DNA of 64,000 nucleotides, from the NCBI GenBank assembly GCA_024403455.1, contig JAKSRR010000007.1, positions 1 through 64,000 on the forward strand. Reading direction: 5' to 3'. A program made the translations under genes and the position numbers. Each line of letters opens with the position of its first letter. Position 1 is the stretch's first letter. This DNA comes from Lachnospiraceae bacterium (lineage in GTDB: Bacteria; Bacillota; Clostridia; Lachnospirales; Lachnospiraceae). Shown piece after piece: positions 1 through 64,000 of the stretch. Below the pieces are notes generated by a model. The model was given only the letters and a program-made list of their open reading frames with translations, did no database searches and had not been told where the DNA came from.

Positions 1-380
1 TTACTCCTTCTTCTCAGATCGTTGGTACCCAGGCTGTATTTAACGTACTTATGGGCGAGAGATACAAGATGGCTACCAAGGAAACCAAGGCAGTTCTTCG
101 TGGTGAGTACGGTCAGACCGTTAAGCCTATGAATCAGGAAGTTATCGACAAGGTTATTCCTGGTGAAGAAAGACTTACTGGTCGTTTCGCAGATCGTCTT
201 GAGAACGAAATGGATAAGCTGGAAGGCGAAATGAAGCAGTACAAGCAGCAGGATGAGGACGTACTTTCCTACGCATTATTCCCTCAGGTTGCTACCGACT
301 TCTTCAAGTATCGTGAAGCACAGCAGCAGAAAGTGGATGCTACTAAGGCAGACGCAAAGAATGGTGCATATCCTGTATAA
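1..380 (+). CDS. Pyruvate carboxylase subunit B / oxaloacetate decarboxylase alpha, 3' end
   Basis: The frame enters from the left edge (codons begin at base 3), so only about the last 125 residues are present. The visible TPSSQIVGTQA motif, followed by NVLMGERY and GEYGQT, is typical of the conserved C-terminal region that follows the carboxyltransferase barrel in these enzymes. They move a carboxyl group between biotin and pyruvate/oxaloacetate in the cytoplasm, either for anaplerosis or, in the decarboxylase, coupled to sodium export. The protein ends in a charged tail without a biotin-binding AMKM motif, so the biotin carrier should be a separate protein, which favours the multi-subunit decarboxylase or subunit-B type. 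Two intrinsic terminators follow. The choice between the two enzyme names cannot be made from this fragment. Confidence 0.85.
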   Translation, partial: TPSSQIVGTQAVFNVLMGERYKMATKETKAVLRGEYGQTVKPMNQEVIDKVIPGEERLTGRFADRLENEMDKLEGEMKQYKQQDEDVLSYALFPQVATDFFKYREAQQQKVDATKADAKNGAYPV

Positions 381-385
381 TTTAT

Positions 386-410
386 AAAAAGTTTCGAAGA
401 AACTTTTTAT
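386..410 (+). terminator. Intrinsic terminator-like hairpin
   Basis: Ten-base-pair stem (386-395 with 399-408) with a GAA loop, directly after the stop codon at 378-380. The 3' arm itself supplies the T-run. Confidence 0.55.
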
Positions 411-458
411 AACGAGCAACAAGCGTAATGCGGTTGCGAGTATTGAAAAACGAGATGA

Positions 459-488
459 CTCCCACAGCGAAAACTGTGGGAGTTTTTT
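459..488 (+). terminator. Intrinsic terminator
   Basis: Perfect stem ACTCCCACAG / CTGTGGGAGT (459-468 with 474-483) followed by seven T. It is the second and stronger terminator after the carboxylase subunit gene. Confidence 0.85.
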
Positions 489-595
489 TGTTGTGTTTCC
501 GGTTTCGAATGCCCTCGCTTTTCTATAGAGTTATGGTACAATAAATTAATACATTAGCGAAGCAGAAGGTATCCAAAGAAAGGAAGAAAGAATTT

Positions 596-796
596 ATGAA
601 ATTCCAGATACTTATGCAGGAAGAACGCGCAAAGGGGCGTGCGGAAGGTCATGCGGAAGGAAGGCTTTCTTCTATGATTGGATTAATGAAGAATATGAAT
701 TGCAGTGCAGAAAAAGCATTGCAGCTCTTGGATGTACCTGAAACGGAATGGGCGACTTATCTTGATCTGCTAGCGAAGCAAAACGAAGAACAGTAA
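596..796 (+). pseudogene. C-terminal remnant of an Rpn-family (PD-(D/E)XK) nuclease/transposase
   Basis: This 66-residue frame matches only the tail of Rpn-family proteins: a Gly-Arg-Ala-Glu-Gly type repeat (residues 11-23) followed by a short helical end with a LLDVPETEW segment. The full-length relative at 4504-5496 ends the same way, with an EGKLEGKLEGK repeat and a helical tail, but is 330 residues long. Rpn proteins are RecA-independent recombination-promoting nucleases. The whole nuclease core is missing here, so no activity is expected. A ribosome site (AAAGGAAG) stands before the ATG and an extended -10 (TGGTACAAT, 534-542) lies upstream, so a short peptide could still be made. It marks the left side of an accessory patch. 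Confidence 0.65.
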
Positions 797-846
797 GACA
801 AGTGACATAGCATTAGGTACAGTCAGTTGGATTTGAGGGATAAGAA

Positions 847-1743
847 GTGGTAAAGAATATAAATATATCTATAGATTGTAATAAAATACCGAATGTGTTG
901 TTGCTAGGAAATGGAATGCTAAAGCTTGGGAATACTGGTACAAGCTGGGATGAACTAATAGCAAAGATTAGAAGTATTGATAAAGATATTGATTACAGCT
1001 GCTTGCCATATGCAATGCAACCGGAGGCTGTTTGTGGGGTAGATGTGGAAGATATTCAGCGCAGAATCGCTACGGAAATAAAGGATATAGATAATCCACA
1101 TTCATTATTATATAAGTTGTTAGAGATACCATTCGATGCCATTATAACAACCAATTATACGTATGAAATAGAAAAGATACTTTCTGGAGGAAAGTGGTCA
1201 AGCAATATGCGTCGAAAAGCCTTTACAGCGTTGGATGGCAACTCAAAGCCAAATCATAATACATATATTTGCAATGTGGTCACTACCACTGATGGTCGTT
1301 ATGTTCCGGTATTTCACGTGCATGGTGAATACGAAAGAAAGCATTCTATGATTCTAAGTTATTATAGTTATGCAAAGATACTTTCTAAATTAATTGAATA
1401 TAACAAAATGTTAGGGAATTCGTTGTTTGAGCACCAACAGGAAATGAGGGCAAAGGAATGTAGATGTTGGCTTGATTATTTTATCCTGGGGAATATATAT
1501 TCTGTCGGGTTTGGACTAGATGTATCTGAGTTTGATATTTGGTGGGCCATTGAACGAAAAGCACGAGAAAAGGCAGAACATGGAAAACTTTTGGCTTATT
1601 TAGATGGAGAGATGAGAGAAACTAAACAGAGCATTCTTCTAGATGCGATGAATGCTAAATATCAATTTGTATCAGTAAGTGATGGTTATGAAGAAATGTA
1701 TAATCAAATCATTTCTGATATTAAGGAAAAAATTAAAGGATAA
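847..1743 (+). CDS. SIR2-like domain protein (SIR2_2 type), possible defence NADase
   Basis: A 298-residue protein starting at GTG with GAGGGA seven bases upstream. It shows the marks of the SIR2-like family: a glycine-rich nucleotide loop (GNG at residues 21-23), TTNY at 101-104, HVHG at 157-160 in the place of the catalytic histidine, and a late GFGLDVSEFD-IWWAI block near residues 218-235. In well-studied members such as ThsA and DSR effectors the domain degrades NAD+ on phage infection. Others are deacylase relatives or unassigned. No second domain (SLOG, TIR, HerA) and no partner gene is visible, so it would act alone. It sits in an AT-rich accessory patch next to toxin-antitoxin remnants. 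The family call is firm, the defence role is inference. Confidence 0.75.
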   Translation: MVKNINISIDCNKIPNVLLLGNGMLKLGNTGTSWDELIAKIRSIDKDIDYSCLPYAMQPEAVCGVDVEDIQRRIATEIKDIDNPHSLLYKLLEIPFDAIITTNYTYEIEKILSGGKWSSNMRRKAFTALDGNSKPNHNTYICNVVTTTDGRYVPVFHVHGEYERKHSMILSYYSYAKILSKLIEYNKMLGNSLFEHQQEMRAKECRCWLDYFILGNIYSVGFGLDVSEFDIWWAIERKAREKAEHGKLLAYLDGEMRETKQSILLDAMNAKYQFVSVSDGYEEMYNQIISDIKEKIKG

Positions 1744-2171
1744 AATGTGAGATAGACATATTCTGGCTAAGTGGTCCTCTGTCAGGATTTAGAACGAATT
1801 AAAATGGGAGATTTCTCATAATTAACCTGCTTTCTTCTGTATTCCATCCTCGGATATGGATAGAGATATATAATCATTGTACTTTTGCTGCAATAGATCC
1901 ATTGGTTATGTCTTCCAGTATAAAAAAATGCCCCCGACTAATCAGGAGCACCTTCATAATTTCATAAATGGTTCCTTTGTTTTCGGCCATTAAGCCTATT
2001 CGGGAGAGCGAACCAACTCTCTGGCAGGAACTCCAATTGTGAGCCGAATGACCACAACCTTCACCGTTCATATATATATTATCAAATAATCATATGGTTA
2101 ACAAGTGCTTTTAGAGGGATTAGTGGCATTTGTCACTGCTCGAAACCAGATGGTGTTGTCTGTAATGAATG
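1744..2171. other. Intergenic stretch without a supported gene
   Basis: About 430 AT-rich bases between the SIR2-like gene and a small minus-strand gene. A 65-codon minus-strand frame (1874-2071) has no ribosome site and no family I recognise. No tRNA-like fold or clear terminator was seen. It may be decayed mobile DNA. Confidence 0.4.
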
Positions 2172-2387
2172 TTATTCAGAACTATAACTTACAGAATCTT
2201 CAAAAAAATCCGGTTGCTGCGAAATGAACCAAAGGATATCAGAGGAGTTTGATGTAGGGTTTTCATTCATATATTTACTAACAACATCAAAACGTGTTTG
2301 ATTCTTCTTTACGTAACTCAGTACTGCAGACACAAATCCATAGTAGGAGTTAGGCACATTATTTAGTCTAATTGCAAATTCTTCCAT
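2172..2387 (-). CDS. Small conserved-looking hypothetical protein
   Basis: A 71-residue soluble protein, predicted mostly helical, rich in Asn/Ser near its C terminus, with no cysteine motif or membrane segment. The start is well supported: the minus strand reads AAAGGAGG followed by six bases and ATG. I do not recognise the family. It lies in the accessory patch, transcribed away from the type III toxin-antitoxin remnant, about 100 bases downstream of a broken XRE antitoxin on the same strand. Its size and neighbours would suit a toxin-antitoxin or phage-related accessory protein, but nothing in the sequence shows that. Confidence 0.55.
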   Translation of the reverse strand: MEEFAIRLNNVPNSYYGFVSAVLSYVKKNQTRFDVVSKYMNENPTSNSSDILWFISQQPDFFEDSVSYSSE

Positions 2388-2487
2388 GAGTAACCTCCTT
2401 TAATGACTAAATTAGCGTGTGTATGAAAGTACAAATAAATCAAAACTACCATTGCTCATGAACATTGGTAGTTGGATGTGTCGCTAT

Positions 2488-2646
2488 TTATTTTGAGACA
2501 ATAAGAGATAAACCAAGTGGATTGAATATTTTTAGTAAAGTATCAAGATTAGGTGTTGTCTTATAGGATTCGATTTCCTCCATATCACTCTTTGAAGTGG
2601 AGTCTGTGGATTTTACATGTTCTTTATAATCATTCCAAGTTCTCAT
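2488..2646 (-). pseudogene. XRE/HigA-type antitoxin with internal deletion of the HTH
   Basis: From the ATG at 2646 the frame encodes 52 residues. The first half (MRTWNDYKEHVKSTD...DMEEI) matches the leader of a common XRE antitoxin family. The second half (ESYKTTPNLDTLLKIFNPLG) matches the end of the HTH domain and the C terminus. In intact members roughly 40-50 residues containing the helix-turn-helix lie between these two blocks. Here they are joined in frame within a Glu-Ile-Glu stretch, so the DNA-binding part has been lost. No strong ribosome site is present, and no RelE/HigB toxin gene is seen on the minus strand upstream. I read it as a decayed antitoxin. Confidence 0.6.
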
Positions 2647-2722
2647 AATCGTGAATCCATTCTTGGCAAGTAACTGTACATGTAAGTTTAGTGTTGCTCT
2701 TAAAATGTTGAGGTCAATTAAC

Positions 2723-2740
2723 GATAGCATTGATGCTATC
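2723..2740. repeat. Perfect inverted repeat, possible operator
   Basis: GATAGCA-TTGA-TGCTATC, seven-base arms with a four-base loop, upstream of the minus-strand antitoxin remnant. It could be its old autoregulatory operator. Confidence 0.35.
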
Positions 2741-2791
2741 AAAAGTAAATATGTATATTTTTAAAATGTGGGAGGAAGGATTACTATTTCA

Positions 2792-2821
2792 TTGACAGAA
2801 CGGTGGGATTTAATGTATTTT
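2792..2821 (+). promoter_or_regulatory. Promoter of the type III antitoxin repeats
   Basis: TTGACA (2792-2797), 18-base spacer, TATTTT (2816-2821), about 49 bases before the first 41-bp repeat. A perfect inverted repeat (AAAGTAA-TTTA-TTACTTT, 2827-2844) lies at the expected transcript start. Confidence 0.5.
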
Positions 2822-2869
2822 TTAACAAAGTAATTTATTACTTTTGTGGTTTCCTTGCCACGCAAAATG

Positions 2870-2992
2870 GGAACATTATCAGATGGGAGCCTTACCATAC
2901 AAAATAAATAGGAACATTATCAGATGGGAGCCTTACCATATAAAACAAATAGGAACTATATGAGACGGGAGCCCTACCGAGCAAATAAGGAT
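2870..2992 (+). ncRNA. Type III antitoxin RNA (ToxI-like), three 41-nt tandem repeats
   Basis: Three head-to-tail 41-base units start at 2870, 2911 and 2952. Copies 1 and 2 differ at two bases, copy 3 is more diverged. Each copy can form a short hairpin (TGG...CCA around an eight-base loop). In copy 3 the closing pair changes from T-A to C-G on both sides, a compensatory change that supports a real RNA structure. Type III antitoxins are RNAs made of 35-50 nt repeats, which the toxin, an endoribonuclease, cuts and binds one per monomer. The locus order is as in known systems: promoter, repeats, intrinsic terminator, then the toxin gene. The toxin here is broken, so the antitoxin may have no partner left. 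Confidence 0.75.
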
Positions 2993-2998
2993 ACAATA

Positions 2999-3032
2999 AC
3001 TGTGCTATGTGTCATGCGTGGCACAGTTTTTT
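2999..3032 (+). terminator. Terminator between antitoxin repeats and toxin
   Basis: Stem ACTGTGCTA / TGGCACAGT followed by seven T. In type III systems this position holds a leaky terminator that sets the RNA antitoxin in excess over the toxin message. Confidence 0.75.
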
Positions 3033-3055
3033 TATTATACTAGGAGAAATACTGA

Positions 3056-3286
3056 ATGGAAAAACTTGATTTATATTATATAGACTTAAAATACATAAGA
3101 AATTTATCGAATGCAGATGACAACGTGATGTCGATCTCTCCACAGAGGGAAAAGATAACAGACCTTTTGTTGGTGTTATTGTTCTTGTAAATTGTATGGA
3201 ATATTGTGTTCCACTGACATCGCCAAAGGATAAATTCAAACTCAAAAAAAGTCAGGTTGATTGATTTTGATAGAAAGGGTATGTAA
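3056..3286 (+). pseudogene. ToxN/AbiQ-family type III toxin, frameshifted and truncated
   Basis: The start is well formed: AGGAG at 3042-3046 and ATG at 3056. The first frame runs 44 codons and stops at 3188-3190. Its first 35 residues (LYYIDLKYIRNL...) match the N terminus of ToxN/AbiQ toxins. A shift near 3155 into the next frame restores the family core: RPFVGVIVLVN then YCVPLTSPKDK. That frame stops at 3262, and a further shift gives a few more residues. Intact toxins have about 160-190 residues. Here about 75 are recoverable and the catalytic C-terminal part is missing. The family's RNase activity is therefore lost. Confidence 0.75.
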
Positions 3287-3371
3287 TGTTTAAAAACTTG
3301 AATGATAGAGTATAATAATTATTATTAAGATATATTAAGTCATGTGAATGTGAGAACACAGGGAGTATACC

Positions 3372-3713
3372 ATGCAAGTATATGAACGCATTTTTGAAAT
3401 ACTTAAGCAAAAGGGAATGTCACAAAAAGAATTATCTGAGAAAACAGGAATTTCGCAGAGTACAATTAGTGATTGGAAAAATAAAAAAATGAATCCATCT
3501 TCCGATAAGATTATGGTGATTTGCGATGCATTAGAGGTTAGCCCATATGAAATATTATCTGACGAGAATAAGAAACGCAAAGAAATGGGATACATTATCA
3601 TAGATAAAGAATCAAAAGAATATACGATAGTTGATATATACAGGAGTGCAACTAGCGACGGAAGAAATAGATTAATAGGATATGCACAGGCAATAAAAGA
3701 CAAGCTTTCATAA
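3372..3713 (+). CDS. XRE-family transcriptional regulator
   Basis: A 113-residue protein with GGGAG before the ATG. Residues 5-60 form a clear Cro/C1 helix-turn-helix (MSQKELSEKTGISQSTISDW, then KIMVICDALEVSPYEIL), followed by a roughly 50-residue C-terminal part of unknown fold with a DGRNRLIGYAQAIK segment. Similar short regulators, XRE domain plus a small tail, are common in Lachnospiraceae genomes, often near mobile elements. It follows the type III toxin remnant on the same strand and is closed by a hairpin terminator, so it is probably a single-gene unit. Its target operator is not visible. Confidence 0.85.
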   Translation: MQVYERIFEILKQKGMSQKELSEKTGISQSTISDWKNKKMNPSSDKIMVICDALEVSPYEILSDENKKRKEMGYIIIDKESKEYTIVDIYRSATSDGRNRLIGYAQAIKDKLS

Positions 3714-3726
3714 GGTGGTTATCTAT

Positions 3727-3757
3727 AAAAACATGTTTGTTGACATGTTTTTTATTT
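3727..3757 (+). terminator. Intrinsic terminator after XRE gene
   Basis: AAAACATGT / ACATGTTTT stem with a six-base loop, continuing into a T-rich tail. Confidence 0.65.
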
Positions 3758-3819
3758 TGTCATATAATCCGATATATCGTAATGCATAACGTAAAAACGG
3801 AGCGAAGGGAGATATTATT

Positions 3820-4059
3820 ATGTATAGTGTTGTAAATATTGTGAATTATCCTGGGGCGGAGGATCCTGAGATGTTATCTGTGGAGATATATGATTCGTTT
3901 GCCGACGCACACAAAAGAAGTGAGGAAATTATTGAAATATTTTTAGAAGACTTTGGGGAGGATTATATAGAACACGCTACTCAAAAGAAACCATTAGCAA
4001 TTATGTTTAATGGTGATGTGACAGAATATGCTTATATTGTTGAAATAAAGAATGTGTGA
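3820..4059 (+). CDS. Hypothetical protein, 79 residues
   Basis: Small acidic protein starting with ATG behind GAAGGGAG. It has no signal peptide, membrane segment or cysteine motif. The pattern of alternating strands (YSVVNIVNY, LAIMFN, YAYIVEIKNV) around one helix (ADAHKRSEEIIEIFLEDF) suggests a small alpha/beta fold. I do not recognise the family. It is followed 39 bases later by another small gene on the same strand with its own strong ribosome site, and the two may be cotranscribed. Confidence 0.55.
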   Translation: MYSVVNIVNYPGAEDPEMLSVEIYDSFADAHKRSEEIIEIFLEDFGEDYIEHATQKKPLAIMFNGDVTEYAYIVEIKNV

Positions 4060-4098
4060 TTTGATATTCAGACAGCAGCGATTGAATGGAGGAGAGGT

Positions 4099-4359
4099 AT
4101 GACGAGGAAAGAAATTGAGAAATTGATTAAGGCCAACAAGTTTTCGAAGAATGTAAGGTGTTTTGGGGATGACAAACTAAGGGATCTTATGGAAGAGATA
4201 TATTGTGACGGAATAAAAGATGGCTTAGAACTGGCGCAATTCAGATTGAGCTTGTTATCGGGAATTCCATCTAGTTTAGCGGAGAGATATTTAGATGAAA
4301 ATATGGAGCAGATTAGAATTGGACTGAGACTTTGTGAAGAGTATGAAGCGAGTGATTGA
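4099..4359 (+). CDS. Hypothetical protein, 86 residues
   Basis: Starts at ATG with GGAGGAG seven bases upstream, among the strongest ribosome sites in the window. The 86 residues are predicted helical throughout (EIEKLIKANKF, KLRDLMEEIYCDGIKDGLELAQ, AERYLDENMEQIRIGLRL), soluble and charged. I recognise no family. The segment with DGIKDGLELA recalls the helical repeats of Rpn-type proteins only superficially. It is probably cotranscribed with the preceding 79-residue gene and sits just upstream of a full-length Rpn nuclease gene. Confidence 0.5.
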   Translation: MTRKEIEKLIKANKFSKNVRCFGDDKLRDLMEEIYCDGIKDGLELAQFRLSLLSGIPSSLAERYLDENMEQIRIGLRLCEEYEASD

Positions 4360-4503
4360 GTTACGAGATTCAAATAAGATTCGGGCATTCAAATACTATT
4401 GATGGTGTATAATGAAAAGATAGCCATCGCTATTCCAAATGGTTCTCATGGGCAGAAAGCCTTTTGAGAGCATGGTGATTCAAACATTTGGAAAGGATGA
4501 TTC

Positions 4504-5496
4504 ATGGGCAGGAAAGATGCAAGTATGAAGACGCTTCTTTCAAAGAATGAAGTGTTTGCGGATGCGTGTAATCAGTATTTCTTTCGTGGAAAAAATGTTG
4601 TAAAACCAGAATCTCTAAGGGAACTTGATCCTACAGAGATCGTGCTTCCTTTTGGGAAAGAAGATAAGGAAGCGACAGCGAATCAAAAGTATCGGGATAT
4701 ACTCAAACTGTGTACAGTAAAGACAGATTCGAAATGTACTTACTGTATCATCGGAATGGAAGCCCAGTCGAAAATTCATTATGCCATGCCGGTTAGGAAC
4801 TTACTTTATGATGCGATGCACCTAACAAAGCAGGTTGCTGACAAAGCGAAACAGCATAAAGAAGAGAGAAAATCTAAGGGTAAAAAAGGAGGAGTCTCCT
4901 CTGATGAATACCTCAGCGGATTTTATAAGACGGACAAATTACTTCCTGTACTTACCCTTGTGGTCTATTTGGGCACTCATGCCTGGGATGGACCTACGAG
5001 TCTCCGGGAGATGTATGCGGAGATCGATGAGGAACTTCTTGAATATGTGGCAGATTATAAGATGAATTTATTCGATCTTACACACCAAAGTGATGAAGAG
5101 ATTGGTCGGTTTTGTAATGATTTATTCCAGATTACAACATTTGTGAAGTATTCAGGGAATTTTAAAGAATTCAAAGAAAGTGTTGTTCAAAAAGAAAGAT
5201 TTTCACATGTATCCAGGGAAGCGATAGATGTAGTACAGAACTTTACAAACTATCGTTTCAAAGCGGACGACGGAAAGGAGGAACAAGACGTGTGTAAAGC
5301 AATCATGGATTTACAGGATGAGGCAAGAACAGAGGGAAAACTCGAAGGAAAACTCGAAGGTAAAATGGAAGCCGCGCAGGAGATTTTGCAAAAATTCTTA
5401 GCTGCCGGTATGGATGAGAAAGAATTGCAGCGCATGCTTTCTGTTACGCCAGAGGAATTTGGAAAGATGTTACATTGGGTGCCTGTAGAGGTATAG
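4504..5496 (+). CDS. Rpn-family recombination-promoting nuclease / putative transposase
   Basis: A 330-residue protein of the PD-(D/E)XK nuclease superfamily. The core reads IIGMEAQSKIHYAMPVRNLLYDA near residues 80-103, where the E-x-Q signature lies. A middle block (LPVLTLVVYLGTHAWDGP) fits the family's yhgA-like domain, and the C terminus has the typical EGKLEGKLEGK repeat followed by a helical tail. Escherichia coli RpnA relatives cut DNA and promote RecA-independent recombination. In Clostridia such genes occur in many copies and behave like scattered accessory genes. The ribosome site GGAAAGGATG precedes the ATG. A TATAAT (4408-4413) may drive it and a strong terminator follows. It is the complete relative of the fragment at 596 and of the gene at 49008. 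Confidence 0.85.
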   Translation: MGRKDASMKTLLSKNEVFADACNQYFFRGKNVVKPESLRELDPTEIVLPFGKEDKEATANQKYRDILKLCTVKTDSKCTYCIIGMEAQSKIHYAMPVRNLLYDAMHLTKQVADKAKQHKEERKSKGKKGGVSSDEYLSGFYKTDKLLPVLTLVVYLGTHAWDGPTSLREMYAEIDEELLEYVADYKMNLFDLTHQSDEEIGRFCNDLFQITTFVKYSGNFKEFKESVVQKERFSHVSREAIDVVQNFTNYRFKADDGKEEQDVCKAIMDLQDEARTEGKLEGKLEGKMEAAQEILQKFLAAGMDEKELQRMLSVTPEEFGKMLHWVPVEV

Positions 5497-5560
5497 TATC
5501 TAAAATGTAAGAATCACCATGGAAAAGGGATGCTGAAAAATAGATTACACTTTGTGTATG

Positions 5561-5597
5561 AAAAGAGATAGGAGTATGTATCTTATCTCTTTTTATT
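5561..5597 (+). terminator. Intrinsic terminator after Rpn gene
   Basis: Ten-base-pair stem AAAAGAGATA / TATCTCTTTT followed by T-rich sequence. Confidence 0.7.
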
Positions 5598-5645
5598 TTA
5601 GACGAAATATACTACAAAGCGGTAAACATAACGTTCCGCGTGTAT

Positions 5646-5674
5646 TTGAAATATGATAAAATAAAAAATAATAT
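5646..5674 (+). promoter_or_regulatory. Promoter of the RpiR-family gene
   Basis: TTGAAA (5646-5651), 17-base spacer, TAATAT (5669-5674), about 28 bases before the ATG of the regulator gene. Confidence 0.5.
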
Positions 5675-5702
5675 TTTCCTTTCATAATCAGTTGGGGGCT
5701 GC

Positions 5703-6857
5703 ATGGAAATCGATGTTTTAGAAGCAATCAATCAAAAATATGGTGAGATGACAAAGGGACAAAGGCAGATTGCTACCTATGTTACTTCCCATTATGATAA
5801 AGCTGCATTTTTGCCTGCGAAAAAGTTGGGGGCTGTGATTGGCGTCAGCGAATCTACAGTGGTTCGTTTTGCCACTTTTCTGGGCTTCCCAGGGTTTAGT
5901 GAATTTCAGGAGGCGGTAGCTCGTAGAATTACGGAAAAACTAGGCTTTGAGGATAAGGAAGATATAGAACCGACGATCAAGCGCTCGGAGCCAGATTACC
6001 ACAGCAGACGCCAGAGCAGTACTTTGGCTGGTGGAGTGCTTAGCAGAGATATATTAAATATTGAGCAGACCCTGCGGGATATCAATCCGAAGGTGATGGA
6101 TAATGCAGCAACATTACTCTATGAGGCGCGGACGGTGTATATCGTTGGACTTCGCACCTGCTTACCGCTGGCGCAGTTCCTGGGATTTTATTTATCGATG
6201 CTGCGAGGGAATGTGGTTGTGGTGGGTACAACCGATTTATCAGAAACTTTTGAAAAAATGGTTCATGTGGGACCAGAGGATGTCGTGGTAGGAATCAGTT
6301 TCCCAAATTACTCTGTGCGTACATTAAGAGCCATGGAGTTTGCCAACGAGAGAAGGGCAAGATTGATTGCGATTACGGACAGCGTGTATTCACCGCTGAT
6401 TCTATATTCTTCCTGCAATTTGTTTGCGAAAAGTGATCTGATATCTATCGTGGATTCTATGACTGCACCCATGTCGTTAATAAATGCGCTGATTGTGCAA
6501 ATGTGCGAAAAGTATAAAAAGACGCTCGACGAGAAATTAAAAGTTCTTGGAGATGCATGGGACAATTATCAGAGCTACGAACAGGATAGTATTGGGGCAA
6601 AGTACTATTATCCAGAAGAAGATAGTGGTGCCGAGGAGAAGAACAGGGTAGCTGACACAGCAGAGACCTACGAACCGATGCCATTGAATGAGAAAGAATC
6701 GCTAGCGGAAGAAATTCACCGTACGCAGGCATCTGGGTTGGCAGAGATTACAAAGCAGATGACGGAAGCGCAAGAGGATGCGCCTGAGGAACTGATTGAA
6801 GGGCAGATGGATATTATGAACGTGCTAAGCGCCATGGAGAGTGAGAAGAATGAGTAG
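5703..6857 (+). CDS. MurR/RpiR family transcriptional regulator
   Basis: A 384-residue regulator. Residues 1-80 are an RpiR-type helix-turn-helix (KKLGAVIGVSESTVVRFATF). Residues about 120-260 form a SIS sugar-phosphate binding domain (YIVGLRTCLPLAQFLG, then VGISFPNYSVRTLRAMEFA). Family members sense phosphosugars and control sugar or amino-sugar use. The C-terminal 90 residues are an acidic, Glu-rich extension, since usual RpiR proteins end near residue 285. Its function is unknown. The stop codon overlaps the start of the next gene by eight bases, so regulator and flavoprotein are translationally coupled, a pairing I cannot explain by substrate. Confidence 0.88.
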   Translation: MEIDVLEAINQKYGEMTKGQRQIATYVTSHYDKAAFLPAKKLGAVIGVSESTVVRFATFLGFPGFSEFQEAVARRITEKLGFEDKEDIEPTIKRSEPDYHSRRQSSTLAGGVLSRDILNIEQTLRDINPKVMDNAATLLYEARTVYIVGLRTCLPLAQFLGFYLSMLRGNVVVVGTTDLSETFEKMVHVGPEDVVVGISFPNYSVRTLRAMEFANERRARLIAITDSVYSPLILYSSCNLFAKSDLISIVDSMTAPMSLINALIVQMCEKYKKTLDEKLKVLGDAWDNYQSYEQDSIGAKYYYPEEDSGAEEKNRVADTAETYEPMPLNEKESLAEEIHRTQASGLAEITKQMTEAQEDAPEELIEGQMDIMNVLSAMESEKNE

Positions 6858-8094
6858 AAAGATTCTTATAGTCGGTGCTGGTGCGGCTGGAATGATGGCC
6901 GGAATTGCAGCGGCAGATGGTGGCGCAACCGTTACTATATTAGAGAAAAATGAGAAGCCAGGAAAAAAGATATTTATCACTGGCAAGGGCAGATGCAATG
7001 TCACCAATGCTGGGGATACAACAGAATTCTTTAAAAGTGTTGTGAGTAATCCGAAGTTTTTGATGAGCAGTATCTACGGCTTTGATGCGTTTATGGTGAT
7101 GGACTTCTTTGAAACGGAAGGGTGTCATTTGAAAACGGAGCGAGGGGAGCGTGTTTTTCCAGTCACGGATCATTCTTCTGATATTATACAGACGTTGGTA
7201 GCTGCACTGAAGAAAAGGAAAGTGCGTGTTCGATATGGCTGTGAGGTAGAGGAACTTCTTCTTGAGAAGGATACAAAGAAGGTGCTTGGCGTTGTGACTA
7301 CGGAAGGCGAAAGGATTCTTGCTGATGCGGTAATCATGACAACGGGAGGCGTAAGTTATGCTTCTACGGGATCCAATGGAAAAGGTCATGAAATTCTAAA
7401 AAGGGCGGGTCATACAGTAAGGGATTTGCGGCCGGGATTAGTACCGTTGACCATAAAAGAGCAGGACTGTATGGAACTGCAGGGATTGTCTCTTCGCAAT
7501 GTTGAGGCAAAGATTCAGGTAGACAATAAAGAAATTTATGATGGTTTTGGAGAAATGCTCTTTACCCATTTTGGTGTCAGTGGTCCTCTCATTTTAACTG
7601 CATCCTCTGTACTGAATAGTAAGTATTATGGAAAAGCGGCAAAACTAATGATTGACCTGAAACCGGCGCTTACAGAAAAGCAGTTAGACGAAAGGCTTCT
7701 TCGAGACTTTTCGGAAAATCAGAATAAGAGCCTTAAAAATATTATGCCGGGGCTGCTTCCTACAAAAATGCACGATATGATTTTGAAACGTGCGGCAGTA
7801 GATCCTGAAAAGAAAATCAACTTAGTGTCCAAGGAAGAACGTCTTCGATTGTTAGCAGTGATGAAACATCTGGAATTTACCATTACAGGATGTCGCAGTT
7901 TTAAGGAGGCGATTATTACCATGGGTGGAATCCAGGTAAAAGAGGTAAATCCATCGACAATGGAATCTAAGGTTGTTCCTGACTTATATATTGCAGGCGA
8001 GCTGTTGGATGTGGATGCATTTACCGGCGGATTCAATCTGCAGATTGCGTGGTCTACTGGACATTTGGCAGGACAAAGTGCCGCAGAAACGTAG
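6850..8094 (+). CDS. BaiN/HI0933-like FAD-dependent oxidoreductase
   Basis: A 414-residue flavoprotein. The N terminus carries the dinucleotide-binding loop (GAGAAGMMAG) and the GRCNVTN motif typical of the HI0933/BaiN group. The C terminus has the GGFNLQIAWSTGH closing motif. BaiN was reported as a bile-acid 7-alpha-dehydroxylation enzyme in Clostridium scindens, but most family members have no proven substrate, so the bile-acid role should not be assumed. The ATG at 6850 is chosen over the GTG at 6841 because GGAGAG lies at the right distance. The gene is translationally coupled to the RpiR regulator (8-base overlap) and followed 80 bases later by cmk. Confidence 0.88.
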   Translation: MSRKILIVGAGAAGMMAGIAAADGGATVTILEKNEKPGKKIFITGKGRCNVTNAGDTTEFFKSVVSNPKFLMSSIYGFDAFMVMDFFETEGCHLKTERGERVFPVTDHSSDIIQTLVAALKKRKVRVRYGCEVEELLLEKDTKKVLGVVTTEGERILADAVIMTTGGVSYASTGSNGKGHEILKRAGHTVRDLRPGLVPLTIKEQDCMELQGLSLRNVEAKIQVDNKEIYDGFGEMLFTHFGVSGPLILTASSVLNSKYYGKAAKLMIDLKPALTEKQLDERLLRDFSENQNKSLKNIMPGLLPTKMHDMILKRAAVDPEKKINLVSKEERLRLLAVMKHLEFTITGCRSFKEAIITMGGIQVKEVNPSTMESKVVPDLYIAGELLDVDAFTGGFNLQIAWSTGHLAGQSAAET

Positions 8095-8173
8095 AAAGTG
8101 CCTCGGTAGGACAAAGCTCAGATGTGAAAAGAATGTAATAAGATAGATTATTAGGAAAGAAGAGGAGAAGGAT

Positions 8174-8830
8174 ATGAGTTTAAATATTGCGATTGATGGA
8201 CCTGCAGGTGCAGGAAAAAGTACGATTGCAAAGCAGGTTGCAAAAGAACTTAATGCAATCTATGTAGATACTGGTGCGATGTATCGTGCGATGGCGTACT
8301 TTATGTTACAGAACAGTGTAAATAAAGAGGATAGCGAAGCGATCTCTGCAAAGAGCAAAGAGGCTGACATTACCATTAAATATGAAAATGGACAGCAGAT
8401 TGTTGTACTAAATGGGGAGAACGTAAATGGAGTAATCCGTACAGAAGAGGTCGGCAATATGGCTTCGGTATGTGCAGTTAATAAGGATGTCAGATTAAAA
8501 CTTGTAGAGCTTCAAAGAGCTCTTGCGGCAAAGGAAGATGTCGTCATGGACGGAAGAGACATTGGTACTTATGTACTTCCCGATGCAAATGTGAAAGTAT
8601 ATTTGACAGCTTCCAGTGCTTGTAGGGCAAAACGAAGATTTGATGAACTGGTGGCAAAGGGAGAAAAGCCTGATCTTGCTAAGATCGAAGCGGATATTAT
8701 TGACCGTGACCACAGGGATATGACAAGAGAATTTGCACCGCTGAAACAGGCCGTGGATGCGACACTGATAGACTCCTCGAATATGAGTATCGAAGAAGTG
8801 AAGAATGCAATCATTGCATTAACGAAGTAA
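8174..8830 (+). CDS. cmk: Cytidylate kinase
   Basis: A 218-residue (d)CMP kinase that phosphorylates CMP and dCMP with ATP in the cytoplasm, feeding nucleotide salvage and phospholipid synthesis. Seen: the P-loop GPAGAGKST at residues 9-17, then VDTGAMYRA, MDGRDIGTYVLPDA and the RDHRDMTREFAPL lid. The length is normal. It has AGGAGAAGG before the ATG. In many Clostridia cmk is followed directly by ispH and an S1 protein. Here two cellulose-related genes stand between them. Confidence 0.96.
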   Translation: MSLNIAIDGPAGAGKSTIAKQVAKELNAIYVDTGAMYRAMAYFMLQNSVNKEDSEAISAKSKEADITIKYENGQQIVVLNGENVNGVIRTEEVGNMASVCAVNKDVRLKLVELQRALAAKEDVVMDGRDIGTYVLPDANVKVYLTASSACRAKRRFDELVAKGEKPDLAKIEADIIDRDHRDMTREFAPLKQAVDATLIDSSNMSIEEVKNAIIALTK

Positions 8831-8882
8831 TCGCTGAAAAAGTAGAAAAGTCTTTTTGAGAAAGACGAGGAACCGAACCGGA

Positions 8883-9464
8883 ATGAAGGAACCCAGTACA
8901 AGGAAAATAGTGATTGCTGCGCTTACGGGGGTTTTGTTGCTTGGCGTGATAGTGCTTTTGTTGGTGATAACACCTGGGAAGCAAAGAAGCACAGGAACGG
9001 AAACACAAAATGATATTGCTGAGATAGCGGAGCCAAAGGATATTCAAGATAACCATACAACAGCAGCACAGGAAAACGTCCCCGACCCTATGCAGGAAGA
9101 CAGTGCAACTGCACAGAATAGTGAGGATGCTGCCCAGAAACCACTATCGGAAGAAAGTGGTTTTCTTAAAGTAGAAGTGCGGATGGACAACAGCTGGGAA
9201 TCTGGTACGGGAAAAAGTTATCAGTATGCGATTAAGATAACGAATACAGGGACGGCAACCATAAGCGGCTGGAATGTTTTTGTGGATTTTGGAACTACGA
9301 TTACTCTAGATAACTCCTGGAATGGAACGATGAATGTTAGCGAAACAGGCCTTAACATCAGTCCTGTTGATTATAATAATGAAATTTCTGCGGGTGGAAG
9401 TGCAGAGGTTGGGGTAATCATAACTGCCAATGGGCCTGTGGAAGTACAGGTTGCTGTGGAATAG
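8883..9464 (+). CDS. Membrane-anchored protein with a C-terminal cellulose-binding (CBM2-like) domain
   Basis: 193 residues from the ATG at 8883, which has GAGG upstream. An earlier TTG at 8856 lacks a ribosome site. Residues about 8-28 form one hydrophobic segment (signal anchor). A Gln/Glu/Asp-rich linker follows to about residue 90. The last 100 residues resemble family-2 carbohydrate-binding modules: a conserved ITNTGTATISGWNVFVDFG segment, then Trp in NSWNGT and the AGGSAEVGVII strand. No catalytic domain is present. It probably displays a carbohydrate-binding module on the outer face of the membrane, working with the GH5 enzyme encoded 31 bases downstream. The CBM subfamily is not certain. 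Confidence 0.75.
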   Translation: MKEPSTRKIVIAALTGVLLLGVIVLLLVITPGKQRSTGTETQNDIAEIAEPKDIQDNHTTAAQENVPDPMQEDSATAQNSEDAAQKPLSEESGFLKVEVRMDNSWESGTGKSYQYAIKITNTGTATISGWNVFVDFGTTITLDNSWNGTMNVSETGLNISPVDYNNEISAGGSAEVGVIITANGPVEVQVAVE

Positions 9465-9495
9465 AATGCAAATAGTGTTTTAGAAAAGTGACGAG

Positions 9496-11004
9496 ATGAA
9501 GAAGAAAAAAATCTTTGCTGGAATTGTTATCGTTGACTGCGTGCTTTTGATAGCTGTGGTTGTTCTATTGATACGGTTCGTGTCTATTAAAAAGAATAAT
9601 GCTGCGGCGAATGTGGGGACGGAATCTATCGCTGCCGAGAATGTGCCGGGAGAAAGCGTAGAAGTCACTTCTGCGGGAGACTCTGTGGTAGAAGAAGCGC
9701 AGCAGACTCCTTCCAGAGAAAAGACGGATAGTAAGCCTGTAGAGGAAGGCGTGCCCATAGAATTTACGAGTAGTACAGCGCAGTCAAGAGACGGAGACTG
9801 GCTCTTTGCGTGTGGTAATCAGATTGTTGATAGAGAGGGCAAACCAGTATGGCTGACGGGTGTGAACTGGTTCGGGTATAATACTGGAACGAATACTTTT
9901 GATGGCCTTTGGAACAGCGATTTAAATACGTCAGTGAAGGCTATTGCGGATCATGGGTTTAATATCGTACGAATCCCCATTTCTTCAGAATTGCTTTTGC
10001 AGTGGAAGAAGGGGGAGTATCCTTCTGCGAACTTTAATCAGGCTACGAATTCCTATCTGGTTGGGATGAATTCACTGGAGATATTTGATTACGTTTTAAG
10101 TCTTTTTGAGGAGAATGGAATCAAAGTGATTTTGGACGCACACTGTGCGAAAACAGATGCGTCTGGACATAATATAAATCTCTGGGTGAATGGTGATATT
10201 ACGGAAGAGAAGTATATCGAAGCCTGGGTATGGGCAGCAGAGCGCTACGCAAATAACGATACGATTGTTGCGTTTGATTTGGAAAATGAGCCTCATGGTA
10301 AACCTTTCGAACAGGAAAAGGCCATTTGGAATGGTTCTGCGTCTGATAATAACTGGCCCTATATAGCAACAAAAACGGCAGCTGCAATCTTTGCCGTGAA
10401 TCCCAATGTTCTAATCCTTGTAGAAGGAACGGAGATTTACCCTGTGGATATCGTTGCCAATGGGGATTATCATTCTACAGATGAGAAGGATTATTATTTT
10501 TCTTGGTGGGGTGGTAATTTAAGAGGTGTTAAAGATTATCCGGTTGACCTTGGAGAATTCAGCAATAAACTAGTTTATTCCCCTCATGATTATGGCCCGA
10601 CGGTGTTTGAACAGCCCTGGTTCCATAGTGGATATGATTATGATTCGTTGATGGAAGAGTGTTGGGAGGACAACTGGTTTTATATCTATGAGGAGGAGAT
10701 TGCGCCGCTTCTCATAGGAGAGTGGGGTGGATTTATGCGGGAGCCAAACCTTACATGGATGACCCATCTTAGGACACTCATTAAGAACTATCATCTGAAT
10801 TATACCTTCTGGTGCTTTAATGCGAATTCGGGAGATACCGGTGGTTTGGTATTGGATGATTTTACCACCTGGGATGAGGAAAAATATGCTTTTGTAAAAG
10901 AAGTACTTTGGCAACAGAATGGAAAATTCGTAGGCCTTGATCACGAGGTGCCCTTAGGCGTAAACGGAATCACATTATCGGATGCTTATGTAGAGAACTG
11001 GTAA
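9496..11004 (+). CDS. GH5 cellulase (endoglucanase), membrane-anchored
   Basis: A 502-residue enzyme with an N-terminal hydrophobic anchor (residues about 5-28), a Ser/Glu-rich linker to about residue 95, then a glycoside hydrolase family 5 barrel. Visible landmarks: WLTGVNWFGYNT, the acid/base in FDLENEP (Glu265) and the nucleophile in IGEWGG (Glu409). It should cleave internal beta-1,4-glucan bonds at the cell surface. It has no CBM of its own. The short gene just upstream supplies a CBM-like domain with the same kind of anchor, suggesting a two-protein cellulose-degrading pair. It ends five bases before ispH, so these genes are embedded in a housekeeping operon. Confidence 0.92.
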   Translation: MKKKKIFAGIVIVDCVLLIAVVVLLIRFVSIKKNNAAANVGTESIAAENVPGESVEVTSAGDSVVEEAQQTPSREKTDSKPVEEGVPIEFTSSTAQSRDGDWLFACGNQIVDREGKPVWLTGVNWFGYNTGTNTFDGLWNSDLNTSVKAIADHGFNIVRIPISSELLLQWKKGEYPSANFNQATNSYLVGMNSLEIFDYVLSLFEENGIKVILDAHCAKTDASGHNINLWVNGDITEEKYIEAWVWAAERYANNDTIVAFDLENEPHGKPFEQEKAIWNGSASDNNWPYIATKTAAAIFAVNPNVLILVEGTEIYPVDIVANGDYHSTDEKDYYFSWWGGNLRGVKDYPVDLGEFSNKLVYSPHDYGPTVFEQPWFHSGYDYDSLMEECWEDNWFYIYEEEIAPLLIGEWGGFMREPNLTWMTHLRTLIKNYHLNYTFWCFNANSGDTGGLVLDDFTTWDEEKYAFVKEVLWQQNGKFVGLDHEVPLGVNGITLSDAYVENW

Positions 11005-11009
11005 GAAAT

Positions 11010-11885
11010 ATGGCAGAGGTTATTTTAGCAAAGACGGCAGGCTTTTGTTTTGGAGTGAAGCGTGCTGTGGATGAAGTATACAAGGAAATAGAAAGCGGCA
11101 AGAAAATCTACACGTATGGCCCAATTATTCACAATGATGAGGTGGTGAAAGATTTAGAGGCGAAAGGTGTTACGACGATTCGTGATGATGCAATGCTTCA
11201 GAATCTTTCCGAAGAAGATGTGGTGATCATCCGATCTCATGGAATTACAAGAGAGACAATGACGACACTGGAGGCTACCGGAGCAACCCTGGTGGATATG
11301 ACCTGTCCCTTTGTGAAACGAATTCACAATCTGGTCTCCGAGCATAGGGATGACTATAATATCGTGATTGTTGGGGACCCCGTACACCCGGAGGTGGTAG
11401 CAATAAAAAGTTACGGTGATGCTACTACCAAAGTGATCTCCGATGCGGAGGCAGCAGTGTCCTATGTGCCGGAAAAAGAGGGGGGCGTGTTTATCGTTTC
11501 TCAAACCACATTTAATCTAAATAAATTTCGAGAAATTGTTGAAATTTTTGAAAAAAAAGGTTATTATAGTAACGTTGTGAATACTATCTGTGACGCAACC
11601 AGAAAGAGGCAGGAGGAAGCGAAAGCGGTTGCTTCTGGTGTCGATGTGATGGTTGTGATAGGTGATTTGAAGAGTTCCAACAGTCGTAAGCTTTACGAGA
11701 TTTGTAAAGAAGTATGTGCGCAAACCTACTTCGTTCAGACTCTAGAAGACTTCGAACGCAGTGGGGGGGATCTTCAACGTACTTCTTCGTGTATGCCAAG
11801 CATAACAGTAGGTATTACAGCGGGGGCTTCCACCCCGAATAATATTATAGAGGAGGTTCAAAAATATGTCCGAAATGACTTTTGA
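11010..11885 (+). CDS. ispH: 4-hydroxy-3-methylbut-2-enyl diphosphate reductase
   Basis: A 291-residue iron-sulfur enzyme that carries out the last step of the MEP pathway, giving IPP and DMAPP. The three cluster cysteines are seen in GFCFGVKRAV, DMTCPFVKR and NTICDATRKRQ. The HG motif, Glu-containing active site and the SQTTFN signature are also present. The length is typical of the stand-alone enzyme. In many Clostridia IspH is fused to the S1-domain protein. Here the two are separate frames overlapping by 20 bases, with the S1 ribosome site (AGGAGG, about 11850) inside ispH. Only five bases separate it from the cellulase stop codon. Confidence 0.96.
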   Translation: MAEVILAKTAGFCFGVKRAVDEVYKEIESGKKIYTYGPIIHNDEVVKDLEAKGVTTIRDDAMLQNLSEEDVVIIRSHGITRETMTTLEATGATLVDMTCPFVKRIHNLVSEHRDDYNIVIVGDPVHPEVVAIKSYGDATTKVISDAEAAVSYVPEKEGGVFIVSQTTFNLNKFREIVEIFEKKGYYSNVVNTICDATRKRQEEAKAVASGVDVMVVIGDLKSSNSRKLYEICKEVCAQTYFVQTLEDFERSGGDLQRTSSCMPSITVGITAGASTPNNIIEEVQKYVRNDF

Positions 11886-12951
11886 ACAAATGCTGGAAGA
11901 TTCTTTTAAAAACATTCATACAGGAGAAGTGCTCGATGGTACTGTTATCGCAGTTACAGCTGACGAAATTGCTGTAAGCATTGGATATAAGTCCGACGGT
12001 ATCGTTACCAAGCGTGAGTATAGCAATGATGCATCCATCGATTTAACCGCTGCTGTAAAGCCTGGTGATACTCTCACCGTTAAGGTTCTTAAGATGAATG
12101 ATGGTGATGGTCAGGTAGTGCTTTCTCACAAGAGAGTTATTGTTGAGAAGGTTAGCCAGGTTCTTGAAGATGCATTCAACAACCAGACTGTTCTTACTGC
12201 AACCGTAAGCGAAGTAGTTAAGGGTGGTATCAAGGTTATCGTTGATGAAGTTCCTGTATTCATTCCTGCATCCCTTGCAACCGATGGTTCTACTAAGGAA
12301 ATCGCTGGTATGGCAGGTACAGAGGTACAGTTCCTTCTTACCGAGTACAATCCTAAGAAGCGTCGTTACATTGGTGACTGCCGTAGCCTTCTTTCTGCAA
12401 AGCGTGCAGAGAAGCGTGCAGAAGTTCTTTCCACCATCAAGGAAGGCGATATCATTGATGGTACTGTAAAGAATGTTACCGCTTTTGGTGCTTTCGTAGA
12501 TATCGGAGGTATTGATGGTCTTCTTCACATCTCTGAGATGAGCTGGGGACGTATCGACAATCCTTCTTCTCTTTACAGAAAGGGAGATGCAGTTAAGGTA
12601 TTCGTTAAGGAAATCAAGGGCGAGAAGATTGCTCTTTCCGTTAAGTTTGATGACCGCAATCCTTGGGCTGATGCTGAGAGCAAGTATGCAGTAGGCAACA
12701 TCGTTAAGGGTCAGGTTGCTCGTATGACTGACTTTGGTGCATTCGTATCCTTAGAGGATGGTGTTGATGCACTCCTTCATGTATCTCAGATTTCTAAGGC
12801 ACACATCGAAAAGCCTGCAGATGTATTAAAGGTTGGCGATGAAGTAGAAGCTAGAATTATGGATGTTGATTTTGAAAACCACAAAATCAGCTTAAGCGTT
12901 CGTGATCTTCTTGCTGATGAAGAGCCTGCTGAGACCACTGAAGAAGCATAA
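11866..12951 (+). CDS. S1 RNA-binding domain protein (ribosomal protein S1 homologue)
   Basis: A 361-residue protein with four S1 (OB-fold) domains, at about residues 17-86, 103-168, 190-260 and 278-350. The third and fourth show the best consensus (VKNVTAFGAFVDIGGIDGLLH and ARMTDFGAFVSL...DALLHVSQIS), the second is divergent. S1 proteins bind mRNA and help initiate translation or protect RNA. Gram-positive versions with four domains are not always ribosomal. Codon use is strongly biased, as in highly expressed genes. The gene overlaps ispH by 20 bases and is closed by a strong terminator. Confidence 0.9.
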   Translation: MSEMTFEQMLEDSFKNIHTGEVLDGTVIAVTADEIAVSIGYKSDGIVTKREYSNDASIDLTAAVKPGDTLTVKVLKMNDGDGQVVLSHKRVIVEKVSQVLEDAFNNQTVLTATVSEVVKGGIKVIVDEVPVFIPASLATDGSTKEIAGMAGTEVQFLLTEYNPKKRRYIGDCRSLLSAKRAEKRAEVLSTIKEGDIIDGTVKNVTAFGAFVDIGGIDGLLHISEMSWGRIDNPSSLYRKGDAVKVFVKEIKGEKIALSVKFDDRNPWADAESKYAVGNIVKGQVARMTDFGAFVSLEDGVDALLHVSQISKAHIEKPADVLKVGDEVEARIMDVDFENHKISLSVRDLLADEEPAETTEEA

Positions 12952-12968
12952 ATAAAATTTGTTTTTTG

Positions 12969-13002
12969 AAGTCCCCTGTCTGTGTGATAGGGGACTTTTT
13001 TT
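12969..13002 (+). terminator. Intrinsic terminator after S1 gene
   Basis: AAGTCCCC / GGGGACTT stem with a 13-base loop, followed by seven T. Confidence 0.85.
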
Positions 13003-13108
13003 ATGGCATATTATGTTAATTCGTTGTAAAATAATAGAGATATAAAAATACGAAAGAATATCATCTACGGTTGTAAAAAGGATGATGTTTCGGACAAGGA
13101 GTAGGGTT

Positions 13109-13888
13109 ATGGACAACGATTACGAAGGATTTATTAAAAAGATTTACAAACTGACAGGTATTGATTTAGCACAGTACAAAGAGAAGCAGATGCGTCGTCG
13201 TATCGACACGCTGATTATGAAAAAGAAGGCAGGGGGATATGAGGGATTTGTATCACTGATTTCCAAAGATAAGGAAGCCTATGATGAATTTGTTAGCTAC
13301 CTGACCATCAATGTATCTGAGTTTTATCGTAATCCGGAACAGTGGGAGTATATGGATAAAACGGTAATTCCTAACTTAATCAGTAAGTTTGGAAAGAATC
13401 TGAAAATTTGGTCTGCAGCATGCTCAACAGGAGACGAACCGTATTCTCTTGTTATGGCACTTTCCAGACATATTCCCTTAAATCAGATTCGCATTGATGC
13501 AACAGATATTGATAAGGAAATTATCGCAAAGGCGAAGTTGGGCTTGTATAATGCCAAGTCTATTGCAGGTGTTCCGGATGATTTCAAGAAGAAATACTTT
13601 GATATGGTAGGTTCATCTTACAAAATTAAAGACGAGATTAAGAGCAGAGTAACCTTCCGTCAGCACAACCTTTTGACCACAGATTATCCTTCTGGATATC
13701 ATATGATTGTTTGCCGCAATGTTCTGATTTATTTTACAGAAGAGGCAAAAGAGGAAGTGTATCGTAAGTTTAATAAATCATTAGTTCCTAGTGGTGCATT
13801 GTTTATTGGATCTACAGAGCAGATTGTAGATTATAAGTCGGCAGGTTATGTACGTACCAATTCCTTCTTCTATGAGAAGGCAAACTAA
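13109..13888 (+). CDS. cheR: CheR-type protein-glutamate methyltransferase
   Basis: 259 residues from the ATG at 13109, chosen because AAGGAG lies seven bases upstream. An earlier ATG at 13082 has no suitable site. The N-terminal helical CheR domain (residues 1-75) contains the MRRRID arginine helix. The catalytic domain has the SAM motif WSAACSTGDEPYSLVMAL and the late IVCRNVLIYF motif. CheR methylates glutamates of chemoreceptors using SAM. No other chemotaxis gene is nearby, so it is an orphan copy, as is common in Lachnospiraceae. It ends 21 bases before rnfC but is probably not functionally tied to it. Confidence 0.92.
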   Translation: MDNDYEGFIKKIYKLTGIDLAQYKEKQMRRRIDTLIMKKKAGGYEGFVSLISKDKEAYDEFVSYLTINVSEFYRNPEQWEYMDKTVIPNLISKFGKNLKIWSAACSTGDEPYSLVMALSRHIPLNQIRIDATDIDKEIIAKAKLGLYNAKSIAGVPDDFKKKYFDMVGSSYKIKDEIKSRVTFRQHNLLTTDYPSGYHMIVCRNVLIYFTEEAKEEVYRKFNKSLVPSGALFIGSTEQIVDYKSAGYVRTNSFFYEKAN

Positions 13889-13909
13889 AGTAACGAAAAG
13901 AGGTTTTCT

Positions 13910-15238
13910 ATGGCAAGATTTACATTTGCCGGTGGCATCCATCCCTATGATGGAAAGGATTTATCAAAAGATAAACCAATCAAAGAAGTAGACCCGGGAA
14001 AGACTTTGTATTTTCCGCTTAGTCAGCATATTGGAGCGCCTGCTACGCCCATTGTAGAAAAAGGACAGAGAGTATTGGTGGGCGAAAAGATTGCGGAAGC
14101 AGGTGGCTTTGTTTCCGCGCCGATTCATTCCTCTGTGTCTGGCACGGTGAAAGGCATTGAGGATCACAGAAATGCGACAGGAGATATGGTTCCTTGTATA
14201 GTCATTGAGAATGATGAGCAGTATGAAGAAGGGTTGCCATTACACCAGAAGTTATTTGAGGACATGACCAGAGAGGAAGTCATTGGTTATGTGAAGGAGG
14301 CTGGTATTATTGGTATGGGTGGAGCTGGATTTCCGACTCATGTGAAGCTTTCTCCCAAGGATCCATCTGCCATTGATTGTGTCATTGTGAACTGCGCAGA
14401 GTGTGAGCCTTATCTAACCAGTGACTATAGAAAAATGTTAGAGGAACCAGAAAAACTGGTGCGTGGTTTAGCGATTGAGTTATCACTCTTTCCTGGAGCG
14501 AATGGCTATCTTGCTATCGAAGATAATAAACCCGATTGTATCAGAGTCCTTCGGGAAAAGGCGAGAAAGTTTGACAATATTTTTGTGCGTCCATTAAAGA
14601 CGAAGTTTCCACAGGGATCAGAAAGGCAGCTAATTTATGCTGTAACAGGACGCAGCATCAATTCTAAAAAGCTTCCCGCAGATGCAGGTTGTATTGTAAA
14701 CAACGTAGATACGGTGATTGCAATTCATAATGCAGTAGATGTAGGAAAACCTTTGTATGAGCGTATTGTTACTGTCACTGGAGATGCAATCGCAAACCCG
14801 CAGAACTTTAAGGTTCGTACAGGAACACTGTATAGTACGTTAGTAGAGGCTGCAGGTGGATTTAAATCGGAGCCAGAGAAAATCATTAGTGGCGGTCCTA
14901 TGATGGGATTTGCTATGTTTGATATTGAAGTTCCGGTAGCCAAAAGTTCTTCAGCGCTGCTTTGTATGACTAAGGATGAGGTTGCAGCCAACAGTCCTTC
15001 CCCATGTATCAATTGTGGAAGATGTACGGAAGTATGTCCGTCCAGATTGGTTCCGGCAAAACTAGCTGATGTTGCAGAACGTTTTGATGAAGAAAGTTTT
15101 CTTGCAAATTATGGCCTGGAATGCGTAGAATGCGGTTCTTGTAGTTATGTCTGTCCGGCAAAGAAACAGTTGGCACAGGCGATTAAAACAATGCGTAAGA
15201 CAGCCCTTGCGAATGCGCGCAAGAGAGCACAGAAATAA
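13910..15238 (+). CDS. rnfC: Rnf complex subunit C
   Basis: 442 residues, first gene of the rnf operon, with AAGAGG before the ATG. Rnf oxidises reduced ferredoxin with NAD+ and pumps sodium ions or protons. RnfC is the peripheral subunit holding the NADH/FMN site and two [4Fe-4S] clusters. Seen: the GAPATPIVEKGQRV lipoyl-like N-terminal part, the glycine-rich GMGGAGFPTHVKL nucleotide loop, and two ferredoxin motifs CINCGRCTEVCP and CVECGSCSYVCP near residues 365-420. All cluster cysteines are present. The downstream D, G, E, A and B genes overlap or nearly touch. Confidence 0.96.
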   Translation: MARFTFAGGIHPYDGKDLSKDKPIKEVDPGKTLYFPLSQHIGAPATPIVEKGQRVLVGEKIAEAGGFVSAPIHSSVSGTVKGIEDHRNATGDMVPCIVIENDEQYEEGLPLHQKLFEDMTREEVIGYVKEAGIIGMGGAGFPTHVKLSPKDPSAIDCVIVNCAECEPYLTSDYRKMLEEPEKLVRGLAIELSLFPGANGYLAIEDNKPDCIRVLREKARKFDNIFVRPLKTKFPQGSERQLIYAVTGRSINSKKLPADAGCIVNNVDTVIAIHNAVDVGKPLYERIVTVTGDAIANPQNFKVRTGTLYSTLVEAAGGFKSEPEKIISGGPMMGFAMFDIEVPVAKSSSALLCMTKDEVAANSPSPCINCGRCTEVCPSRLVPAKLADVAERFDEESFLANYGLECVECGSCSYVCPAKKQLAQAIKTMRKTALANARKRAQK

Positions 15239-15255
15239 ATTAAAAGGTGAAAACT

Positions 15256-16197
15256 ATGCATGTTTCTTCAACGCCCCATGTGCGGGCAAAATCCAGTACG
15301 ACACAAATCATGCTGACGGTTATTATAGCGCTTCTTCCGGCAGCTGTATTTGGTGTACATAATTTTGGCATCAGAGCCTTGTGGCATATTTTGATTACGG
15401 TATCGACCTGTATTCTTTCAGAATTGGTGTTTGATTTAATTACCAAGAGAAAAGTATTAATCACTGACTTTTCCGCCGTGGTAACAGGGCTTTTGCTTGC
15501 AATGAACCTTCCTGTGGCAGCACCGTTGTGGATTGGTTTCATAGGCGGCTTCTTTGCCATCATCGTTGTAAAGATGCTTTTTGGCGGATTGGGGCAGAAC
15601 TTTATGAATCCTGCTTTGGGAGCTAGATGCTTTTTGCTGATTTCCTTCCCTAAATTTATGACGAATTTTACCTATGACGGGGTTTCCTCAGCAACACCCT
15701 TAGCTGTTTTAAAAAGTGGTGGGAATGTTGAACTAAAAGATATGATTTTTGGAAATACGGGTGGAACCATCGGTGAAACCAGTATGCTGTTTTTAGTGCT
15801 TGGTGGCTGCATTATGATTATGGCTGGTGTCATTGATATGTATGTAACAGCAAGCTACATTCTTTCCTTTATTGTGTTCCTCATTCTTTGCGGTGGAAAA
15901 GGATTTGATCCATACTATATTGCTTGCCAGTTAGCTGGTGGCGGATTAATGCTTGGCGCATTCTTTATGGCAACGGATTATGCAACTAGACCTGTAACGA
16001 AAAAGGGACAAGTTATTTACGGTATTTTCATCGGTATTATGACGGGTGTATTCAGAATCTTTGGACCTTCTGCAGAAGGCGTCTCCTATGCCATTATACT
16101 AGGCAACTTAGTAACGCCTCTTATTGAGAAGATTACCATGCCTAAGCCATTTGGCTATGAAAAACCTGTGAAAGAAAAGAAGGGGGGCAAAGCATGA
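15256..16197 (+). CDS. rnfD: Rnf complex subunit D
   Basis: 313-residue integral membrane protein with about nine hydrophobic helices. The ATG at 15256 follows AAAGGTG at the right spacing. The GTG at 15247 in the same frame is part of that ribosome site. RnfD carries covalently bound FMN. The flavinylation motif is visible as DGVSSATPLA, with the threonine that ApbE modifies. It is part of the membrane electron path between RnfG and the ion channel subunits. It overlaps rnfG by four bases (ATGA), so translation is coupled. Confidence 0.96.
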   Translation: MHVSSTPHVRAKSSTTQIMLTVIIALLPAAVFGVHNFGIRALWHILITVSTCILSELVFDLITKRKVLITDFSAVVTGLLLAMNLPVAAPLWIGFIGGFFAIIVVKMLFGGLGQNFMNPALGARCFLLISFPKFMTNFTYDGVSSATPLAVLKSGGNVELKDMIFGNTGGTIGETSMLFLVLGGCIMIMAGVIDMYVTASYILSFIVFLILCGGKGFDPYYIACQLAGGGLMLGAFFMATDYATRPVTKKGQVIYGIFIGIMTGVFRIFGPSAEGVSYAIILGNLVTPLIEKITMPKPFGYEKPVKEKKGGKA

Positions 16198-16817
16198 AAA
16201 ATATAGTTAAAGATGCTCTCATTCTGTTTTTGATTACTGCTCTTGCTGGTGTTTTATTGGCGGTTGTAAATGAAATTACAAAGGAACCAATTGCGGCGCA
16301 GCAGTTAGCTGCAAAGGAGGAAGCCTGCAGGGCGGTGTTTGCAGATCAGGAATACTCTTTCGAATTGCTTGCCTTTGGCGAGGAGGCTACCGCTGAGGAA
16401 ACAGCATGGGAAGAAACTTATGGCAAGAATAACAAAATTAAAGAAGTGTATTCTGTAACAGACACAGAAGGAAATCATAGCGGCTATGTTATTACCGTAA
16501 CAAATAATGAAGGTTACGGTGGAGATATTACATTTTCTATGGGTATTACCAATGATAGAGTTTTAAATGGAATCTCTATTTTAGAAACTTCTGAGACTGT
16601 CGGTCTGGGATTAGAAGCAGAAAAAGTGCTTGCACCCCAGTTCGCAGGGAAGCAGGTGGAAATGTTTACTTACACAAAGACGGGTAAGTTAAATGATTCT
16701 GAAGTGGATGCTATCAGTTCTGCAACGATTTCCACCAATGCCTATGTAAATGGTGTAAATGCAGGACTAGCATATTTTGATGTATTAGTAGAGATGGGAG
16801 GTGCAGAGAATGAGTAA
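16194..16817 (+). CDS. rnfG: Rnf complex subunit G
   Basis: 207 residues with one N-terminal membrane helix (residues about 5-25) and an outside FMN-binding domain. The covalent FMN site is seen as DAISSATIST near residues 166-175, the threonine of SAT being the attachment point. The preceding SETVGLGLEA block is typical. It receives electrons for the Rnf pump. Start ATG overlaps rnfD by four bases, and its end overlaps rnfE by eight. The apbE gene, whose product attaches FMN here, lies just beyond the operon on the opposite strand. Confidence 0.96.
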   Translation: MKNIVKDALILFLITALAGVLLAVVNEITKEPIAAQQLAAKEEACRAVFADQEYSFELLAFGEEATAEETAWEETYGKNNKIKEVYSVTDTEGNHSGYVITVTNNEGYGGDITFSMGITNDRVLNGISILETSETVGLGLEAEKVLAPQFAGKQVEMFTYTKTGKLNDSEVDAISSATISTNAYVNGVNAGLAYFDVLVEMGGAENE

Positions 16818-17751
16818 GAGAGTAAAAGACCCTGACCGCCTGACTCCCGGTAAGGTATTTATCAATGGGTTAGTGAAAGAGAACCCGACTTTTGTTCTGA
16901 TGCTGGGTATGTGTCCGACACTAGCCGTAACCAGCTCTGCCATAAATGGACTTGGTATGGGACTTACCACAACGGTAGTCCTTACCATGAGTAATATTTT
17001 GATTTCGGCACTTCGAAAAGTGATTCCAGATAAGGTTCGAATCCCTGCATTCATTGTAATTATTGCGTCTTTCGTTACTATTGTTGGACAGTTTTTGGAG
17101 GCATATTTACCTGCTCTTAATGATGCTCTCGGAATGTTTATTCCCCTCATTGTAGTAAACTGTATTATCCTAGGAAGAGCGGAGGCATTCGCATCTAAGA
17201 ATAATGTGCTTTTGTCTGCTTTTGATGGACTTGGTATGGGACTGGGATTCTCGGTGGCTTTGACTATGATTGGTTTGGTCAGAGAAATGATTGGTGCCCA
17301 TAAGGTTTTTGGATTTACCTTCGTAGAGCTTATGGAGAAGATGCATCTTCCTCAGGGCTGTATTGATTTCATGGGAAATCAGACACCTATCGCCATCTTT
17401 GTAATGGCACCGGGAGCATTCTTTGTTCTGGCTACCTTGGTTGCAATATTAAACCATAATAAGGAGAAGAAGCGTCTTCGTGGGGAGGCAGTGAAGGAGT
17501 TTGCAGGTTGTGGACATGATTGTTTGAATTGCCACGATTCTTCCTGCAGTTTTTATGATCCTAATGGAAGCGATGAGGCTGTTGGATTAAAAGGCAAAAA
17601 GAAGAAAAAGAAGAAGGACAGCGATGATTTGGAGAAAGTGGAAATTGAAATGGTTTCTGTTTCCGAAAATGTGACGGGTGATTCTTCTGACGCAGGGGAA
17701 AATGCTACAAAAGAACCTGTAGAGGAGAAGGAAGGAGGGCAGGAAGCATGA
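16810..17751 (+). CDS. rnfE: Rnf complex subunit E with cysteine-rich C-terminal extension
   Basis: 313 residues. The ATG at 16810 is chosen because GGAGG precedes it by seven bases. The first 215 or so residues form the six-helix RnfE fold (LGMCPTLAVTSSAINGLGMG, then FDGLGMGLGFSVALTM), with the cysteine that helps hold the membrane-embedded iron-sulfur centre shared with RnfA. The last 90 residues are an added cytoplasmic tail: a cysteine cluster (CGHDCLNCHDSSCSF near residues 233-248), a lysine run, then a Glu-rich end. Usual RnfE is about 200-230 residues, so the tail is extra. The cluster could bind a metal or iron-sulfur centre, but no known motif fits exactly. It overlaps rnfA by four bases. 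Confidence 0.94.
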   Translation: MSKRVKDPDRLTPGKVFINGLVKENPTFVLMLGMCPTLAVTSSAINGLGMGLTTTVVLTMSNILISALRKVIPDKVRIPAFIVIIASFVTIVGQFLEAYLPALNDALGMFIPLIVVNCIILGRAEAFASKNNVLLSAFDGLGMGLGFSVALTMIGLVREMIGAHKVFGFTFVELMEKMHLPQGCIDFMGNQTPIAIFVMAPGAFFVLATLVAILNHNKEKKRLRGEAVKEFAGCGHDCLNCHDSSCSFYDPNGSDEAVGLKGKKKKKKKDSDDLEKVEIEMVSVSENVTGDSSDAGENATKEPVEEKEGGQEA

Positions 17752-18326
17752 TGAAAGAGCTATTGCTGTTAGCACTGGGATCTGCCCTGGTTAGCAATGT
17801 AGTATTGAGCCAGTTTTATGGATTATGTCCATTTCTTGGCGTAAGTAAGCAGCTGAAAACGGCTTCTGGTATGGGATTGGCAGTTATCTTTGTCATTACA
17901 CTGGCCAGCCTAGTATCCTCTGTTATTTATACTTACCTGCTTGACAGGCTGGGTATTGGATATCTGAAAACCATAGTGTTCATTTTGGTAATTGCAGCTT
18001 TGGTACAGTTTGTAGAAATGTTTTTGAAAAAGAAGGTGCCTGCGTTATATGCGTCCTTAGGTGTATTCCTTCCTTTGATTACGACAAACTGTGCAGTTCT
18101 TGGTACTGCACTTACCAATGTGCAGAGGGAATACAACGTACTTTTTGCGGTTGTTAATGGTTTTGCCACGGCAGCTGGTTTTGCATTATCCATTTGCATA
18201 CTGGCGGGTATTCGTGAGAAGACAGCGCATAATGATATTCCTAAGGCATTTCAGGGAATGCCCATTACGTTAGTTACAGCAGGCCTTATGGCAATTGCAT
18301 TTTGCGGATTTTCAGGACTTTTGTAA
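17748..18326 (+). CDS. rnfA: Rnf complex subunit A
   Basis: 192-residue integral membrane protein with six hydrophobic helices and an inverted topology relative to RnfE. It shows the expected SQFYGLCPFLGVSKQL and TTNCAVLGTAL segments, each with a cysteine for the shared intramembrane [2Fe-2S] centre. Two adjacent ATG codons (17748 and 17751) are possible starts, the first overlaps rnfE. Together with RnfE and RnfD it forms the ion-translocating membrane part. Confidence 0.96.
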   Translation: MMKELLLLALGSALVSNVVLSQFYGLCPFLGVSKQLKTASGMGLAVIFVITLASLVSSVIYTYLLDRLGIGYLKTIVFILVIAALVQFVEMFLKKKVPALYASLGVFLPLITTNCAVLGTALTNVQREYNVLFAVVNGFATAAGFALSICILAGIREKTAHNDIPKAFQGMPITLVTAGLMAIAFCGFSGLL

Positions 18327-18346
18327 GGATAAGACGGAGAATAGAT

Positions 18347-19144
18347 ATGGATTTTTCAGCAATATTAACCGCCGTTTTGGTAATTGGTGTTCTAGGACTT
18401 ATCATTGGTTTGTTCCTTGGCACGGCGGCACTTAAATTAAAAGTAGAAACGGATCCAAAGGAAGAAGCAGTACTTGCAGCACTACCGGGGAATAACTGTG
18501 GTGGTTGTGGTTATGCAGGCTGTTCAAATCTCGCTGCAGCCATTGCAAAGGGGGAAGCTCCTGTGAATGGCTGTCCAGTAGGTGGTGAAGCTGTAGGAAA
18601 GAAGGTAGCCGAAATTATGGGCGTGGAGGCTGGTACCTCGACCCGCATGGTTGCTTATGTAAAATGTAATGGTGACTGCGATAAGGCAGAGACAGATTAC
18701 GAATATTCCGGTTTGGAAGATTGTCGTATGGCAGTGATTGCACCTGGTAAGGGACCTAAGAAGTGTAGCTATGGATGTCTTGGCTATGGTTCCTGCGTAA
18801 AGGAATGTCCCTTTGATGCTATTTCTGTGGTCAAAGGCATCGCCTATGTAAACAAAGAAAAATGTAAAGCTTGTGGTAAATGTGTGGCTGTATGCCCTAA
18901 TCACCTGATTGAACTGATACCTTATGAGGCGGAAAAAGTGGTGGCTTGCGCTTCCCATGATAAGGGACCAGTTGTTATGAAGGCATGCAAGGGTGGCTGT
19001 ATTGGTTGCGGACTGTGCAATAAGACCTGTGAACATGATGCCGTCCATGTGGAGAATTTCCTGGCGAAGATTGATTATGAAAAATGTACCGGATGTGGTG
19101 CATGTCAGGAGAAATGTCCGAAGAAATGTATCTTCAATCACTAA
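18347..19144 (+). CDS. rnfB: Rnf complex subunit B (ferredoxin-accepting)
   Basis: 265 residues. The ATG at 18347 has GGAG eight bases upstream, the earlier in-frame start at 18302 lies inside rnfA and lacks a site. An N-terminal membrane helix (residues about 5-27) is followed by the Fe-S domain motif NCGGCGYAGC with a later CPVGG cysteine, then several ferredoxin-type [4Fe-4S] motifs (CKACGKCVAVCP, CIGCGLCNKTC, CTGCGACQEKCP). RnfB is the entry point for electrons from reduced ferredoxin. It is the last gene of the operon, as usual in Clostridia, and is closed by a strong terminator. Confidence 0.96.
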   Translation: MDFSAILTAVLVIGVLGLIIGLFLGTAALKLKVETDPKEEAVLAALPGNNCGGCGYAGCSNLAAAIAKGEAPVNGCPVGGEAVGKKVAEIMGVEAGTSTRMVAYVKCNGDCDKAETDYEYSGLEDCRMAVIAPGKGPKKCSYGCLGYGSCVKECPFDAISVVKGIAYVNKEKCKACGKCVAVCPNHLIELIPYEAEKVVACASHDKGPVVMKACKGGCIGCGLCNKTCEHDAVHVENFLAKIDYEKCTGCGACQEKCPKKCIFNH

Positions 19145-19148
19145 TAAG

Positions 19149-19176
19149 AAAAGGCGCCACTTGGCGCCTTTTTTCG
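19149..19176 (+). terminator. Intrinsic terminator of the rnf operon
   Basis: AAAAGGCGCC / GGCGCCTTTT stem with a four-base loop and a T-run. Its A-rich 5' side could also serve the convergent apbE gene. Confidence 0.9.
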
Positions 19177-19188
19177 TGCGGATTGATT

Positions 19189-20160
19189 TTACTCGGGAAA
19201 ACCACTGGTGAAGGAAAGTTGGTAAGCATCATTAATGAAACAGCCTTCATAGCCATCGATTTGCTCTAAAAGCATGCGGCCTTTTTCTTCTCCAAGAAGG
19301 AAACAGACAGTGGATAAAAGATCACATTCCAGGCCATCGGGTCCAAGAATGGAGACACTGTACAAGTGGTTTTGTAGAGGATATCCGGTTCGCCCATCTA
19401 GGAGATGATGCTGTAATATATCATCTTCGTAGAAATACCGTTCATAGACACCACTGGTAACGAGGTTGGTATTGCTGACCCGTAGACTCTGGAGGACTTC
19501 CCCGTCAGAAAATGGTTTCTCGATGCCGAGGACGAAAGGGGTTCCATCTGGCTTGGAACCTAGAAGACAAATATTGCCGCCAAGGTTAATGAGAGCAGAA
19601 GAGATTCCCTGCTCCCGAAGATAGGATTTAATTTTGTCGGCGATATACCCCTTTGCAAGCGCGCCTACATCGACAGAAGCTAGGGGATCAGTAAGCGTAA
19701 CGATATTATTTTCTACGTGCAGATTCTTATAACATACATGCGACAATGCATCGGAGATGATATTTGCATCAGGAACACTGCCGCTTTCGTGAAAATTCCA
19801 AAGACTGGAAACGGGGTGAATCGTGATATCGAAGATGCCATCCGTTAGTTCGCTGTAGTATAGGCCTTTTGTAAGGAGGGCGGCGGTTTCTTCTGATACA
19901 GAAACAGGACTTCCGCCAGCGTGATTGATATTCCATATATCGCTGCCCTCCACAGTAGGGGAAAATAGTGATTCGTAGTAGGAACAGAGTTCCTGGATGC
20001 CATTTAGGGTTTCTGCAGAGCATTCATCGTATACAGTAGTAACCACAAAGGTATCAAAAAAGAAACCACTGGTGGAAGAGGGAGAAACTGCTTTCTGACA
20101 TCCAGTCAGAAAGCACAGGAAACATATTGTAATGGATATAAGGATTACGCGTTTTTTCAT
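19189..20160 (-). CDS. apbE: ApbE FMN transferase lipoprotein
   Basis: 323 residues from the ATG at 20160, with an AGGA site upstream on the minus strand. The longer frame extends without a start signal. The N terminus is a lipoprotein signal ending in the lipobox LTGC (Cys near residue 20), so the enzyme is anchored outside. ApbE cuts FAD and links FMN to threonines of target proteins with Mg2+. Seen: FFDTFVVTTVYDE, DVGALAKGYIADKI and SALINLGGN. The obvious substrates are RnfD and RnfG, encoded convergently just upstream, whose SAT motifs are intact. The divergent neighbour is the GH25-like gene. Confidence 0.94.
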   Translation of the reverse strand: MKKRVILISITICFLCFLTGCQKAVSPSSTSGFFFDTFVVTTVYDECSAETLNGIQELCSYYESLFSPTVEGSDIWNINHAGGSPVSVSEETAALLTKGLYYSELTDGIFDITIHPVSSLWNFHESGSVPDANIISDALSHVCYKNLHVENNIVTLTDPLASVDVGALAKGYIADKIKSYLREQGISSALINLGGNICLLGSKPDGTPFVLGIEKPFSDGEVLQSLRVSNTNLVTSGVYERYFYEDDILQHHLLDGRTGYPLQNHLYSVSILGPDGLECDLLSTVCFLLGEEKGRMLLEQIDGYEGCFINDAYQLSFTSGFPE

Positions 20161-20215
20161 AAAAAAATAATATCCTAAAATATGTAAATTGGCAAAGAAA
20201 TTGTGGGCGGAATCA

Positions 20216-20224
20216 TGATATAAT
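20216..20224 (+). promoter_or_regulatory. Extended -10 promoter of the GH25-like gene
   Basis: TGATATAAT, the extended -10 form, 33 bases before the ATG at 20258. No good -35 is present at 17 bases. Confidence 0.5.
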
Positions 20225-20257
20225 ACAAGATGTTGTATAAATAAGAGGGATGATACG

Positions 20258-21418
20258 ATGCGTCTAGAAGATGATTTCGATGATGAATATGATTCGTTTA
20301 AGAAAAAGGGGATGAGACCGTCTGGCAGTGGTATGAAAATGGCGGGACTTATTTCTGTGTTTGCTATTGTTGGGATTCTTATACTAGTTGTTGCGGCAAA
20401 TGGAAAAAGCGGCAAAAAAGAGAAACCAAAGGAGCCAGAAAGTACGGTGCTTACTGCGTCTGAACAGGCTGCGCTAGAACAGGCAGCTCTTGAGAAGAGC
20501 GTGGATGAATTAATTAGCGGAAGTACACTTCGAGCAGAAGATTTGGATATTTGGGATACGCCAGAGAAACCTTCTGCGAATGAACCCCAGAATAAGGAAG
20601 AAGAACAGGAAAAGAATGAAGATAGTTGTGCTGTGGAAGAGGAACTTCCTCCGGATCAGGATGGAAAGCATACGCTATTAATTCACGCAGATGGTTCTGA
20701 GGAGTGGGTAGAGATTAATCCAGGAATCAAGAAGAATGACTATGCACAGACCGGATTTGTTCTGAAGAATGGTTACCTTAGCTATTATGAGAATAATACA
20801 AAGATATCGACGTTAGGTGTTGATATCAGTAAGACCCAGGACTATGTAGACTTTGTGGAATTAAAAAGAGCTGGCGTGGATTATGTCATGATTTCTTTGG
20901 GGGGCAGAGGTTATGCTTCCGGAGAACTTTACGTTGATGAGTATTTTGCAGACAATATGCGCAGAGCTTTGGATGCAGGGTTAGATGTAGGAGTATATTT
21001 CTTTTCAACTGCCATTAGTCAGGATGAAGCGATAGAAGAGGCACATTTTGTTTCGGAAAACCTGGTACCCTATGAGATTACCTATCCTGTTGCTTACTAT
21101 ACAGAAGCGGTAAGCCGTCAGGAAACGAGAAGCGATGGCCTTGATAAAATGTCTCGCACATTTATTGCCCAGACATTTATGAATACGCTAGAGCAGATGG
21201 GGTATTATACAGTACTGTATGGTTCCAAGGAGTGGTTAATTAAGAAATATAGTTTAGGCTCTTTCCAATCAACAGATATGTGGTTATCCCAGGAAGGAAA
21301 TCTTCCAGATTATCCCTATGAGTTTGTGATGTGGAGGTATTCGAAAACGGGCAATGTTCCCGGGATTGCCGGGCCAGCCAATATGAATATCTGCTTTATT
21401 GACTATTCGAAGAAATAG
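20258..21418 (+). CDS. GH25-like membrane protein with altered active site
   Basis: 386 residues. An acidic cytoplasmic start, one membrane helix (residues about 27-48), a long Glu/Pro linker to about 135, then a GH25 (lysozyme-like) barrel from residue 185. The barrel opens correctly with LGVDISKTQDYVDF (Asp189). In active enzymes the second strand motif is Asp-x-Glu. Here it reads YPVAYYTEA, so the aspartate is Tyr281 while Glu283 remains. The late motif normally ending GNVDLN reads GPANMNICFID. GH25 muramidases cut peptidoglycan. This one may bind it without cleaving, or act differently. Its 3' end overlaps the convergent AP2 gene by 23 bases. Confidence 0.8.
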   Translation: MRLEDDFDDEYDSFKKKGMRPSGSGMKMAGLISVFAIVGILILVVAANGKSGKKEKPKEPESTVLTASEQAALEQAALEKSVDELISGSTLRAEDLDIWDTPEKPSANEPQNKEEEQEKNEDSCAVEEELPPDQDGKHTLLIHADGSEEWVEINPGIKKNDYAQTGFVLKNGYLSYYENNTKISTLGVDISKTQDYVDFVELKRAGVDYVMISLGGRGYASGELYVDEYFADNMRRALDAGLDVGVYFFSTAISQDEAIEEAHFVSENLVPYEITYPVAYYTEAVSRQETRSDGLDKMSRTFIAQTFMNTLEQMGYYTVLYGSKEWLIKKYSLGSFQSTDMWLSQEGNLPDYPYEFVMWRYSKTGNVPGIAGPANMNICFIDYSKK

Positions 21419-22217
21419 ATGCAGGAGATAGAGCAAGTATTTTTTCGGGAAGGTTGATGGAAGCATAAATATTAGCATATTCGCTAGGGCGTATTCCACT
21501 AAGATAATTGGTGGGATACGCCTTTTTGAATCCCTTTGCCTTCAAGGTATCGACGGCTTTGTTATAAGCAATAGCAGCCTCTTCTTCTGTGCCAAAGGTT
21601 CCAATGAGATAATTTCCCCTTACGAGGATGCGGGACTTATAGCGAGTGACTCCATTTTGGGTGACTGCCAGCACTCCATGATAGGAGGAGAGAATTTCTA
21701 AATTGCCACTTCGAAAATCTAGTATATCTCCATTCTTAAAACGAAAATCTTTTCCGGAAATTCCATAGGATTTGATACCGTATCGTTTTAATACCGATAG
21801 CTGGCTTCCATAATCGGCGACATAGAGATGACCACCGCGCTGACTGATTTTGTGTGAGATATAGTAAAATAACTCGTCACTATCAAATTTTAGAATTTTT
21901 GATGGGGACAGATAGTAGTAAAACATTTTTGGACGAACATAGATGGGGTTGGCAATATAAAATCCATTGTCACGAAAGTTAATTAGACATACCCATTTTT
22001 CGAAAGGAAGGGCAGCAGTCAATGAATAATCAATAATGGCAGTGGAAGAGGATAGTAGGAATATGCCCTCCTTGTAAGCAAGGGCAGCATCCTCAGCTGC
22101 GTGGAAACTTCCCAGACTAATGTGTTTTCCACGAAAAGTAAGGGAGGCACGAAAATAGGCTGTACCATCTTTTTTTGTTGCCGGAAATACACCGAGTAAA
22201 TTGCTTTGCGTTGTCAT
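21396..22217 (-). CDS. Protein with two AP2-type DNA-binding domains
   Basis: 273 residues from the ATG at 22217, which has AGGAAAGGG upstream. An upstream TTG at 22271 has no site. The first AP2 module covers residues about 8-50 (GVFPATKKDGTAYFRASL, then HISLGSFHAAEDAALAYKEG). The second lies near 195-255 (YKSRILVRGNYLIGTFGTEEEAAIAYNKAVD). AP2 domains bind DNA. In bacteria they are mostly found in homing endonucleases, integrases and phage proteins. Here no nuclease motif (HNH, GIY-YIG) or tyrosine recombinase domain is visible, and the middle part is unrecognised. A regulator or a domesticated mobile-element protein are both possible. It is convergent with, and overlaps by 23 bases, the GH25-like gene. 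Confidence 0.7.
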   Translation of the reverse strand: MTTQSNLLGVFPATKKDGTAYFRASLTFRGKHISLGSFHAAEDAALAYKEGIFLLSSSTAIIDYSLTAALPFEKWVCLINFRDNGFYIANPIYVRPKMFYYYLSPSKILKFDSDELFYYISHKISQRGGHLYVADYGSQLSVLKRYGIKSYGISGKDFRFKNGDILDFRSGNLEILSSYHGVLAVTQNGVTRYKSRILVRGNYLIGTFGTEEEAAIAYNKAVDTLKAKGFKKAYPTNYLSGIRPSEYANIYASINLPEKILALSPASISSNSQ

Positions 22218-22333
22218 AAACAAATCCCTTTCCTGCCTGTTATTGTACAATTCTTTTCGAGAAAAAAGCAAAGATGGTATACTTATAGGAAATGTGGCAG
22301 AAATTCCCGAACATTTATAGGAGAATTAAGATT

Positions 22334-23044
22334 ATGAAAAAAAGATGGATTGGAATGATGGGGATTTTGGCAGTAACCCTTACGGGATGCAGCCTTCCCT
22401 TTGGACAGAAAAATAATGTGACAGAGGAAACTGAGAGCCCTAATGTACGAGAGGTTGTAGAAGATGAAGAAGAGAACGTGGAAGAGACCGTTCCTACGGA
22501 AGAGGAGAATCAGTCAAAACCAGAGGAAGTAGCACCGGACGAAAAGCAGCCAGAAGAAGGCCAGCCTGATAGAGAAACAGAAGAGGTAGATGACACACTG
22601 GATGTGGAAATGCAGGAGGATCCTGATCCGTCTGATGGGACTGAGGAAGGAAGCGATGGTGCTGCCGTGCTGCCAGATTTAAGTTATGAAGACTTAGTTG
22701 GGGTATTTATGATGGTAACAGCAGAAGTTGATGATGGATTTGTGACCACCAGTTATCGCAGCGAGGATGGTATTTTGTCTAATATTATCTTTTATGAGGA
22801 TGGTACAGCGGATTATACGTATTTGTCTTACGACGAAGAATTTAGCGAGTTTGGCCTTTCAGTAGTGGTAAAAGAAGGTGCTGCCGGTTTAGAAGGAACG
22901 TTAAAGGAAGATATTGCAGCAGAAACATGGACCTTTACCTATGATGGTGAAACCTTAACTTTCTTAAAAGAAACAAAGGTAAATGCAAGCAATACGACGA
23001 AGAATATCATGGTATTTGAGAAGACGGATTTAGGAACACTGTAG
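22334..23044 (+). CDS. Lipoprotein of unknown function
   Basis: 236 residues from the ATG at 22334, which follows AGGAG. An upstream in-frame start at 22292 lacks a site. The signal peptide ends in the lipobox LTGC near residue 19. Residues 20-110 are a very acidic Glu/Pro/Asp linker. The last 120 residues form a compact beta-rich domain (GVFMMVTAEVDDGFVTT, GTADYTYLSYDEE, ETWTFTYDGETL) that looks like the small lipocalin-like repeats found in many Firmicute lipoproteins. I do not recognise a named family. It ends 14 bases before the Y-family polymerase gene, but shared transcription would be accidental in function. Confidence 0.75.
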   Translation: MKKRWIGMMGILAVTLTGCSLPFGQKNNVTEETESPNVREVVEDEEENVEETVPTEEENQSKPEEVAPDEKQPEEGQPDRETEEVDDTLDVEMQEDPDPSDGTEEGSDGAAVLPDLSYEDLVGVFMMVTAEVDDGFVTTSYRSEDGILSNIIFYEDGTADYTYLSYDEEFSEFGLSVVVKEGAAGLEGTLKEDIAAETWTFTYDGETLTFLKETKVNASNTTKNIMVFEKTDLGTL

Positions 23045-23058
23045 TTCGGAAGTGTGTC

Positions 23059-24372
23059 ATGGAACGGAAGTATTTGTGCATTGACTTAAAATCTTTCTTT
23101 GCGTCGGTTGAATGCGTGGAACGAGGTCTGGATCCCATGCAAACAAGGCTCGTGGTGGCAGATCCAGAGCGAAGTGAAAAGACGATTTGTCTAGCCATTA
23201 CACCGGCACTGAAGAAACTGGGGATTCCAAATCGGTGCAGGGTATTTGAAATACCAGCGAATGTCGACTATATTATGGCACCGCCCCGTATGCAGAAATA
23301 TATTGATTACTCTGCAAAAATCTATGGGATTTATTTGAAGTATGTGGGAAAGGACGATATACATCCTTATTCCATCGATGAGTGCTTTTTGGACGTTACC
23401 AGATACCTGCAGCTTTTCCATCTTACGGCAAGGGAACTGGCGAAAAAGATTATTGCAGATATTTACGATACCCTTGGTCTTGTTGCTACCTGTGGGATTG
23501 GAACCAATTTATATCTCACCAAGATTGCTCTAGACATTTCGGCAAAGCACGCCAAGGATTTTATGGGGGAACTGGATGAGAATTCGTATAAAGAAACGTT
23601 GTGGGACCACAGACCGCTAACAGATTTTTGGAGAATTGGCCCCGGAATTGCAAGGCGGCTTGCCAGAATGGGGATATTCACGCAGCGAGATATTGCAAAT
23701 ACGCCGGAAGATGTGCTTTATAAGGCATTTGGGATAGAAGCAGAGCTACTTATTGATCATGCCTGGGGAAAAGAACCTTGTACAATTTATGATATTAAAC
23801 ATGTAAGTGCAAAGACCCATTCCATTTCTAGAGGGCAGGTACTTCCCAGAGATTATAGTCATGAGGAATGCCGGCTGATTGTGAAAGAGATGACGGACCT
23901 CATTTGCCTGGAAATGGTTCGGGAAAAGGTAGTTACGGATTCTATAACGCTATGGTTAGGGTATTCTAATGGAACCGGGATGGAAGGTGACGCAGGAACA
24001 GCAGCATTAGATACCCCTGTCAGTGCCAGTGTTTTATGGATTCCGGCCATGGAGGAACTTTATGAGGCCATTGCTGATCCAGATCTTCCCATCAGACGTG
24101 TGACAGTATCTTGCAATGATGTGAAGCCGGAAGGCTGTCATCAGCTTTCCTTTTTTGCGGATGAAGAACGTCTCGAAAAGGATCGGAAGATGCAGGAAGC
24201 CGTAATAGGCGTGCAGGGGAAGTTCGGACGAAATGCAGTTATTAAAGGCATGAACATGTATGCAGCCGGTACTACAGTAGAACGAAATGAGCAGATTGGC
24301 GGTCACAAGGACGGCGCAGTGAGAGGCAGTCATATTCGGCGAGTGACAGAGAAAACAAAAGCAGATGATTAG
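23059..24372 (+). CDS. Y-family DNA polymerase (UmuC/DinB-like)
   Basis: 437-residue translesion polymerase. The catalytic motifs are intact: CIDLKSFFASVE at residues 7-18 and YSIDECFLDV near 105-114, which supply the metal-binding carboxylates. A helix-hairpin-helix type segment (FWRIGPGIARRLARMGI) follows, then the little-finger domain. The long insert after the first motif (DPERSEKTICLAITPALKKLG) is characteristic of the UmuC/UvrX-like branch in Firmicutes rather than classical DinB. No UmuD-like gene is adjacent and no obvious LexA box was found upstream. The terminator just after the stop codon ends the unit. Confidence 0.9.
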   Translation: MERKYLCIDLKSFFASVECVERGLDPMQTRLVVADPERSEKTICLAITPALKKLGIPNRCRVFEIPANVDYIMAPPRMQKYIDYSAKIYGIYLKYVGKDDIHPYSIDECFLDVTRYLQLFHLTARELAKKIIADIYDTLGLVATCGIGTNLYLTKIALDISAKHAKDFMGELDENSYKETLWDHRPLTDFWRIGPGIARRLARMGIFTQRDIANTPEDVLYKAFGIEAELLIDHAWGKEPCTIYDIKHVSAKTHSISRGQVLPRDYSHEECRLIVKEMTDLICLEMVREKVVTDSITLWLGYSNGTGMEGDAGTAALDTPVSASVLWIPAMEELYEAIADPDLPIRRVTVSCNDVKPEGCHQLSFFADEERLEKDRKMQEAVIGVQGKFGRNAVIKGMNMYAAGTTVERNEQIGGHKDGAVRGSHIRRVTEKTKADD

Positions 24373-24415
24373 AAAAGGCATTTTTACGGTACAATCCGTG
24401 CAGAATGCCTTTTTT
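24373..24415 (+). terminator. Intrinsic terminator after the polymerase gene
   Basis: AAAAGGCATT / GAATGCCTTTT outer stem enclosing an inner ACGG/CCGT stem, followed by T-run. Confidence 0.75.
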
Positions 24416-24417
24416 GT

Positions 24418-24446
24418 TTGAATTATAAGAATGAAAAGAATATAAT
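24418..24446 (+). promoter_or_regulatory. Promoter of pta
   Basis: TTGAAT (24418-24423), 17-base spacer, TATAAT (24441-24446). The leader of about 50 bases can form a small hairpin (TGCGTC / GGACGCA). Confidence 0.65.
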
Positions 24447-24504
24447 AAACGGTGAGTGCGTCTATCTTTAAGGACGCAAAAAGGGGTTACGAAAGGAGAC
24501 GTCC

Positions 24505-25512
24505 ATGTCTTACATTGATATTATTAAGGATAAGGCCAGAGCCGATAAGAAAACCATTGTTTTGCCGGAAACGACAGATAAAAGAACGCTGATTGCAGCC
24601 GCACACATTATTGAAGAAGGCATTGCAAATGTAATCATGGTAGGTCATGAAGAAAAGATACGTGATGGTGCTGGATGGCTGGAAATTGATCTTGATAAGG
24701 TTGTAGTGGTTGATCCAGAAACAACAGATAAACTGGATGAGTATATTGAACTTCTTTATGAGACTAGAAAAAGCAAGGGAATGACTCCGGAAAAGGCCAG
24801 AGCTACGTTGTTAAGTGATTATCTTACCTTCGGTGTAGTGATGGTAAAGGCGGGAGACGCAGATGGTATGGTTGCGGGATGCTGCCATGCAACAGCAGAT
24901 GTACTTAGACCTTCTTTACAGATTCTGCGTACAGCGCCAGGAACCAAGCTTGTCAGCGGATTCTTTATCATTGATGTGCCCAACTGTGAGTATGGAGAGA
25001 ATGGAACTTTCTTATTCTCTGACTGTGGATTAAACCAGGATCCAAACCCTGAAGAGCTAGCAGCAATCGCAGATTCTTCAGCAAAAAGCTATAGAGATTT
25101 GGTAGGAGGACAGCCGGTGATTGCACTTCTTTCCCATTCAACAAAGGGAAGTGCAAAGCATCCTTTAGTGGATAAGGTCATTGAGGCAACCAGAATCGCA
25201 CACGAGCAGTATCCGGATTTATGTTTAGATGGAGAATTGCAGACAGATGCTGCGATTGTTCCCAAGGTGGCAAAGACCAAGGCACCGGATTCAGAGGTTG
25301 CCGGAAAAGCCAATGTTCTGGTATTCCCGAACCTGGACTGTGGAAACATTGCCTATAAGTTGGTTGAAAGACTAGCCAAGGCAGATGCTTATGGTCCGAT
25401 GTTGCAGGGAATTGCAAGACCAGTAAACGACCTTTCCAGAGGTTGTTCTTGGGAAGACATTGTTGGTGTTGTAGCGCTTACGGCGGTACAGGCCCAGTGT
25501 ATTGAAGAGTAA
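24505..25512 (+). CDS. pta: Phosphate acetyltransferase
   Basis: 335 residues, the usual length of the short clostridial enzyme. It interconverts acetyl-CoA and acetyl phosphate, feeding acetate formation and ATP yield. Seen: the N-terminal DKARADKKTIVLPETTD block, DGMVAGCCHATADVLRPSLQ, and the C-terminal VLVFPNLDCGNIAYKLVERL and GPMLQGIARPVNDLSRG signatures. The ribosome site GAAAGGAG precedes the ATG. It has its own promoter. The usual partner ackA is not adjacent here, unlike in many Clostridia. Confidence 0.96.
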   Translation: MSYIDIIKDKARADKKTIVLPETTDKRTLIAAAHIIEEGIANVIMVGHEEKIRDGAGWLEIDLDKVVVVDPETTDKLDEYIELLYETRKSKGMTPEKARATLLSDYLTFGVVMVKAGDADGMVAGCCHATADVLRPSLQILRTAPGTKLVSGFFIIDVPNCEYGENGTFLFSDCGLNQDPNPEELAAIADSSAKSYRDLVGGQPVIALLSHSTKGSAKHPLVDKVIEATRIAHEQYPDLCLDGELQTDAAIVPKVAKTKAPDSEVAGKANVLVFPNLDCGNIAYKLVERLAKADAYGPMLQGIARPVNDLSRGCSWEDIVGVVALTAVQAQCIEE

Positions 25513-25579
25513 AGTACCATGCCGTAAGGGATGGATTTATAACAAAGAATCTGCTACTTAAGATTCGGAGAGGGAGATT

Positions 25580-28495
25580 ATGAAAAATAAACTGAGAAAA
25601 CAATTACTTGGTGGTGTAGCACTTGGTGTGGCAGCGTCTGTTGCGATGCCCGCAATTTTTACCTCCGCAGCTGTGAATGGAAAACTGACGGACAGAGTAG
25701 ATCATACAGATATGATGTTTGATGAACTGACTTATCAGGTTATGGATGAGGCTGATTTTGATGCCATAGTTGTTGACTTAGCTGATATCGTTGAGCAGGA
25801 TGGACAGGAAGATGCCGTACTTGATGTCATTGTTGGCATGGAAGACTACTGGAACGAAGTTGTTGGATACTATACGCTTTGCAACGTCTATGATTCCTTA
25901 TATGTTGATAATGAAAGCTACGATGAAGACATCAAGGCATTTGATGAATTAACCACCAACGTTGGGGATAAGATACAGATTAATTATCAAATCATAGCAT
26001 TATCTCAGTATAGTGATGTTTTACATGATCGTATTGATGATGAGGATGACTGGCAGGAGATTTTAGATTATGAGCCATTAACCGATGAACAGAAGGAACT
26101 TTCCAAAAAGGAAACCGAGCTGAATCTGGAATTTGATGAACTTTATAATGCTGAATATGATACTGTCATTGATGGAACCTCCTATACTACAGAGACTATA
26201 ATGGATGGTTTTTATAGCGGTGCTTTAGACAGAGATCAGGTACTGCAGGGACTTGCAGATATCATTGCCGCAAGAAATGAAGCACTTGGAAATCTGTATG
26301 TTGAATTGGTTCATATCAGAAACCAGATTGCAGATAGTTATGGCTATGATAATTATGCTGACTATCGATATGAGAAAGCCTATGATAGAGATTATTCTCC
26401 TGCTGATTTAAAGGCATTTAGAGAGAGCGTAAAGACTTATATTATTCCCACTTATGACGAACTCTATTCCTATGTAATTGAAGACAATTATGATGCGTTC
26501 CAGGATGCAATTTCTACTGAGATGGACGAAGCGACCTGTCTTGCTAATATGGAAGCACATTTAGGCGATATTTCTGAAGACTTATTTGTTTCCTTCAATT
26601 ACATGGTAGATCACCATATGTATGATATCTCCGTTGATGATAATAAGGCACCTGGTGGATATACGACTGCCATTAACTATTATAATGCACCCTTCCTTTT
26701 CAACTGTGCAGATGGAACGACATCTGATATGAGAACATTAATCCATGAGTTTGGTCACTACAACGAAGCTTATTATGCTTCTGAGGATGAGTGGTATTAT
26801 GGTGGAACGAATTTAGATCTCGCAGAAATTCATTCCCAGGGTATGGAGCTTCTCTTTAATGAGTATGCAGAAGATATCTATGGCGATAATGCAGATATCT
26901 TACGTGCTTATGGTGCAATGGAAAATACCTATGTCATGATTCAGGGATGTAAGGAAGATGCATTCCAGTATGCTGTATATTCACTGGATGATTCCGAAGT
27001 AACCTTGGATCGTATCAATGAATTGTATTACGATGCTTGTGAAGAGTATGGCGGTGCAGATAACTATGACTCTGTTTTCCTTGGTTCAATGGGATACTTA
27101 CCTTCCGGACAGGTTATGGAGTGGGTTGAGATTCCTCATTCCTTTAATAGTCCCATGTATTACATCAGCTATGCAGTATCCCAGGCCGCTGTAGAAGAAC
27201 TTCGTAATGTTATTATGGAAGACCGCGAAGAGGGTATCGAACTTTATCTGGATTTAGTAAATGCTGGATTTGATATGGACTTTAAGGAAACACTTGCTGC
27301 CTATGGTATCAATGATCCTTTAGAGAATCCTGATTGCGAGACTTATGCAGAAAACATTCTTGTATTTGCCGGATTAAAAGAAGCAAGCGACGATGATGAT
27401 CTTCCGGAAGAGGATGGTGAGAATTGTCCTACCTGTGGACGAGCTTATGATGAAGAACCACAGGTTATAGAAGTAGAAAAAGAAGTTGAAAAGATTGTTG
27501 AAGTAGAAAAGAAGCTTACCTTTGGCGAATCCATTAAGGCACTTCCTAAGTCCGCATTTGGTATTACCGTTATGGGTGTTGTTGGCGGATTGTTTATCGC
27601 TGTAGTGGTATTGACGGTTCTGTTAATTCTGAGTGCAAAGAAAAACAAGGGACCCAAGACTCCTAAGGAGCCGAAAGCACCTAAGGCACCTAAAAATGGG
27701 GCAGTAGGAACTAACAACGTGCAGCAGCCGACCTTTACACCTGTACAGAATCAGAATCTTGCGAACCAGCCGACCTTTGCTGGAAATACAGGAAATAATC
27801 CTTTGGCAACCGCTAGTCAGGAAATTGGAAAGACTGTCGCAGTAATGCCCGGAGCAGCTGTGGCAAATCTGAATAATGAATCCTCCCGTTTTGCACCTGC
27901 TGAGGAGACAAAGGAAGAAGCGCAGAATGCAGCAGAAATTGAAAAGACAGTTGCTTTGTATGCACCAAAGGCTGAGGAAGAACAGATTGTGGAAACTACC
28001 GAGGTAAAGCCGGTAGATACTAATGAGGATGTCAATGAAGCAGTGGCAGAAGTAGTTAGCGGCGAAGCTACTGTAGAAGAATCAAAAGAAGAACAGCCTG
28101 TAGAAGAAGTACAGGAAGAAAGTAAGAACGAAGATACAGAAGAAAAGGCAGAAGAGGTTGCTGAGGTGAAGATTACACCAATCGCACCAGTAAATTCTGG
28201 TCAGCCTATGATGCAGCCAGTAAATCCTATGCAGGGTGCATCCGTGCAGCCTATGAATCCTATGGGAATGCCCATGAACGGACAGGCTCCTATGATGCAG
28301 CAGCCTATGAGCCCTGTACAGCCCATGAATCCTATGGGAATGCCTATGAATGGACAAGCGCCTATGAATGGACAGGCACCTATGATGAGCGCACAGGCAC
28401 CTATGCAGGGCGGCGCAGGATTCTGTACAGGATGTGGCTCACCGCTTCGTCCCGGAATGATTTTCTGTGAGAATTGTGGTACAAAGGTACAGTAA
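25580..28495 (+). CDS. Membrane-anchored M3-type metallopeptidase with C-terminal zinc ribbon
   Basis: 971 residues. A signal-like N terminus (LLGGVALGVAASVAMPAIFTS, within the first 30 residues) is followed by a helical region resembling oligoendopeptidase F of family M3. The zinc-binding HEFGH lies near residue 388, with the third-ligand glutamate probably in AEIHSQGMELLF. A cysteine pair (CPTCG) precedes a membrane helix at about 650-685. After it comes a 280-residue low-complexity tail: Lys/Pro stretches, two Thr-Val motifs (GKTVAVM, EKTVALY), Glu-rich parts, repeated MNPMGMPMNG-type segments, and a terminal CxxC-x10-CxxC zinc ribbon. The peptidase part would lie outside, the ribbon inside. 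Its own leader carries a good ribosome site. Such an architecture is unusual for M3 enzymes. Confidence 0.85.
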   Translation: MKNKLRKQLLGGVALGVAASVAMPAIFTSAAVNGKLTDRVDHTDMMFDELTYQVMDEADFDAIVVDLADIVEQDGQEDAVLDVIVGMEDYWNEVVGYYTLCNVYDSLYVDNESYDEDIKAFDELTTNVGDKIQINYQIIALSQYSDVLHDRIDDEDDWQEILDYEPLTDEQKELSKKETELNLEFDELYNAEYDTVIDGTSYTTETIMDGFYSGALDRDQVLQGLADIIAARNEALGNLYVELVHIRNQIADSYGYDNYADYRYEKAYDRDYSPADLKAFRESVKTYIIPTYDELYSYVIEDNYDAFQDAISTEMDEATCLANMEAHLGDISEDLFVSFNYMVDHHMYDISVDDNKAPGGYTTAINYYNAPFLFNCADGTTSDMRTLIHEFGHYNEAYYASEDEWYYGGTNLDLAEIHSQGMELLFNEYAEDIYGDNADILRAYGAMENTYVMIQGCKEDAFQYAVYSLDDSEVTLDRINELYYDACEEYGGADNYDSVFLGSMGYLPSGQVMEWVEIPHSFNSPMYYISYAVSQAAVEELRNVIMEDREEGIELYLDLVNAGFDMDFKETLAAYGINDPLENPDCETYAENILVFAGLKEASDDDDLPEEDGENCPTCGRAYDEEPQVIEVEKEVEKIVEVEKKLTFGESIKALPKSAFGITVMGVVGGLFIAVVVLTVLLILSAKKNKGPKTPKEPKAPKAPKNGAVGTNNVQQPTFTPVQNQNLANQPTFAGNTGNNPLATASQEIGKTVAVMPGAAVANLNNESSRFAPAEETKEEAQNAAEIEKTVALYAPKAEEEQIVETTEVKPVDTNEDVNEAVAEVVSGEATVEESKEEQPVEEVQEESKNEDTEEKAEEVAEVKITPIAPVNSGQPMMQPVNPMQGASVQPMNPMGMPMNGQAPMMQQPMSPVQPMNPMGMPMNGQAPMNGQAPMMSAQAPMQGGAGFCTGCGSPLRPGMIFCENCGTKVQ

Positions 28496-28567
28496 AAAAA
28501 GAGAGGCCGCCCTTCTGGGGCGGCTTCGAAAAAATAATTGTGAGTAAAAACAAGGAGTATTAGTACG

Positions 28568-29788
28568 ATGACTTTATTTGAAGAACTGAAAGAGAGAGGT
28601 CTTCTTGCCCAGCTTACCAACGAAGAAGAAATCAAGAATATGATTAATGAGGGTAAGGCAACTTTCTATATTGGTTTTGACCCTACTGCAGACAGTCTTC
28701 ATGTAGGACACTTTATGGCGCTTTGCTTAATGAAGAGACTGCAGATGGCAGGAAATAAACCTATCGCTCTTCTAGGTGGCGGTACCGGTATGATTGGTGA
28801 TCCTTCCGGTAAGAGTGATATGAGAAAGATGCTGACCAAAGAGGATATCCAGCATAATATTGATTGTTTTAAGAAGCAGATGAGCCGTTTTATCGATTTC
28901 TCTGATGGTAAGGCACTGATGGTTAATAATGCAGATTGGCTTCTTGACCTTAACTATGTTGAACTATTAAGAGAAGTGGGAGCATGTTTTTCTGTAAATA
29001 ATATGCTTCGTGCAGAATGCTATAAGCAGCGTATGGAGAAGGGGCTTTCCTTCCTTGAATTTAACTACATGATTATGCAGAGCTATGATTTCTACAAGCT
29101 TTTCCAGGAATATGGTTGCAATATGCAGTTTGGTGGTGATGATCAGTGGTCTAATATGCTTGGCGGTACGGAACTTATTCGTAGAAAGCTGGGAAAAGAT
29201 GCGCATGCTATGACCATTACGCTTCTTCTTAACTCTGAGGGTAAGAAGATGGGTAAGACGGAAAAGGGTGCTGTATGGCTGGATCCTGAAAAGACTAGTC
29301 CTTATGAATTCTATCAGTACTGGAGAAATGTTGCTGATGCTGATGTTATGAAGTGTATCAAGATGCTTACCTTCTTGCCGATGGAAGAAATACGTTCCAT
29401 GGATACCTGGGAAGGTGCACAGCTAAACGAAGCAAAGGATATACTTGCCTATGAGCTTACCAGTCTTGTACATGGCAAAGAGGAGGCAGAGAAAGCAAGA
29501 GAAGCATCCAGAGCACTGTTCGGCGGCGGTGGAAATAATGCCAATATTCCTACGACAGAACTTACAGAAGCAGATTTAGAAGATGGTGCCATTAACATCA
29601 TGAATCTTCTTGTAAAGGGTGGTCAGGCAACCTCAAAGAGTGATGCGAGAAGAAATGTTGAGCAGGGTGGCGTATCTGTAGATGATGTTAAGATTACAGA
29701 CGTTGCAAAGGTGATTTCAAAGGAAGAACTTGCTACAGGAATTGTTGTAAAACGTGGTAAGAAGTCCTTTATGAAATATGTAATGTAA
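28568..29788 (+). CDS. tyrS: Tyrosyl-tRNA synthetase
   Basis: 406 residues. It charges tRNA-Tyr with tyrosine. The class I signatures are visible: the HIGH variant HVGH in [16 protein letters not shown], and the KMSKS variant in [15 protein letters not shown] marks the tyrosine pocket. The C-terminal S4 RNA-binding domain ([21 protein letters not shown]) is complete. The ribosome site AAGGAG precedes the ATG at 28568. There is no T-box leader. Only 70 bases separate it from the upstream peptidase gene, and they contain a GC-rich hairpin without a T-run. Confidence 0.97.
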
Positions 29789-29828
29789 TGCGTGTTAGAC
29801 ATAGCAGTGATATGAGGGAGGAAGTAGT

Positions 29829-30389
29829 ATGAAGAAAAGAGCATTAGCACTGATTCTTGGTGTTATGATGGTAGCCAGTGTGACTGGATGTGGTAGAAAG
29901 AATCCGCCAGCTCCGGCACCCGCACCTGCACCTGTGACAACGACCCAGGTTGCTAATCCATATGTGTATTACAACACCTATGATGAGTTAGCAAGCGCTG
30001 CAGGATACTATCCGATGTATTTGGAAGTTGAAGGTTTTGGAAGTCCTACCTTCGCACTGGTAGATCAGTCCATGGTCGACATCAGTATTGTTGAAAGTGA
30101 AACACAGGAAGTTGTATATCGTACCACTCCGTTCTATATTTACGAAGGCAGTGAGTACACAATCACCGGTATTGATGGAGTTACATACTATACCTACGAC
30201 TATGATGGATATACGATTTATTCCGGTACCTATTATGATTCCACCTATGGAACAACCTATATCTATTATTGGAATATGGATACCAATCATGGCGAAAGAT
30301 GCTACTGTATAGAGATTACCGGAGAGGACGAGACTTTTGTTTCTTGGATTTCCGAGCAGGCGATTCTTCAGACAGAGACCATCAATTAA
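29829..30389 (+). CDS. Lipoprotein of unknown function, tyrosine-rich
   Basis: 186 residues with a lipoprotein signal (lipobox VTGC at residues 18-21), a Pro/Ala linker (PAPAPAPAP) and a beta-rich domain very rich in tyrosine (for example YDGYTIYSGTYYDSTYG). I do not recognise the family. The pattern YDELASAAGYYPMYLEVEGFG recalls small secreted DUF4367-like domains of Firmicutes but this is only a resemblance. GGAGGAAGT precedes the ATG. It follows tyrS by 40 bases and is closed by a strong terminator, so it may share tyrS transcription. Confidence 0.75.
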   Translation: MKKRALALILGVMMVASVTGCGRKNPPAPAPAPAPVTTTQVANPYVYYNTYDELASAAGYYPMYLEVEGFGSPTFALVDQSMVDISIVESETQEVVYRTTPFYIYEGSEYTITGIDGVTYYTYDYDGYTIYSGTYYDSTYGTTYIYYWNMDTNHGERCYCIEITGEDETFVSWISEQAILQTETIN

Positions 30390-30395
30390 TGATTT

Positions 30396-30431
30396 GACGC
30401 ACTTCGCCGAAACTGCGGAGTGCGTTTTTTT
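30396..30431 (+). terminator. Intrinsic terminator
   Basis: Eleven-base-pair stem ACGCACTTCGC / GCGGAGTGCGT with one G-T pair, followed by seven T. It ends 12 bases before the next start codon. Confidence 0.85.
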
Positions 30432-30443
30432 GTGGCAAAAGGA

Positions 30444-31790
30444 ATGGAAGCAGATAGAAGAAGTATTCATAAAAATGCACATATTGTAAAAAAGGTTCTT
30501 CCTGGCAGTATTGCAGAAGAGATGGAAATAGAACCTGGAGATGAGATTATTTCTATCAATGAGCAAATCATTGAGGATATTTTTGACTTCCAATTTCTTT
30601 GCATGGATGAGGAAATTACAGTTCTGGTTCGGAAACCTGATGGTGAGGAATGGGAACTGGATATTGAGAAAGAAGAGAATGAGGATCTGGGGGTGGAGTT
30701 TGAGAATGGTCTAATGGACGATTATCGCTCCTGTCATAATAAATGCATTTTTTGTTTCATCGATCAGAATCCTCCGGGGATGAGAGAAACTTTATATTTT
30801 AAGGATGATGATTCCAGATTGTCTTTTTTGCAGGGAAATTATATTACCCTGACGAACATGTCGGATCACGATATTGATAGAATGATTCATTATCATCTAG
30901 AACCAATTAATATTTCGTTTCACACCATGAATCCTGAACTTAGATGCAAAATGTTAAATAATCGTTTTGCGGGAGATGCCCTAAAGAAGGTGGATAAACT
31001 CTACGAAGCTGGGATAACAATGAATGGACAGATTGTATCCTGTCCTGGAATTAATGATGGGAAGGAACTGGAATATTCCTTAGAAAAATTATTGTCTTAT
31101 GCGCCAGTATTACAGAGCGTTTCGGTGGTACCGGTAGGACTTACAAAGTATAGAGATGGTTTATATCCGTTAGAAAGTTACACGAAAGAAACGGCAGCAG
31201 AAGTCATTGACATTATTGAACGCTACCAGCAGAAAGCAATTGCAAAGGGCTACAATCATTTTGTGCATGCATCAGATGAGTGGTATATCGTTGCGGAAAG
31301 AGAATTCCCAGAAGAGGAACGCTATGATGGTTATTTGCAGCTTGCCAATGGTGTGGGGACGATGCGTTTGCTTATAGAAGAGTCAGTAAAAGCCATTGTT
31401 AAGGCAAAGAAAGAAGGTCTGCAGCCGTCTGGCGAAAAAGTCACATTTGTTACAGGTGTTCATTCTTACGATACGGTGAAAGAAATTCTGGATCAAATAA
31501 AGGAAGAGATTCCAGGAGCAAAGCCGCAGGTTTATAAGATTATGAATGAATTTTATGGGCACCATATTACGGTAACGGGATTGCTTACTGGTGGTGACTT
31601 ATATGAACAGTTAAAGGAACAGTCACTGGGAGACAAATTGATTATTTCAGAGAATATGTTGCGTAGTGGAGAAGAAGTGTTCCTTGATGACATGACAGTC
31701 ACGGAGCTGTCAGAAAAGCTAAATATCCCTATCCAGATTGTATCGGCAGAGGGAGAACAGCTAGTACTTACCGCCTTGGGGCTGGTGTAG
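30444..31790 (+). CDS. DUF512 protein: PDZ domain plus radical-SAM-like core
   Basis: 448 residues from the ATG at 30444. The in-frame GTG at 30420 lies inside the preceding terminator. A PDZ-like domain (residues about 10-65: VKKVLPGSIAEEMEIEPGDEIISIN) is followed by a radical-SAM-type cysteine motif (CHNKCIFCFIDQ, CxxxCxxC, near residue 98) and the DUF512 C-terminal domain (GVGTMRLLIEES, then ENMLRSGEEVFLDDMT). The family is widespread in Firmicutes and its reaction is not established, as far as I know. In many Clostridia it lies directly upstream of der. Here der is almost 29 kb away. Confidence 0.85.
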   Translation: MEADRRSIHKNAHIVKKVLPGSIAEEMEIEPGDEIISINEQIIEDIFDFQFLCMDEEITVLVRKPDGEEWELDIEKEENEDLGVEFENGLMDDYRSCHNKCIFCFIDQNPPGMRETLYFKDDDSRLSFLQGNYITLTNMSDHDIDRMIHYHLEPINISFHTMNPELRCKMLNNRFAGDALKKVDKLYEAGITMNGQIVSCPGINDGKELEYSLEKLLSYAPVLQSVSVVPVGLTKYRDGLYPLESYTKETAAEVIDIIERYQQKAIAKGYNHFVHASDEWYIVAEREFPEEERYDGYLQLANGVGTMRLLIEESVKAIVKAKKEGLQPSGEKVTFVTGVHSYDTVKEILDQIKEEIPGAKPQVYKIMNEFYGHHITVTGLLTGGDLYEQLKEQSLGDKLIISENMLRSGEEVFLDDMTVTELSEKLNIPIQIVSAEGEQLVLTALGLV

Positions 31791-31861
31791 AATTTCTTGA
31801 AAATTGAGTGGTTTTATACTACCATTTAAGGTAGATTTTATTGTATGGAGGTTGAAAAACC

Positions 31862-33604
31862 ATGTTTTGTAAAAATTGTGGTAGCCAGAATGCAGATGGT
31901 GCAGCATTTTGCAAGAACTGTGGAACGAAAATATCGGTTCCTATGCCAACACCCGCACCGGCACAGGCACCTGTTACAACACCTGCGCCTACGCCCATGC
32001 AGCCTGCGTCTGCAAACAGTGAACGTACCGTAGGATTGATGTTCAATGTTCCCGGAACCAATAATAATGGAAATACAGATGGTGCAGTAGATCTTTTTGC
32101 TACTAGCAAAAAGCCTGCTGAGAGTAGTGAGAAAACCGTCGGTATTTTAAGCGGATTTGGTATGGCTCCTTCGCCAACACCTTCATCGCAGGCAGTGAAT
32201 AATCCTTTTGCACCCCAGAATAATACAGCAGCAACCAGCGAAAAGACGGTTGGTATTATGAATGGTTTTGGTATGTCACCAGCACCAGCACCAGCACCGG
32301 TGCCTAAGCCTACCATTCCAGAGGCGACACCTGCTCCCAATATTTTTGTGCAGCCGCCTGTTAGGAGTAAAGATGATGGTGAAACCTTTAGTCCCTTTGG
32401 TTCTATTAATCAGAAGCATGATGACAAGGGAGAGACGGTTGCGGTTTTCAATAATACCGGTTTAGGTAGTAAGAAAGAGAAGGAAGAGGTTCCACTGCAA
32501 GGAGAAGTTGTAGCTAAGCCTTATCCTGATTCTAAGGTTGAGAATCCAGTGCATGAGTCGTTTGTAGGTAATTTGGGCAATGTGGGAGAGGTGTTAAAAG
32601 AAAAGGAACCTGCACCTAAGCCTGCAGATTTACCACCTGTTAGTAAACCAGCTGCGCCTGCAACTGATGCAGTACTAGATGAGAAGATTAAAAAGGCTGA
32701 GTCCAGTAAAAAGGCATTTCTCATTGCAATGATTGTGCTGATTGTCGGATTCCTTGGCTTTGGTGGATTTACCGTATGGAAACTGCTTGGGGGAAAGGAT
32801 AAGAAACCTGAGGTAGAGGTTGCAATTACACAGGATGAAAAGCAGCCTGAAACAGAAAAGCCTGAAGAGGAAAAGCCGGATGTATCTGTAACAGATCCTG
32901 AAAAGGAGAGTGAGGTTGTTCCTGAGCCCGAACCTGAACCAGAGGTGACTCCGGAAGAAAGATCAAGTATCGTAGCAGGCGAGTTGTATCAGCAGTTTAT
33001 GAATGGATCGATTAACGGTGTAGTTAATTTTGAAGTTTCCTTAAAAGACAAGGATGGATACATAGGCGGCTATGCAGATGATTTTGATAATGATGGTATG
33101 GATGAACTGCTTATGACCTATATGCAGCCTTTCAAGCCACAGGATGAAGGAAATCCGGATGCAGGCATCTGTGTGTTAGAGGTGCAGTATTTTGAGTATA
33201 ATGTTGAAACGGATGCGATGGAACTGAAAAGCATTGCCAGATTGGGTGGCGGACTTAGTTTTGTCTCCGGAAATAATATGAAGTTTTATGTGTCCAGAGT
33301 AATGCCCAATTATTTGGTTGTAAACTGGTATAGAGAGTCTGGAGCATATAACTTCTCTGAGCTCACTGTTTATGAAATTAAAGATAGTGAACTAGTGAAA
33401 GTATGTACTACGGGTGTGGAACCTGTCGTGGATGCAAAGAGCATTCCTGAGGATATTATGGCAGTGTTATCCAATATCGGTGTTCCGGATGTGAAGAGCG
33501 TTGGAGATAAGTTTAATCTTTCTGTTAACTTAGATGCAGAGAATATCCAGCCACTTCTGGTAATTATGAGTGTGGATGGTGGAGCATTCTTTTCAGATCA
33601 TTAA
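31862..33604 (+). CDS. Zinc-ribbon membrane protein with repeated Thr-Val motifs
   Basis: 580 residues behind GGAGG. An N-terminal zinc ribbon (CKNC...CKNC, residues 3-20) is followed by a Pro/Ala-rich disordered region holding four copies of a short motif: ERTVGLM, EKTVGIL, EKTVGIM and ETVAVF (threonines 56, 92, 129, 192). One membrane helix lies at about 283-303, then an acidic Pro/Glu linker and an outside domain with DDFDNDGMDELL, resembling a calcium-binding FG-GAP or EF-hand-like loop. The peptidase at 25580 has the mirror arrangement (outside domain, helix, motifs, ribbon). I do not know a function. A threonine-phosphorylation or FHA-binding site is one possible reading. Confidence 0.75.
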   Translation: MFCKNCGSQNADGAAFCKNCGTKISVPMPTPAPAQAPVTTPAPTPMQPASANSERTVGLMFNVPGTNNNGNTDGAVDLFATSKKPAESSEKTVGILSGFGMAPSPTPSSQAVNNPFAPQNNTAATSEKTVGIMNGFGMSPAPAPAPVPKPTIPEATPAPNIFVQPPVRSKDDGETFSPFGSINQKHDDKGETVAVFNNTGLGSKKEKEEVPLQGEVVAKPYPDSKVENPVHESFVGNLGNVGEVLKEKEPAPKPADLPPVSKPAAPATDAVLDEKIKKAESSKKAFLIAMIVLIVGFLGFGGFTVWKLLGGKDKKPEVEVAITQDEKQPETEKPEEEKPDVSVTDPEKESEVVPEPEPEPEVTPEERSSIVAGELYQQFMNGSINGVVNFEVSLKDKDGYIGGYADDFDNDGMDELLMTYMQPFKPQDEGNPDAGICVLEVQYFEYNVETDAMELKSIARLGGGLSFVSGNNMKFYVSRVMPNYLVVNWYRESGAYNFSELTVYEIKDSELVKVCTTGVEPVVDAKSIPEDIMAVLSNIGVPDVKSVGDKFNLSVNLDAENIQPLLVIMSVDGGAFFSDH

Positions 33605-33619
33605 TGAGAAATGATAGGT

Positions 33620-33652
33620 AAAAAAGAGAGGCAATTAAGCCTCTCTTTTTTG
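33620..33652 (+). terminator. Intrinsic terminator, probably bidirectional
   Basis: AAAAAGAGAGGC / GCCTCTCTTTTT stem with a small loop. A-rich on one side and T-rich on the other, it can serve both the plus-strand gene and the convergent glycosyltransferase. Confidence 0.85.
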
Positions 33653-33683
33653 TATGACCAATTTGAGTTACAAAGCATATGTG

Positions 33684-35105
33684 CTATATATATCTATCCT
33701 GGTTACCGATATTATCAAAGTCTTCCAAATTACTGGTTCCCTGTGCGGCATCCTGAATGCGTTTTGAGGCTTCCTTAAAGGCATCAGTAACTGCCTCGAA
33801 ACCGTCAACAATAGCATTACGGATATTAAAGAAACCATTAATGGATGCGGTGCGTGCCTTGCGAAGACCGATGAGAAAATCGGCAGTATTTCTATAGAAT
33901 TCATCTGTCAGCGTTACAGTATCCTTCTTGTAGTCGCCGGCCTTTTTCTTTTCAATCGCAACCATGTAACGTTCATAGGCGGTGTGAATAGCGTCCTGCC
34001 ATGAAATATAGATTTCATTCATGGCGTGTTCGCCGACCGCATACAGATGGTCCATGTCCGAAAGAATCTCTAATAGCTTTGCGGCCATGGAGTCGGCATT
34101 CTCTTCGCAAAAGAAACCATTTCTGCCATCCGTCATACCTTCTGCCGCACAGCTACCGGCAATAACTACGGAAGGAAGTCCGCAGGCGGCAGCCTCTCTG
34201 ACTACCAGACCATTGGTGTCATAAGTGGAAGGGAAGAGGAATAAATCGCCTCTGGTGTTCATTGCACGCAGTTTCTCTCTATCATAAATGGGACCTGTAA
34301 ACAGTACTTTGTCATCTAGATGAAGTTCCTTGGTATATGCTTTGATCTCGTCTTCATCGGCACCTTTGCCAATGAAAACCATTTGAAAATCGGTTTGGTT
34401 TCTGATTTTTGCTAATGCATCTAAAATGATGCGAATACCCTTATACCAGAACAGTCGGCCAACAAACATGAGAACGGGCACGTCACTTCGTACACCATAC
34501 TCTTGGCATGCTGCATCTACATCCGCTGGAGATGCTTTTCCTTTCGGGAAGTCAACGCCGTTATTCATAACAAGATAGTCGCCTTTGTATCCAAGACTCT
34601 TTAAGTTCTGCCCAGCCCCCTCTGAAACAACCCATACTTCATCACAGGAGGTAATATTGCTTACAAAGATTTTGATGGCTTCTCCCTGAAGATGTTTATT
34701 TTTTACTGCTTTGGCAATATCGACATCAAATTTTGTATGGTAGGTAAAAATGATGGGTGCTTCGCATTTGTGTCTGAGTTCCCTAGCAATCATGGTGGAA
34801 ACGACGGGGCAGTGGGTGTGGATAACGTCTGGTGCAAGTTTAATGGATTCTACCAAAGTGGTTCCGCTTAAGGGGACACCAGCTCGGTAGCCACCGGCAA
34901 AGTTTCCGATGTTTACACTGTTGTAACGAAGTACTGGATAGGCAAACCCAGAGTCATCTGCCCCAGGAACCTTGGGCGTGATGACAAAAGGATTACCTAA
35001 ACCATCGGCTTTGATAATATTTGCATAATTCACCACGGTATTGGCTACACCGTCAATAACGGGTGGGAAAGAATCATTTAATAGGCATACATTGATTGGA
35101 TCCAT
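33684..35105 (-). CDS. GT4-family glycosyltransferase
   Basis: 473-residue GT-B enzyme. The N-terminal half has the acceptor-side loop NDSFPPVIDGVANTV and DVIHTHCPV. The C-terminal half has the nucleotide-sugar site: MFVGRLFWYKGIRIILDALAK, then LFLFPSTYDTNGLVVREAAACGLPSV with the EX7E-type glutamates. Family 4 enzymes add sugars with retention of configuration. Relatives make glycolipids such as glucosyl-diacylglycerol or cell-wall glycans. A helical C-terminal extension of about 80 residues with no recognised domain follows. The start has AAAGGAAA upstream. It is 13 bases downstream of the glucosidase on the same strand, so the two are cotranscribed. Confidence 0.88.
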   Translation of the reverse strand: MDPINVCLLNDSFPPVIDGVANTVVNYANIIKADGLGNPFVITPKVPGADDSGFAYPVLRYNSVNIGNFAGGYRAGVPLSGTTLVESIKLAPDVIHTHCPVVSTMIARELRHKCEAPIIFTYHTKFDVDIAKAVKNKHLQGEAIKIFVSNITSCDEVWVVSEGAGQNLKSLGYKGDYLVMNNGVDFPKGKASPADVDAACQEYGVRSDVPVLMFVGRLFWYKGIRIILDALAKIRNQTDFQMVFIGKGADEDEIKAYTKELHLDDKVLFTGPIYDREKLRAMNTRGDLFLFPSTYDTNGLVVREAAACGLPSVVIAGSCAAEGMTDGRNGFFCEENADSMAAKLLEILSDMDHLYAVGEHAMNEIYISWQDAIHTAYERYMVAIEKKKAGDYKKDTVTLTDEFYRNTADFLIGLRKARTASINGFFNIRNAIVDGFEAVTDAFKEASKRIQDAAQGTSNLEDFDNIGNQDRYI

Positions 35106-35118
35106 AGTATTTCCTTTC

Positions 35119-36777
35119 TTAGACGGAAGTTGTTTTCTCTATGACAAGAACCTGATAGGGCGACAGTTTATCATGTGAGACGGTTTCATAGTTATTAAAT
35201 ACGATTTCAGAACTACCCTCGTGATACGATGAAGGAAGTTTATATTTCCGGGATAGTTTTGAAAAGGAACAAATGACCAGAACAGAAGTATTTTCGTATT
35301 TCCGTTCATACATGTATATTTTCCTGTCTTTTGGATTCATTTCTGTATAGGTACCATAGCGAATCACTGGCTTTTTGCGATAGGCAAGCAGTTTTCTATA
35401 AAAGTGCCATAAAGAATTTGTATTCTGCATCTGGTCCGCAATATTAATTTTCGCGTAATTGGGATTTACATCAAACCAGGGGGTACCCTCTGTAAATCCG
35501 GCATTTCTTTCGTTGTTCCAGTGCACTGGGGTGCGAGCAGAACCACGAGAAGATTTGCGGGCATATTCTAAGGCTTTGACCCGACCAATGAGTTTTCGCC
35601 CGATTTCAAAAGCATTTTTTAACTGAATATCGCGATAGTCCTCTATATTTTCTAAGTAAACATTCGTCATACCGATTTCCTGTCCCTGATAAACAAAGGC
35701 AGTTCCTTTTTGCAGAAGATACATGGCTGCCAGCATTTTTCCACTTTCGGTATGGTAAAATTCATCTCCATAACGGGAGATGATGCGAGAGTGATCGTGG
35801 TTTTCAAGATACAGCGTATTCCAGGCTTTCCCTTCTAACGCATTTTGCCAAGTGGAAAAAGCGCGTTTCATTTTTTTGAGGCGAAAAGGCCTTTGGATAA
35901 AATCTGTCATGAAACAGTCCGCTTGCATATGCTGGAAGTGGAACATCATATCAAGGACTTGCCCTTCCCCTTCCGCAATGAGAGATAGAGCACGATTAGG
36001 CGCCATAATGGGCGTTTCGCCAAGCAGGAAGCAGTCATACTCCAAAGCAACCTGGCGATATTCTGTCAGGTATTCTAATAGGTGGGGACCGAAGGAATAT
36101 TCAAATAATCCCTTGACGGCAGGCATCTTATAGTCATTCACAAAAGTATCTGGCTTGCTGATGAAAGTAATCACATCTTCGCGAAAACCATCGACGCCTT
36201 TGTCCAGCCAGAAACGCATGATTTTTTTGATTTCTTCACGAACCTTTGGATTGGCATGATTCAGATCTGGTTGTCCTTTGGAGAAAAGATGAAGATAGTA
36301 CTCCCCGGTTTGTGTATTGTATTCCCAGGCTTTTCCCTCAAAAAGAGAATCCCAGTTATTGGGACGTTTATTTTTCTTGCGGCTGGGACGCCAGATATAG
36401 TAATCGTGATAGGGATTGTCTTTTCCTTTGCAGCTTTCAATAAACCAAGGATGCTTGTCAGACGTGTGATTGATGACCAGGTCCATAATTATTTTGAGAC
36501 CTTTGGCATGGGCGGCCTGCAAAACTTTATCGAAATCATCCATGGTGCCATAGTCGGGATGAATGGAATAATAATCCGATATATCATATCCAAAATCTTC
36601 GTTAGGAGAAGCATAAATGGGGGAAAACCAGATTCCGTCCATCCCTAGAGATTTGATATAGTCTAACTTTTCATAGACGCCCATTAAATCCCCAATACCA
36701 TCCCCATTTCCGTCCTTAAAAGAACGAATCCAGATCTGGTAAAAATTCATGTCTTTGTACCATGCATCACGTGCCAT
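35119..36777 (-). CDS. GH13 alpha-glucosidase (oligo-1,6-glucosidase type)
   Basis: 552 residues from the ATG at 36777, which follows AGGAG. The longer frame upstream has no start signal. All four conserved GH13 regions are visible: DLVINHTS, GFREDVI (nucleophile Asp), FLLGETP (acid/base Glu) and ENHDHSR. The N terminus (FYQIWIRSFKDGNGDGIGDLMG) is typical of the GH13_31 group, which includes oligo-1,6-glucosidase, alpha-glucosidase, trehalose-6-phosphate hydrolase and dextran glucosidase. There is no signal peptide, so it acts on imported sugars. It is cotranscribed with the GT4 gene. The exact substrate cannot be told from sequence. Confidence 0.9.
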   Translation of the reverse strand: MARDAWYKDMNFYQIWIRSFKDGNGDGIGDLMGVYEKLDYIKSLGMDGIWFSPIYASPNEDFGYDISDYYSIHPDYGTMDDFDKVLQAAHAKGLKIIMDLVINHTSDKHPWFIESCKGKDNPYHDYYIWRPSRKKNKRPNNWDSLFEGKAWEYNTQTGEYYLHLFSKGQPDLNHANPKVREEIKKIMRFWLDKGVDGFREDVITFISKPDTFVNDYKMPAVKGLFEYSFGPHLLEYLTEYRQVALEYDCFLLGETPIMAPNRALSLIAEGEGQVLDMMFHFQHMQADCFMTDFIQRPFRLKKMKRAFSTWQNALEGKAWNTLYLENHDHSRIISRYGDEFYHTESGKMLAAMYLLQKGTAFVYQGQEIGMTNVYLENIEDYRDIQLKNAFEIGRKLIGRVKALEYARKSSRGSARTPVHWNNERNAGFTEGTPWFDVNPNYAKINIADQMQNTNSLWHFYRKLLAYRKKPVIRYGTYTEMNPKDRKIYMYERKYENTSVLVICSFSKLSRKYKLPSSYHEGSSEIVFNNYETVSHDKLSPYQVLVIEKTTSV

Positions 36778-36895
36778 TTTTATACTCCTGCCTATGGCTA
36801 TCATTTTAGCACAAAGCCCCTTGTAGTTTGATTTTTTATGTGCATAATGGTATAGTTTTTTTATTGTTAATGACGCATTGGTAAAGGACAATTTT

Positions 36896-37636
36896 ATGAA
36901 AATTTTATTGTTAAATGGTAGTCTTCGTGGAGAATGCAGTTCCTCTCTGAAGGTGGCAAATGCTTTTATCAAAGGAATTGTAGAAGAGACTGGTGCACAG
37001 GTTACCCAGGTGAATTTAAAGGAAAAGCGAATCGACCATTGCCATGGCTGTTTCGTGTGCTGGAAGACAACGCCAGGCACCTGCTGTATTCATGATGATA
37101 TGGATGAAATCCGTGATTTGGTTATGGAATCAGATATCATTATTGAAAGCTTTCCTTTATATTTTTTTGGATTACCCTCCAAAATGAAAGCGTTCATGGA
37201 TCGAATGATTTCCTATGTGCAGGAGTTTAGAGCCATGCCAGGAGATGAGGAAAATCACCGGTTCCTGCATAATATGCGTTATCCAGAATTACAAAAGAAA
37301 CATTTGGTGCTTGTTTCCACCTGTGGCTATGAGACTACGGATCAGTGCTATGATGCTGTGCAGAGAGAATATGACCTCATTTGTGGTGAAGGAAGATATA
37401 CGCTGATTACGGCTCCCCAGGGAGGAATGCTCTCGGAGGAAGGACTGAAGGCAAAGGTGGAACGGTATCTAACCAAATTCACTGAGGCAGGAAAGGTCTA
37501 TGGAAAGGAATTTAGACTTTCCAAAGAGATGGTAGAAGATTTGGCAGTGCCCATGTTAGGCCATAATACATTTGCTACGCTCATTAATAAAAATTGGGAC
37601 GAACCGGGTGTGGGGCCCTATGGTAAGCCTATCTAA
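36896..37636 (+). CDS. Flavodoxin-like NAD(P)H-dependent oxidoreductase
   Basis: 246 residues from the ATG at 36896, behind AAAGGA. An upstream TTG is less likely. The flavodoxin-like fold is seen in ILLLNGSLRGECSSSLKVA (FMN phosphate loop), a cysteine-rich motif CHGCFVCWKTTPGTCCIHDDM near residues 50-70, and the FPLYFFGLPSKMKAFMDRM segment. These match the iron-sulfur flavoprotein / NADPH-dependent FMN reductase family. The cysteine motif CxxCxxC with later Cys could be the compact cluster motif of iron-sulfur flavoproteins. The redox partner is unknown. It is transcribed divergently from the glucosidase. Confidence 0.82.
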   Translation: MKILLLNGSLRGECSSSLKVANAFIKGIVEETGAQVTQVNLKEKRIDHCHGCFVCWKTTPGTCCIHDDMDEIRDLVMESDIIIESFPLYFFGLPSKMKAFMDRMISYVQEFRAMPGDEENHRFLHNMRYPELQKKHLVLVSTCGYETTDQCYDAVQREYDLICGEGRYTLITAPQGGMLSEEGLKAKVERYLTKFTEAGKVYGKEFRLSKEMVEDLAVPMLGHNTFATLINKNWDEPGVGPYGKPI

Positions 37637-37715
37637 TGATGTGTCTGGCGAACGTGACACTTCCATGATAAGTGTCGCATAAGGATGACAAGGATAGAAA
37701 AGGATTGCAGAGATT

Positions 37716-38396
37716 ATGAAGCAGAAGAAATCAGTAGGGGAACATATTAAAGCATTTTTTGCCAAGATAGCTTTTGGTATTGCCCATGGTGTATTAAGAA
37801 TCATTTATCCTGTAAAGGTGACCTGGGAAGATAAAGTGGATGCGAAGGCAACCTTAAAGAAGGGTTGCGTTGTTTTCTCGAATCATACGGGGCATACCGA
37901 TGGCCTATACATGGCAGAACTGTTAAGACACTACAAGGTATATACCTATGTTGCCAGAGAGTGGTATGACAAGAAAAACATCAACTGGTTGTTCCGAAAT
38001 CTTCGCTACATTCCTATTGACCGCAAGGAAATGGATACCAGCTGGCTTACCTTAGGAACCAAGAAATTACAGGAAGGTTTTCCTGTATACATGTTCCCGG
38101 AAGGAAAGACAAGCAAGGAAGAAATGAATGAGTTTAAACCTGGATTTTTAGTTCTTGCAAAGCAGGCGGCAGTCCCGGCACTCCCGATCTGTATTGATGG
38201 TCTATTTAAGCCTTTTCACAGGATTCATATCATTGTGGGAAAGACCATGGAGATGGATTTGAACGAAGAAGGCAGACCTAGCCAGGTGATGAAAAAGTAT
38301 GCTTGTGTGTGCAGGGATAAGGTGGCACTATTAAAGAATGTGTATGGCAGGGAAGCTGTAAAAGCAAGAAAAGCTGAGGAAAAAGCGGGAAAATAA
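37716..38396 (+). CDS. 1-acyl-glycerol-3-phosphate acyltransferase (PlsC-like)
   Basis: 226 residues. The HX4D catalytic motif is visible as NHTGHTDGLYMAELL and the acceptor motif as MFPEGKTSKEE, with PALPICIDGLF further on. PlsC proteins add an acyl chain to lysophosphatidic acid at the membrane, with acyl-ACP or acyl-CoA as donor. The N terminus has one weak hydrophobic segment. It lies directly upstream of the ACP and fused ketosynthase genes, though with its own start signals and a promoter between. A general phospholipid role is likely. A special acyl product from the neighbouring synthase is possible. Confidence 0.88.
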   Translation: MKQKKSVGEHIKAFFAKIAFGIAHGVLRIIYPVKVTWEDKVDAKATLKKGCVVFSNHTGHTDGLYMAELLRHYKVYTYVAREWYDKKNINWLFRNLRYIPIDRKEMDTSWLTLGTKKLQEGFPVYMFPEGKTSKEEMNEFKPGFLVLAKQAAVPALPICIDGLFKPFHRIHIIVGKTMEMDLNEEGRPSQVMKKYACVCRDKVALLKNVYGREAVKARKAEEKAGK

Positions 38397-38481
38397 GCAA
38401 TCTTGCCGAATGCTGCATGTAGTTTTAAAAACTACATATCATGGTATTTGTATTTAACACTATGCGAGAAGTGGTATTTTG

Positions 38482-38490
38482 TGTTATAAT
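38482..38490 (+). promoter_or_regulatory. Extended -10 promoter of the ACP gene
   Basis: TGTTATAAT, an extended -10 box, 62 bases before the ACP start. It has no clear -35. Confidence 0.5.
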
Positions 38491-38552
38491 GTTTCATAGT
38501 GTGAAGTCAGGCGTTACAAATGCCTATAATAAATATTTATGGAGGAAGTACC

Positions 38553-38801
38553 ATGAACGAAAAAGAACTTGAAATTGCAGAAAATATTAAAGGAATGCTT
38601 TCCAAGAATCTTCGTATTCCCGCAGAAGAGCTTGATTATGAAGTACCTTTATTTGGAGATGGAATCGGTCTTGATTCTGTAGACTCTCTTGAGATTATTT
38701 CTTGCATTGATGCATCTTACAATGTAGATATGACTGGTGTAGATAAGGAACACTTCTACAACATTACCAGCCTTACCAAGTATGTTGTAGCAAATATGTA
38801 A
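38553..38801 (+). CDS. Acyl carrier protein
   Basis: 82-residue acidic helical protein. The ATG at 38553 has GGAGGAAG upstream. The attachment site for 4'-phosphopantetheine is in IGLDSVDSLEI: the serine of Asp-Ser near residue 43, with Val and Asp after it, where the fatty-acid ACP consensus is Asp-Ser-Leu-Asp. The gene is a self-contained unit with its own promoter and terminator, followed by the fused ketosynthase and FabG genes. It is probably the carrier for that synthase and not the housekeeping AcpP, whose usual neighbours (plsX, fabD, rnc) are absent. Confidence 0.88.
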   Translation: MNEKELEIAENIKGMLSKNLRIPAEELDYEVPLFGDGIGLDSVDSLEIISCIDASYNVDMTGVDKEHFYNITSLTKYVVANM

Positions 38802-38821
38802 TTGCATAATAAAACAATTTA

Positions 38822-38857
38822 GGGATGAGGCGGACAGTCTCATCCTTTTTTATTTTT
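38822..38857 (+). terminator. Intrinsic terminator after ACP gene
   Basis: GGATGAG / CTCATCC stem with a nine-base loop, followed by a long T-rich run. Confidence 0.8.
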
Positions 38858-38893
38858 GATGGGTTTCATTTTAGATTTATCCCTTTGGATTGT

Positions 38894-38922
38894 TTGGAAA
38901 AAAGGGTGGGTTTTGGTATAAT
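38894..38922 (+). promoter_or_regulatory. Promoter of the fused ketosynthase gene
   Basis: TTGGAA (38894-38899), 17-base spacer, TATAAT (38917-38922) with an extended TG. It lies 58 bases before the ATG. Confidence 0.65.
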
Positions 38923-38980
38923 AAGTAGGAACTATGTGTCATTCTATTTGGCATAAATATACACAGAATGGGGATTATCA

Positions 38981-41377
38981 ATGAATAAGACAGTAAATAC
39001 CAGATGTGTTGTTACCGGTCTTGGCTTAATTAGTGCTATTGGTAACGATGTTAATGAATGCTGGGAGAACGCCCTGGCAGGAAAGAGTGGAATTAAGAAA
39101 GTTACTAGTGTAGATGATACAAACTGCTATGCAAATCTTGGAGCAGAAGTATCCTGTGACACTTTAGATGTAGATGATTTAAGTAAGGAAGTTGATCGTG
39201 TAAGTAAGCTCTGTTTAAAGGCTTCTAGAGAAGCTATGAAGGATGCTGCTTATGAAATCGCTGCAGACGAGGCCAGCCGCGTAGGTGTTATTATGGGTTC
39301 CTGCGTAGGTGGAGTGGTTTCCATTGAAAATTATGTAACAAAGGGTGGCAAGACAGAAGATATCAATCGTATGAGCATTTCTCAGATTGCTACGCATGTT
39401 GCCAATGCTGTTGGCGCAAAGGGTGTGATTACCAACGTAGGTAATGCTTGTGCAGCAGGTACGATTTCTATCGCATACGCTTGTGAACTGATTCGTGCAG
39501 GTGTAGCGGATGCCTTTATCGTTGGTGGTGCGGATGCATTTGCTTCTGTACCTTACTCTGGATTCTTAGCATTGCATGCCCTTTCTGAAAATCCTTGTTC
39601 TCCTTTTAACCATAGCAATGGTATCACTTTGGGAGAAGGCTCCGGTGCTCTTGTTGTGGAATCCTATGAGCATGCTATGAAGCGTGGCGCAAAGATTTAT
39701 TGTGATGTACTTTCTGCTGGTATCAGTTCGGATGCACATCATATTACCGCACCTCGTACGGATGGTGTGGGACAGATGTATGCGATTCGCACTGCAATTA
39801 AGAATTCTGGTATTACTCCTGCAGACATTGATTACATTAATGCGCATGGTACTGGTACGGGTAAGAATGACCAGGCAGAGTTCCTTTCATTACATACTAT
39901 CTTTGATGAAGAGACTGATAAACTTTCCGTATCTTCTACCAAAGCGATGGTAGGTCACTGCCTCGGTGCAGCAGGTGCCATTGAAGCAGTCTTTGCAGTG
40001 AAGGCACTTACAGAAAATAAGATTCCGCCTACGGTTGGCTATACAGAGGAAGATCTTGCAGCACTTCCTGAAAAGGCTGGTAAGATTGACTTTATGCCTA
40101 ATGAAATGAAGGAAAAAGAACTCAACTATGTAATGAGCAATTCCTTCGCATTTGGCGGTTCTAACGCCTCCATTATCTTCAGTAAGAAGCCTGGAGATGT
40201 AAAGGAAACGGAAACCGATGAGAAGATTTATGTTACTGGTATGGGTATTGTATCTCCTCTTGGAAATGGTGTTGCAAACTATATTGAAAAGGCAACTTCC
40301 GGTGCATCCATGGAGACCGCTTCCGGTATCGCAAATGTTGGAAAGGAAGACTACGATAAGTTTGACGTTAAGATGGCATTCTATCGTAAGCTTGATAAGT
40401 TTAGCTTAATGCAGGTAATCTCTGGCTTGGAGGCAATGCAGAGTGCTGGTATTGAAGTAACAGAAGACAATACCGAAAGTCTTGGTATGATTGTTGGTAC
40501 TGGTGATGGCCCGATTACCACGGTTTATGAATTCCAGGAAGCAATTAGTGCGCAGGGCAATGCAAATGGTTCTGCATTTAACTTCCCTAATACTGTATAT
40601 AACGCAGCTGGTGGATATTTATCCATTAAGAATGGTATGCGTGGTTACAATGTAACTGTTACTTCTGGAGCGCAGGCTGGTCTTTCTGCTGTATGCTATG
40701 CTTACAATGAACTGAAGCAGAACAGAGCAAGTGCAATGATGGCTTCTGGTACAGATGAGAACAGTGAAGTAATGACAAAGTTATACAATCAGCTTGGTCT
40801 TACTACAGATGCTAAGAAGAGCGCTTATGATGGTGGCAATGGATTTAACTTATCCGATGGATCAACCACGATTGTTCTTGAAAAAGAAAGCTATGCTAAG
40901 GAGCATGGTGCAAAGTTATATGCAGAAGTAGCTGGATATGGTATGGCGCATGCCAATATCGGTATTGGTGACCTTGCTGGTTCCGAGGAAGCTTTAGTAT
41001 CTGCAATGAATCAGGCACTAGAAGCAGCTGGTGTTAAGGCGAGCGACATCGATTGCGTATTTGGTTTTGCAAACGGTAATGCAATGGTAGATGATATGGA
41101 AAAGAAGGGGCTTGCAGCCCTCTTTGAAGATATGCCTGTGATTGAAGTAAAGGATATTGTTGGCGAAGCGAGAGCGGCAGCAGCAACCCTTTCTGCCGGA
41201 CATGCAGCCCTTACTCTTGCAGGTGAACTTGGAACAAGCCAGAAGGGCTATGTATTTAAGAATGATGCTACCATCGAGAAGGCAACGATTAATACAGAGA
41301 ATTTCAAGAATGTGCTTGCTATTGCCTATGCACAGGGTGGTACTTATAGTGCCGTTGTATTAAAGAAAGCAGAATAA
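38981..41377 (+). CDS. Fused ketosynthase / chain-length-factor-like protein
   Basis: 798 residues made of two FabF-like thiolase-fold domains. Domain 1 (residues about 7-402) has the full catalytic set: Cys157 in GNACAAGT, His289 in INAHGTGT, Lys321 and His326 in KAMVGHCLGA. Domain 2 (about 415-798) keeps the fold but has lost it: the nucleophile region reads TSGAQAGLS (Ala564/Gln565), the first histidine site reads GFANGN, and the second VGEARA. Lysine in KDIVGE remains. Loss of Cys with Gln in this loop is the hallmark of chain-length factors (KSbeta) of type II polyketide and aryl polyene synthases. Such partners are normally separate proteins, here they are fused. It stands between an ACP and a FabG ketoreductase. 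Product unknown. Confidence 0.85.
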   Translation: MNKTVNTRCVVTGLGLISAIGNDVNECWENALAGKSGIKKVTSVDDTNCYANLGAEVSCDTLDVDDLSKEVDRVSKLCLKASREAMKDAAYEIAADEASRVGVIMGSCVGGVVSIENYVTKGGKTEDINRMSISQIATHVANAVGAKGVITNVGNACAAGTISIAYACELIRAGVADAFIVGGADAFASVPYSGFLALHALSENPCSPFNHSNGITLGEGSGALVVESYEHAMKRGAKIYCDVLSAGISSDAHHITAPRTDGVGQMYAIRTAIKNSGITPADIDYINAHGTGTGKNDQAEFLSLHTIFDEETDKLSVSSTKAMVGHCLGAAGAIEAVFAVKALTENKIPPTVGYTEEDLAALPEKAGKIDFMPNEMKEKELNYVMSNSFAFGGSNASIIFSKKPGDVKETETDEKIYVTGMGIVSPLGNGVANYIEKATSGASMETASGIANVGKEDYDKFDVKMAFYRKLDKFSLMQVISGLEAMQSAGIEVTEDNTESLGMIVGTGDGPITTVYEFQEAISAQGNANGSAFNFPNTVYNAAGGYLSIKNGMRGYNVTVTSGAQAGLSAVCYAYNELKQNRASAMMASGTDENSEVMTKLYNQLGLTTDAKKSAYDGGNGFNLSDGSTTIVLEKESYAKEHGAKLYAEVAGYGMAHANIGIGDLAGSEEALVSAMNQALEAAGVKASDIDCVFGFANGNAMVDDMEKKGLAALFEDMPVIEVKDIVGEARAAAATLSAGHAALTLAGELGTSQKGYVFKNDATIEKATINTENFKNVLAIAYAQGGTYSAVVLKKAE

Positions 41378-41394
41378 TTAAGAATTGGTTCAGC

Positions 41395-41421
41395 CCCCAG
41401 TGGTTCACTGGGGACTTTTTA
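41395..41421 (+). terminator. Hairpin terminator between ketosynthase and FabG
   Basis: CCCCAGTG / CACTGGGG stem, three-base loop, then a short T-run. Only 25 bases precede the FabG start, so read-through may matter. Confidence 0.65.
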
Positions 41422-41445
41422 TCAGAAAGGAAAAGGGAAAGAAAC

Positions 41446-42186
41446 ATGAGTGAAGCAAAAGTTGCATTGGTTACTGGCGCCAGCAGAGGCATTGGAAAGG
41501 CTTGTGCCTTAAAACTTGGAGAAGCAGGTTATAAGGTAGCTGTGAACTATAATTCTAATGAAGCTGCAGCTATGGAAGTTGTTGATGCAATCAAAGCCAT
41601 GGGAAGTGATGCCATTGCAGTAAAGGCTAACGTGTCTGACCAGAAGGAAGTAAAGGGCATGATGCGTGAAGTTGTAAATGCATTTGGACAGATTGATGTT
41701 CTTGTGAATAATGCAGGTATTGTAAAAGATGAGTATGTGCTGATGATGAAATCAGAGACCATCGACCAGTGCCTAGATCTTAATATTAAGGGATATATGT
41801 ATTGTGCGCAGGCAGCAGCCCTTAAGTTTTTCTCTAAGAAGAACGGATGCATTATCAATGTTTCCTCTGTTTCTTCCGTGCTTGCTGTTGCTGGACAGAC
41901 AGTATATTCTGCAACCAAGGGTGCAGTAAACTCTATGACAGCGACCATGGCTAAGGAATTGGCGCCTTATGGTATCCGTGTGAATGCAGTTGCTCCTGGT
42001 TTCATTGCTACCGATATGGTTGATCAGCTTCCGGAGGATAAGAAGGAAGAATACTTAAAGGAGATTCCTCTGCAGCGTTTTGGTAAGCCTGAGGAGATTG
42101 GTAGTGTGGTATGTATGTTGGCATCGGATGCATGCTCCTATATGACTGGCCAGGTAATTGTATTAGATGGTGGTCTGTCTCTGTAA
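41446..42186 (+). CDS. 3-oxoacyl-ACP reductase (FabG-type SDR)
   Basis: 246-residue short-chain dehydrogenase. Seen: the NADPH loop VTGASRGIGKACA, NNAG at residues 87-90, catalytic Ser in INVSSVSS and the YSATK motif with Tyr and Lys, then PGFIATDM. It reduces 3-oxoacyl-ACP to 3-hydroxyacyl-ACP. AAAGGAAAAGG precedes the ATG. It directly follows the fused ketosynthase gene, so it probably serves as the ketoreductase of this set rather than of the main fatty acid operon. Confidence 0.9.
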   Translation: MSEAKVALVTGASRGIGKACALKLGEAGYKVAVNYNSNEAAAMEVVDAIKAMGSDAIAVKANVSDQKEVKGMMREVVNAFGQIDVLVNNAGIVKDEYVLMMKSETIDQCLDLNIKGYMYCAQAAALKFFSKKNGCIINVSSVSSVLAVAGQTVYSATKGAVNSMTATMAKELAPYGIRVNAVAPGFIATDMVDQLPEDKKEEYLKEIPLQRFGKPEEIGSVVCMLASDACSYMTGQVIVLDGGLSL

Positions 42187-42198
42187 TTAAGAATCATT

Positions 42199-42231
42199 GG
42201 CGTTTTCCTAGGGTGGAAAGCGCCTTTTTTG
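42199..42231 (+). terminator. Intrinsic terminator after FabG gene
   Basis: GGCGTTTTCC / GGAAAGCGCC stem with a six-base loop followed by six T. Confidence 0.85.
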
Positions 42232-42289
42232 TTGGAAAATGTTTTGAATAATTATGGCGTGCGAAGGAACAGAACGTGGGGGAAATATA

Positions 42290-43141
42290 ATGGCAAAGAC
42301 AGGACTGATACTGGAAGGAGGAGCCATTCGCGGAATATATTCCGCAGGGGTTCTGGATTATCTTCTGGAAGTTGATCAGAGATTTGATTATGTCATTGGC
42401 GTGTCGGCCGGATGTGGAAATGCTGCGAACTTTGTATCTAGACAGATAGGAAGATCTAAAAAGGTCATTACCCATGAAGGATTGGAGTCCTTTTGGGGTG
42501 CCCGCAGTTTTAAAAACAGCAGAAAATTCATGAATTTAGATATTCTGGTAGATCAGTATGCGTTAGAGGATGCGCGTTTTGATTTTGATACTTTTTATCA
42601 GTCGGAGACGGACTTAGAGTGTATTGCGATTGACTGTGAAACAGGAAAAGCTAGATACTTTGAAAAACCATACGAAGATGATCAGAGACTGCTTCTTGTT
42701 AGTAAAGCCAGCTGTTCTGTACCCTATGCATGTAAGCCTGTGGAAATCGACGGACATTTTTATTTAGATGGTTCTTTGGCAGATTCGATTCCTGTGGAAC
42801 GGGCGATGCATAAGGGATGTGAAAAGATGTTGGTGGTAATGACCAGACCGGAAAGTAAAGGGGCAACCAATTATGCAAAGGTAAAAAGAATCACGCGTAA
42901 GTTCTATGGAAAGAAGTATCCGAAACTATGCGAAACCATGGAGCATAGAGGCGTTGCCTATAAGAGACAGTTGCGACTTCTTCATAAGCTAGAGGCGGAG
43001 GGCAAGGTATTTATCATGTGTCCGGAAAAGACCATTGGGCATTTTGAGAAGAATAAGGAAAAAGTGGAAGCCTTTTACCGGTATGGATATCTTTCTATGA
43101 AGAATAGATACGAAGAGTTTAAAGCTTTTCTGGAAAAATAA
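42290..43141 (+). CDS. Patatin-like phospholipase
   Basis: 283 residues from the ATG at 42290, which has GGGGGAA upstream. An earlier in-frame ATG at 42254 lacks a site. Seen: the oxyanion loop LEGGAIRGIYSAGVLDYLL, the nucleophile serine in GVSAG (GxSxG) near residue 41, and the aspartate of the dyad in DGSLADSIPV. Relatives (RssA/YlbK group) hydrolyse acyl ester bonds of lipids. There is no signal peptide, so it acts in the cytoplasm. It is separated from FabG by a terminator, but its closeness to PlsC, ACP and ketosynthase genes keeps a lipid-remodelling role in view. Confidence 0.88.
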   Translation: MAKTGLILEGGAIRGIYSAGVLDYLLEVDQRFDYVIGVSAGCGNAANFVSRQIGRSKKVITHEGLESFWGARSFKNSRKFMNLDILVDQYALEDARFDFDTFYQSETDLECIAIDCETGKARYFEKPYEDDQRLLLVSKASCSVPYACKPVEIDGHFYLDGSLADSIPVERAMHKGCEKMLVVMTRPESKGATNYAKVKRITRKFYGKKYPKLCETMEHRGVAYKRQLRLLHKLEAEGKVFIMCPEKTIGHFEKNKEKVEAFYRYGYLSMKNRYEEFKAFLEK

Positions 43142-43205
43142 AGAATTGGTAGATGTTATAAATAAAGAGTCTTTTCAAAAGGCAGCAGACGATAGGGGAG
43201 ATGTT

Positions 43206-43214
43206 TGCTATAAT
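43206..43214 (+). promoter_or_regulatory. Extended -10 promoter of proA
   Basis: TGCTATAAT, an extended -10 box, 32 bases before the ATG. The same TGCTATAAT box appears at 48823 and 49973. Confidence 0.5.
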
Positions 43215-43246
43215 AGATAAATCCTACAGAGAAAGGAATGTAACGC

Positions 43247-44545
43247 ATGGCAATGAATATGAAGGAAGCAGCAGCTTCCATGAAACAAGATAGTTCCCAG
43301 ATGGCAGCGTTGTCTGCAGAGGTTAGAAATGCAGCGCTTTTAGCAGTGAAGGATGCCCTTCTTGCGAACCAGGACAGAATATTTGCTGCTAATAAAGAGG
43401 ACATGGATGCGGCAGAAACGGCAGGGATTTCCACTGCGGTTAAGAAGCGACTGAAATTTGATGAGCATAAATTGCAGGATGTTATTTCCGGGATTGAAGG
43501 ACTAGTGGCTTTACCAGATCCTATTGGAAAGGTTCAGTTAGAGAGAGAACTTGATGAAGGATTGGTGTTAGAAAGAGTATCCTGTCCTATTGGTGTCATA
43601 GGGATTATTTTTGAGGCAAGACCAGATGCCCTAATTCAGATATCCTCCCTTTGCATTAAGAGTGGAAACTGCGCAATCTTAAAGGGCGGAAAAGAAACGG
43701 TGAGAACCAATAGGGTTTTATTTGAAGTGATTTATAGTACTGTAGTTGCAGCAGGACTTCCTAAGAACTGCCTTATGCAGGCGCAGCTTCATAATGAAAT
43801 TGATGAATTATTAACCTGCCATGAGAGTATTGATCTTTTGATTCCCAGAGGTTCTAATGCATTTGTACAGTATATTATGAATAATACAAAGATCCCTGTG
43901 ATGGGGCATGCGGATGGTATTTGTCATACCTATGTAGATAAAGATGTGGATTTAGAGAAAATGATTCCGGTCATTGTAGATGCTAAGACCCAGTATACAG
44001 CTGCCTGCAATGCAACGGAAACCTTATTGGTTCACAGGGAGATTGCGAAGGAAGCACTTCCGAAAATTGCAAATGCTCTTCGTGAAGCGAATGTTAAGAT
44101 CAGGGGAACGAAGGAAGCAGCATCGTTTATGGGCGATATTCCGGAAGAAGATATTATGGTGGAAGATGCATTTGCCACGGAGTATCTTGATCTCATTGTA
44201 TCAGTGAAACTCGTAGATGATGTGCAGGAAGCTATTTCACATATTAATAAATTTGGATCTCATCACACCGATTGTATTCTTACAGAGAACAAAGAAACTG
44301 CAGCTATCTTTATGCAGCTAGTGGATTCTGCAGGCGTGTACCAGAACTGCTCTACCAGGTTTGCGGATGGATTCCGGTACGGATTTGGCGCAGAGGTTGG
44401 AATCAGCACCAGTAAGATTCATGCCAGAGGTCCTGTTGGATTAGAGGGACTTGTCACCTATAAGTATAAGCTTTATGGAAATGGCCAGACGGTGGGAGAG
44501 TATGCATCGGGAAAGAAACAGTTCCATTTTGTCGATAGAATGTAG
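43247..44545 (+). CDS. proA: Gamma-glutamyl phosphate reductase
   Basis: 432 residues. It reduces gamma-glutamyl phosphate with NADPH to glutamate semialdehyde, the second step of proline synthesis. Seen: EARPDALIQISSLCIKSGNC, the catalytic cysteine in YTAACNATETLLVH, and GSHHTDCILTE and HARGPVGLEGL at the C terminus. The length is typical. It has AAAGGA before the ATG. The usual partner proB is not adjacent. A strong terminator follows. Confidence 0.95.
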   Translation: MAMNMKEAAASMKQDSSQMAALSAEVRNAALLAVKDALLANQDRIFAANKEDMDAAETAGISTAVKKRLKFDEHKLQDVISGIEGLVALPDPIGKVQLERELDEGLVLERVSCPIGVIGIIFEARPDALIQISSLCIKSGNCAILKGGKETVRTNRVLFEVIYSTVVAAGLPKNCLMQAQLHNEIDELLTCHESIDLLIPRGSNAFVQYIMNNTKIPVMGHADGICHTYVDKDVDLEKMIPVIVDAKTQYTAACNATETLLVHREIAKEALPKIANALREANVKIRGTKEAASFMGDIPEEDIMVEDAFATEYLDLIVSVKLVDDVQEAISHINKFGSHHTDCILTENKETAAIFMQLVDSAGVYQNCSTRFADGFRYGFGAEVGISTSKIHARGPVGLEGLVTYKYKLYGNGQTVGEYASGKKQFHFVDRM

Positions 44546-44600
44546 GTGGAAAAGATAGGAATAGTCCATCAATAGATTTGTCCAAAGGTTAAGAAAGAGG

Positions 44601-44632
44601 GAGCACTTTACAGCGTAGAGTGCTCTTTTTAA
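44601..44632 (+). terminator. Intrinsic terminator after proA
   Basis: GAGCACTTT / AGAGTGCTC stem followed by five T. Confidence 0.8.
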
Positions 44633-44646
44633 TTATTTGAAAATAA

Positions 44647-44689
44647 TTAGCACTCACCTCTTGACAGTGCTAACAACGAGGAGTATTTT
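44647..44689 (+). promoter_or_regulatory. CIRCE operator and promoter of clpB
   Basis: TTAGCACTC-N9-CAGTGCTAA (44647-44673), one base off the HrcA-binding CIRCE consensus. The -35 TTGACA (44661-44666) sits inside the operator, with TATTTT (44684-44689) 17 bases further. HrcA binding would therefore block polymerase directly. Heat-shock control of clpB by HrcA is thus indicated. Confidence 0.85.
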
Positions 44690-44745
44690 ATATGAAATGA
44701 ACAAAAAATAGGGCGCAAAATGTATTTTGCAGAAAGGAGACGCCT

Positions 44746-47328
44746 ATGAAATTAGATCAGTTTACACAAAATTCCATGAAAGCAATACAGGATTGCGAAA
44801 AGCTAGCCTATGAGTATGGAAATCAGGAAATGGAGCAGGAACATCTACTCGTTGCGCTCCTTCGTCAGGAAGACAGCCTGATTAAAAAACTTATAGAGCG
44901 TATGGAAATCAATGTGGATCACTTTGTTTCCAAAGCAGAAGAGGCACTAGGGAAACGAGTGAAAGTACAGGGCGGACAGCTGCTGGTAGGAGAGTATTTA
45001 AATAAAACGCTCATCACGGCGGAAGATGAAGCGAAGAAAATGGGAGATTCCTACGTCTCCGTGGAGCATTTATTTTTGTCTATGTTGAAACACCCCAGTA
45101 AGACCATGAAGGCCATCTGGGAGGAGTATGGTATTACCAGAGATAGATTTCTTAAGGCATTAGCCTCCGTCAGAGGTAATCATAGCGTAACTAGCGATAA
45201 TCCGGAGGCAACCTACGATACACTAGCCAAATATGGACAGGAATTAGTAGAAAAGGCAAAGAAACAGAAGCTGGATCCTGTCATTGGCAGAGACAGTGAG
45301 ATTCGTAATGTGATTCGAATCTTAAGCCGTAAAACGAAAAATAATCCAGTTTTGATTGGAGAACCTGGTGTCGGAAAGACGGCAGTTGTTGAGGGACTTG
45401 CGCAGCGTATTGTAGCGGGGGACGTTCCAGAAAATTTGAAGAACAAAAAGATATTTGCATTAGATATGGGGGCATTGGTTGCTGGAGCAAAATATCGTGG
45501 TGAATTTGAAGAACGACTAAAAGCTGTTTTGGATGACGTGAAGAATTCTGATGGGGAGATTATTCTTTTTATTGATGAACTGCATACGATTGTTGGAGCA
45601 GGAAAGACAGATGGGGCATTAGATGCAGGCAATATGCTAAAACCCATGCTGGCTCGAGGGGAACTACACTGCATTGGTGCTACAACCCTAGATGAGTATC
45701 GAAAATATATTGAGAAGGATCCGGCACTAGAAAGACGATTCCAGCCAGTACTTGTGGAAGAACCAACCGTTGAAGATACCATATCCATTCTTAGAGGACT
45801 GAAAGAACGCTATGAAGTATTCCATGGTGTAAAGATTATGGACAATGCACTGGTATCGGCAGCAATGCTATCCAATCGTTATATCTCTGATAGGTTTCTG
45901 CCAGATAAGGCTATCGATTTAATTGATGAAGCCTGTGCACTTATTAAGACAGAATTAGATTCTATGCCAACTGAATTAGATGAACAGAGGAGAAAAATAC
46001 TACAGGCAGAAATCGAGGCAGCAGCGCTTCGAAAAGAAGATGATGACTTATCCAAAGAGCGTTTGCAAGTTTTAGAGAAGGAAATTGCTGAAGAGAAGGA
46101 AGCCTTTGAAAAGCAGAAAGCTGATTGGGAAAATGAGAAGAATTTAGTCGGTGGCTTGTCTGCTCTAAGAGAGCAGATAGAATCTGTAAACAGTCAGATT
46201 CAGATTGCTCAAAGAGAAGGCAATTTAGAAAAAGCAGCAGAATTGTCCTATAGTACATTGCCAAGTCTCAAAAAGGAATTGGCAGACAGAGAAGAGGATA
46301 TTAAAAAACGCGGTACAAGTTTGGTACATGAATCAGTGTCTGACGAAGAGATTGCAAGAATCATCAGCCGTTGGACCGGTATTCCTGTTGCGAAGTTAAC
46401 CGAGTCAGAAAGAAATAAAACACTGCATCTCGCAGAGGAACTGATGCAGTCTGTCATCGGACAGGAAGAAGGTGTAGTAAAGGTATCGGAAGCTATTATG
46501 CGTAGTAAGGCTGGCATCAAGGATCCCAGCAAACCCATTGGTTCCTTCCTGTTCTTAGGACCTACCGGTGTTGGCAAAACGGAACTTGCGAAGACTTTAG
46601 CCCGCAGCCTTTTTGATGACGAAAATGCCATGGTGCGTATCGATATGAGCGAGTATATGGAGAAACATGCCGTATCCCGACTTATCGGAGCGCCTCCCGG
46701 ATATGTGGGCTACGATGAAGGCGGACAGCTGACGGAAGCAGTTCGAAGAAAGCCTTATGCGGTAGTTCTTTTTGATGAGGTGGAGAAGGCACATCCGGAT
46801 GTGTTCAACATACTCTTGCAGGTACTGGATGATGGTCGTATCACAGACTCGCAAGGAAAGACGGTAGACTTTAAGAATACCATTCTGATTATGACCAGTA
46901 ACATTGGGGCGCAGATGCTGCTAGATGGTATTGATGAGAAAGGGAATCTGTCTGAGACCGTGCAGAATGCAGTACTTTCCGAGTTAAGACTGCACTTTAA
47001 ACCAGAGTTTTTAAACAGACTGGATGAAATCATTCTCTTTAAGCCACTTTCAAAAGACAGTATTACTTCTATTGTGGATCTGATTATGAAAGAGCTTAAT
47101 AAGCGCTTAGCAGAGAAGGAAATTCAGGTGGAACTTTCACCGGAAGCGAAGCAATTTATTGTGGATGAGGGATATGATCCATCTTATGGTGCAAGACCCT
47201 TAAAGCGATACATTCAGAAGACGGTGGAAACTCTCTCCGCAAAGATTATTTTAGCGGGAGATCTGCAGAAGAAAGATACCATATATATTAAGGTGCAGGA
47301 TGGCACTTTGGTAGCGGTAAAGAAATAA
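44746..47328 (+). CDS. clpB: ClpB disaggregase
   Basis: 860-residue AAA+ chaperone that, with DnaK, pulls apart protein aggregates. Domain order: N-terminal Clp-N repeats (residues 1-145), first ATPase with GEPGVGKT and the LFIDELHT Walker B, the coiled-coil M domain (about 400-520, which separates ClpB from ClpC and ClpA), second ATPase with GPTGVGKT and [10 protein letters not shown], and the small C-terminal domain. GAAAGGAG precedes the ATG. A CIRCE operator upstream shows HrcA control. No dnaK or groE gene is adjacent. Confidence 0.96.
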
Positions 47329-47333
47329 TGGCA

Positions 47334-47368
47334 GCAGGCTAAGGACGCGTTCCTTGGCCTGTTTTTTA
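47334..47368 (+). terminator. Intrinsic terminator after clpB
   Basis: CAGGCTAAGGA / TTCCTTGGCCTG imperfect stem followed by six T. Confidence 0.75.
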
Positions 47369-47460
47369 TAGAAAGCATTTATGAAAATTTGAACATTTTT
47401 ACCGGGGGCAAGCGGTCCCCAAATGGATAATCGAGGTTGCGGGAATTAGAGAAACGCACC

Positions 47461-47489
47461 AGAAGGCTCAGGAAGAGCCTTCTTTTTGT
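47461..47489 (+). terminator. Second terminator-like hairpin, orphan
   Basis: AGAAGGCTC / GAGCCTTCT perfect stem, five-base loop, T-run. No gene lies between it and the clpB terminator, so it may end a lost gene or a small RNA. Confidence 0.6.
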
Positions 47490-47600
47490 GGGGGGGGAAA
47501 AGTTGAGGCTAAGAAGTTGAAAAGACGTTGATATACTGCATATCAAGTGCTGCGGCCACTTGACTGTGCCCACAGCACAATAATGTTTAGGAGAAATGTG

Positions 47601-48698
47601 ATGAAGAAAAAAGCAGTCTTGTGGTTACTTGTAATGTCTGTATTTATGGGAACTACAGCATGTGGAGCAAGTGATGGTAGCGATTCTGGTAGGGAACTAG
47701 AAGGGAAAAACGCGTTCGAGTTGGATATTACTGATGTGGCTGACAGTGATGAAAGCAGTTCCGTTTTTGAAATCCCAGACATTACTGTTGAAAAGAGTGG
47801 AATCTGTGGAACGAATGCGACATGGGAATATGGCGGCGGCATCCTTATCATAAGGGGAACAGGAGAGATGAGTGATTATGAGGTGGATGATCTCTATATT
47901 GCTAATACTCCTTGGAAAGAATTTAGGGACTCCATAGTTCATATATATATCGAAAATGGAATTACAACAATCGGTCAACGAGCTTTTTCTAAATGCAGTA
48001 ATCTTGGAAAGGTTTTCATTCCGGAATCTGTTGAATGTATAAAATACAAAGCGTTTTCCGAGTGCAAGAAACTTGAAACCATAGATTTATCTAAGGTAAA
48101 AAATTTAGGTCCATATGTATTTGAGGTTTGCGAAAAATTAGAAGATGTTAATCTGGCAAATCTCGTAAAAATTTATCCGAATGTTTTTGAAGGATGCATA
48201 AACTTAAAGAGTGTGATATTACCAAACAGTTTATTGTATTCAGGTTTGCAACTTTCCTATAAAAATGAAGATGAAATCAAATTCTGCGAGATTATTACGG
48301 TACCAGACAGTTTGATGCCAAAAAGAACGGCCGATTTTTATGTTGGAATTTTTTATGGGGATGCCTATGAAAAACAAACGCATTATGATGCTTTAACAGA
48401 GATTAGGAATGTAGATGGAAGAAGCCTCGATATGAGTAAGTATTATATTCTTTTTGATGATAGTTATGCATGTTATTATTATGATGAATATGTAAATGAT
48501 GATGATGTGCTGCCAGAGGGAACTGTGTACACTTCTGCAGATTGTCCTATTCAAAATAATTTTCCGGGACTTTTTGATTGCACAGACGACTGTTTTTATT
48601 GTAATTCTGAGTATCGTCATTCTAGAGATGATGAGGATGAAGTGGATCCGTCAAGCGAAGAATATACAGGGGAATTCGGAACTGCTGAGGAAGACTAA
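47601..48698 (+). CDS. BspA-like leucine-rich repeat lipoprotein
   Basis: 365 residues from the ATG at 47601, behind AGGAG. The signal peptide ends in a lipobox-like TTAC. A short acidic linker leads to a beta-rich segment (WEYGGGILIIRGTGEMSDYE), then LRR_5-type repeats of 22-23 residues from about residue 120 to 225 (ITTIGQRAFSKCSNLGKVFIPESV and following units). The last 120 residues are acidic, aromatic and Cys-containing, without a named fold. BspA-like proteins are surface binders of host or other proteins. The codon use is more AT-rich than that of clpB. It stands alone between terminators. Confidence 0.82.
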   Translation: MKKKAVLWLLVMSVFMGTTACGASDGSDSGRELEGKNAFELDITDVADSDESSSVFEIPDITVEKSGICGTNATWEYGGGILIIRGTGEMSDYEVDDLYIANTPWKEFRDSIVHIYIENGITTIGQRAFSKCSNLGKVFIPESVECIKYKAFSECKKLETIDLSKVKNLGPYVFEVCEKLEDVNLANLVKIYPNVFEGCINLKSVILPNSLLYSGLQLSYKNEDEIKFCEIITVPDSLMPKRTADFYVGIFYGDAYEKQTHYDALTEIRNVDGRSLDMSKYYILFDDSYACYYYDEYVNDDDVLPEGTVYTSADCPIQNNFPGLFDCTDDCFYCNSEYRHSRDDEDEVDPSSEEYTGEFGTAEED

Positions 48699-48746
48699 TT
48701 GACCAATTGTATCCGGTACAAATGGTCCCAATAGGGAAACACAAAA

Positions 48747-48770
48747 GAGGCGCATAAGGCGCCTCTATTT
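48747..48770 (+). terminator. Terminator hairpin, copy A of a 20-bp repeat
   Basis: GAGGCGCATAAGGCGCCTCT (48747-48766), itself an inverted repeat with a T-rich tail. The identical 20 bases recur at 49948-49967 on the other side of the Rpn gene. Confidence 0.75.
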
Positions 48771-48802
48771 TCTAGCGTAGCGGAGTATTTACTTGTAGTA
48801 TA

Positions 48803-48831
48803 TTGAGCGAGCAGAAAGGGTGTGCTATAAT
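48803..48831 (+). promoter_or_regulatory. Promoter of the Rpn leader
   Basis: TTGAGC (48803-48808), 17-base spacer, TATAAT (48826-48831) with extended TGC. It is 177 bases before the Rpn start codon. Confidence 0.6.
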
Positions 48832-48916
48832 CGTCGCATCAAGCTAAGTTTTCATATTCACCATGGCCAGTAGGGTTGCATGTGTTCTATTTAATCTAAT
48901 TTTTAATCGTATATCA

Positions 48917-48967
48917 CGAAAATTTCAGCTTTGAGAATTTAAAGCAGAAGTTTTCGTTTTTTTATTT
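48917..48967 (+). terminator. Strong terminator hairpin inside the Rpn leader
   Basis: A 16-bp stem (48917-48932 with 48941-48956) with one G-T pair and one mismatch, then TTTTTTTATTT. It is placed after the promoter at 48803 and before the gene at 49008, with no reading frame between. It could act as an attenuator or as the end of a roughly 120-base small RNA. The 3' arm GCAGAAG can also pair with CTTCTGC at 48976-48982. Confidence 0.65.
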
Positions 48968-49007
48968 ACAGAGACTTCTGCAAGAAAAAAGGACAGGAGA
49001 TTTGTAA

Positions 49008-49895
49008 ATGAAAGAAAAGAAAGAAGGTAACAGAGAGTATCGAAGTGATGTATTCAGTATGCTTATGGCTGATAAGAAGAACGCACTTCAAGTGTACAAT
49101 GCGTTAAATGGAACGCAGTATGATGATCCGGAGCTTGTTGAGATTCATACTATGGATAAAGGTGTATCATTGTCCATAAGAAATGATTCTGCCATTGTAG
49201 TGGATTCTAGTTTAAGTCTGTATGAACATCAATCAACAGTGTGCCCCAATATGCCATTGCGTAGTTTGTTTTATGTATCGAATATACTACGTAGAATGAC
49301 CAAGGATGAGGATATATTTGGTTCTGGTAGGATTCCGATTCCGCTTCCAAAGTTTGCGGTGTTTTATAATGGAACCAAAGATATGCCTTGTGAATGGGAA
49401 GAACGTTTATCCGATGCATTTCTTAAGAAAACGGATAAACCAGAGCTTGAGCTAGTATGTAAGGTGTATAATATTAACCAAGATAAAGGGAAGAAACTTC
49501 TTGATAGTTGTTCAATCCTGCATGATTATATGATGTTTGTAGATTATGTAAGGTTGTATTTACAGGAAAAAGAACTTAAGGATGCAATTAATGCAGCCAT
49601 TGATAGATGCATTCAAGAAGAAATACAGCCGGATTTCTTTAAAGAGAACAGGGAGGAAATACTTAGAATGGCAGAACTAGATTTTACATTTGAACGTCGT
49701 TTAGAATTAGGTGTTAAATCCGCCTTGAAACAAGGAAAAGAAGAAGGTTGGGCAGAGGCAAGTGAGATAATCAATAAGAAAGATGAGCAACTTAAAGAAA
49801 TGGATGTTCAGTTAAATGAGAAAGAATATTTGCTAAACGAGAAGGATGAAGAGATAAAACGATTAAAGGCACAGCTTGAATGCATGACAGTTTAA
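49008..49895 (+). CDS. Rpn-family nuclease / putative transposase
   Basis: 295 residues, with ACAGGAG upstream of the ATG. The core reads REYRSDVFSMLM near the start, then the PD-(D/E)XK signature in SLYEHQSTVCPNMPLRSL (residues about 71-88, E-x-Q) and FAVFYNGTKDMP. The aspartate position before it reads VVDSSLSLYEHQ, where family members usually have Asp-Gly/Asp-x-Leu. The C terminus is a coiled coil (KKDEQLKEMDVQLNEKEY...) rather than the Gly-Lys-Leu-Glu repeat of the gene at 4504. These proteins cut DNA and promote recombination. It is flanked by two copies of a 20-bp hairpin repeat and lies behind an unusual leader. Confidence 0.85.
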   Translation: MKEKKEGNREYRSDVFSMLMADKKNALQVYNALNGTQYDDPELVEIHTMDKGVSLSIRNDSAIVVDSSLSLYEHQSTVCPNMPLRSLFYVSNILRRMTKDEDIFGSGRIPIPLPKFAVFYNGTKDMPCEWEERLSDAFLKKTDKPELELVCKVYNINQDKGKKLLDSCSILHDYMMFVDYVRLYLQEKELKDAINAAIDRCIQEEIQPDFFKENREEILRMAELDFTFERRLELGVKSALKQGKEEGWAEASEIINKKDEQLKEMDVQLNEKEYLLNEKDEEIKRLKAQLECMTV

Positions 49896-49947
49896 ATCGG
49901 GTCCAATGTACAGGGGATATATGATTTGAAATAGGATAAACACACAG

Positions 49948-49972
49948 GAGGCGCATAAGGCGCCTCTTTTTG
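49948..49972 (+). terminator. Terminator hairpin, copy B of a 20-bp repeat
   Basis: Identical 20 bases to 48747-48766, followed by five T. It ends the Rpn transcript and abuts the promoter of the next gene. Confidence 0.8.
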
Positions 49973-49981
49973 TGCTATAAT
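49973..49981 (+). promoter_or_regulatory. Extended -10 promoter giving a leaderless transcript
   Basis: TGCTATAAT with its last base only six bases before the ATG at 49988. Transcription would start at or next to the start codon. Confidence 0.55.
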
Positions 49982-49987
49982 AAAATT

Positions 49988-51049
49988 ATGTTAACCAATT
50001 GTTTCAAGGCAAAGTGCAAAAAGATAATAGCAGTCATTGGTGTGTGGGTTCTGGCAACCTGTTGTTTGGTTGCCTGCGGAAAAGGGGAACGTAGAGAGAT
50101 TGTCCTTTCTACTGGTTTCTACGAGAATGAGATCTTTCGTTTGGAAGGGGAACGTACCAATCGTGGTGAGGTTATGGTATACCTGACCAACATTATGAAT
50201 CAGTATGGACAAGTGTATGGTGATGAAATTTGGAACACAGAGATTGGAAGCGGAAGCCTGCAGTCTGAAGTGAAGGATACCGTGCTTGCCAGAATCGTGA
50301 AGATAAAGATTATGAATCGCATGGCAGAGGCGTACAGTATTACCTTATCAGAGGCTGATATTAATGCGGCAGCCCAGGCAGCAAATGCCTATTATACATC
50401 TCTTTCTGAACAGGAAAAGGCGGCCTTTGAACAGATTACAGAAGAAGAACTTGCCAGAATGTATGAAGAGTATGCTTTGGCAGCCAGACTCTATAATTAT
50501 ATTACCAAGGATGTCAGTACAGAAATTAGTGACGATGAAGCGAGAAGCGTCTTAGTGGAGCAGATTGTTCTATATAAAGATGATAATCGCAACACATCAG
50601 AGAACCAGGCAGATGCTGATGCAGTTCGCATGGCAGAGTTTGCAAGACAGGCAAGAGAAGAGGGAACCGATTTTGCAGAACTTGCATCTTTATATAATGA
50701 GGCTGAAAAAGACAAAGTGTCTGTATTAAGGGGACAGTGGGAAAAACGACTCGAGGATGTCATCTTCAATTTGGAACGCGACCAAATTAGTGAAATCGTA
50801 GAGACAGAAGATGCTTTTTATTTATTTCACTGCATCAGTCCGGTAGATTACAGCCGTATTGATAGTGCAAAACAGGAAATTATCGATCTCCGAAAACAAA
50901 AATTGTTTAATGACACTTATGCAGCCTATGCCGATTCCGTTAAGATTTATCTAAATGAGGAAGTGTGGGACAATTTAGCGCCACAGTATGGCGGCGGAAT
51001 TGATACAGCTGATTTCTTCCAAATCTACGATCAATACTTTCCTGAATAG
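49988..51049 (+). CDS. Foldase-like lipoprotein (SurA/PrsA-type N domain and PPIase)
   Basis: 353 residues from the ATG at 49988. It has no ribosome site, and the -10 box ends six bases upstream, so translation is probably leaderless. The signal peptide ends in the lipobox LVACG near residue 30. A helical chaperone-like domain (LARIVKIKIMNRMAEAYSITLSEADINAAAQAANAYY) is followed by a parvulin-like PPIase domain (VEQIVLYKDD, then REEGTDFAELASLYNEAEKD, and EDAFYLFHCIS) and a short helical end. Such lipoproteins help fold exported proteins at the outer face of the membrane. The parvulin match is partial, so catalytic activity is uncertain. Confidence 0.82.
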   Translation: MLTNCFKAKCKKIIAVIGVWVLATCCLVACGKGERREIVLSTGFYENEIFRLEGERTNRGEVMVYLTNIMNQYGQVYGDEIWNTEIGSGSLQSEVKDTVLARIVKIKIMNRMAEAYSITLSEADINAAAQAANAYYTSLSEQEKAAFEQITEEELARMYEEYALAARLYNYITKDVSTEISDDEARSVLVEQIVLYKDDNRNTSENQADADAVRMAEFARQAREEGTDFAELASLYNEAEKDKVSVLRGQWEKRLEDVIFNLERDQISEIVETEDAFYLFHCISPVDYSRIDSAKQEIIDLRKQKLFNDTYAAYADSVKIYLNEEVWDNLAPQYGGGIDTADFFQIYDQYFPE

Positions 51050-51074
51050 GAGAAAACAGACTTATTACTTTTTG

Positions 51075-51137
51075 TTAGCACTCACGCAATGTGAGTGCTA
51101 AATTTTTCTTGACTTTTTGTTTGACGGGTTTTATCAT
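51075..51137 (+). promoter_or_regulatory. Perfect CIRCE operator and promoter of htpG
   Basis: TTAGCACTC-N9-GAGTGCTAA (51075-51101) matches the CIRCE consensus fully. Eight bases later comes TTGACT (51109-51114), 17 bases, TATCAT (51132-51137). HrcA repression of htpG is indicated, with the operator just upstream of the promoter. In Bacillus subtilis htpG is not HrcA-controlled, so this differs. Confidence 0.88.
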
Positions 51138-51192
51138 TGTTTTAATGGCGTATATAGACGCCCATACTATATGTGAAAGGAAGCGATTTATT

Positions 51193-53268
51193 ATGGCAAA
51201 ACACGGTTCTTTATCCATTTCCAGCGAAAATATTTTCCCTATTATTAAGAAGTGGATGTATTCTGACCACGACATTTTTTTCAGAGAGTTAGTATCCAAT
51301 GGTTGTGATGCTATTACTAAGTTAAAGAAGCTTGACATGATGGGAGAGTATACTCTTCCTAACGATTATAAGGGCAAGATTCAGGTCATCTGTAGCCCCG
51401 AGAATAAGACCTTAACATTCATTGATAATGGTCTTGGTATGACCGCAGACGAAGTAGAAGAATATATCAATCAGATTGCATTTTCTGGTGCGACTGATTT
51501 TATTGAGAAGTATAAGGATAAGGCAAATGAAGATCAGATTATTGGTCACTTTGGTCTTGGTTTTTACTCTGCATTCATGGTAGCTGATCAGGTACAGATT
51601 AACACTCTTTCCTATAAGGAAGGTGCAAAACCTGTACACTGGACCTGCGATGGTGGTACAGAGTTTGATATGGAAGAGGGTGACCGCACAGAAGTTGGTA
51701 CGGAGATTATTCTTTCTGTCAATGAAGACTGCCTTAAGTTTGCGAACAAGTATGAAGCAGAAGAAGTATTAAAGAAATACTGCTCCTTTATGCCCTCTGA
51801 GATTTATCTTTCTACCCTGGGTGAAGAACTTACGGAGATGATTAATCCCGACGAGAAGTTAGATACCGATGTGGTATTAGAGACGATAAAAGATGAGCCT
51901 AAGGAAGGAGAGAAGGAAGGCAGAGAACGCCTTAAGATTAAGAAGCGCCCTGTTCCCTTAAATGATACGACTCCTCTGTGGGCAAAGCATCCAAATGAGT
52001 GCTCTAAGGAAGAATACTTAGACTTCTATCGCAAGGTATTCCATGACTATAAGGAGCCTTTATTCTGGATTCACTTAAATATGGATTATCCTTTCAACTT
52101 AAAGGGTATTCTTTACTTCCCTAAGATTAATATGGAGTTTGAATCCATTGAAGGTGTTATTAAGCTTTACAACAATCAGGTATTCATTGCAGATAATATC
52201 AAGGAAGTTATCCCTGAGTATTTGATGTTATTAAAGGGTGTGATTGATTGTCCTGACCTTCCGCTGAATGTTTCCAGATCAGCGCTACAGAATGACGGTT
52301 TTGTTAAGAAGATTTCTGAGTATATCAGCAAGAAGGTTGCAGACAAGCTTTCCGGTCTTTGCAAGACAGAAAAAGACGAGTACATCAAGTATTGGGATGA
52401 TATTGCTCCTTTTATTAAGTATGGTTGCTTAAAGGACGACAAGTTCTGTGAGAAGATGACAGATTATATCCTTTTCAAGGATATTGATGGAAAGTACCTT
52501 ACCCTTCCTGAGTGCTTGGAAGTAAAGCCTATTGATACGGAAGAGGCACAGGCAACAGATGCGGATGGCAATAAGGTTGAAGCGGAAGTTGTAGAAGATG
52601 CAGAGAAGGAAGATCTTAAAGAGGTGGCAGATTCTGATGCTGAGCCGAAGAAGGAGAAGGTGATTTATTATGTCACTGATGAACAGCAGCAGAGCCAGTA
52701 TATCAATATGTTTAAGAAAGCAAAGAAGACTGCAGTGGTACTTCCAGAACGTATTGATCAGCCCTTCGTAAGTCAGTTAGAACAGAAGAACGAAGGTATC
52801 AAGTTCATGCGTATAGATGCTGATCTTACGGATGAGTTTAAGGCAAAGACCAGCAAGAAGGACTTAGAAGAATTAGAGAGTCAGCAGAAGGAATTAGATT
52901 CCATCTTTAAGAAGGCAATTAAGAAAGAAAGCCTCACTGTGAAACTGGAGAAGTTAAAGAATAAGGATATTTCTTCCATGCTTACGGTATCTGAAGAATC
53001 TCGTCGTATGCAGGATATGATGAAGATGTATGCCTTAAATGGTGTGGACATGGGTGCTATGGCTAGAGAGGGTCAGACCCTGGTACTCAATGCGAACAAT
53101 AAGCTTGTACAGAAGATTCTGGAGAAGAAGTCAGGTAGTGATGTACAGATTCTTTGTGAGCAGTTATACGATCTTGCACTCTTACAGAATGCACCTCTTC
53201 CCGCAGACGCTATGACGAAGTTTGTGGAGAGATCTAATAAGATTATGATGATGCTTGCAGATAAGTAA
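51193..53268 (+). CDS. htpG: Hsp90-family chaperone HtpG
   Basis: 691 residues from the ATG at 51193 (AAAGGA upstream). An earlier in-frame start at 51091 overlaps the operator. GHKL ATPase motifs are seen: FFRELVSNGCDAI (Glu and Asn for Mg-ATP), IDNGLGMT (Asp), GHFGLGFYSAFMVAD. The middle domain begins after a charged linker (KDEPKEGEKEGRERL) and a second acidic insert appears near residues 455-490 (Glu/Asp/Ala-rich), which is longer than usual. The C-terminal dimerisation domain follows. It folds or protects client proteins under stress. Confidence 0.95.
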   Translation: MAKHGSLSISSENIFPIIKKWMYSDHDIFFRELVSNGCDAITKLKKLDMMGEYTLPNDYKGKIQVICSPENKTLTFIDNGLGMTADEVEEYINQIAFSGATDFIEKYKDKANEDQIIGHFGLGFYSAFMVADQVQINTLSYKEGAKPVHWTCDGGTEFDMEEGDRTEVGTEIILSVNEDCLKFANKYEAEEVLKKYCSFMPSEIYLSTLGEELTEMINPDEKLDTDVVLETIKDEPKEGEKEGRERLKIKKRPVPLNDTTPLWAKHPNECSKEEYLDFYRKVFHDYKEPLFWIHLNMDYPFNLKGILYFPKINMEFESIEGVIKLYNNQVFIADNIKEVIPEYLMLLKGVIDCPDLPLNVSRSALQNDGFVKKISEYISKKVADKLSGLCKTEKDEYIKYWDDIAPFIKYGCLKDDKFCEKMTDYILFKDIDGKYLTLPECLEVKPIDTEEAQATDADGNKVEAEVVEDAEKEDLKEVADSDAEPKKEKVIYYVTDEQQQSQYINMFKKAKKTAVVLPERIDQPFVSQLEQKNEGIKFMRIDADLTDEFKAKTSKKDLEELESQQKELDSIFKKAIKKESLTVKLEKLKNKDISSMLTVSEESRRMQDMMKMYALNGVDMGAMAREGQTLVLNANNKLVQKILEKKSGSDVQILCEQLYDLALLQNAPLPADAMTKFVERSNKIMMMLADK

Positions 53269-53363
53269 TTTGATGCAAGAGGAAAGCCATGAAGATACGT
53301 TCGTATGCTTGTAAAGGGTTTCAAACGGCTTTATGATTTTTACAGCAGAATATGTATAGTATG

Positions 53364-53402
53364 AAAAGGGCCTTAAATGTATCTTTAGGGCCCTTTTTTC
53401 GT
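53364..53402 (+). terminator. Intrinsic terminator after htpG
   Basis: AAGGGCC...TTAAA / TTTAGGGCCCTT stem with T-run. Confidence 0.8.
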
Positions 53403-53446
53403 GAGAAATGAGTGCGATTGAAAATAATGAAACTACGGCTTAAAAC

Positions 53447-53455
53447 TGATATAAT
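53447..53455 (+). promoter_or_regulatory. Extended -10 promoter of purC
   Basis: TGATATAAT, 59 bases before the ATG. No purine riboswitch fold was recognised in the short leader. Confidence 0.5.
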
Positions 53456-53514
53456 AAAAATAACGTGCAGTGATTGCTGCAGACAAATTATGCATATTTG
53501 AGAGGAGAAAGATT

Positions 53515-54384
53515 ATGCAGGAGTATAAGCCTTTTAAAGAAGGAAAAGTAAGAGAAGTTTATGATATTGGAGAGAATCTGATTCTGGTAGCTACCGATCG
53601 TATCTCCGCCTTTGATGTCATTTTGAAAAATATTATTACAGACAAGGGTGCTGTTCTGACACAGATGAGTGCCTTCTGGTTTGATTTTACAAAGGATATT
53701 ATCAAGAACCATTTGATTTCTACAGATGTAAAGGATATGCCAGAGTTCTTCCAGAATGAAAAGTATGCTGGAAAGAGTACCCTTTGCAAGAAACTGAATA
53801 TGCTTCCTATTGAGTGTATTGTACGTGGCTATATTACTGGCTCTGGTTGGGCAAGCTATCAGAAGACTGGTGAAGTTTGCGGTATCAAATTACCTGAAGG
53901 ATTAAAGGAATCTGATAAGCTTCCTGAGCCTATTTATACCCCTTCTACCAAGGCTGAAATTGGTGAGCACGATGAGAATATCTCTTTCGAGAAGAGTATT
54001 GAGATTCTTGAAAAGCAGTATCCTGGTAAGGGTAAAGAGTATGCTACCAAGATTAAGGATGCAACCATTAATATTTATAAGAAGTGTGCTGATTATGCAC
54101 TCACCAGAGGAATCATTATCGCAGATACTAAGTTTGAATTTGGCTTGGATGAGAATGGTGAGGTTGTACTTGCAGATGAGATGCTTACACCGGATTCTTC
54201 CAGATTCTGGCCAGTAGAAGGATATGAACCTGGACATGGTCAGCCGTCCTTTGATAAGCAGTTTATTCGTGACTGGTTAAAGGCCAATCCTGACAGTGAT
54301 TATCACTTGCCGGATGATGTTATTGATAAGAGTATTGCGAAGTATAAGGAAGCCTTTAAACTTTTAACAGGAAAAGACTTCTAA
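53515..54384 (+). CDS. purC: SAICAR synthetase
   Basis: 289 residues from the ATG at 53515, behind GAGGAG. It joins CAIR and aspartate with ATP in purine synthesis. Seen: the N-terminal [63 protein letters not shown] and [22 protein letters not shown]. It is the roughly 290-residue type with [11 protein letters not shown], as in Clostridia and yeasts, rather than the 235-residue form of Bacillus. No other pur gene is in the window. Confidence 0.96.
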
Positions 54385-54407
54385 AGGCAAGCTGGAGGAG
54401 TGAGAGT

Positions 54408-55991
54408 ATGAAACGGAAGGTCTTTACGCTGGGCACCTGTGTGGCGGCTGCTATAGCCATGACTGCCTGTGGAAAAAAAGGACCAACGATAGAGGAAGTT
54501 GCAGAGGGGTTACTGGGAAAGCCAGTAGCCTCTGCTTCTTATACTATAGATATTGACATTGATGCGGATGCAAATTACAACATGGAAGATCTTTCTGTTT
54601 CTACTGGAATGACCATAAATGTCGATGCAGAGAATATCGGTGAGCCTGAAAATATGCGTATGAATATCCATGACATGGCAATGGATAAGATTAAGGTAAA
54701 CAGTGCCTTAAAGACTCTTTTTGGCGCGGATGCAGTTGCGGCTATTGATACAGTTAATAGCTTTTTGCCCTCTTCCGTAAAAGATATGGAAATGTACGCA
54801 CTGTTTGATGATATGAAAGTATATCTGAACTATAATGGCTGGTACTTCCTAGATTTTTCTGTTTTAACACCCGGGGCTTCACCGCTGTCGAATGCTGCTA
54901 TGGATCAGGAGATGATTAGTAAACTATCGCAGGATATTTTAGTGAAGTATGGGACGTTGGGAAATGATCTTGTGCAGACGGAAGGTGAAAAGTGCTATAC
55001 CATTACGATGCAGCTGCAGGGAGATTCCTTGGAGGAGTATGTAGAAAGTATCTATGAAACTGCAGGAACAATGGACGCTTATGAAGTAGCATTTGAACAG
55101 CTAGAGACAGTGGGACTTTCCGCTAAAACCTTATGGAATGCCATTGACGTTGAGATGATTTATTATGCTGCAGAAGAAGACTATCATATGGTTAAGACAG
55201 AAGGCACTGTAAAAATTGATGTTCTTTCTCTGGCAATGGCTTTTGAAGATGAAATCAGAGCCAGCGGGTTTGATTTAGATGCAGCGAAGCGTGCAGAGCT
55301 AACCTTCGCTTATGCCTCTGTAGTGAAGAATATTGGAAAAACTACGGTGGAAGTGCCTGGCACTGTTGTAAAGACAGCACAGGATTTGAATATGGCATTG
55401 GGAACAACAACGATAACGCCTGTGGATGATTGGGATGACTGGGATGATTGGGATGACTATGATGATTACTCAGATGATGAGGAAGATCCCTATTTGAATC
55501 CAGATGGCTCTTATAGTTTGCATGACTATAGTGGGAAGGAATTGTTTACCGTATATCCTGTGGACGGTTTTGTGTTTGATGACGGAGACTACAGGAGCGG
55601 CAGCTTTGTATATTATCTGCAGGATGTGTATTATGAGTACTATTATGCCTGCGCCAGAGCAGAGTCGCAAATCACCGATTTGTTTAATGGCGAAGACCCC
55701 TATATAGATCCATATTTTATTGATTATGCAGTGGACTTTACCGATCTTGGCGAAGTTGCAGGGCAGGAGGTTTATTTGGCTCACGTGACCTATGGGGCAG
55801 ACTTTGACGAAGATGGCAAGCCAGATTATGATGCCAGTGATTTGATGTATCTCATCCCTTATTACGCAACGAAAGATGATGAGACGAATGGAAAGGTTAC
55901 GTTCGCTAAGATTCAATATTATGGATTAGATGTAGCAAATTGGACAGATAAAGAGCATTTGGAATTTTTAGAGCAGGTTTTAGGTAAATAA
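54408..55991 (+). CDS. Large lipoprotein of unknown function with Asp-Trp tract
   Basis: 527 residues. A signal peptide with lipobox TACG near residue 21. Residues 30-330 resemble the DUF-type LppX/LprG-like lipoprotein folds (a long run of amphipathic strands, GMTINVDAENIG, then MKVYLNYNGWYFLDFS), but this is only a weak likeness. A short tract of repeated Asp-Asp-Trp units (DDWDDWDDWDDYDDY) near residue 345 separates it from a Tyr- and Asp-rich C-terminal domain (FDEDGKPDYDASDLMYLIPYY). GGAGG precedes the ATG. It follows purC by 23 bases and is upstream of the thioredoxin-like gene. Function unknown. Confidence 0.72.
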   Translation: MKRKVFTLGTCVAAAIAMTACGKKGPTIEEVAEGLLGKPVASASYTIDIDIDADANYNMEDLSVSTGMTINVDAENIGEPENMRMNIHDMAMDKIKVNSALKTLFGADAVAAIDTVNSFLPSSVKDMEMYALFDDMKVYLNYNGWYFLDFSVLTPGASPLSNAAMDQEMISKLSQDILVKYGTLGNDLVQTEGEKCYTITMQLQGDSLEEYVESIYETAGTMDAYEVAFEQLETVGLSAKTLWNAIDVEMIYYAAEEDYHMVKTEGTVKIDVLSLAMAFEDEIRASGFDLDAAKRAELTFAYASVVKNIGKTTVEVPGTVVKTAQDLNMALGTTTITPVDDWDDWDDWDDYDDYSDDEEDPYLNPDGSYSLHDYSGKELFTVYPVDGFVFDDGDYRSGSFVYYLQDVYYEYYYACARAESQITDLFNGEDPYIDPYFIDYAVDFTDLGEVAGQEVYLAHVTYGADFDEDGKPDYDASDLMYLIPYYATKDDETNGKVTFAKIQYYGLDVANWTDKEHLEFLEQVLGK

Positions 55992-56017
55992 ATCGCATCT
56001 ACGAGGGAGGCGGTGTC

Positions 56018-56773
56018 ATGGAAAAAAAGAAGGTTGTGGCAATTGTTTCAATCGCCGTGTTGGGCATTGCATTTGTAGCGCTTCTCGTATTTATTTTGCT
56101 ACATAATCAATCAGTGAAGAATCAGCCAGTAGCGGAAGGGGAAGAGAGCCAGGTGGTTGATCCTCAAGTTGTTTTGCAGCCCGAAGGAGAGGAGAGTAAT
56201 ATAGAGAGCACCAGTCCGGAAGAGAATCCAGCAGATGGGGAAAACTATTCTGGGGAGGTGGTTCCCGAAGCGGATGAACTTGAGGCCTCGGTGGAAGAAA
56301 TAGATTATGCCAAAGTGCGAGAAGACTTAGGAAAGAAATATGGCTATGGCTTAGCAGAGGGAAAGGTGCTTCCAGATGATGTTATTCTTACCGATATGGA
56401 AGGAAAGAAACATCCTGTGACAGAATACCTTGGAAAGCCACTTTATATAAATTTGTTTACGACCTGGTGTGGCCCCTGTAATGCAGAAATGCCGGATCTA
56501 GCAGCAACGGCAAAAGAATATGCAGAGGAAATGAATTTCATTTTGGTTGATCTTGGTGACTCCAAAAGGGAGATAGAGTCTTTTGTAAAACAGCATGGAC
56601 TGACAATCCCTATGTATTATACTGATGGCACCTTTGGTTCAGAGTATATTGAGTCCATTCCGAGACAGGTTGTATTAGACTGCTACGGACGCGTCGTATC
56701 TTATAAAGTTGGTGGTATGAGTCGTGCAGATATGCAGATTTTATGTGGTCTTGCAATCAGCGCCTCGGAGTAA
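56018..56773 (+). CDS. TlpA-like membrane thioredoxin
   Basis: 251 residues. One N-terminal membrane helix (residues about 7-29), an acidic linker to about 105, then a thioredoxin-fold domain with the redox motif TTWCGPCNAEMPDL (CxxC near residues 151-154), the cis-proline segment SIPRQVVLD and GRVV. The domain faces outside. TlpA/ResA proteins reduce disulfides of exported proteins or cytochromes. It is the first gene of a redox module: a 49-residue CXXC protein starts six bases later, and an iron-sulfur membrane protein overlaps that. GAGGGAGG precedes the ATG. Confidence 0.9.
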   Translation: MEKKKVVAIVSIAVLGIAFVALLVFILLHNQSVKNQPVAEGEESQVVDPQVVLQPEGEESNIESTSPEENPADGENYSGEVVPEADELEASVEEIDYAKVREDLGKKYGYGLAEGKVLPDDVILTDMEGKKHPVTEYLGKPLYINLFTTWCGPCNAEMPDLAATAKEYAEEMNFILVDLGDSKREIESFVKQHGLTIPMYYTDGTFGSEYIESIPRQVVLDCYGRVVSYKVGGMSRADMQILCGLAISASE

Positions 56774-56779
56774 GCGAAT

Positions 56780-56929
56780 ATGAAGAATTTCTTGAAGAAT
56801 AACTATATAGCCTTGGGGATACTATTTTTTGCGGTACTGTTTGTTGTCCTTGGACTTTTGCAGAATGATTTTCAGACAGTGAGACAAAAGGGAAGTATGA
56901 TCTGCACCCAGTGCGTGGGATTCAAATGA
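56780..56929 (+). CDS. Small CXXC membrane protein (CD1871A family)
   Basis: 49 residues, short enough to be missed by usual cut-offs. One membrane helix (residues about 9-27) is followed by a conserved end with a CxxC pair, CTQCVG near residues 43-48. It fits the family named after Clostridioides CD1871A, small CXXC-containing proteins found next to a TlpA-like thioredoxin and a 4Fe-4S protein. The ATG at 56780 is six bases after the thioredoxin stop codon, whose end (GCCTCGGAG) supplies a ribosome site. Its own stop overlaps the next start as ATGA. It probably relays electrons or a disulfide between the two partners, though this is not shown. Confidence 0.75.
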   Translation: MKNFLKNNYIALGILFFAVLFVVLGLLQNDFQTVRQKGSMICTQCVGFK

Positions 56930-57810
56930 AAAATAAACAGACACAAAAACAACAGAGAAAGAAGGGGTGGTTTCGCCCCTTTCTTCAACTAATCACCCTA
57001 GGATTATATAATCTTAACTTCAAGGGCTTTCGTTCAGGAAAGATATATAATGGAACTCTTAAGGGAATCTGTACGCCAGGCTTGCATTGCTATTCCTGCC
57101 CAGCGTCGGCAGGCTCTTGTCCTCTGGGCACTTTGCAGAATACTCTTTCTAACCTAAGAGGGAAAATTAATCTATATGGAACAGGTCTTCTTCTCTTGTT
57201 TGGAGCAGCACTGGGAAGAGTAGTGTGCGGCTTCCTCTGTCCTTTTGGATTTTTACAGGATTTGCTATATAAGATTCCAACGAAGAAGTTTACACCAGCA
57301 TTTAAACGACTGCGATTTATGAAGTATGCGGTACTGGTTGGACTTGTTGTAGTGTTCCCTATTGTTACGATGCTTACTAAATATGCAGGAGAACCAGGAT
57401 TCTGTAAGTTTCTTTGTCCTATGGGAACCATCGCAGGTATTGAACTGACGGCGGCAAATAGTGAAATGCGTAGTCTGATTGGTGTGCTGTTCTGGCTAAA
57501 ATTAGGCTTTTTATTAACGATTATTCTGTGCTCAATTTTTATATACAGACCTTTCTGCAGACTGCTTTGTCCTCTGGGCGCATTTTATGGACTGTTTAAT
57601 AAAATAGCACTCCTTAGATATCACGTGGACGAGACGGCGTGCACTCATTGCGGTGCCTGTGAGAAAGCATGTCCTGTACGAATTGATCCTGTAGCGGAAT
57701 GTAACTCTGCGGAATGTGTACGTTGCGGGAAATGTAAAAATATATGCCCAGCCAGTGCTATCAGCTATAGGAGTAAGCCGAAAAAATGTACTTCGGGGAA
57801 AGACGAATAA
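56926..57810 (+). CDS. NapH/YccM-like membrane 4Fe-4S protein
   Basis: 294 residues from the ATG at 56926, overlapping the CXXC gene by four bases (ATGA). A GTG at 56911 is in frame but lies inside that gene. About four to five membrane helices with CxxxCP patterns (LHCYSCPASAGSCPLGTL, FLCPFGFLQDL, FLCPMGTIAG, LLCPLGAFYG) and two C-terminal ferredoxin [4Fe-4S] motifs (CTHCGACEKACP, CVRCGKCKNICP). These proteins move electrons across the membrane. With the thioredoxin and the small CXXC protein it forms a module likely to pass reducing power from the cytoplasm to the outer thioredoxin domain. Confidence 0.9.
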   Translation: MKNKQTQKQQRKKGWFRPFLQLITLGLYNLNFKGFRSGKIYNGTLKGICTPGLHCYSCPASAGSCPLGTLQNTLSNLRGKINLYGTGLLLLFGAALGRVVCGFLCPFGFLQDLLYKIPTKKFTPAFKRLRFMKYAVLVGLVVVFPIVTMLTKYAGEPGFCKFLCPMGTIAGIELTAANSEMRSLIGVLFWLKLGFLLTIILCSIFIYRPFCRLLCPLGAFYGLFNKIALLRYHVDETACTHCGACEKACPVRIDPVAECNSAECVRCGKCKNICPASAISYRSKPKKCTSGKDE

Positions 57811-57820
57811 GGAAAGAAAC

Positions 57821-59011
57821 ATGTTACTTAGTATTGCGTTAATTATTTTTAGCGGACTGATTTTTGGATTTTTTTGCAAGCAGATGCATCTTCCTGCATT
57901 GGTAGGAATGATTATTGGGGGGATTTTGATAGGACCTAATGGACTGGGACTGCTGGACGAGAGTATCCTAAATTGTTCTGCCGCAATTCGAAAGATTGCC
58001 CTTATTATTATTTTGCTACGGGCAGGAATTACCTTGCAGATGAGCGACTTAAAAAAGATGGGAAGACCAGCTATTTTAATGTGCTTTTTACCGGCATGTT
58101 TTGAAATTGTTGGAATGATTATTTTGGCCCCTATCTTTTTGGGAGTCACCAGATTGGAAGCAGCCATTATGGGCGCTGTGGTGGGGGCAGTATCTCCGGC
58201 TGTGATTGTTCCTAGAATGATTTCTCTCATAGAGAAAAAGGAGGGAACTGCCAAAGGCATACCGCAGCTTGTTTTGGCTGGAGCCTCTGTAGATGATGTA
58301 TTTGTGATTGTATTGTTTACCGCATTTACTGGGAAGGCTACGGGAGATGGATCGAGTATTCTTTCTTTTGTTAATGTGCCAGTAAGTATTATTTGCGGTA
58401 TTGGCGTGGGAATTTTAGTTGGCATCTTACTATCGCTGTATTTTACTAAATTCCATGTGCGAGATACTGTGAAACTGATGGTGCTGTTAGGACTGGCCAT
58501 GCTGTTATGCGTGGGAGAAGACGCTTTGACAGAACGTATTCCATTTACTTTTTCGGCGCTACTGTCCATCATGACCATGGGTATGGTAATAAAAATGAAA
58601 AAGGGAGAGACAGCGGCACGTTTATCGGTTCGTCTGAATAAAATTTGGGTTCTGGCAGAAATATTCTTATTTGTTCTGGTAGGAGCCTTGGTAAAAGTGG
58701 AAAATGCAGCAGACTATGGTATAGAAGCATTGCTATTAGTTTTAGCGGTTCTTGTTTTCCGGGCCTTAGGTGTATTTCTTTGTGTCCTTAAAACGAAACT
58801 GAATGGAAAAGAAAAGCTTTTTTGTATCTTTGCTTATCTTCCTAAAGCTACTGTGCAGGCAGCCATAGGTGGTATTCCACTGGCTATGGGACTTGCCTGT
58901 GGCGATATGGTGTTAACGGTCTCGGTACTAGCCATTTTGATTACTGCGCCGCTGGGGGCGATTTTAATAGACAGCCTGCATAAAAAACTATTACAGAAAG
59001 ATATGGAATAA
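57821..59011 (+). CDS. Cation:proton antiporter (CPA family)
   Basis: 396 residues from the ATG at 57821, with AAGGAAAG upstream. Eleven to twelve hydrophobic segments. Typical motifs of monovalent cation:proton antiporters are visible: GPNGLGLLDESI, RAGITLQMSDL and the ion-binding ASVDDVFVIVLF, where one Asp pair (Asp-Asp) is the expected transport site. It would exchange Na+ or K+ for H+. It starts 10 bases after the iron-sulfur gene, so it may be cotranscribed with the redox module. A terminator follows. Confidence 0.88.
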   Translation: MLLSIALIIFSGLIFGFFCKQMHLPALVGMIIGGILIGPNGLGLLDESILNCSAAIRKIALIIILLRAGITLQMSDLKKMGRPAILMCFLPACFEIVGMIILAPIFLGVTRLEAAIMGAVVGAVSPAVIVPRMISLIEKKEGTAKGIPQLVLAGASVDDVFVIVLFTAFTGKATGDGSSILSFVNVPVSIICGIGVGILVGILLSLYFTKFHVRDTVKLMVLLGLAMLLCVGEDALTERIPFTFSALLSIMTMGMVIKMKKGETAARLSVRLNKIWVLAEIFLFVLVGALVKVENAADYGIEALLLVLAVLVFRALGVFLCVLKTKLNGKEKLFCIFAYLPKATVQAAIGGIPLAMGLACGDMVLTVSVLAILITAPLGAILIDSLHKKLLQKDME

Positions 59012-59032
59012 GCCCGTGAGGGGCTTTTTCAT
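59010..59032 (+). terminator. Intrinsic terminator after the antiporter gene
   Basis: AAGCCC / GGGCTT stem, four-base loop, followed by T-run. The stop codon lies in the stem. Confidence 0.7.
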
Positions 59033-59131
59033 TTGTTTATTTTGGGTATAAATGATAAAATACAATAGATGAATTATGTAAATCAGAGGATGTATTCTTT
59101 TGGTTAGGAAGAAAGAAATGGAAGTACAAGT

Positions 59132-60466
59132 ATGAGCAGAAAGAGTAAGCCCATTGTTGCTGTAGTGGGCCGTCCCAATGTAGGAAAATCAACATTGTTT
59201 AATGCGCTGGCAGGTTCAAAGCTTGCCATTGTTAAAGATATTCCGGGTGTCACCAGAGATCGTTTATATCAGGACGTAACGTGGTTAGATAAGGCGTTTA
59301 CGATTATTGATACAGGCGGTATTGAACCAGACAGCAATGATATCATTCTTTCACAGATGCGTGAGCAGGCACAGATTGCTATTGATACTGCAGATGTGAT
59401 TTTATTTATGACGGACGTAAGACAGGGCTTAGTAGATGCAGATGCGAAGGTGGCAGATATGCTTCGCAGATCAAAAAAGCCGGTAGTTCTTTGTGTTAAC
59501 AAGGTGGATGATTTCAATAAGCTGATGCCAGATGTATATGAGTTTTATAATCTTGGCATTGGGGAACCTTATCCCATTAGTGCAGAGGGAAAGCTTGGTC
59601 TTGGTGAAATGCTCGATCAGGTCATTTCTTACTTCCCAGAGGATGCAGGGGATGAGGAAGAAGATGAGCGTCCCAGAATTGCCATCGTAGGAAAACCGAA
59701 TGTAGGAAAGTCATCCATCATCAATAAACTTCTCGGAGAAAATCGTATGATTGTATCAGATATTGCTGGTACTACCAGAGATGCGATTGATGCTACGGCA
59801 GTTTATAACCATAAAGAATACGTATTCATAGATACTGCAGGACTTCGTAAGAAAAATAAGATTAAAGAAGAACTGGAAAAATATATGATTGTCCGCACCG
59901 TTTCTGCTGTGGAAAGAGCAGATATAGTTGTTCTTGTCATTGATGCAGCAGAAGGCGTGACAGAACAGGATGCAAAGATTGCTGGTATTGCTCATGAGCG
60001 CGGTAAGGGCATGATTATCTGTGTAAACAAGTGGGATGCCATTGAAAAGAATGATAAGACCCAGAAGGAGTTTACGGAAAAGGTTCGCCAGACTCTTTCC
60101 TTCATGCCGTATGCACAAATGCTCTTTGTGTCAGCATTAACAGGACAGCGACTTATCAAACTATATGAGACCATTGATGCGGTTACGGAGAATTGCAGCC
60201 TTCGTGTGAAGACGGGTACGCTCAATGAGATTATGACGGAAGCAGTTGCTCTGCAGCAGCCTCCGACAGATAAGGGTAAGAGATTAAAGCTCTACTATAT
60301 CACCCAGGTTGGTGTGAAGCCCCCAACCTTTGTTATCTTTGTAAATGATAAGGAACTTATGCATTTCTCCTATACAAGATACATTGAAAACAAAATACGT
60401 GATGCTTTCGGATTCCAGGGAACCAGCCTTAAATTCATTATCCGCGAGAGAAAGGATGATGAATAA
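59132..60466 (+). CDS. der: Ribosome assembly GTPase Der
   Basis: 444 residues with two GTPase domains in tandem, needed for 50S subunit assembly. Seen: first P-loop GRPNVGKST and DTGG, second GKPNVGKSS, DTAG and NKWD, and the C-terminal KH-like domain (FVIFVNDKELMHFSYTRYIENKIRDAFGF). Length is normal. AGAAATGGAAG precedes the ATG. The stop codon shares one base with the start of plsY (TAATG), so der, plsY and gpsA form an operon, which is common in Clostridia. Confidence 0.97.
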   Translation: MSRKSKPIVAVVGRPNVGKSTLFNALAGSKLAIVKDIPGVTRDRLYQDVTWLDKAFTIIDTGGIEPDSNDIILSQMREQAQIAIDTADVILFMTDVRQGLVDADAKVADMLRRSKKPVVLCVNKVDDFNKLMPDVYEFYNLGIGEPYPISAEGKLGLGEMLDQVISYFPEDAGDEEEDERPRIAIVGKPNVGKSSIINKLLGENRMIVSDIAGTTRDAIDATAVYNHKEYVFIDTAGLRKKNKIKEELEKYMIVRTVSAVERADIVVLVIDAAEGVTEQDAKIAGIAHERGKGMIICVNKWDAIEKNDKTQKEFTEKVRQTLSFMPYAQMLFVSALTGQRLIKLYETIDAVTENCSLRVKTGTLNEIMTEAVALQQPPTDKGKRLKLYYITQVGVKPPTFVIFVNDKELMHFSYTRYIENKIRDAFGFQGTSLKFIIRERKDDE

Positions 60467-61140
60467 TGAATACAATTCTATTAAGAGTATTTTGCGTGCT
60501 GGGAGGATATCTGTTAGGTTGTATCCAGACATCCTATATCATTGGACGAATGAAGGGTATCGACATTAGGGAGCATGGCAGTGGAAATGCTGGAACGACC
60601 AATACCCTTCGTGTCCTGGGGAAAAAATATGGTGCTATTGTATTTTTAGTAGACTTACTAAAGTGTGTGGCAGCTTCCCTCATTGCCTATTTTGTATTTA
60701 GAAATTCCCACCCGGACATGGTTTATTTATTTAAACTGTATGCCGGTTTTGGATGTGTGTTAGGACACAATTTCCCCTTTTTCCTTGGCTTTCGCGGAGG
60801 AAAGGGAATTGCGGCAACGGGCGGTCTGATTGCTTCCTTCTACTGGCCATTTATCCCGGTAGCAGCAGTATCCTTCTTCCTAACATTTGTACTGACAAAC
60901 TATGTTTCTTTAGGTTCACTCATTATGTGTTTTAATTTCTTTGTACAGATGGTGATTTTTGTACTGTTGCATCCGCTAGGATTTGTACAGAATTCTGCAT
61001 CTGCAGTACAGGTAGAGATGATTATTATTGCATTTATTATCACAACCTTAGCGTTCGTGAGACATAGAGCGAATATTGGAAGACTTGTGCGTCATGAAGA
61101 ACGCAAAACTTATTTAAGCAAGAAGAATAAAGCAGAGTAA
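60466..61140 (+). CDS. plsY: Glycerol-3-phosphate acyltransferase PlsY
   Basis: 224-residue integral membrane enzyme with about five helices. It moves an acyl group from acyl phosphate to glycerol-3-phosphate in the first step of phospholipid synthesis. Three conserved motifs are visible: GSGNAGTTNTLRVLG, LGHNFPFFLGFRGGKGIA and the C-terminal HRANIGRLVRHEER. It overlaps der by one base and ends 14 bases before gpsA. The C-terminal 20 residues are more basic and longer than the core. Confidence 0.95.
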   Translation: MNTILLRVFCVLGGYLLGCIQTSYIIGRMKGIDIREHGSGNAGTTNTLRVLGKKYGAIVFLVDLLKCVAASLIAYFVFRNSHPDMVYLFKLYAGFGCVLGHNFPFFLGFRGGKGIAATGGLIASFYWPFIPVAAVSFFLTFVLTNYVSLGSLIMCFNFFVQMVIFVLLHPLGFVQNSASAVQVEMIIIAFIITTLAFVRHRANIGRLVRHEERKTYLSKKNKAE

Positions 61141-61154
61141 GGGGTATAAACATT

Positions 61155-62171
61155 ATGGCAAAGATTGGTGTTGTTGGTGCAGGCAGCTGGGGTATTGCTT
61201 TGGCCGTACATTTGGCAGATAAAAAAGGACATGCAGTAAAGGTATGGTCCTGTATCGGTGCAGAAATCGATATGTTAAATGAAAAGCGGGAGCATGTAGA
61301 TAAACTCCCTGGCGTTAAGCTTTCGGAAAATATTTCCTTTACTAAGGATTTGGCAGAGTCCATTATGGGTATGGACTTAGTCATTCTCGCTGTTCCCAGT
61401 GTGTTTACCAGAAGCACAGCAAAGCAGATGAAGGAGTTTGTGGAAGCAGGACAGATTATTCTTTCTGTTGGTAAAGGAATTGAAGAGAATAGCTTAAAGA
61501 TCCTTACGGAAGTGATTAAGGATGAGATTCCACAGTGTGAGACAGCAGTTTTGTGTGGGCCGTCTCATGCAGAAGAGGTTGGACGTGGATTACCGACAAC
61601 CATTGTTGCTGGATCTACCAAGAAAGCAGTAGCAGAGAAAGTTCAGATGCTGTTTCATGCAGATACGCTGCGTGTATATATTTCTCCGGATGTTCTCGGC
61701 ATGGAACTTGGCGGAGCACTAAAGAATGTTATTGCTTTAGCCGCAGGAATCAGTGACGGACTGGGCTTTGGAGACAATACGAAGGCAGGACTGATTACCA
61801 GAGGAATCGCAGAGATTACCAGATTAGGAATCGCCATGGGCGGTAAGGCTGAAACTTTTTATGGCCTGACCGGTATTGGGGATTTGATTGTTACCTGTGA
61901 TAGTTTGCACTCCAGAAACCGTAAGGCAGGCTTTTTGATGGGACAGGGAAAAACCATGCAGGAAGCAATGGATGAAGTTAAAATGGTGGTTGAAGGCGTT
62001 TACAGTGCAAAGGCAGCGAAAGCCCTGGCGGATAAGTATGGGGTTGAGATGCCGTTGGTTGATTGTGTAAATAGTGTGCTTTTTGGCGGTGTTTCCGCGA
62101 AAGAGGCAGCCACGGCACTAGTAAGAAGAGATTCAAAACCAGAACATGAAGTATTAGAGTGGACCGAATAA
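61155..62171 (+). CDS. gpsA: Glycerol-3-phosphate dehydrogenase [NAD(P)+]
   Basis: 338 residues. It makes sn-glycerol-3-phosphate from dihydroxyacetone phosphate, the backbone for phospholipids. Seen: the Rossmann loop GAGSWGIALAVHLADK, LCGPSHAEEVGRGLPTT, the catalytic lysine in GGALKNVIALAAGISDGLGFGDNTKAG and LTGIGDLIVTC. It follows plsY directly, and together they supply the start of phospholipid synthesis. The ribosome site is weak (GGGGTATAAAC). Confidence 0.96.
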   Translation: MAKIGVVGAGSWGIALAVHLADKKGHAVKVWSCIGAEIDMLNEKREHVDKLPGVKLSENISFTKDLAESIMGMDLVILAVPSVFTRSTAKQMKEFVEAGQIILSVGKGIEENSLKILTEVIKDEIPQCETAVLCGPSHAEEVGRGLPTTIVAGSTKKAVAEKVQMLFHADTLRVYISPDVLGMELGGALKNVIALAAGISDGLGFGDNTKAGLITRGIAEITRLGIAMGGKAETFYGLTGIGDLIVTCDSLHSRNRKAGFLMGQGKTMQEAMDEVKMVVEGVYSAKAAKALADKYGVEMPLVDCVNSVLFGGVSAKEAATALVRRDSKPEHEVLEWTE

Positions 62172-62205
62172 AAGATTTTTTCTCAAAAAGTAAGGAGAGA
62201 ATTGG

Positions 62206-63018
62206 ATGAGTCAGGCATTTGAAAGTACAAACGAATATGTGGCTAGCAAGGAATTAATGGATAGTGTAAATATCGCTATGGCATTAAAAAAGCCGCTATT
62301 GATTAAAGGAGAACCTGGTACAGGAAAAACCATGCTTGCAGAGGCAGTTGCGAAGAGTCTTGGAAAGCAGCTGTTAATCTGGAATATCAAATCAACCACA
62401 AAAGCCCAGGATGGTCTTTACATGTATGATACCATTCAGCGTCTGTATGATGGTCAGTTTGGCGAGTCGGGTGTAGACGACATTGCACACTACATTAAAC
62501 TTGGAAAGCTTGGCGAAGCATTTGATAGTGAGGAGCAGGTTGTTCTCCTGATAGACGAGATTGATAAAGCGGATCTGGAATTCCCCAATGACCTATTGTG
62601 GGAATTAGACCAGATGGAGTTCTATATTCATGAGACGAAACGTACTGTAAAGGCAAAGCAGCGTCCTATTGTGATCATTACATCTAATGCAGAAAAGGAA
62701 CTGCCGGATGCTTTCCTTCGCAGATGCATTTTCCATTATATTGAATTCCCCGATGCTCCTTTAATGGAGGAGATTGTTAAGACGCACTTCCCTAATTTGG
62801 AAGAGAATTTGATGAAGAGCGCCATGGATGCATTTTATAAGATCCGTGGAATTCGTGATGTACGTAAGAAACCAAGCACCTCGGAATTAATCGATTGGAT
62901 TAATGCATTGCAGATTGGAGGAATCTCTGCAGAAACATTAACCAAGGAGTTGCCCTTCTTAGGTGTTATGGTGAAGAAGGATGAAGATTTAGAGGCAGTA
63001 AAGAAGAGTCAGTATTAA
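62206..63018 (+). CDS. MoxR-family AAA+ ATPase
   Basis: 270 residues, with AAGGAGAG before the ATG. The Walker A is GEPGTGKTMLAEAVA (residues 35-49), Walker B VVLLIDEIDKAD, sensor-1 IITSNAEKELPDAFLRR. MoxR-type ATPases act as chaperones for metal insertion or protein assembly, generally with a VWA-domain partner. The next gene starts within the stop codon (TAATG) and encodes exactly such a VWA/CoxE protein. The two would form one complex. The client is unknown. Confidence 0.9.
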   Translation: MSQAFESTNEYVASKELMDSVNIAMALKKPLLIKGEPGTGKTMLAEAVAKSLGKQLLIWNIKSTTKAQDGLYMYDTIQRLYDGQFGESGVDDIAHYIKLGKLGEAFDSEEQVVLLIDEIDKADLEFPNDLLWELDQMEFYIHETKRTVKAKQRPIVIITSNAEKELPDAFLRRCIFHYIEFPDAPLMEEIVKTHFPNLEENLMKSAMDAFYKIRGIRDVRKKPSTSELIDWINALQIGGISAETLTKELPFLGVMVKKDEDLEAVKKSQY

Positions 63019-64000
63019 TGTTTACGAAATTTTTTGACAAGTGCAAAGCCTACGGATTAAAGGTTACCTTAAGTGAATGGCTAACTTTGCAGCAGGCATT
63101 ATCAATGGGACTTTGTGAGGATTCTATCACAAAGTTCTATTATGTTGCTCGTAGTATTTTGGTAAAGTCGGAAACAGATTTTGATAAGTACGATATGGCT
63201 TTTGAAGACTGCTTTAAAGGGATTCGCAATGAGGACGGCTTAACGAAGCGAATGTTAGAGTGGCTAGATAAGCCAGAAATGAATGAAATGCTCCACGAAA
63301 TGGATAAGGAGTACTTGAATTCCGTGGAGTCTTTTAATATTGATAAGGACGATGTTGAGAAGAAATATAAGCAGCGAATGAAGGAGCAGGATTCAGAGCA
63401 CAATGGCGGTTGCTATTGGATTGGAACCATGGGAAAGACCTCCTTTGGAAACACCGGTGGTAATATCGGTGGTATTCGTGTTGGTGGCGGTACGGGCTAT
63501 CAGAGCGCCTTTCAGGTGGTAGGTGCAAGAAAGTATCGTGATTTTCGCGATGACAGAATGCTGGACAATCGCCAGTTTATGCAGGCACTTCGTAAACTGC
63601 GGGATTTTTCTTCCAGACTGGATGTTCCTAAAACGGAACTGGATATTGATGGAACCATCGACGAGACCTGTAACAATGGTGGATGCTTACAAATTGTTAT
63701 GGAAAAGCCGCGAAAGAATACGGTGAAACTCCTTCTGCTGATGGATAGTGGTGGAACCATGATTCCCTATGTGAAGCTATTAAATGAACTGTTTCAGGCA
63801 GTGAATAAGTCAAACCACTATAAGGATGTTAAGGCATACTATTTTCACAATTGTATCTATTCTCATGTATATAATACTCCAGAGTGTGAGAATGGTGATT
63901 GGGTCGAAACAGAATGGATGTTTAGAAATTTAGATAAAGATTATAAGGTACTGATTGTTGGCGATGCAGCGATGGCACCAGAAGAACTGTATGCCAAGGA
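63018..64000 (+). CDS. VWA/CoxE-family protein, cut by right edge
   Basis: The frame begins at 63018, sharing bases with the MoxR stop codon, and runs open to the window end (about 327 residues). The N-terminal half is helical, with a glycine-rich insert (FGNTGGNIGGIRVGGGTG near residues 138-155). The VWA domain begins with LLLLMDSGGTMIPY: the metal-site motif is Asp-x-Gly-Gly-Thr instead of the usual Asp-x-Ser-x-Ser, a variant that I recall as frequent in the CoxE-like branch. YYFHNCIYSHVY fits the same group. It should partner the MoxR ATPase. The 3' end is missing, so the full length cannot be judged. Confidence 0.88.
   Translation, partial: MFTKFFDKCKAYGLKVTLSEWLTLQQALSMGLCEDSITKFYYVARSILVKSETDFDKYDMAFEDCFKGIRNEDGLTKRMLEWLDKPEMNEMLHEMDKEYLNSVESFNIDKDDVEKKYKQRMKEQDSEHNGGCYWIGTMGKTSFGNTGGNIGGIRVGGGTGYQSAFQVVGARKYRDFRDDRMLDNRQFMQALRKLRDFSSRLDVPKTELDIDGTIDETCNNGGCLQIVMEKPRKNTVKLLLLMDSGGTMIPYVKLLNELFQAVNKSNHYKDVKAYYFHNCIYSHVYNTPECENGDWVETEWMFRNLDKDYKVLIVGDAAMAPEELYAK

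What the first reader, a model, noticed from the sequence alone, without database searches (positions are those of the whole stretch)
37716..43141. Compact ACP / fused ketosynthase-CLF / ketoreductase set, a possible type II polyketide or unusual fatty-acid pathway
An ACP, a 798-residue protein with two ketosynthase domains and a FabG lie in a row, with a PlsC acyltransferase before and a patatin phospholipase after. Domain 1 has Cys157, His289, Lys321 and His326. Domain 2 has lost the Cys and both histidines and reads GAQAG at the nucleophile loop, close to the Gln-containing loop of chain-length factors. KSalpha and KSbeta are normally separate proteins, so the fusion is unusual. The usual fatty-acid operon genes (fabD, fabK, fabZ, acc) are absent, so a special acyl chain, perhaps put into lipids by PlsC, is possible.
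Basis: partly seen in the sequence, partly recalled or inferred. Interest (0 to 1): 0.82.

Follow-up and report, generated by a model that had tools for sequence, protein, structure and literature searches.

The report
Gut-bacterial fused ketosynthase lipid pathway
Gut and rumen bacteria of several phyla, among them the commensal Lachnospira eligens, carry a little-known gene set around one fused double ketosynthase that probably builds an unusual, unsaturated fatty chain for their membrane lipids.

Summary
The 798-residue protein is an active-type ketosynthase (Cys157/His289/Lys321/His326 kept in 79 of 79 distinct full-length proteins, window included) fused to a chain-length-factor-like half (never Cys; His326 position Glu in 77 of 79). 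Correction: the window's Cys position is Ala; the Gln sits one residue later. The second half groups with partner/CLF proteins, not FabF, and the host has a separate FASII operon. The neighbourhood is conserved: of 53 well-flanked loci, ACP is in 53, KR 52, FabZ 51, a flavoprotein 47, PlsC or PlsX (never both) 42, FabD 32; none has a FabK homologue. Hosts include Lachnospiraceae, other Clostridia, Treponema, Fibrobacter and Acholeplasmatales; L. eligens carries it on its 627-kb plasmid. The flavoprotein's nearest solved relative is an ene-reductase (short match). The window copy is atypical: no FabZ, FabD or ACC beside it, no FabZ in the 82%-complete assembly. Best reading: a KS-CLF synthase without classical enoyl reductase makes a polyunsaturated acyl chain that PlsC puts into glycerolipid. 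The product is inferred, not shown. The fusion is not unique: distant fused relatives sit in cyl-like and Streptomyces clusters.

The parts
36896..37636 (+). Flavodoxin-fold FMN protein with CX2CX2CX7C motif; candidate ene-reductase or electron donor of the pathway
   Evidence: PF03358/PF02525; four Cys in 66 of 66 aligned proteins with letters there (67 aligned); present in 64 of 82 loci; best PDB hit FLR flavone reductase 7d38, E 1.4e-7, N-terminal 103 residues only
37716..38396 (+). PlsC-type acyltransferase (NHx4D and PEG motifs)
   Evidence: PF01553; present in 57 of 82 loci; His57 in 58 of 58 with letters, Asp62 in 52 of 59 (Glu in 7), Glu129 in 59 of 59
38553..38801 (+). Dedicated acyl carrier protein, GLDSVDS phosphopantetheine site
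   Evidence: PF00550, NF006617 below its cut-off; attachment Ser in 70 of 70; an ACP in 53 of 53 well-flanked loci
38821..38847 (+). Terminator-like hairpin after ACP (11 pairs)
   Evidence: 10 of 75 loci have one in this gap
38894..38922 (+). Promoter-like site before the fused gene (10 of 12 matches, TG before the second hexamer); weak evidence
   Evidence: 10 promoter-like sites in the region against 15.3 in shuffles
38981..40189 (+). Ketosynthase half of the fused protein (Cys157, His289, Lys321, His326)
40205..41377 (+). Chain-length-factor-like half of the fused protein (Ala564 at the Cys position, Glu729 at the His326 position)
41395..41413 (+). Terminator-like hairpin after the fused gene (8 pairs)
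   Evidence: 3 of 77 loci have one in this gap
41446..42186 (+). FabG-type ketoreductase
   Evidence: cluster KRs are split from FASII FabG and other KRs in a 16-protein tree, support 100
42199..42224 (+). Terminator-like hairpin after the ketoreductase (10 pairs, T6 tail), where FabZ lies in relatives
42290..43141 (+). Patatin-like lipase (GVSAG, DG dyad) with DUF6363
   Evidence: Ser51 and Asp172 in 23 of 23; present in 21 of 82 loci

Best explanation
The locus is one copy of a patchily spread, cross-phylum gut-bacterial pathway for a special acyl chain. In the typical cluster ACC makes malonyl-CoA and FabD loads it on a dedicated ACP. The fused KS-CLF primes itself by malonyl decarboxylation (inferred; no FabH gene lies in the loci) and extends the chain iteratively, with chain length set at the KS/CLF interface. 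KR and FabZ reduce and dehydrate after each step, and no FabK-type enoyl reductase is present, so the acyl-ACP is polyunsaturated, probably a conjugated polyene as in highly reducing type II PKS. The FLR-like flavoprotein may reduce some double bonds. PlsC (PlsX in a few relatives) puts the chain into glycerolipid, and the patatin removes or remodels it. Shown here: gene content, catalytic and inactivated residues, phylogeny, conserved neighbourhood. Inferred: priming, product, lipid destination, role of flavoprotein and patatin. The window copy must borrow MAT and ACC from FASII, and its dehydratase has not been found.
For: KS residues in 79 of 79, CLF half without Cys in 79 of 79 distinct proteins. 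All second halves and partner proteins form one clade apart from KSs, support 99; the second halves of this family, the cyl-like and the Streptomyces fusions group together (99). In 53 loci with at least 4 kb on both sides: ACP 53, KR 52, DH 51, flavoprotein 47, PlsC 37 or PlsX 5 with no overlap, MAT 32, AccDA 20, AccD 12. No FabK homologue and no FabH gene among the 5,021 frames (60 aa or more) of the 84 loci, with positive controls found. Seven of 38 host genomes examined have neither a standalone KS nor a FabK above 100 bits. HR type II PKS consists of KS-CLF, KR and DH and makes polyenes (PMC10698177, passages). Own FASII is separate.
Against: No product is known. The KS half scores better against FabF structures (4ls5, E 2.6e-92) than against the KS 6kxd (2.3e-54); the CLF half's best PDB hits are also FabFs. 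The KR and FabZ are of FabG/FabZ type as in FASII. FabI- or FabV-type enoyl reductases were not searched for. The window copy has no FabZ, FabD or ACC nearby, and its assembly (82% complete) has no FabZ or MaoC hit. In 11 of 38 genomes the fused protein is the only KS, four of them with a FabK elsewhere, so an ordinary saturated product is possible there. The flavoprotein could be the enoyl reductase. L133 lacks KR and DH.
Confidence: 0.5

Rival explanations
1. An autonomous alternative fatty acid synthase: the FLR-like flavoprotein (or a host FabK) is the enoyl reductase and the product is an ordinary or slightly altered saturated acyl chain, made without FabH and sent into lipids by PlsC/PlsX.
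For: Flavoprotein in 47 of 53 well-flanked loci; its nearest solved relative is FLR, an ene-reductase. Fused protein is the only KS in 11 of 38 genomes, all 11 with the flavoprotein; four of them have a FabK elsewhere. The loci L130 and L142 (Acholeplasmatales) and L148 (titled Bacillales) carry AccB, AccC, AccD, AccA, FabD and a second ACP (Pfam check on L130).
Against: The flavoprotein is absent in five of the 38 examined loci (L122, L128, L133, L137, L149). The FLR match covers only 103 residues at 34 bits. 27 of 38 hosts have a standalone KS, 18 of them a FabK too, and the window's host has both.
Confidence: 0.27
2. An anaerobic unsaturated-fatty-acid branch (FabN/FabO-like, recalled): FabZ isomerises a double bond and the fused KS elongates the cis intermediate, feeding FASII.
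For: FabZ in the cluster in 51 of 53 well-flanked loci.
Against: Dedicated ACP, FabD, ACC and acyltransferase argue for a separate line; a CLF half is not needed for a FabO role (inference); not tested directly.
Confidence: 0.1
3. In the window organism the copy is decaying: FabZ, FabD and ACC lost, terminator-like hairpins between genes, so it makes little or only a one-round hydroxyacyl product.
For: No FabZ beside it or in the assembly; three terminator-like hairpins between its genes; 0 of 34 same-genus genomes carry it.
Against: All remaining reading frames are intact with catalytic residues; GC equals that of the flanks; the assembly is 82% complete and the FASII FabZ is missing too, so the dehydratase may lie in unassembled DNA.
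Confidence: 0.12

Closest known systems
CylI / cyl (granadaene) operon of Gram-positive bacteria and its relatives
   Same: Fused KS-CLF of about 800 aa with ACP, KR, DH and malonyltransferase in the Priestia pBM500 cluster; the halves are phylogenetic neighbours. That pBM500, G043 and G132 are cyl-like is my reading of gene content; that CylI is a fusion is recalled
   Different: 30-37% identity; no GcvT-barrel protein or exporter as recurrent neighbour; instead PlsC/PlsX, flavoprotein, patatin
Highly reducing type II PKS (KS-CLF + KR + DH; ishigamide-type, name recalled)
   Same: Same core set: ACP, KS, CLF, KR, DH, no FabK-type enoyl reductase
   Different: KS and CLF fused; KS half closer to FabF than to 6kxd; lipid acyltransferase in the cluster; gut and rumen hosts
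PUFA synthase KS-CLF didomain (Pfa)
   Same: KS and CLF in one polypeptide making unsaturated acyl chains (papers seen in the listing only)
   Different: Here a free-standing two-domain protein with discrete ACP, KR, DH
Housekeeping FASII FabF
   Same: The whole fused protein (both stretches summed) passes TIGR03150, 503 bits against a cut-off of 494
   Different: Second, inactivated half; separate FabF (598 bits) in the same genome
FLR flavone reductase of Flavonifractor plautii (7d38)
   Same: Nearest solved relative of the flavoprotein; shared flavodoxin-like N-terminus and Cys motif
   Different: 34 bits over 103 residues; FLR chain is 310 aa; substrate presumably different

Membership tests
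Highly reducing type II PKS | Active KS plus inactivated CLF partner | tested here: met
   Residues in 79 of 79; tree
Highly reducing type II PKS | Cognate ACP and KR in the cluster | tested here: met
   53 and 52 of 53 well-flanked loci, window included
Highly reducing type II PKS | Dehydratase in the cluster | tested here: not met
   Window copy lacks it; 51 of 53 well-flanked loci have it, so the family meets it and this copy does not
Highly reducing type II PKS | KS falls in the HR type II PKS clade | tested here: inconclusive
   FabF structures score higher than 6kxd; the tree had no characterised HR reference
Highly reducing type II PKS | Polyene product | not testable with these tools
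   needs chemistry
cyl / granadaene operon | Fused KS-CLF homologue | tested here: met
   30-37% identity to cyl-like fusions; the streptococcal protein itself was not compared
cyl / granadaene operon | CylF-type GcvT-barrel protein beside the KS-CLF | tested here: not met
   GcvT-type neighbour in L066 (annotated), L071 and L072, not in L065, L069, L070; none among the window's neighbours
Housekeeping FabF | Single active KS domain, sole elongating KS of FASII | tested here: not met
   two domains, and a separate FabF in the FASII operon
FLR-class ene-reductase (flavoprotein) | Full-length homology to FLR including its C-terminal part | tested here: not met
   only residues 1-103 align

The most novel reading that the evidence does not exclude
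A horizontally spread lipid pathway of gut and rumen anaerobes, shared by Firmicutes, spirochaetes, Fibrobacter and wall-less bacteria, in which a single fused KS-CLF with KR and FabZ builds polyunsaturated or polyene acyl chains, an FLR-class flavoprotein tunes their saturation as a new kind of enoyl reductase, and a dedicated PlsC or PlsX puts them into membrane phospholipid: an oxygen-free route to polyunsaturated membrane lipids.
Probability: 0.33. Interest if true: 0.84.

Novelty: new variant of a known kind. Interest (0 to 1): 0.68.

Why it matters
If right, cultured gut bacteria (Lachnospira eligens ATCC 27750 carries the cluster on its 627-kb plasmid) and rumen fibre degraders make a membrane lipid for which I found no report, by a KS-CLF route known so far from polyene pigments and antibiotics. 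It would be testable at once in cultured strains, would link type II polyketide chemistry to phospholipid assembly, and might reveal a new enoyl-reductase family.

Tried and rejected
Rejected: domain 2 as an active FabF; the fused protein as the host's only KS; a chance neighbourhood; a mis-binned contig, since the neighbouring ClpB is 76-79% identical to the 18 full-length same-genus copies (of 21 same-genus genomes searched; the other three hold fragments, 64-80%) against 62-64% for its best matches outside the genus; foreign base composition (GC 41.9% against 41.4% for flanks). A direct FabZ search in the own genome had no positive control of its own, but the profile PF07977 finds FabZ in 25 of 35 same-genus genomes (own one included, as a miss). 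MaoC-type dehydratase: none in the own genome. Led nowhere: structure prediction (switched off), so no model, tunnel length or fold search; the identity of 9s5h, a two-chain KS entry that is the best PDB hit of the seven-protein profile, was not resolved. The flavoprotein-versus-only-KS association (11 of 11 against 22 of 27 genomes) is too weak to count.

Literature, listings only unless said: 0 papers; 20 of 28 listed (17), 20 of 229 (18), 20 of 262 (27), 14 of 14 (39), 10 of 10 (49), 4 of 4, on PUFA synthases and Pfa producers (57), 2 of 2 (58), 2 of 2 (82). None listed was on this cluster as far as title and start of abstract show. One search listed 5 of 4,469 and is no test. The library holds open PMC papers only. 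Passages read: PMC10698177, PMC10132072 (the words Lachnospir, eligens and fused do not occur), PMC6985545, PMC7862272.

Rows dropped: L094 and L131 are the same records as L069 and L070, so 84 loci became 82 and 81 proteins became 79; three loci whose fused protein is under 700 aa in the held stretch (L102, L141, L146) were left out of the residue counts; 53 of 82 loci had 4 kb on both sides. Of 269 relatives found only the best 80 were kept and read. Searches examined 38 of the 80 host genomes. Gene families were named from annotated or Pfam-checked members; their counts undercount FabZ because overlapping frames masked it, and one search corrects this with profiles.
Full report
Observation. 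The 798-residue protein has two ketoacyl-synthase halves; the whole protein, both stretches summed, passes the FabF model TIGR03150 (503 bits, cut-off 494). Cys157, His289, Lys321 and His326 are invariant in all 79 distinct full-length proteins aligned, window included. In the second half the Cys position is never Cys; in the window it is Ala564, with Gln at the next position, so the likeness to the Gln of actinorhodin-type CLFs (recalled) is shifted by one residue. His326's counterpart is Glu in 77 of 79 and Arg731 is invariant. The Lys...Glu pair is also seen in three of five separate partner proteins in the tree set, a fourth has Arg...Glu; one of the five (L074b) still has a Cys.

Phylogeny. 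In a maximum-likelihood tree of 18 fused proteins cut into halves plus 20 single KSs or partners, all second halves and partner proteins form a clade with support 99, though the order inside it is partly poorly supported (35, 38) and one member has a very long branch; the FabFs, the host's own included, form a separate clade (77). The second halves of the window family, the cyl-like fusions and the Streptomyces fusion group together (99); the first halves are neighbours too, with 65 for the Streptomyces one. This fits one old fusion (inference). Against a simple filing: by sequence both halves still score highest against FabF structures.

Not the housekeeping enzyme. The own genome (2.23 Mb, 82% complete) has a FASII operon on contig C19. 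FabF, FabH, FabK, ACP and the two halves of AccDA pass curated models; for the FabT-like regulator the FabT model is the best match but under its cut-off; FabD passes PF00698 and FabG is named by similarity. The fused gene was found in 0 of 34 same-genus genomes, while the ClpB two genes downstream of the patatin is 76-79% identical to full-length same-genus copies and base composition does not differ: patchy inheritance in a genuine contig.

Conserved neighbourhood. A scan of the genome collection (84,980 species by its description) with the second half gave 269 relatives; the best 80 were read. By record title these include 36 Lachnospiraceae, 3 Butyrivibrio, 10 Treponema plus one Spirochaetia, 7 Fibrobacter and four Acholeplasmatales, Anaeroplasma or Mollicutes records; L079 bears the title Bacteroides but is almost identical to two Clostridium records. 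The seven Fibrobacter records form one clade; seven of ten Treponema records form another, two lie next to Fibrobacter and one (L126) elsewhere, so contamination of single bins is an unlikely cause. In the 53 with at least 4 kb on each side: ACP 53, KR 52, DH 51, flavoprotein 47, PlsC 37, MAT 32, PlsX 5. PlsC and PlsX never occur together; 11 of the 53 have neither. L133 lacks KR and DH; the window lacks DH. No frame of the 84 loci resembles FabK at E 1e-3; the only FabH hit is a 91-residue stretch of one fused KS. The gene order varies (patatin and PlsC before or after the core), which argues for functional linkage rather than mere shared descent (inference). In L. eligens the set is TetR, alpha/beta hydrolase, ACP, KS-CLF, FabG, FabZ, FabD, AccD, AccA, flavoprotein, PlsX on a 626,744-bp plasmid (AccA from the frame at L065:20376-21284, PF03255).

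The flavoprotein. Its four Cys (CX2CX2CX7C) are present in 66 of 66 sequences with letters there, the pattern of iron-sulfur flavoproteins (recalled). Its best solved match is 7d38, E 1.4e-7, residues 1-103. That entry is FLR of Flavonifractor plautii, which the authors call a new class of ene-reductases and which does not use NAD(P)H directly (PMC7862272, passages). This makes an ene-reductase role possible, not shown.

How it most likely works. KS-CLF, KR and DH are the make-up of highly reducing type II PKS, which make polyenes (PMC10698177, passages); granadaene synthesis is described with the same steps by CylI, CylG and CylZ (PMC6985545, passages). The lack of FabH fits priming by decarboxylation in the CLF (recalled for actinorhodin-type CLFs). 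The PlsC or PlsX indicates a glycerolipid destination. Seven of 38 host genomes examined have no standalone KS and no FabK above 100 bits, four more have a FabK but no standalone KS; these are draft genomes whose completeness was not told, so absence is soft. They leave open the rival that the cluster is a full alternative fatty acid synthase.

The window copy. It reads flavoprotein, PlsC, ACP, KS-CLF, KR, patatin, with gaps of 79, 156, 179, 68 and 103 bases. Terminator-like hairpins follow ACP, KS-CLF and KR (11 such sites on both strands of the region against 4.8, sd 2.0, in shuffles), so it may not be one transcript; such hairpins are rare in relatives (10 of 75 and 3 of 77 gaps, window included). 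KR is up to 82.5%, flavoprotein 73%, KS-CLF 72% and PlsC 68% identical to its nearest relatives, but the patatin only 45%, so the patatin may have another history. FabZ is missing beside KR; no FabZ or MaoC family hit exists in the assembly, and the FASII operon runs FabF, then AccDA after a short gap, where three same-genus genomes (G003, G034, G009) have FabZ. Either the dehydratase lies in unassembled DNA or it has been lost.

Novelty. The searches listed under Tried and rejected (open PMC papers, mostly listings) gave no paper on this cluster. The parts are known kinds; the combination (free-standing fused KS-CLF, PlsC or PlsX, FLR-like flavoprotein, patatin) and its spread over gut phyla were not described in anything I saw.

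Noticed in passing
G000 contig C19 (L073:11319-11344): FabZ is absent from the host's FASII operon exactly where same-genus genomes G003, G034 and G009 have it; FabF is followed by AccDA after a short gap.
   Followed up: partly
L074 (G043 contig C60, 1-20000): A cluster with three KS/partner pairs next to two 2-hydroxyglutaryl-CoA dehydratase D-type proteins and a BadF-type ATPase; unexplained combination.
   Followed up: partly
L072 (G043 contig C66) and L071 (G132 contig C40): Cyl-like clusters with fused KS-CLF and GcvT-barrel protein, next to frames that look by eye like ABC transporters, in two genomes of the same order.
   Followed up: partly
L068:8840-14301: Streptomyces plasmid cluster with a fused KS-CLF beside two single KS-type genes, one of which (10614-11900) has Ala at the Cys position but keeps both His.
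   Followed up: no
L070 (3538-8323): This Butyrivibrio-type locus adds two PlsC-family proteins, a second ACP and an AMP-binding ligase, as if a second acyl line fed the same lipid.
   Followed up: partly
L070:13328-14869: The carboxyltransferase here is a full-length PF01039 type (605 bits), unlike the AccD+ACCA fusion of L087; it was counted in the same AccDA family.
   Followed up: no
L078:4743-6071: A second ACP followed by a 351-aa protein without any Pfam match recurs upstream; each family is in five loci.
   Followed up: partly
L079: Record titled Bacteroides sp., but its fused protein is almost identical to those of two Clostridium sp. records (L077, L078); label or bin is doubtful.
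   Followed up: no
Same-genus genomes G016, G008, G018, G015 against G003, G009, G034: The genus holds two FASII operon types (FabF about 50% or about 70% identical to the host's), and several well-covered members (for example G007, G019, G028) gave neither a FabF-type match nor FabZ.
   Followed up: partly
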